This document shows, in pieces, positions 1 through 18,196 of a stretch of 18,196 nucleotides of DNA (the first letter of the stretch is position 1; each line of letters opens with the position of its first letter). Both the position numbers and the translations under genes were made by a program. The stretch is from Patescibacteria group bacterium (GTDB taxonomy: Bacteria; Patescibacteriota; Saccharimonadia; Saccharimonadales; CAIOMD01), in NCBI GenBank assembly GCA_025453305.1, contig JALOQO010000002.1, positions 1 to 18,196 of the forward strand, in the 5' to 3' direction. The notes under the pieces are model-generated. The model had not been told where the DNA came from and made no database searches. It saw only the letters and a program-made list of their open reading frames with translations.

Positions 1-357
1 AATATACATGTTAAGCCATTTGGCAGAATACAGATATCAAATAGCAAGGGTGATGTTATAGAACAGTATGAGTTCAATAATAGTGATCCTAGAACCAATG
101 TCTTACCCGGTAGTACTAGGAAGTATGTAGACGAAATTGAATATTCAAAATTTGCCGGTAGGTACACCATATCGGCAAATCTAGGATATGGGTCAAATGG
201 TCAGCTTATAACTGCAAAAAATTCTTTTTGGGTTATACCGGTATGGATGCTCGTTGTATTTATTGCTGTGATTATAGCGATATTCGTATTAGCATTTGTA
301 GTTTATAAAAAATTACGTCAAACTCGCAAACACAGGGTAACTCCTAGGCGAAAGTAA
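1..357 (+). CDS. C-terminal part of a surface-exposed membrane-anchored protein
   Basis: Frame 1 is open from the first base to the TAA at 355-357, giving the last 118 residues of a protein whose start lies outside the window. The visible part has a beta-rich external stretch with the motif NVLPGSTRKY (about residues 37-46). A YTISANLGYGSNGQ strand pair follows, then one hydrophobic segment (about residues 82-103, FWVIPVWMLVV onwards). It ends in a basic cytoplasmic tail rich in Lys and Arg. The layout, external beta-sandwich then a single C-terminal anchor, is that of cell-surface proteins with a DUF916-like domain. The NVLPGSTR-type motif is familiar from such proteins, but the family assignment is from memory. 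Function is unknown; an envelope or adhesion role is inferred. A hairpin follows the stop. Confidence 0.75.
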   Translation, partial: NIHVKPFGRIQISNSKGDVIEQYEFNNSDPRTNVLPGSTRKYVDEIEYSKFAGRYTISANLGYGSNGQLITAKNSFWVIPVWMLVVFIAVIIAIFVLAFVVYKKLRQTRKHRVTPRRK

Positions 358-380
358 GTTTAATAATCTTAATTTGAAAT

Positions 381-420
381 AGAGACTAACTTATCGTTGG
401 TCTCTATTAATGTTTATGTT
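381..420 (+). terminator. Probable intrinsic terminator after the first gene
   Basis: AGAGACTAAC (381-390) pairs with GTTGGTCTCT (396-405) over 10 bp, including one G-U pair, with loop TTATC. A T-rich but interrupted tail follows to about 420. The hairpin argues against the ATG at 410 as the start of the next gene. Confidence 0.55.
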
Positions 421-472
421 TTTGGTTGTTTATAGTAGAATTAAGATTAAGAACATTAAACAATTAAAAACT

Positions 473-1369
473 ATGTATATCATTAAACAAATTTATTCGT
501 TGCTGGCCCTACTGGCGATATTTATATTATTAGTCTTTTTAGTTGGTCAAATTGCTTTTGCGCAAGTAGAAAATCCACAAAGTGAAGGTATAGGTTTGCA
601 GGGTAAAATAAGCGCACCTCCGCCAACGACTGCTCCTACAATCTCTGCACCTGGTTCGGGCCAAGTTATATCCAGCATCCCACTGCAAGTAAGTGGTGTT
701 TGCAGCACTGGTTTATTGGTTAAATTATTTAAAAATAATGTATTTAGCGGTTCTGACAAGTGTGTTAACGGTAGCTACAGTATCACAACCGATCTTTTTA
801 GCGGAAATAACGAATTAGTGGCTAGGCACTATGATGAATTAGACCAGGCAGGGCCAGATTCTAATATTGTAAGTGTTAGATTAAACGATGCAGCTAATAG
901 TGTAAATATTGTAGAGCGGATAACCCTAACTAGCGTGTATGCAACAAAGGGTTCAGATCCGGGTAAAGAGTTGGGATGGCCAATTATTATAAGTGGGGGC
1001 AAGGGGCCCTATGCTGTAAGCGTTGACTGGGCTGATGGTACGGGAGCCGATGTTTATTCGTTACCTGGAGCTGGTGAATTTATAATTAAACACACATTTA
1101 AACAGGCTGGTGTATATAGAGTAATTGTAAAGGCAACTGATTCTAAGGGAACGGTTGGATACTTGCAAATAATTGCAATAGCAAATGGCGAAATAAGCGA
1201 AAATCAAGTAGCTGGCGCGGTAGCGCAAGCGGCTAACACCAAGACTATTTGGGTATGGCAACCATTACTTATAATGGTGCCACTTATTATTACCACTTTC
1301 TACTTGGGTAAAAAATATACTATAACCAGAATCAGACACAAGCTAGCAAAAGGTGAGCACCCCTTTTAA
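473..1369 (+). CDS. Secreted, membrane-anchored PKD/Ig-like domain protein
   Basis: A 298-residue protein when started at ATG 473. The same frame has an upstream ATG at 410, but that lies 5 nt behind a terminator-like hairpin and would bury the signal peptide. From 473 there is a classic signal sequence (hydrophobic core about 8-29, likely cleavage after AFA at residue 30). It is followed by a Pro/Thr-rich spacer, an Ig-like beta region (about 55-137, opening with SAPGSGQVISSIPLQVSG), and a PKD-like domain (about 148-238). The PKD-like domain carries the hallmarks DWADGT and HTFKQAGVYRVIVKATDSKG. One transmembrane helix (about 259-279) and a short basic tail end the protein. It is therefore displayed on the outer face of the membrane. 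PKD and Ig folds usually mediate protein or glycan contacts; the actual ligand is unknown. The preceding gene encodes a protein of similar architecture, which suggests a surface-protein cluster. Confidence 0.85.
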   Translation: MYIIKQIYSLLALLAIFILLVFLVGQIAFAQVENPQSEGIGLQGKISAPPPTTAPTISAPGSGQVISSIPLQVSGVCSTGLLVKLFKNNVFSGSDKCVNGSYSITTDLFSGNNELVARHYDELDQAGPDSNIVSVRLNDAANSVNIVERITLTSVYATKGSDPGKELGWPIIISGGKGPYAVSVDWADGTGADVYSLPGAGEFIIKHTFKQAGVYRVIVKATDSKGTVGYLQIIAIANGEISENQVAGAVAQAANTKTIWVWQPLLIMVPLIITTFYLGKKYTITRIRHKLAKGEHPF

Positions 1370-1392
1370 TTAATAATCTGTTAAACTGTTAG

Positions 1393-2430
1393 ATGATGAA
1401 AACAGTCTTTGTAGGATTAAGTGGAGGCGTTGATAGTTCAGTTGCAGCGCTTAAATTAAAAGAGTCTGGCTATAGAGTAGTTGGAGTGTATATGAAAAAC
1501 TGGAGTAAAGATTTACCTGGTTTTGAATGCCCCTGGAAAGAAGACTATTTAGATGCAAAAAGAATTGCGGTACAGCTAGGTATTGAGTTTGAATTATTTG
1601 ATTTTGAAACAGAGTATTTTGATAAAGTCGTTAACTATATGCTAGATGAATATAAAATTGGTCGAACCCCCAACCCAGACATTATGTGTAACCAAGAGAT
1701 AAAATTTAAGTTGTTTTTGGACGCATCTATAGATAAAGGTGCTGATTATATTGCTACTGGACATTATGCCGGTACTAGCAACGGTAAACTTTATACTGCG
1801 GTTGATCAATCAAAGGATCAAACTTATTTTTTATATCGTATAAAGGAGCAAGCTCTTTTGAAAACCCTGTTTCCGCTTGCAAATATAACTAAATCAGAGG
1901 TTAGACAAATAGCTAGCAAGGCAAATTTGATAACTGCTTCAAAAAAAGAAAGTATGGGTATTTGTTTTGTTGGAAAGGTTGGCATAAAAGACTTTTTAAA
2001 ACAATACATAAATACCGAACCGGGGCCAATAGTAGACCAGTACAATCAAGTAATTGGTCAACACGACGGCGCGATTTTTTATACAATCGGCCAAAGACAT
2101 GGTTTGGGGCTTGGAGGTGGACTACCGATGTATGTAACCGGTAAAGATATGGCAAAAAACACAGTTTTTGTAACAACCAAAATTGATAACGACAATCTAT
2201 GGAGGCAAGAAATAAATATTACCAATAGCCACTGGATTAATACCGTACCCGACCATGATACTACCTATTATTTTAGAACAAGGCATCGTGCCCCACTAGT
2301 AAAGGGCAAATTTAAAGACCAAAAACTTATTAGCATTTTACTAGAAGACCCAATAAGAGCAATAACTCCGGGGCAATCGGTGGTTGTTTATAGCGATAAT
2401 TTAGTTCTTGGTGGTGCCATAATAAATTAA
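1393..2430 (+). CDS. mnmA: tRNA-specific 2-thiouridylase MnmA
   Basis: MnmA activates U34 of tRNA-Lys, tRNA-Glu and tRNA-Gln with ATP and inserts sulfur to make the s2U of the wobble base; it acts in the cytoplasm with a sulfur-relay donor. The protein has 345 residues, slightly shorter than the E. coli enzyme. The PP-loop ATP site SGGVDSS is at residues 10-16. The catalytic cysteine is C99 in NPDIMC, and the second, persulfide-forming cysteine is C191 in ESMGICFVG. TGHYA (122-126) and YTIGQRHGLG are also typical. Both catalytic cysteines are present, so the enzyme should be active. The start is ATG 1393 or the adjacent ATG 1396. There is no Shine-Dalgarno; a -10-like TAAACT (1382-1387) sits 5-8 nt upstream, which suggests a leaderless transcript. 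The gene follows the previous stop by only 23 bp. Confidence 0.97.
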   Translation: MMKTVFVGLSGGVDSSVAALKLKESGYRVVGVYMKNWSKDLPGFECPWKEDYLDAKRIAVQLGIEFELFDFETEYFDKVVNYMLDEYKIGRTPNPDIMCNQEIKFKLFLDASIDKGADYIATGHYAGTSNGKLYTAVDQSKDQTYFLYRIKEQALLKTLFPLANITKSEVRQIASKANLITASKKESMGICFVGKVGIKDFLKQYINTEPGPIVDQYNQVIGQHDGAIFYTIGQRHGLGLGGGLPMYVTGKDMAKNTVFVTTKIDNDNLWRQEINITNSHWINTVPDHDTTYYFRTRHRAPLVKGKFKDQKLISILLEDPIRAITPGQSVVVYSDNLVLGGAIIN

Positions 2431-2464
2431 AATTATAGCCTGTTTATGATAAGATATATTGTAT

Positions 2465-3751
2465 ATGCTTGCTAGATTTAAGTCTAAAAAAGAAGATCGA
2501 CAACACACTAAATCGAACGGTAAAGAAAGGCTAATGATAGGTCTTGATATTGGAACCGAGTATGTTAAGGCTCTAGTTTCTAGGGTAGACGAAAGCAATG
2601 AACTAGAAATTATTGGTGTCAGTAAGGTCCGCCAAAGCCAAACCGATATGCAAGCTGGCGCAATAGCTGATATTGCTGCTGTTGTTGCAAACTGTAATCA
2701 GGCACTTAATCAAGCCGAGCAGCAAGCTGGTGTTAGTGGCCGAAGCGCGGTAGTGGGTATCGCCGGAGAGCTTGTGAAGGGCTCTACCTTAAATGTTAAA
2801 GTTACCAGAGCCAATCCACAAAAAGAAATTGATATTAACGAGATCGATAACATATTTACCATGGTCCAAGAAAGAGCACATCAACGAGCTGTAAAAGCTC
2901 TAAGCCAGGAAACGGGTGGCAAACAGATCGCCCTAAAGTTAGTAAATAGCGCCCTTATATCTATCGAGATAGATGGCTATAATATAACCAATCCACTGGG
3001 TTTCCAAGGAAAAGAAGTACATGTTCAACTATATACTGCATTTGCCCCAATGGTTCACATAGGTGCTATAGAGCGGGTTGCCGAACAACTAGACCTAGAT
3101 TTACTAACCGTTGCCGCTGAGCCTTTCGCCGTGGCTAGGTCAGTTATTGGTGATAATCCTAACGCCGATATAAGTGCTATTTTGGTGGATATTGGTGGCG
3201 GAACAACCGATATCGCGGTTGTTAACGAAGGCGGGGTAGAGGGCACTGTTATGTTTGGTATTGGTGGCCGTAGTTTTACAAAGTCTATCGAGCGAGATTT
3301 AGATTTATCATACGAAGAAGCCGAAAATTTAAAACTAAGTTTATCTAGTAACGCGGTTTCATCTAAGCAAAAATCGCAGGCAGAATCAGCTTTAAGTAAA
3401 ACCCTTACCGTATGGATTAGTGGTGTAAGTCTTGCGCTAGAAGAGTTTCACAGATTAGACCATTTGCCAAATCGAATATTATTATGTGGTGGTGGAGCTA
3501 GTTTAGACATACTACGGAACGAGTTAGAAAAAGGTGAATGGTATAAGGACTTGCCATTTACTAAAAAGCCACAGATACAATTCATTTCGCCTAGCCAAGT
3601 TAGCGGCATAGTTGATACTACTGATATGGTTAAAGATCACACATTAATAACCGCTATGGGGCTGCTTAGGGTTGGAATGGATACGGTTTTGCAGTATGAA
3701 TCAGAATCAGAATCAATCAAGGGGCGTTTTAATAGGTTATTAAAGCTATGA
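2465..3751 (+). CDS. FtsA/PilM-like actin-fold ATPase
   Basis: An actin-superfamily protein of 428 residues. The first phosphate loop is GLDIGTEYVKAL (from residue 26) and the second is VDIGGGTTD (241-249); the adenosine motif is LCGGGAS (340-346). Between them lies an FtsA-type 1C/SHS2 region (about 110-198). The C-terminus is a short basic amphipathic stretch, GRFNRLLKL (420-428), preceded by a small ESESES repeat. It looks like the membrane-targeting helix of FtsA rather than a PilM terminus, so I favour an FtsA-like divisome protein that binds the inner membrane face; PilM-like remains the alternative. I chose ATG 2465. The frame also opens at TTG 2459, and TATGAT (2445-2450) or TAAGAT (2450-2455) could serve as a -10 box for a short or absent leader. 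The stop overlaps the next start by 4 bp (ATGA), so the two are translationally coupled. Confidence 0.85.
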   Translation: MLARFKSKKEDRQHTKSNGKERLMIGLDIGTEYVKALVSRVDESNELEIIGVSKVRQSQTDMQAGAIADIAAVVANCNQALNQAEQQAGVSGRSAVVGIAGELVKGSTLNVKVTRANPQKEIDINEIDNIFTMVQERAHQRAVKALSQETGGKQIALKLVNSALISIEIDGYNITNPLGFQGKEVHVQLYTAFAPMVHIGAIERVAEQLDLDLLTVAAEPFAVARSVIGDNPNADISAILVDIGGGTTDIAVVNEGGVEGTVMFGIGGRSFTKSIERDLDLSYEEAENLKLSLSSNAVSSKQKSQAESALSKTLTVWISGVSLALEEFHRLDHLPNRILLCGGGASLDILRNELEKGEWYKDLPFTKKPQIQFISPSQVSGIVDTTDMVKDHTLITAMGLLRVGMDTVLQYESESESIKGRFNRLLKL

Positions 3752-5364
3752 AAAAAGATGTAATTTACATAGAAAACGATGACGAAATTGCAGCCGTTGT
3801 AGATAAAGTACTCGGCGCCAAAGCAAGTGTTGTGGCCTTGGTGCTACCCAAGAGATGCACAATATTTCATAGTGCTGTAAATATGAAGATATTAAACAAA
3901 GCCACTTCTAGCGCAAAAAAGAAAGCGGTACTTATTACTAGCGAGCAAGCGCTTATGCCAATTGCCGCAACTACCGGTACTTATATTGCAAAATCGCTTC
4001 AATCTAAGCCAGAAATTCCAGAACTACCCACAGATGGCGATTTACCAGAAGAAGACATTATATCCGATGAACCACAAATAGATCCTAATAAAGCGGTTGG
4101 TGATTTAGCCGGATTGCCAGATGACGAAACAATCAATATTGCTCAAGACCCCGAAAAACCCAAAGAAGAACCGGCAAAAAAATCTAAAAAAGACAAATCT
4201 AAAAAGGTACCCAACTTTAACTCTTTTAGATCCAAGCTATTTTTAGGTATTGGTATATTCTTACTTCTTGCGGTTTTATTTTATGTCGCAGCCTTTGTTC
4301 TGCCAAAAGCTAACATAACAATTACCGTTGCTCAACAAGAAATACCGGTTGATTTTACCATTAAAACTTCGCCAGAGGCAGAGGATAACCCGGATGAAAA
4401 TGTATTTAAATTAATTAACAAAACCATAACCAAGGCCGAGTCTGGCCAAGCCCCAGCTACCGGTAAACTAGATAAGGGCGAAAAGGCAACAGGAGTAATA
4501 TCGTTTACGATATCATGTAGTAACATAAATGGTACCCCGCCTACTATTCCAAGTGGTACAGGTGTTAGTACCGGTAATTTAACATTTATTACTACAGAAT
4601 CAGCTAGCTTAACATCGCCGAGTTTTAATCCCTGTAGGTTTAGCGGTAGTGCAGAGGTAGTAGCGCAAAATGCCGGTGGTGAATATAATATTAGCGCCGG
4701 TAGAACTTTTAGTGTTGCTGGTTTTAGTGATGTAACCGGAACAAACAAGGCCGGCATGAGTGGCGGAACATCGGATATTGTAAAAGTTGTGCAGGCTAGT
4801 GATTGTGATGCCTTGCTGGCAAGCTTAAGTGCTAAAGCGAATTCAGATGAAATTAAAAAAGAATTATTTACCGAGTTTGAACAGGCGGGCGTAGTTCCAG
4901 ATGAATCATCGTATAAGGTTCAAACCGTTAGCACGGCCTGCGAGCCTTCGGTTGATCAACCAGCCGAAACAGTTACCGCCAAAGCCACCTATAACTTTAC
5001 CATGAACGGTGTTAATAGAGATCCACTTAACCAAGCTATCACCAAACAAGCTTTAGAAAAGGCTGGTCCAGAACAAACAATCGTAGACTCTGGAGTGTCT
5101 AAGGCTAAATTAGAGCCAGAATCTAGCAGTAGCGTAGGAACAATCTATAGGGTAAAAACAACTGCTATAACCGGAATAAAACAAGATGAAGCCCAACTAG
5201 AATCGTTAATACTAGGTAAGAATGCAAGAGAGACAACTGAAATTCTACAGGCTATTAATGGTGTAGAATCGGTTAAAATAGACTACAGTCCGTTTTGGGT
5301 AAACAAAACACCCAAAGATCCAAATGATGTGACTATAAAATTTGTTTCTAAAGACAATGGGTGA
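3748..5364 (+). CDS. Bitopic membrane protein with large external domain (possibly baseplate-J-like)
   Basis: A 538-residue protein with a clear modular layout. Residues 1-90 form a cytoplasmic alpha/beta domain (VVALVLPKRCTIFHSAVNMK, then KKAVLITSEQAL). Residues 91-145 are a Pro/Asp/Glu-rich linker, and 144-155 are Lys-rich. One transmembrane helix spans about 163-185. The external part, about 350 residues, is rich in Ser, Thr and beta strands. Proteins of this shape in Patescibacteria are often annotated as baseplate J/gp47-like. That label is from memory and says little about function. The start overlaps the FtsA-like stop by 4 bp, so the two products are probably made in fixed ratio and may interact, with the FtsA-like ATPase inside and this protein crossing the membrane. 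The role is unknown; division or envelope assembly is inferred from the partner and from downstream mltG. Confidence 0.85.
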   Translation: MKKDVIYIENDDEIAAVVDKVLGAKASVVALVLPKRCTIFHSAVNMKILNKATSSAKKKAVLITSEQALMPIAATTGTYIAKSLQSKPEIPELPTDGDLPEEDIISDEPQIDPNKAVGDLAGLPDDETINIAQDPEKPKEEPAKKSKKDKSKKVPNFNSFRSKLFLGIGIFLLLAVLFYVAAFVLPKANITITVAQQEIPVDFTIKTSPEAEDNPDENVFKLINKTITKAESGQAPATGKLDKGEKATGVISFTISCSNINGTPPTIPSGTGVSTGNLTFITTESASLTSPSFNPCRFSGSAEVVAQNAGGEYNISAGRTFSVAGFSDVTGTNKAGMSGGTSDIVKVVQASDCDALLASLSAKANSDEIKKELFTEFEQAGVVPDESSYKVQTVSTACEPSVDQPAETVTAKATYNFTMNGVNRDPLNQAITKQALEKAGPEQTIVDSGVSKAKLEPESSSSVGTIYRVKTTAITGIKQDEAQLESLILGKNARETTEILQAINGVESVKIDYSPFWVNKTPKDPNDVTIKFVSKDNG

Positions 5365-5743
5365 CATATTGGCCTTAGATATTGGTGAAAAACGAATAGG
5401 TGTGGCCAGGGCTAATATGGTTGCTAAATTGCCAGAAGCTCTACCCTATATAGATAATGATTCAAAAGTTGCTGATTCTATCAAAAATCTAATAGATAGA
5501 TATGGGGTAAGTAGAATGGTAATTGGGCTACCCAGGAACCTAAATGGCCAAGAAACTAAACAAAGTGAATATACCAAACAGTTTGTTGATAAAGCTATAC
5601 CAAAAGGAATACAAGTAATCTGGCAAGATGAAACCTTGTCTTCTTATAGGGCAAAAGTAATCACTGGTAAAACCAAAAATGTTGATTCGGAGGCTGCCTG
5701 TGTGATATTAAATGATTTTCTAGAGGACTACCATGAAATATAA
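5357..5743 (+). CDS. ruvX: RuvX/YqgF-family RNase H-fold nuclease
   Basis: A 128-residue protein of the YqgF (RuvX) family: putative Holliday-junction resolvases also linked to 16S rRNA 5'-end maturation. The fold motifs appear in order: LALDIGEKRIGVA, with catalytic D8; VIGLPRNLNG (55-64), the usual VGLP-NG signature; WQDETLSS, with E92; and VDSEAACVILNDFL, with D110. All three acidic residues expected of the RNase H-like active site are present. The start at ATG 5357 gives the usual family length and overlaps the previous stop by 8 bp; a TTG at 5342 is in frame but adds residues the family lacks. The gene also overlaps mltG by 11 bp. The order ruvX-mltG is common in many bacteria and supports both calls. 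Confidence 0.95.
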   Translation: MGDILALDIGEKRIGVARANMVAKLPEALPYIDNDSKVADSIKNLIDRYGVSRMVIGLPRNLNGQETKQSEYTKQFVDKAIPKGIQVIWQDETLSSYRAKVITGKTKNVDSEAACVILNDFLEDYHEI

Positions 5744-6788
5744 GAATAATAAAGTAACTCATAACACCAGTAAGACAAAAATAATTGCAAGTACCCTTGT
5801 ATTTATCGGAATATTGTTAGTTATTGGTGCTTTTGGTGCTAGAACTTGGTATCAAGCTCAACTTAGGCCGGTAGCCCAAGAATCAAGAATAGAGGTTGTA
5901 GAAATTAAGGCTGGCGCAACCGTTCAGCAAATAGCCAATAGTCTAGCCGAAAAAAAGCTAATTAGGAATCCCCAAGCATTTATGTGGTATGTCCGGAGCA
6001 ATGGGTTGGTAGAATCTATGAAAGCCGGCAGTTTCCCAATTGACGCTTCACTAACAACCCCAGAGGTTATTTCTATTATAACTACCGGCAAAGAGCAACA
6101 AGCTCTCGTTACAATATTACCCGGTCAAAGAATAGATCAAATAAAAGACAGTTTAATTAAAAACGGTTATAAAAAAGAGCAAGTAGAGGCTGCTCTAGAG
6201 CCGTCGCTCTATAGCGGACACCCCGCATTGGTGTCTAAGCCTAAAGATTCTAGCTTAGAAGGATTTTTATATCCAGAAAGCTTCAAAGTAACATCAGGCA
6301 CAACACCTAGGTCGATAATAAATAGTTCATTAGACGAAATGGCGAAACAAATAACTCCAGAAAGGATAGATGCCTGGAGCCGTCAGGATCTTAATGTATT
6401 CGAGGCCATAACTCTAGCTTCAATTGTAGAAAGAGAAGTATCTAGCAACTCCGACAGAGGAATGGTGGCCGGTGTGTTTATTAATCGGCTTAAAATTGGA
6501 ATGCCGCTCCAGTCTGATCCAACCTATAAATATGCTGCCTTTTTACTAGGTATACCACCAAGTTCTTCTATTGATTCACCGTACAATACCTATAAAATTC
6601 CAAGTCTACCGCCCGGGCCAATCAGCAATGTATCTAAATCTTCGCTAGAAGCTGTTGCAAACCCTACTAGCCACGATTATTTATATTTTGTATCTGGTGA
6701 CGATGGTATAACAAGATTTTCAAAAACAATAACCGAACATCAAGAAAAAACTGCCAAATACTGTAAAACTTTGTGTAGTAGTTACTAA
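5733..6788 (+). CDS. mltG: Endolytic peptidoglycan transglycosylase MltG
   Basis: MltG cleaves nascent glycan strands at the outer face of the membrane and is thought to end their elongation. The 351-residue protein has a cytoplasmic N-terminus, one transmembrane helix (about 17-36), a LysM-like region (about 55-115) and a YceG catalytic domain. Family hallmarks are GFLYPESF (177-184), ITLASIVERE (226-235) with the catalytic glutamate at E233, MPLQSDPTY (257-265), and SPYNTY with PSLPPGPISN near the end. Length and motifs are normal, so it should be functional. The start overlaps ruvX by 11 bp. A weak GAGGA lies upstream of the ATG, one of few Shine-Dalgarno-like sites here. The gene ends the overlapping block that begins with the FtsA-like gene, consistent with a role in growth and division. 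No terminator is evident after it. Confidence 0.97.
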   Translation: MKYKNNKVTHNTSKTKIIASTLVFIGILLVIGAFGARTWYQAQLRPVAQESRIEVVEIKAGATVQQIANSLAEKKLIRNPQAFMWYVRSNGLVESMKAGSFPIDASLTTPEVISIITTGKEQQALVTILPGQRIDQIKDSLIKNGYKKEQVEAALEPSLYSGHPALVSKPKDSSLEGFLYPESFKVTSGTTPRSIINSSLDEMAKQITPERIDAWSRQDLNVFEAITLASIVEREVSSNSDRGMVAGVFINRLKIGMPLQSDPTYKYAAFLLGIPPSSSIDSPYNTYKIPSLPPGPISNVSKSSLEAVANPTSHDYLYFVSGDDGITRFSKTITEHQEKTAKYCKTLCSSY

Positions 6789-6818
6789 TATAACAGGGGT
6801 GGAGTTAATTTAGCAGGC

Positions 6819-6847
6819 TTGACAAGCTATGTACGGTTTGATAAACT
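6819..6847 (+). promoter_or_regulatory. Promoter of the LysM-CHAP gene
   Basis: A consensus TTGACA (6819-6824), a 17-nt spacer, then TAAACT (6842-6847, 4 of 6 matches to TATAAT). The predicted transcript starts at about 6854, directly at the base of a 10-bp stem. Confidence 0.65.
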
Positions 6848-6853
6848 AATAAT

Positions 6854-7105
6854 TACGATTTTTGGTGATTAAATGTCACTAAAGGCAATACAAAGAGGGT
6901 CCAAAAATCGGTCGCATCTACCAGTCTAAGACATATGTTTATGTCGAGCATTTGGCGAGAAATGCTTAAAAATAATAGCGATAGTCATAAAACAACTAAA
7001 CGGTAGAATCGCGAGACAGATATACGATTTATCGTGTATCGGGAGCATAGTATTAGTAACTTATTTACGGCTAATGAGCCAAAGCAACCATCTAATACAA
7101 ACATT
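6854..7105 (+). promoter_or_regulatory. Long structured 5' leader of the LysM-CHAP gene
   Basis: About 250 nt lie between the predicted transcription start and ATG 7106, unusual in a window where most genes overlap or appear leaderless. Four hairpins can be read directly. CGATTTTTGG (6856-6865) pairs perfectly with CCAAAAATCG (6901-6910). GACATA (6930-6935) pairs with TATGTC (6940-6945). AGCATTT (6947-6953) pairs with AAATGCT (6960-6966). GATATACGAT (7019-7028) pairs with ATCGTGTATC (7031-7040), with one G-U pair. No long T-run follows any of them, so a transcription terminator is not evident; control of translation or RNA stability is more likely. I do not recognise a known riboswitch class. 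Cell-wall hydrolase genes in Gram-positive bacteria are often under riboswitch control (c-di-AMP), but the ydaO consensus is not visible. Confidence 0.5.
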
Positions 7106-8197
7106 ATGTCGCACCAAAAACGGGGAATTATCCCTAAGAAGCAGATAAAGAATGTACGAAAGAAAATTCATAAGTATGGTTTAGTTACCGTCAATGCTGC
7201 AATAATTGTTGCAGTAACCGGTTTTGTTTGGGTTGGCCAAAATAGCGCCAGTACTTCCGCTAACAACTTTTCGCTAGCTTCTAATAATAATGATAATTCA
7301 CAGCCTGCACCGCTAGATAAATTATCCAGCGCTGACATTGCTGCTAATATAGCGTTGACATCTGGACTACCCCAAGAAATAATGGTGGTTAATCAGGCGG
7401 ATTCTTACAAAACGCAATTAACCCAAGCCGCTATCGAAGAATCTGTAGTTTCTAAACCACAGGTTGTAACCGGTGGCTCTCAATCTAAGTATGAAATTAC
7501 AACCTATGCCGCCAAGGAGGGCGATACCGTTCCTATTGTAGCCGAAAGTTATGGTGTTTCAGCTGATACCATAAAGTGGTCTAACGGCTTAACCAACGAT
7601 GATTTACCGGTTGGTAAGAAAATTAAAATACCGCCTGCTAACGGTATTGTATACACTGTTAAGCCGGGTGATACACCAACTACTTTAGCGAATGCTTATC
7701 AATCTTCATCAGAGGCAATCATTGCATTTAATGACGCAGAAAACGGTCTTAAAGAAGGTGATACGATATTAATTCCAGACGGTAAACCACCAACGCCTGC
7801 TCCAAGCTCTAGCAGAAGAACTTCTACTAGATCTACTACAACGACTACTTATAGCAACTATGTTCCTCAATACGGTGGTAACGGTTACGCAAGAGGTTAC
7901 TGTACATGGTATGCTGCCAGCAGGGTCCCGGTACCTAGCAACTGGGGTAATGCTAACACCTGGGATAATCGCGCAAGGGTATCTGGATGGACGGTTAGTT
8001 CCGTGCCGGTTGTTGGTGCTGTTGCGCAACGAGATGGTGGTTACGGCGGGCTTGGACATGTAGCTATAGTAGAAGCCGTTAGCGAAGATAAAACCATGAT
8101 TATTTATTCGGATATGAACGGTTTAGCCGGTTATGGTAGGGTAGGTACCAGCGGCTGGGTATCGGCTAGCAGTTACAGTAGTTACATTTACAGATAA
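7106..8197 (+). CDS. Membrane-anchored or secreted peptidoglycan hydrolase, two LysM plus CHAP
   Basis: Likely cleaves peptide bonds of peptidoglycan outside the cell (CHAP: cysteine, histidine-dependent amidohydrolase/peptidase). From ATG 7106 it has 363 residues: a basic N-terminus, one hydrophobic helix (about 25-43) acting as signal or anchor, and a low-complexity stretch. LysM 1 (about 131-175, KEGDTVPIVAESYGV to VGKKIKIP) and LysM 2 (about 182-224, YTVKPGDTPTTLANAY to EGDTILIP) follow. A Ser/Thr/Pro/Arg linker leads to the CHAP domain (about 259-363). The catalytic cysteine is C266 in GYCTWY and the histidine H318 in GLGHVAIVE. GTG 7034 is in frame and would add 24 polar residues, but it lies inside a hairpin. 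Neither start has a good Shine-Dalgarno, so the start is uncertain. The gene has its own promoter and terminator. Possible roles are daughter-cell separation, remodelling, or acting on a host wall. Confidence 0.93.
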   Translation: MSHQKRGIIPKKQIKNVRKKIHKYGLVTVNAAIIVAVTGFVWVGQNSASTSANNFSLASNNNDNSQPAPLDKLSSADIAANIALTSGLPQEIMVVNQADSYKTQLTQAAIEESVVSKPQVVTGGSQSKYEITTYAAKEGDTVPIVAESYGVSADTIKWSNGLTNDDLPVGKKIKIPPANGIVYTVKPGDTPTTLANAYQSSSEAIIAFNDAENGLKEGDTILIPDGKPPTPAPSSSRRTSTRSTTTTTYSNYVPQYGGNGYARGYCTWYAASRVPVPSNWGNANTWDNRARVSGWTVSSVPVVGAVAQRDGGYGGLGHVAIVEAVSEDKTMIIYSDMNGLAGYGRVGTSGWVSASSYSSYIYR

Positions 8198-8217
8198 TTT
8201 AAAAGAATTTAAACATG

Positions 8218-8252
8218 CAGTACCGCTTTTTAGGGGCGGTACTGTTTATTTA
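8218..8252 (+). terminator. Intrinsic terminator after the LysM-CHAP gene
   Basis: CAGTACCGC (8218-8226) pairs perfectly with GCGGTACTG (8236-8244), a 9-bp GC-rich stem with a 9-nt loop. It is followed by TTTATTTAT. Confidence 0.85.
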
Positions 8253-8281
8253 TATCTGTAATCTGGTAAAATTATAGAACA

Positions 8282-9574
8282 ATGTTTGTAGATGTAGTGT
8301 CGGTAAAAATTAAGGCAGGCAATGGCGGTAGTGGAATCGTTAGTTTTAGGCATGAAAAGTATGTAGATAAGGGTGGCCCAGATGGTGGCGATGGCGGAAA
8401 CGGCGGCGACATCATCTTTGTTGCATCCCGAAACGAAAATACCTTAGCAAATTTTAGATATCACAAAGAACTTGTAGCAGAAAACGGTGAATCTGGCGGA
8501 AAGCGCAAAAAACATGGCAAATCAGGTAAAGATTTATTTATAAAAGTACCGGTTGGAACGGTAATTATCGATACCCAAACAAGCGAAATCATTGCCGATT
8601 TAATAGAAGATGGTGAACAAACAATAATCGCCAAAGGCGGTGAGGGTGGTTTTGGGAATGCTCATTTTACCAGTTCGGTTCGCCAAGCACCCAGAATAGC
8701 CGAAAAGGGCGAACAGGGTGAGCGAAAAAGCTTAACTTTAGAGCTAAAACTAGTAGCCGATATTGCGCTGGTTGGTTTTCCTAATGCCGGTAAAAGCTCT
8801 TTCTTAAGTGTTATTAGCAATGCTAGGCCAGAAATTGGTGAATATGCCTTTACCACCAAGGTTCCCAACCTTGGTGTTGTTGATATTAATAATACCAGTG
8901 TGCTAGTTGCCGATATACCAGGGCTAATTAGTGGCGCTAGCCAGGGTAAGGGGCTTGGTGATGAGTTTTTAAGACATATAAGCAGGTGCCAGGTACTTTT
9001 GCACTTAATAGACTCTACAAGTAACGATATTACAGAAGATTATCTAACTATCAGGCGCGAACTAAAACTATACAGTAAAGAGCTCGCCGAAAGACAACAT
9101 ATTATTGTTCTTACTAAAATTGATTTGCTTGATACCGATTTAATTGATATGCAAAAAGAGTTATTATCTAAGGTGGTTAAATTTGACCATCCTATTTTTG
9201 CCATATCGTCTCAAGCACATATCGGCGTTAAACAACTACTACATTATGCTGTTGATGTGGTTCAGCGAGCCTATCACCAACTAACCAATACAAGTGGTTC
9301 GGATAATATGAATCAAGAAGGTTTACCGATAATTCGCCTTGCAACCACTGATTTACCTTGGCGGGTAACTAAAAAAGACGAAAAACACTATCATATTAAA
9401 GGTAACCGAATAGAAAAGTTTGCCAAACGAACAGATTTTAGTAATCCGCACGGAGTTGCTCGGCTTAAAGATATTATGAACAAAATGGGAATCAATAAAG
9501 AGCTTGTTAAACAAGGCATTAAGCCAGGTGATTCAATATCTATAGGCCAAATTGATGACACAATTAAATTCTGA
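8282..9574 (+). CDS. obgE: GTPase ObgE/CgtA
   Basis: An essential GTPase of late 50S ribosome assembly and stress control. The 430-residue protein has all three domains. The Gly-rich Obg fold spans 1-157 (GNGGSG, GGPDGGDGGNGGD). The G domain has G1 GFPNAGKS (165-172), G2 TTK (191-193), G3 DIPG (211-214), G4 TKID (278-281) and G5 SSQ (309-311). The C-terminal OCT domain runs from about 350 to 430. Motifs and length are those of a functional enzyme. The start at ATG 8282 gives the canonical N-terminus MFVDVV. There is no Shine-Dalgarno; TAAAAT (8267-8272) lies 9 nt upstream, so the mRNA may be leaderless. The 3' end overlaps the photolyase start by 20 bp, so the two genes probably share a transcript. 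Confidence 0.98.
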   Translation: MFVDVVSVKIKAGNGGSGIVSFRHEKYVDKGGPDGGDGGNGGDIIFVASRNENTLANFRYHKELVAENGESGGKRKKHGKSGKDLFIKVPVGTVIIDTQTSEIIADLIEDGEQTIIAKGGEGGFGNAHFTSSVRQAPRIAEKGEQGERKSLTLELKLVADIALVGFPNAGKSSFLSVISNARPEIGEYAFTTKVPNLGVVDINNTSVLVADIPGLISGASQGKGLGDEFLRHISRCQVLLHLIDSTSNDITEDYLTIRRELKLYSKELAERQHIIVLTKIDLLDTDLIDMQKELLSKVVKFDHPIFAISSQAHIGVKQLLHYAVDVVQRAYHQLTNTSGSDNMNQEGLPIIRLATTDLPWRVTKKDEKHYHIKGNRIEKFAKRTDFSNPHGVARLKDIMNKMGINKELVKQGIKPGDSISIGQIDDTIKF

Positions 9575-10928
9575 TTTATTAGATACTAGAAATAGGCTAA
9601 TAAGCAATAAAGCCTTAAAGCCCGGAAAATCAGTTTTATATATAATGAGCCGCGATAGGCGGATTAAATATAATTATTCTCTTGCTACCGCACAACAATC
9701 AGCCATACAGCAAAAACTGCCCTTGGCGGTGGTTTATTGCTTATATAAGGTAGAAAACCGCGCCCGTGAGCATCTAAAATTTATTTTAACTGGCCTAAAA
9801 GAACTAGAATCAGATTTGAAACAATATAATATACCGCTAATGTTATTATTCGGTGAACCGGAACGGGTTTTACCGGGCTTAATACACCACACTCAACCTT
9901 GCCAGGTTTTTGTTGATTTTAATCCTTTAAATCATGCCAAAAAATGGCAAAAAGAACTGTCTAAAATTGTACCGTTAGTGTGTGTAGATAGCCATAATAC
10001 CGTACCCGCCTGGGTTGCGAGTGATAAACAAGAATACAGCGCCCGCACTATTCGGCCCAAAATACATCACCATTTAAATGATTTTTTAGTACCGCCACCA
10101 GATATTATTAATCACCCCTATATATGGCCGGGTAAGGTTATGAATCTAGAGCAATTAAAAGACCTTACAAACAAATTATTGTCCAAATATCAGCCCAATA
10201 ATACAAATCTTGGCTTTAAATCGGGCCCTAGAGCAGCCAGAAAGCGCCTAGAAAGCTTTATTAGTAGTAAGTTAGCCAATTATGCCACTAATAGAAACAA
10301 CCCCGCCATAAACGATCTTAGTGGTTTAAGCCCTTATTTGCATTTTGGGCAAATTAGTAGCACCGAAGTGTTAATTAGAGTAAAATCAGCACTCAATAAC
10401 GACAGTAGATTGCAAACTGGCCATGATATTTTGCTAGAGGAAATGATTATTAGAAAAGAGCTGTCCGATAACTATTGTTTATATAACACAAATTACAGAT
10501 CTTTAAAGGGTGCGCCAGATTGGGCCATACAAACGCTTAATAAGCACCGGAACGATCCAAAGGAATTTTTGTATAATTACGGTGATTTTGAACAGGCAAG
10601 AACCCATGATCCGGCCTGGAATGCTGCCCAAAGAGAACTACTTAAAACCGGTAAAATGCATGGTTATATGCGAATGTATTGGGCTAAAAAGGTGCTAGAA
10701 TGGTCAAATTTGCCCGAGGAAGCTATAAATATACTAATTAGATTAAACGATTTTTACAGCCTAGACGGCGGAGACCCCAACGGATATGTGGGTATTTTAT
10801 GGAGCATAGCAGGTTTGCATGATCGCCCATGGGGTGAGCGCCCAGTCTACGGAACAGTTCGCAGTATGGTCTACGGTGGCTTAAAACGGAAATTCCCCAT
10901 ACAAGACTACATTATAAAAAACAGTTGA
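9555..10928 (+). CDS. phr: Class II CPD photolyase
   Basis: Uses FAD and blue or near-UV light to split cyclobutane pyrimidine dimers. The protein has 457 residues from ATG 9555; the frame also opens at TTG 9552. Class II features are SPYLHFGQIS (about 259-268), RKELSDNYCLYNTNY (about 300-314), KTGKMHGYMRMYWAKKVLEWS and the C-terminal DPNGYVGILWSIAGLHDRPW plus GERPVYGTVR. The tryptophans in MYWAKK and VLEWS are those of the class II electron-transfer path. The N-terminal alpha/beta domain (about 25-180) is present. LDGGDPNGY carries Gly where the family usually has Arg (LDGRDPNGY, from memory). The start overlaps obgE by 20 bp. The stop codon TGA lies inside the -35 box of the next promoter. 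A photolyase suggests a light-exposed or environmental lineage rather than a deep-body host associate; that is inference. Confidence 0.95.
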   Translation: MTQLNSDLLDTRNRLISNKALKPGKSVLYIMSRDRRIKYNYSLATAQQSAIQQKLPLAVVYCLYKVENRAREHLKFILTGLKELESDLKQYNIPLMLLFGEPERVLPGLIHHTQPCQVFVDFNPLNHAKKWQKELSKIVPLVCVDSHNTVPAWVASDKQEYSARTIRPKIHHHLNDFLVPPPDIINHPYIWPGKVMNLEQLKDLTNKLLSKYQPNNTNLGFKSGPRAARKRLESFISSKLANYATNRNNPAINDLSGLSPYLHFGQISSTEVLIRVKSALNNDSRLQTGHDILLEEMIIRKELSDNYCLYNTNYRSLKGAPDWAIQTLNKHRNDPKEFLYNYGDFEQARTHDPAWNAAQRELLKTGKMHGYMRMYWAKKVLEWSNLPEEAINILIRLNDFYSLDGGDPNGYVGILWSIAGLHDRPWGERPVYGTVRSMVYGGLKRKFPIQDYIIKNS

Positions 10929-10953
10929 CAAAAATTTTATAATAGTTTACTAT
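10925..10953 (+). promoter_or_regulatory. Strong promoter of the noncoding RNA gene
   Basis: A perfect TTGACA (10925-10930), a 17-nt AT-rich spacer, then TACTAT (10948-10953, 5 of 6 matches to TATAAT). The -35 box contains the stop codon of the photolyase gene. The predicted transcript starts at about 10960. It is one of the two best consensus promoters I find in the window. Confidence 0.8.
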
Positions 10954-11162
10954 GTTATTTGTTCGGGGCAAAAACATAAGTATTTTGCCCGAGTATTTTA
11001 ACAAGACGGACAGAAAGTTAAGGTTGCGTGGCTAATTAAAGTTTATATTTTAGACTTTAGCTAGCCGCGCAACCGCGTGGTACCGTTGGGTACAACAACG
11101 CCAAGTAGCGCGAGCAACGACGCTCCGTACTTAGGTAGTGTGCCCCTACAAGGAGGAACCAG

Positions 11163-11213
11163 ATGAAGTTCACCACGCCCCCCGAGGTTCGCAAGGCCCG
11201 CTGCTGGTCCTGA
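11163..11213 (+). other. 16-codon frame with a near-perfect Shine-Dalgarno inside the noncoding RNA
   Basis: AAGGAGG (11150-11156) lies 6 nt before ATG 11163. The frame reads MKFTTPPEVRKARCWS and stops at TGA 11211-11213. Nearly every third base is G or C, unlike the neighbouring genes, but the whole RNA is GC-rich, so this is weak evidence for coding. It may be a real leader-type peptide, or the purine-rich motif may be a structural or ribosome-binding element of the RNA. I do not claim it is translated. Confidence 0.3.
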
Positions 11214-11392
11214 CGGACTGAGCCGGCCTTGACAACCCTCTGGCAGCGCGGGATAGGGCAAGGTTTCAGGCCTCGTAACCACCTCGCGCCGAGCACCTAG
11301 TCCCCCACTTGGTGGGCGGAGAGAGACCTCTCTCCGCCCACCTCGGGCAATTTTTGGAACTTTCTGTCCGTTCCCACCTAGATTTTTTACCA

Positions 11393-11417
11393 GCCACCAA
11401 TATCGGTGGCTTTTTTG
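11393..11417 (+). terminator. Intrinsic terminator of the noncoding RNA
   Basis: GCCACC (11393-11398) pairs with GGTGGC (11405-11410) around loop AATATC, followed directly by six T residues (11411-11416). It lies 21 nt beyond the closing helix of the RNA and 11 nt before the sbcB start. Confidence 0.85.
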
Positions 11418-11427
11418 TTATTATAGG

Positions 11428-12870
11428 ATGGTGCAAGAGACACTTTATTTTTATGATTTAGAAACTAGCGGTGTAAACCCTAGGGCAGATCGCATAATGC
11501 AGTTTGCCGGCCAGCGAACCGATTTAGACTTAAAACCTATTGGCCAGCCCGATAACTTTTTGATATCACTAACAGACGATATTTTACCTGTTCCAGAAGC
11601 AATCTTAATTACCAGCATCACACCACAGCAAACCCGCCAAGACGGCATTAGCGAAAAAGATTTTGCCAAATGGTTTTATAAAGATGTAGCTACCCTAAAA
11701 ACTACCATACTTGGCTATAATTCATTACGATTTGATAATGAATTTATTAGGTTTTTAATGTGGCGAAACTTTTATGATGCCTATCTTTGGTCTTATGATC
11801 AAACTAGTACTTGGGATATTTTAGACACCGTTCGTATGACCAGAGCCTTAAGACCAGGCGGTATAGAGTGGCCGTTTTCTAGCGAGGGTAAACCAACAAA
11901 TAGGCTCGAAATGCTAACTTATATAAACAAGCTTGAGCATAATAATGCACATGATGCCTTAAGCGATGTAAACGCCACTATTGCTGTAGCAAAATTAATT
12001 AAAACTAACCAACCAAAACTATTTTCGTACCTATTTGATATGAGAAATAAAAAAGCTATCCAAAAGCTAGTGAACAGTGAGACACCTTTTGTTTATACAT
12101 CTGGTAGATACCCTTCTGAAACACTACATACTACCGCCGTTGTTAGGCTTAGTGACCACCCAAGCTATAATGGCGGGCAAGTGCTAGTATATGATTTAAG
12201 GCACAACCCAGAACCGTTTATGAGCCTTACCATAGAACAACTAGAAGAGCGCCTAAAATACACCAAAGACCAAAATGCCGACCCCAGACTGCCCGTAAAA
12301 GCTTTGGCCTTTAACAAGTGCCCAGCGGTTGCTCCATTAGCTGTTTTAGACAAAAAAGCGCAAAAAAATATAAATCTAACACCAGATCAAATCAATAATA
12401 ATTTAAAGATTCTGTACAGCGACCCAACTTTTGTAGAGAGAATCAGGCAAGTATTTTTGCGTCAAAAAGAATCACATCAACAGGCTCTATTACCCAATAT
12501 ATATTCTGTCGATGGTCAACTATACGATGGTTTTGTATCTGATAAGGATAAGCATTTTTGCCAACAAATTAGAGAAAGCTCGGCGACAGAACTAGCCGAT
12601 TTGCACCCAGCTTTTGGTGATGAACGATTAACCCCGCTGTTGTTACTGTATAAGGCTAGGCAAATGCCAAAATCACTTAGCGAACAAGAGCAAGCCCAAT
12701 GGGAATCGTATAAAAATACCAAGTTAACAACCGGCAATGATAATTCTATGCTGGCGAATTACTTTAAAGTTATTAAACAGCTATATGAAACAACAAAAGA
12801 TGATTCTAAGCAGGCGCTATTAAAAGATTTGTGGTTTTGGGGTGAAAGCATTGCTCCAGCTGATATTTAA
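11428..12870 (+). CDS. sbcB: Exonuclease I (SbcB-like), 3'-5' single-strand DNA exonuclease
   Basis: Degrades single-stranded DNA from the 3' end in recombination and mismatch repair. At 480 residues it matches the size of E. coli exonuclease I. The DEDDh active site is complete: D10 and E12 in YDLETSG, D103 in GYNSLRFDNEF, H175 in AHDALSD and D180. The H-to-D spacing is that of the E. coli enzyme. The later SH3-like and helical regions (about 200-480) also align in style with SbcB, including an ALAFNKCPAVAPL stretch (about 295-307). The ATG at 11428 is only 11 nt beyond a terminator and has no Shine-Dalgarno. GTG 11431 is next in frame, 6 nt after a TATTAT box (11419-11424), so the true start may be leaderless at either codon. 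The stop shares TTAA with the convergent gene. Confidence 0.93.
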   Translation: MVQETLYFYDLETSGVNPRADRIMQFAGQRTDLDLKPIGQPDNFLISLTDDILPVPEAILITSITPQQTRQDGISEKDFAKWFYKDVATLKTTILGYNSLRFDNEFIRFLMWRNFYDAYLWSYDQTSTWDILDTVRMTRALRPGGIEWPFSSEGKPTNRLEMLTYINKLEHNNAHDALSDVNATIAVAKLIKTNQPKLFSYLFDMRNKKAIQKLVNSETPFVYTSGRYPSETLHTTAVVRLSDHPSYNGGQVLVYDLRHNPEPFMSLTIEQLEERLKYTKDQNADPRLPVKALAFNKCPAVAPLAVLDKKAQKNINLTPDQINNNLKILYSDPTFVERIRQVFLRQKESHQQALLPNIYSVDGQLYDGFVSDKDKHFCQQIRESSATELADLHPAFGDERLTPLLLLYKARQMPKSLSEQEQAQWESYKNTKLTTGNDNSMLANYFKVIKQLYETTKDDSKQALLKDLWFWGESIAPADI

Positions 12871-13127
12871 AGACAAATATCGTAAATAGTACTATAAGGT
12901 TCGGGAGTGTACCTTTTTGATAACTGCATTTTAATAAGTATTATTAACAAAATTATAAGACCAATCAATACAGCACCACCCATATCTAATCTTAAATCTG
13001 TACCAGGAACGATTCCTAAAATAAGAAGTTCAAAAAAGGGTTTAAAAGCCACGGTATAATGTGGCAACAGTGTAGAACCGTACCACAATAGAACAATATC
13101 ACTAGCATTCATATAAAACCACCACAT
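12867..13127 (-). CDS. Small hypothetical membrane protein
   Basis: An 86-residue frame starting at 13127, or 81 residues from the ATG at 13112. It has a hydrophobic segment around FFELLILGIVPG (about 31-42) and a strong transmembrane helix (about 50-66, GAVLIGLIILLIILIK). A polar tail follows, ending DICL. I do not recognise a family. Support for a real gene is the clear membrane topology, a TATAAT box on the minus strand (13156-13151) about 24 nt before the start, and a stop that packs exactly against the convergent sbcB stop: both lie in the palindrome TTAA at 12867-12870. Function is unknown. Confidence 0.6.
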   Translation of the reverse strand: MWWFYMNASDIVLLWYGSTLLPHYTVAFKPFFELLILGIVPGTDLRLDMGGAVLIGLIILLIILIKMQLSKRYTPEPYSTIYDICL

Positions 13128-13150
13128 AGCTAAATAATAAAATAACAGTA

Positions 13151-13156
13151 ATTATA
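13151..13156 (-). promoter_or_regulatory. -10 box for the small membrane protein gene
   Basis: Perfect TATAAT on the minus strand. No good -35 box: TTTAGT stands at the 17-nt position. The predicted transcript starts near 13144 and gives a leader of about 17-32 nt. The rest of 13128-13190 shows only AT-rich spacer. Confidence 0.4.
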
Positions 13157-13190
13157 CAAAAAAGCAACAATATACTAAACTTAAGCTTAA

Positions 13191-13574
13191 TTACTTGCCA
13201 ACAACTGATTTATTGGCATATATTAGCTGAAAACCACCAATTCCTAAAGCTGGCATAGCAATAGCGATTCTTATAAAGCCTTCTAGATTGGAGAATGCCC
13301 AAAAAGATAATATTAATAAGCATATTCCGCAAATAGTATGTGCTATCCGCCAGCTTTTTTTATCTGGAAAAATAATATCAAGAGCCGAATCGGCATGTTT
13401 TTTGGTGTAGTCTAGCAGCGTTTTAGCCCATTTATTATTTATAGATAGTAGCGCTAGGCCGGCTATTAACATAGGTATACCACCCGGCCCAGGTAGCCAG
13501 CCTAAAAACGGGCTTGCGATAATTAGCCCAAATCCCGCCATATCTATTAATATTCTTTTTAAGTGCTTTTGCAT
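13191..13574 (-). CDS. PGPGW-family transmembrane protein
   Basis: A 127-residue integral membrane protein with about four hydrophobic segments (about 10-26, 32-45, 77-93 and 101-119). The motif GWLPGPGGIPMLIAGLALL (25-43) is the hallmark of the putative transmembrane PGPGW family, widespread in bacteria and of unknown function. The region between the helices (about 46-75) is polar and contains KTLLDYTKKHADSA. The start ATG at 13574 has no Shine-Dalgarno; on the minus strand a TACAAT box (13587-13582) lies 7 nt upstream, again consistent with a leaderless transcript. It lies between pheA and the small membrane protein gene, all on the same strand, with short gaps. Confidence 0.85.
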   Translation of the reverse strand: MQKHLKRILIDMAGFGLIIASPFLGWLPGPGGIPMLIAGLALLSINNKWAKTLLDYTKKHADSALDIIFPDKKSWRIAHTICGICLLILSFWAFSNLEGFIRIAIAMPALGIGGFQLIYANKSVVGK

Positions 13575-13602
13575 TATTATTATTGTAACTTAAGAATTAA
13601 AA

Positions 13603-14415
13603 TTAAGCTTGGTTATATGCGCCAAGTAACCTAACCTGGCAATCTTGTTTTTTTAGTTCGGCGGTTACATTTGGTATTTTTTTGCTATCTATAAGTACAT
13701 CGACATAAAACATATATCGCCACACCTTACCAGGTATCGGGCGAGATTGTAACTTTGTAAGATTTGCTTTTGAGCGGTCAAAAACTCCTAGGGCTTTATA
13801 TAGCGCTCCGGGTGTATGGCTAGTTTGGATAACCATAGATAACTTATCGGTTTCAAAATCTGCTGGTTTTTTATCCAACACCAAAAAACGAGTCATATTA
13901 GTGTCGTGATTTTGGATAGCTCTAGCGAGTATTGGCATTTTATGCATTTTAGCGGCTGTACTAGACGCGATAGCGGCCAAATTTAAATTACCCTGTTGTT
14001 TAATATAGGAAACACTGGCTGCGGTATCGTAATCCTCTACCCTTTCTGCGGTAGGTAAATGTTCATCCAGGTAGTTACTGCACTGCGATAGAGCTACTGG
14101 GTGAGAATGGATATGGGTTATGTCTGTAAGTTTTGCCCCAGGTAAAGTTATTAAGCACTGTTCGATAGGAATAGCTATTTCGCCTACTATGTAATACTTA
14201 TGGCTAATAAGTAAATCATAAACTTCGTTAATTGATCCGTGTATAGAATTCTCTATAGCTACTATTGCACTGGTTGCAATTTGTTCGTCTAGGGCAATAA
14301 AGACATCTTTAAAAGTTGTGCATGGCGCTATGGCGATATCTTTGCCATACCACTTTATAGCGGCACTGTGGTGAAAAGATCCGGCTTCGCCCTGTATAGC
14401 AATAATTTTGTTCAC
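13603..14415 (-). CDS. pheA: Prephenate dehydratase with ACT domain
   Basis: Converts prephenate to phenylpyruvate with loss of water and CO2, the committed step to phenylalanine. The 270-residue protein is a stand-alone monofunctional enzyme without a chorismate mutase domain. The catalytic domain (about 1-182) shows GEAGSFHHSAA (9-19), ENSIHGSINEVYDLL (55-69), HSHPVALSQC (103-112), DTAAS (130-134) and the catalytic TRF (175-177). The regulatory ACT domain (about 195-268) has TPGALYKAL and LQSRP (222-226), where the phenylalanine-binding ESRP of the family has Gln for Glu. The start is GTG at 14415. On the minus strand TTCACT (14451-14446), an 18-nt spacer and TAGTAT (14427-14422) form a promoter only 6 nt before it, so the transcript is probably leaderless. 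No other aromatic-pathway gene is in the window. Confidence 0.95.
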   Translation of the reverse strand: MNKIIAIQGEAGSFHHSAAIKWYGKDIAIAPCTTFKDVFIALDEQIATSAIVAIENSIHGSINEVYDLLISHKYYIVGEIAIPIEQCLITLPGAKLTDITHIHSHPVALSQCSNYLDEHLPTAERVEDYDTAASVSYIKQQGNLNLAAIASSTAAKMHKMPILARAIQNHDTNMTRFLVLDKKPADFETDKLSMVIQTSHTPGALYKALGVFDRSKANLTKLQSRPIPGKVWRYMFYVDVLIDSKKIPNVTAELKKQDCQVRLLGAYNQA

Positions 14416-14421
14416 TATTAC

Positions 14422-14451
14422 ATACTACCCTAGGCACTAGAAAAAAGTGAA
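14422..14451 (-). promoter_or_regulatory. pheA promoter, in a divergent intergenic region with uvrA
   Basis: On the minus strand, -35 TTCACT (14451-14446) and -10 TAGTAT (14427-14422) with an 18-nt spacer. The 61-bp gap to uvrA also holds a plus-strand TATACT (14461-14466), 10 nt before the uvrA ATG, so both divergent genes appear to be driven from here. Confidence 0.5.
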
Positions 14452-14476
14452 GTTTTTTAGTATACTAGATGCCTAA

Positions 14477-17293
14477 ATGAAAGATGTTATATCAATAAAA
14501 GGAGCCAGGGAACACAATCTTAAGGATATATCTGTTGATATTCCTCGGAATAAACTGGTCGTAATAACTGGGCTTAGTGGATCAGGAAAATCCAGTTTGG
14601 CATTTGATACAATTTACGCCGAAGGTCAACGACGATATGTAGAGAGTCTAAGTAGTTATGCTCGCCAATTCTTAGGCCTTATGGAAAAACCAGATGTTGA
14701 CCAAATAGATGGCTTGAGCCCTGCGATATCTATTGATCAAAAATCTACCAGTCGTAACCCTCGATCAACGGTAGCAACGGTAACCGAAATTTATGATTAT
14801 CTAAGATTGTTATTCGCTAGAGTAGGGGTGCCTCATTGCCCGCAGTGCGGAAAAACAGTATCCAGGCAAACTACAACCAAGATAGTAGACGAGGTTATTG
14901 CTAGTTTTAAAAATAAAAAGATATTAATTTTAGCACCTGTGGTAATAGATAAAAAAGGTGCGTTCGAGCACATTCCAGAACAATATCAAAGAGCCGGTTT
15001 TGCAAGAGTTAGGGTAGATAATGTTGTTTATTCGTTAGATGAATTTCCAGAGCTAGATAAGGCCAAAAAACACTCCATTTCTGTAGTTGTAGACAGAATA
15101 CAGATAGATGATGAAATAATTAGCAGGGTAACCCAGTCTATTGAACAGGCGCTAGAATTAGCCGATGGCCGATTAATAATATTCGATACAGAAAACGATA
15201 TCGAAAGGGTATACTCATTGCTTTATGCTTGCGATGATCATCCAGAAATTACAATCCCAGATTTAGAACCTCGGACATTTAGTTTTAATTCACCCCATGG
15301 CGCTTGCCCGGTTTGCACGGGTTTGGGTAACCGTCTAGAGGTTGATCCAGAGCTTGTTGTGCCAAATGGCCGGCTGACTATTGCAGAAGGTGCTATAAGA
15401 CCTTGGAATCGTATAAGAATAGATAGCTGGTATCTAAAAAAAGTTGACACTATGGCTACGGCAAACGGCTTTTCTATACACATTCCTACCGGAAATCTAA
15501 CCGATGATCAAATGAATATGGTTTTATACGGTACAGGTAAACAGGTTTACGAAGTACCTTTGGGCGGGGGTAGGTCTTATGAAACCACTTTCGAGGGAGT
15601 TATCCCCAATTTAGAACGGCGATATAAAGAGACAGACAGCGATTTTGTAAAGCGGGATATAGAGAAGTTTATGCTAGAAAGACCTTGTCATGCTTGTGGG
15701 GGCGCACGGCTAAAACCAGAGGTATTAGCGGTTACGGTAGGTAAGCTATCGATTATTGATATTACCAATTTATCAATCGATGATGCTTTGGTATTTTTTG
15801 AACAATTAAAACTAGATTCTACACAATCTAAAATAGCTACCCAAATACTTAAAGAAATCAAGGCTAGATTAAAGTTTTTGGTAGATGTTGGACTAAACTA
15901 CTTATCATTAGCCAGAAGCGCGGTGACACTAAGTGGTGGAGAAGCTCAAAGGATAAGGTTAGCAACCCAAATCGGGTCGGGGCTAACCGGTGTTTTATAT
16001 GTCTTAGACGAACCATCTATTGGGTTACATCAGAGAGATAATGAACGGCTAATTCTTACACTTAAAAAATTAAGGGATTTAGGCAATAGTGTACTGGTTG
16101 TAGAACACGACGAAGAAACAATCAGAACATCGGATTTTGTTTTAGATATTGGCCCAGGGGCTGGTATCCATGGTGGTAAAATAATTGCTCAGGGTACACC
16201 TGGTGAAGTCGCGTTAAATAAAGATAGTATAACGGGGCAATATTTACTAGGTAAAAAGCACATTAAAGCTCCAAAAAAAACCAGGGCAGGTAATGGAAAA
16301 TTTATTATTATTAATGATGCTCGTGAAAATAATCTAAAAAATATTACAGTTGAAATACCGCTAGGTAAACTAGTTGTGGTAAGCGGTGTTAGTGGATCGG
16401 GTAAATCCAGTTTAATCAATGATATTTTATCTAAAGAGCTACAGGCCAAACTAAATAGAGCAAATATGGTTGCCGGCAAACACGGTTCTATCGAAGGCAT
16501 CGAACATTTAGATAAGATAATTGTTATTGATCAGTCACCCATTGGTAGGACACCCAGAAGCAATCCAGCGACTTACACCGGTTTGTTTACACCTATTAGA
16601 GAGTTGTTTGCCAGTACTCCAGAAGCAAAGATACGGGGCTATGGGCCAGGCCGATTTAGTTTTAATGTTAAGGGTGGGCGGTGCGAACAATGTGCGGGTG
16701 ATGGAATTATAAAGATAGAAATGCACTTTTTGCCTGATGTTTATGTTCCCTGTGAGGAGTGTAAGGGTAAACGATATAATCGCGAGGCTTTGGAAATCCA
16801 CTACAAAGGTAAGACAATAAGTGATGTTCTTTCTATGACATGCGAACAAGCTGTTGAATTTTTTGAAAACATTCCATCGGTGCACAAGAAACTAAAGACT
16901 TTAGTTGATGTTGGTTTAGGCTATATACAACTTGGTCAATCGGCGACTACTTTGAGTGGTGGAGAAGCTCAAAGAATAAAACTAGCTACAGAATTATCCC
17001 GTAGAGCAACTGGCAGAACTTTGTATGTTCTAGACGAGCCTACAACTGGTCTACATATCGATGATGTCGCCAGGCTATTAAAAGTATTGCATGCGTTAGT
17101 TGATTCGGGAAATTCAATGATTGTTATAGAGCACAATCTAGATGTTATTAAAAGTGCTGATCATATTATTGATATGGGTCCAGAAGGTGGAGACGCTGGT
17201 GGTCAAATAATAGCTCAAGGTGCCCCCCGTCAAATAATCGAAACCAAGACCAGCTACACTGGCCAATTCCTAAAAAACACAGTGTCTCGTTAG
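14477..17293 (+). CDS. uvrA: Excinuclease ABC subunit UvrA
   Basis: The DNA-damage sensor of nucleotide excision repair; it dimerises, loads UvrB and acts in the cytoplasm. The 938-residue protein is full length with two ABC ATPase halves. The first half has Walker [10 protein letters not shown] (32-40), signature LSGGEAQR (485-492) and Walker [11 protein letters not shown] (508-517). The second half has Walker [10 protein letters not shown] (637-645), signature LSGGEAQR (826-833) and Walker [11 protein letters not shown] (850-859). Cysteine pairs are at C121/C124, C277/C280, C404/C407, C736/C739 and C759/C762, the last four belonging to zinc module 3. In zinc module 1, the first pair is C252-x2-H255 instead of the usual C-x2-C. 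The start follows TATACT by 10 nt without a Shine-Dalgarno. It is divergent from pheA and convergent with the ABC exporter gene. Confidence 0.98.
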
Positions 17294-17323
17294 CTTAGGT
17301 GATAATTGTAATTAATAATTAGT

Positions 17324-18196
17324 TTAATCTTTTAAAAAGCCACCTGATTGATGTGCCCATAGTTTGGAATAAACGCCATTATTATTACTCACCAGTTCCT
17401 GGTGTGTCCCTTGTTCGGCAATTTTACCGTCTTGTAATACCACAATGCGGTCCATTTTTTGAACCGTGCTAAGTCTATGAGCAATAACGATTGCCGTACG
17501 ATTTTTCATTAGCTCCCATAACGCAGCTTGAATTAATTTCTCACTTTCACTATCTAAAGCACTTGTAGCTTCGTCTAGAACAATTATAGGGGCATCTTTA
17601 ATTATTGCCCGGGCTATTGCGATTCTTTGCCTTTGACCACCGCTTAGTTTTACCCCTCTTTCACCAACGAAAGTTTTATAGTTAGTTGATAACTTGTCTA
17701 TAAACTCATGGGCATTTGCTTTTTTGGCTGCTTCTATAATTTGTTCGCTAGTGGCATCCAGCTTACCGTAACCGATATTGTCTTTAATTGTCCGGTGAAA
17801 CATAACCGACTCTTGGGGGACATAAGCTATAGAATCTCTTAAGCTTTTTAGAGAATATTCAGAAATATCCTGGCCATCAATTAGAATCTGACCACTTTGT
17901 ATTTCTTTGAATCTTAAAATCAGTTTGGTTACAGTAGTTTTACCACCACCAGAGTGCCCAACTAGGGCTACTTTTTCTCCTGGCTTAATAGTTAAATTAA
18001 AATTTTCAAACAGCTTACCTTCGCCATCTGAATACCCGAAATTTACATTTTTAAATTCTATTTCCCCAGAATCTACGGTTATTGTTTTGTTGGTTCTTTG
18101 ATTTTTGATATTTGGGGTATCTAGTAAAAGTTCGGTAAATTGGGCAGCTTCTGTAATTGAGCTCTCGATATTTCTATATATGCGGTTAAATTCCCA
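17324..18196 (-). CDS. ABC exporter, C-terminal part with ATP-binding domain (5' end outside window)
   Basis: The frame is open from the window edge (TGG at 18196-18194) to TAA at 17326-17324, giving the last 290 residues. The first 35 or so residues are the end of the membrane-domain linker ([20 protein letters not shown]). The rest is a full nucleotide-binding domain: Walker [11 protein letters not shown]-loop YVPQESVMF, signature [14 protein letters not shown], Walker [13 protein letters not shown] and H-loop AHRLST. The D-loop is intact. The layout, membrane domain fused to ATPase in one chain, and the sequence style are those of the ABCB/MsbA-type exporters that move lipids, peptides or drugs outwards. 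The substrate cannot be told. The 30-bp gap to convergent uvrA (17294-17323) holds AT-rich sequence without a convincing terminator. Confidence 0.95.

Follow-up and report, generated by a model that had tools for sequence, protein, structure and literature searches.

A structured unit of about 460 bases lies between two DNA-repair genes, phr and sbcB, in the window, by which we mean the whole stretch of 18,196 nt that was analysed, and this unit is a real feature of the DNA and a single-example candidate RNA. It is best read as a single-copy, lineage-specific inserted unit that probably gives rise to an RNA of roughly 460 nt, which would also form the leader of sbcB. The first-pass annotation had described it as a complete RNA gene, a reading that is unproven, and the unit is better regarded as a good orphan candidate than as a demonstrated new class. 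If it is transcribed, one lineage of bacteria with small genomes would have acquired a large structured RNA, and a DNA-repair gene would have been brought under a new leader at a junction that is well under 150 bases in most of the relatives examined.

Anatomy, fold and signals of the unit

The spacer runs for 499 nt from the phr stop codon (10928) to the sbcB start (11428). Its features and the flanking genes are given in Table 1.

Table 1. Features of the phr-sbcB spacer and flanking genes, in window coordinates
Feature	Position	Strand	Remarks
phr (DNA photolyase domain)	9552..10928	+	stop codon overlaps -35 box of promoter-like site
Promoter-like site, TTGACA-17-TACTAT	10925..10953	+	10/12 matches
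5' hairpin, right after expected transcription start	10962..10993	+	MFE and centroid
Closing helix, 5' strand	11005..11019	+	fold and inverted-repeat search
Long hairpin, 23 pairs (3 are G-U on plus strand), one internal A-C mismatch	11022..11074	+	
GC-rich core (62% GC), modelled as R1	11075..11300	+	plus-strand fold weakly better than shuffles
Putative 16-codon ORF MKFTTPPEVRKARCWS, stop TGA	11163..11213	+	AAGGAGG at 11150-11156, six nt before ATG
Perfect 14-bp GC-rich hairpin	11311..11342	+	fold and inverted-repeat search
Closing helix, 3' strand	11358..11372	+	14 Watson-Crick pairs and one G-U
Terminator-like hairpin (7 bp, loop 6) and six T, first T within stem	11392..11416	+	
sbcB (exonuclease I: RNase_T and Exonuc_X-T_C domains)	11428..12870	+	start codon backed by G001 homologue

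The unit is closed by a perfect helix of 14 bp (11006-11019/11358-11371), to which G11005-U11372 adds a 15th pair. Nowhere else in the window is there a perfect 14-bp inverted repeat with arms about 100-600 nt apart; the mean in 100 dinucleotide shuffles of the window is 0.07. This helix and several internal stems had been pointed out in the first-pass annotation, and three strong hairpins are present (Table 1). The plus strand of the unit (10960-11417) folds with an MFE of -207.4 kcal/mol (z -9.24), a value that none of 100 shuffles equalled. When 301 windows of 150 nt were scanned on the plus strand, the three with the lowest z all overlapped the unit. The minus strand of the whole unit has a fold z of -10.57. 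For the core alone the values are -1.52 on the plus strand, where 13 of 200 shuffles fold equally well, and -3.25 on the minus strand. Because the z of the core is unremarkable and the minus strand folds too, the significance of the fold must be due to the long stems, palindromic as they are in the DNA itself. The suggestion that the core is an ornate structured RNA is thus given little weight by its plus-strand fold.

Since both strands fold strongly, folding alone leaves the strand unsettled. Five G-U pairs are present on the plus strand in the near-perfect stems (one in the 5' hairpin, one in the closing helix and three in the hairpin at 11022-11074). An A-C mismatch corresponds to a G-U pair on the opposite, minus strand; one lies inside the hairpin at 11022-11074 and one just outside the closing helix. 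Such mismatches were counted in the closing helix and that hairpin only, and the numbers are small. The wobble pairs and the orientation of the promoter-like and terminator-like sites favour the plus strand, although neither is proof.

Two further observations concern folding. The next-lowest values of the plus-strand scan after the three of the unit (z -4.2 and -3.9) were obtained at 8101-8310, where a LysM-CHAP gene ends and a gap separates it from obg. By eye, a 9-nt complementarity was seen between TTGCCCGAG (10985-10993) and CTCGGGCAA (11344-11352), which if paired would form a pseudoknot across the closing helix; a rough estimate places it within chance.

The unit is rich in GC within AT-rich surroundings, as had been noted earlier, with a GC content of 0.576 between 11005 and 11372 and of 0.624 in the core against 0.392 and 0.383 in the two flanks. 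This richness had also been taken to be typical of a stable RNA. The RNase P RNA of the same genome has a GC content of only 0.478, and the GC richness of stable RNAs therefore covers part of the excess at most.

A single promoter-like site was found in 10800-11500 (701 nt), both strands taken together, with a shuffle mean of 0.5, and one terminator-like site, with a shuffle mean of 0.7. Given these chance means, the two signals carry weight by their order and place and not by their number. The promoter had been called a consensus one; the site is present but falls short of full consensus. In the same way the terminator with six T residues exists as a terminator-like hairpin, but the number of such sites is not beyond chance. 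The hairpin part of this site spans 11392-11411, and between the end of the T run and the start codon of sbcB there are 11 nt, so that sbcB would have to be read through from the unit or from further upstream. These 11 nt leave no room for another promoter, and sbcB would therefore be fed by read-through. By position the unit is the leader of sbcB, as well as a possible gene. Its independent transcription, as proposed in the first-pass annotation, is plausible from the signals but unproven.

The AAGGAGG motif and the ATG at 11163 form the sole Shine-Dalgarno/start pair on either strand of 10929-11427 for the motifs and spacings tried. Among 2000 shuffles of the unit, one had AAGGAGG at 4-9 nt from an ATG, three had AAGGAG there and eight AGGAGG; these figures serve as a guide only, as the test was devised after the site had been noticed. 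A count by eye showed that 14 of the 15 codons after the ATG of the MKFTTPPEVRKARCWS ORF end in G or C, and in the predicted fold this ATG lies in an eight-base loop. The putative 16-codon ORF, with its perfect ribosome-binding site, is without explanation within the main reading.

Known RNA families and the search for homologues

The size of the unit and its closed multi-branch fold would suit a diverged member of one of the known large RNA families (raiA/ModT, tmRNA, RNase P, SRP, 6S, or a group I or II intron). However, no match at the gathering score was obtained with Rfam over the whole window, and relaxing the limit to E 10 over 10900-11440 gave 13 matches (best E 0.26), each below half the gathering score of its family. 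This is in agreement with the earlier description of the unit as unclassified. The raiA motif (RF03072), to which a link had been suggested, is absent from these 13 matches and the suggestion is not upheld; a raiA search of 40 genomes matched none of them, but no control genome matched either and the search carries no weight. ARAGORN detected no tRNA or tmRNA within the window, and neither tmRNA (RF00023) nor RNase P RNA (RF00010) is matched in the unit at even half its gathering score; a standard RNase P RNA lies elsewhere in the genome of the window (G000:C97:2073-2518). A diverged member of a known large family is accordingly a very improbable explanation. With regard to a retron msr-msd RNA, for which the locus only was considered, there is no adjacent reverse transcriptase gene, the neighbours being photolyase and exonuclease I. 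No such RNA is described for these bacteria in the titles and abstract openings listed from the literature.

Some features of the known RNAs in this family of bacteria were seen in passing. The RNase P RNA of the window's genome (L049) is 446 nt in length compared with 345-394 nt in five family relatives. The extra length is seemingly in part a long stem, with one piece measuring 226 nt compared with 156-171 nt in seven relatives. A tmRNA (RF00023) scored above the cut-off in six of nine genomes, and the three without one (G000, G003 and G004) all belong to the window's family. G003 is about 95% complete, and in G000 none was found in the available part of the draft. It is possible that tmRNA is diverged or missing in part of this family.

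The genome of the window is a 97-contig draft, about 70% complete, of which 660 kb was covered, and further copies of the unit within it could therefore be missed. A blastn search of 60 genomes found the unit only in its own genome. The same type of search yielded the unit itself and short chance matches in 12 others among 392 genomes of the order, and the unit itself and one 30-nt match among 379 genomes of the phylum (the three sets overlap and each includes the own genome, so the counts are not additive). The matches in the 12 order genomes (query 11015-11370, E 0.007-0.05) were rejected, being 18-30 nt long and scattered over different parts of the query. Of their 13 loci, 12 are spanned by a stop-free frame of 124-914 codons and the other (L006) by one of 57; L009, the sole locus of the 13 whose sequence was read, holds what appears by eye to be a GTPase gene. 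The phylum match (G488, E 9.5e-4) was also rejected, as it lies inside an open frame of 712 codons.

A covariance model of the core, R1, was made from one sequence given twice and therefore reaches fairly similar relatives only; in addition, the initial genome filter passed it few candidates. In 197 relatives and in the 379 phylum genomes R1 found itself only, and with laxer filters in 36 genomes there was one extra match of 22 nt (E 3.5). Nothing was matched in plasmids or phages with an E limit of 0.1. A hidden protein encoded by a 118-codon open frame on the minus strand was considered and rejected, with 0 of 85 candidates at E up to 1. In the same search for a protein, a peptide pattern picked out 234 stretches of genome contigs and 35 of viral contigs, none of which was confirmed. 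A scan with the pattern CAAGGAGGNNNCAGATGAAG gave 17 viral stretches and at least 117 genome stretches, and these 134 loci were searched with R1. Among the matches listed, the best outside the window (L179, 17.5 bits, E 0.0089) covers 24 nt at the CAAGGAGGNNNCAGATGAAG pattern itself, and two run from end to end (L141, 13.0 bits, E 0.41; L189, 13.1 bits, E 0.14). An nhmmer search of the same loci gave no E below 0.06 among the matches listed, and blastn on the first 97 gave E values down to 4e-5 over 20-29 nt at the selecting pattern. In 94 of the 134 listed loci a frame of 60 codons or more begins at the ATG of the pattern, and most of the 134 therefore look like ordinary gene starts. Five other patterns scanned against viral contigs returned no stretches and one returned L207 only, which was rejected with an R1 match over just 36 nt (10.6 bits, E 0.065).

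Positive controls help in reading these results. With the same blastn, the RNase P DNA of the window's genome was found in 53 of the 60 genomes, own included, as against one of 60 for the unit. As RNase P was recovered and the unit was not, and as RNase P lies elsewhere in the genome, the idea of a divergent housekeeping RNA was set aside as unlikely. A second single-sequence model (R2), made from the 226-nt RNase P piece, scored 101-157 bits at the RNase P loci of all seven relatives, which shows that such a model works once a locus is in hand and not that the initial filter would pass that locus. The missing homologues are informative for RNAs conserved like RNase P and less so for a fast-changing RNA. 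In the sets searched, no convincing homologue of the unit was found outside its own genome.

The obg-sbcB junction in relatives

A gene for sbcB is present in 75 of the 79 genomes examined, own included, and 30 loci were compared, 29 of them from relatives. In 22 of these 29 no more than 149 nt separate the end of obg from the first sbcB residue aligned. Two others, G001 from the same family and G066 from another family, have phr before sbcB and thus the same obg-phr-sbcB order as the window, with a phr-sbcB gap of 18 nt in G001 and about 44 nt in G066 versus 499 nt in the window. At the remaining five there is another ORF between, or no obg in the stretch examined. It had been proposed that homologues be collected from the sbcB-phr regions of relatives, and what these regions hold are empty sites in place of an RNA: nhmmer with all filters off did not pick up the unit at any of the 29 sbcB loci, and R1 found nothing in the phr-sbcB stretches of G001 and G066. 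The phr-sbcB junction of G001 is an empty site. It is simplest to suppose that the lineage of the window gained the unit; that the others lost it is possible but costlier.

Among the loci compared, G000, G001 and G066 are the only ones in which phr itself (9552-10928 in the window; L203 and L204) separates obg from sbcB, the two genes being directly adjacent in 22 of the 29 loci of relatives. This may reflect either a second, older gain at the junction or repeated loss.

Possible origins and comparison with known systems

The reading that we tentatively prefer combines a gained transcription unit, an RNA of about 458 nt and read-through to sbcB. A DNA unit of about 460 bp, perhaps of horizontal origin, would have been inserted between phr and sbcB once the obg-phr-sbcB order existed. 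Transcription would proceed from the promoter-like site at 10925-10953 with a start near 10960. The 5' hairpin would cap the resulting RNA of about 458 nt, the 14-15-bp helix would clamp it and the terminator at 11392-11416 would release it. Occasional read-through would supply sbcB, such that the unit would be an RNA in its own right and, at the same time, a long leader lowering sbcB expression. In favour of this reading, the fold and the closing helix are far outside shuffles and the promoter-like and terminator-like sites are co-oriented. Against it, the plus-strand fold of the core is ordinary and that of the minus strand is equally good or stronger. A bolder version, in which the unit would be the earliest example found of a large-RNA class new to science and spread by horizontal transfer among poorly sampled lineages, with a putative translated 16-codon ORF held in a clamped fold and a switchable leader for an exonuclease gene, is distinctly improbable.

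Long palindromes and a lack of relatives would also suit an inert or selfish inserted DNA element of the MITE-like kind, in which terminal inverted repeats of 14-15 bp (11005/11372) and two subterminal hairpins enclose foreign GC-rich filler that has no RNA function. This explanation is somewhat unlikely. It would account for palindromic repeats and hairpins that fold on both strands, for a core without a special fold, for the empty site in relatives and for a composition unlike that of the flanks. However, the unit is present as a single copy within 660 kb of a genome that is about 70% complete, and its end sequence GGACAGAAAGTT occurs exactly only at its own two ends, with three other places in the genome differing by one mismatch. 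The 7-bp direct repeat TGTTATT (10953-10959 and 11416-11422), a candidate target-site duplication, lies outside the inverted repeats, and 318 of 2000 shuffles contain one as long. The promoter-like site, the 5' hairpin and the terminator also lie outside the inverted repeats and are ordered as in a transcription unit. Very little probability attaches to an artefact of assembly or binning in which a foreign GC-rich read or contig was fused in. The composition break, the draft state of the genome (97 contigs, about 70% completeness) and the lack of a convincing match elsewhere would be consistent with this, but both flanking genes are intact with the unit confined between them, the AT-rich stems and the terminator are part of the same palindromic design, and a chimera would require two breakpoints at gene borders.

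Alternatively the unit might act in cis as an attenuator of sbcB, which together with the inert element is a serious rival to the preferred reading, in which ribosomes on the 16-codon ORF, or a ligand, would switch the terminator at 11392-11416. The placing of the terminator-like hairpin so close to sbcB, with 11 nt left before the start codon, the consensus ribosome-binding site with its ATG and the complementarity of TTGGTGG (11309-11315) to the terminator arm CCACCAA (11394-11400) all point in this direction. The antiterminator pairing of TTGGTGG, the one candidate tried, nevertheless costs 25.8 kcal/mol when forced (-181.6 compared with -207.4). Furthermore, the absence of any trace of the unit from the 29 sbcB loci of relatives means that its association with sbcB is not conserved, and in 24 of the 29 the gene before sbcB, obg or phr, comes to within 149 nt of the first residue aligned. 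A length of 458 nt is also large for an attenuator. We consider this explanation unlikely, and the gained transcription unit with read-through to sbcB is preferred to it.

MITE-like elements are characterised by terminal inverted repeats, internal hairpins and absence from the same site in relatives. The terminal inverted repeats, hairpins and empty site are common to these elements and the unit, which differs from them in being single-copy in the 660 kb covered, in that no partner ends were found there and the flanking repeat is of a length often reached by chance, and in its promoter-like and terminator-like signals. Leader-peptide attenuators have a small ORF with a ribosome-binding site and a terminator-like hairpin just before the downstream gene. 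Both of these features are shared by the unit, which in contrast is much longer and has no conserved link with sbcB and no credible antiterminator. RNA classes of the DIMPL type rest on comparative support, and for the unit there is no second sequence. It does resemble the candidates of the DIMPL pipeline in being a long GC-rich intergenic region without a recognisable protein (PMC8723152). The raiA motif is reported to be conserved across Bacillota and Actinomycetota, in over 2,500 species (PMC11706538), whereas the unit is found in one genome and gives no raiA match with Rfam at E up to 10. The published consensus of raiA has two pseudoknots and the helices P1-P8 (PMC11706538). The likeness between the two is that raiA/ModT (RF03072) is also a structured RNA with its own terminator (PMC11706538), and its model of 209 positions is near the size of the core.
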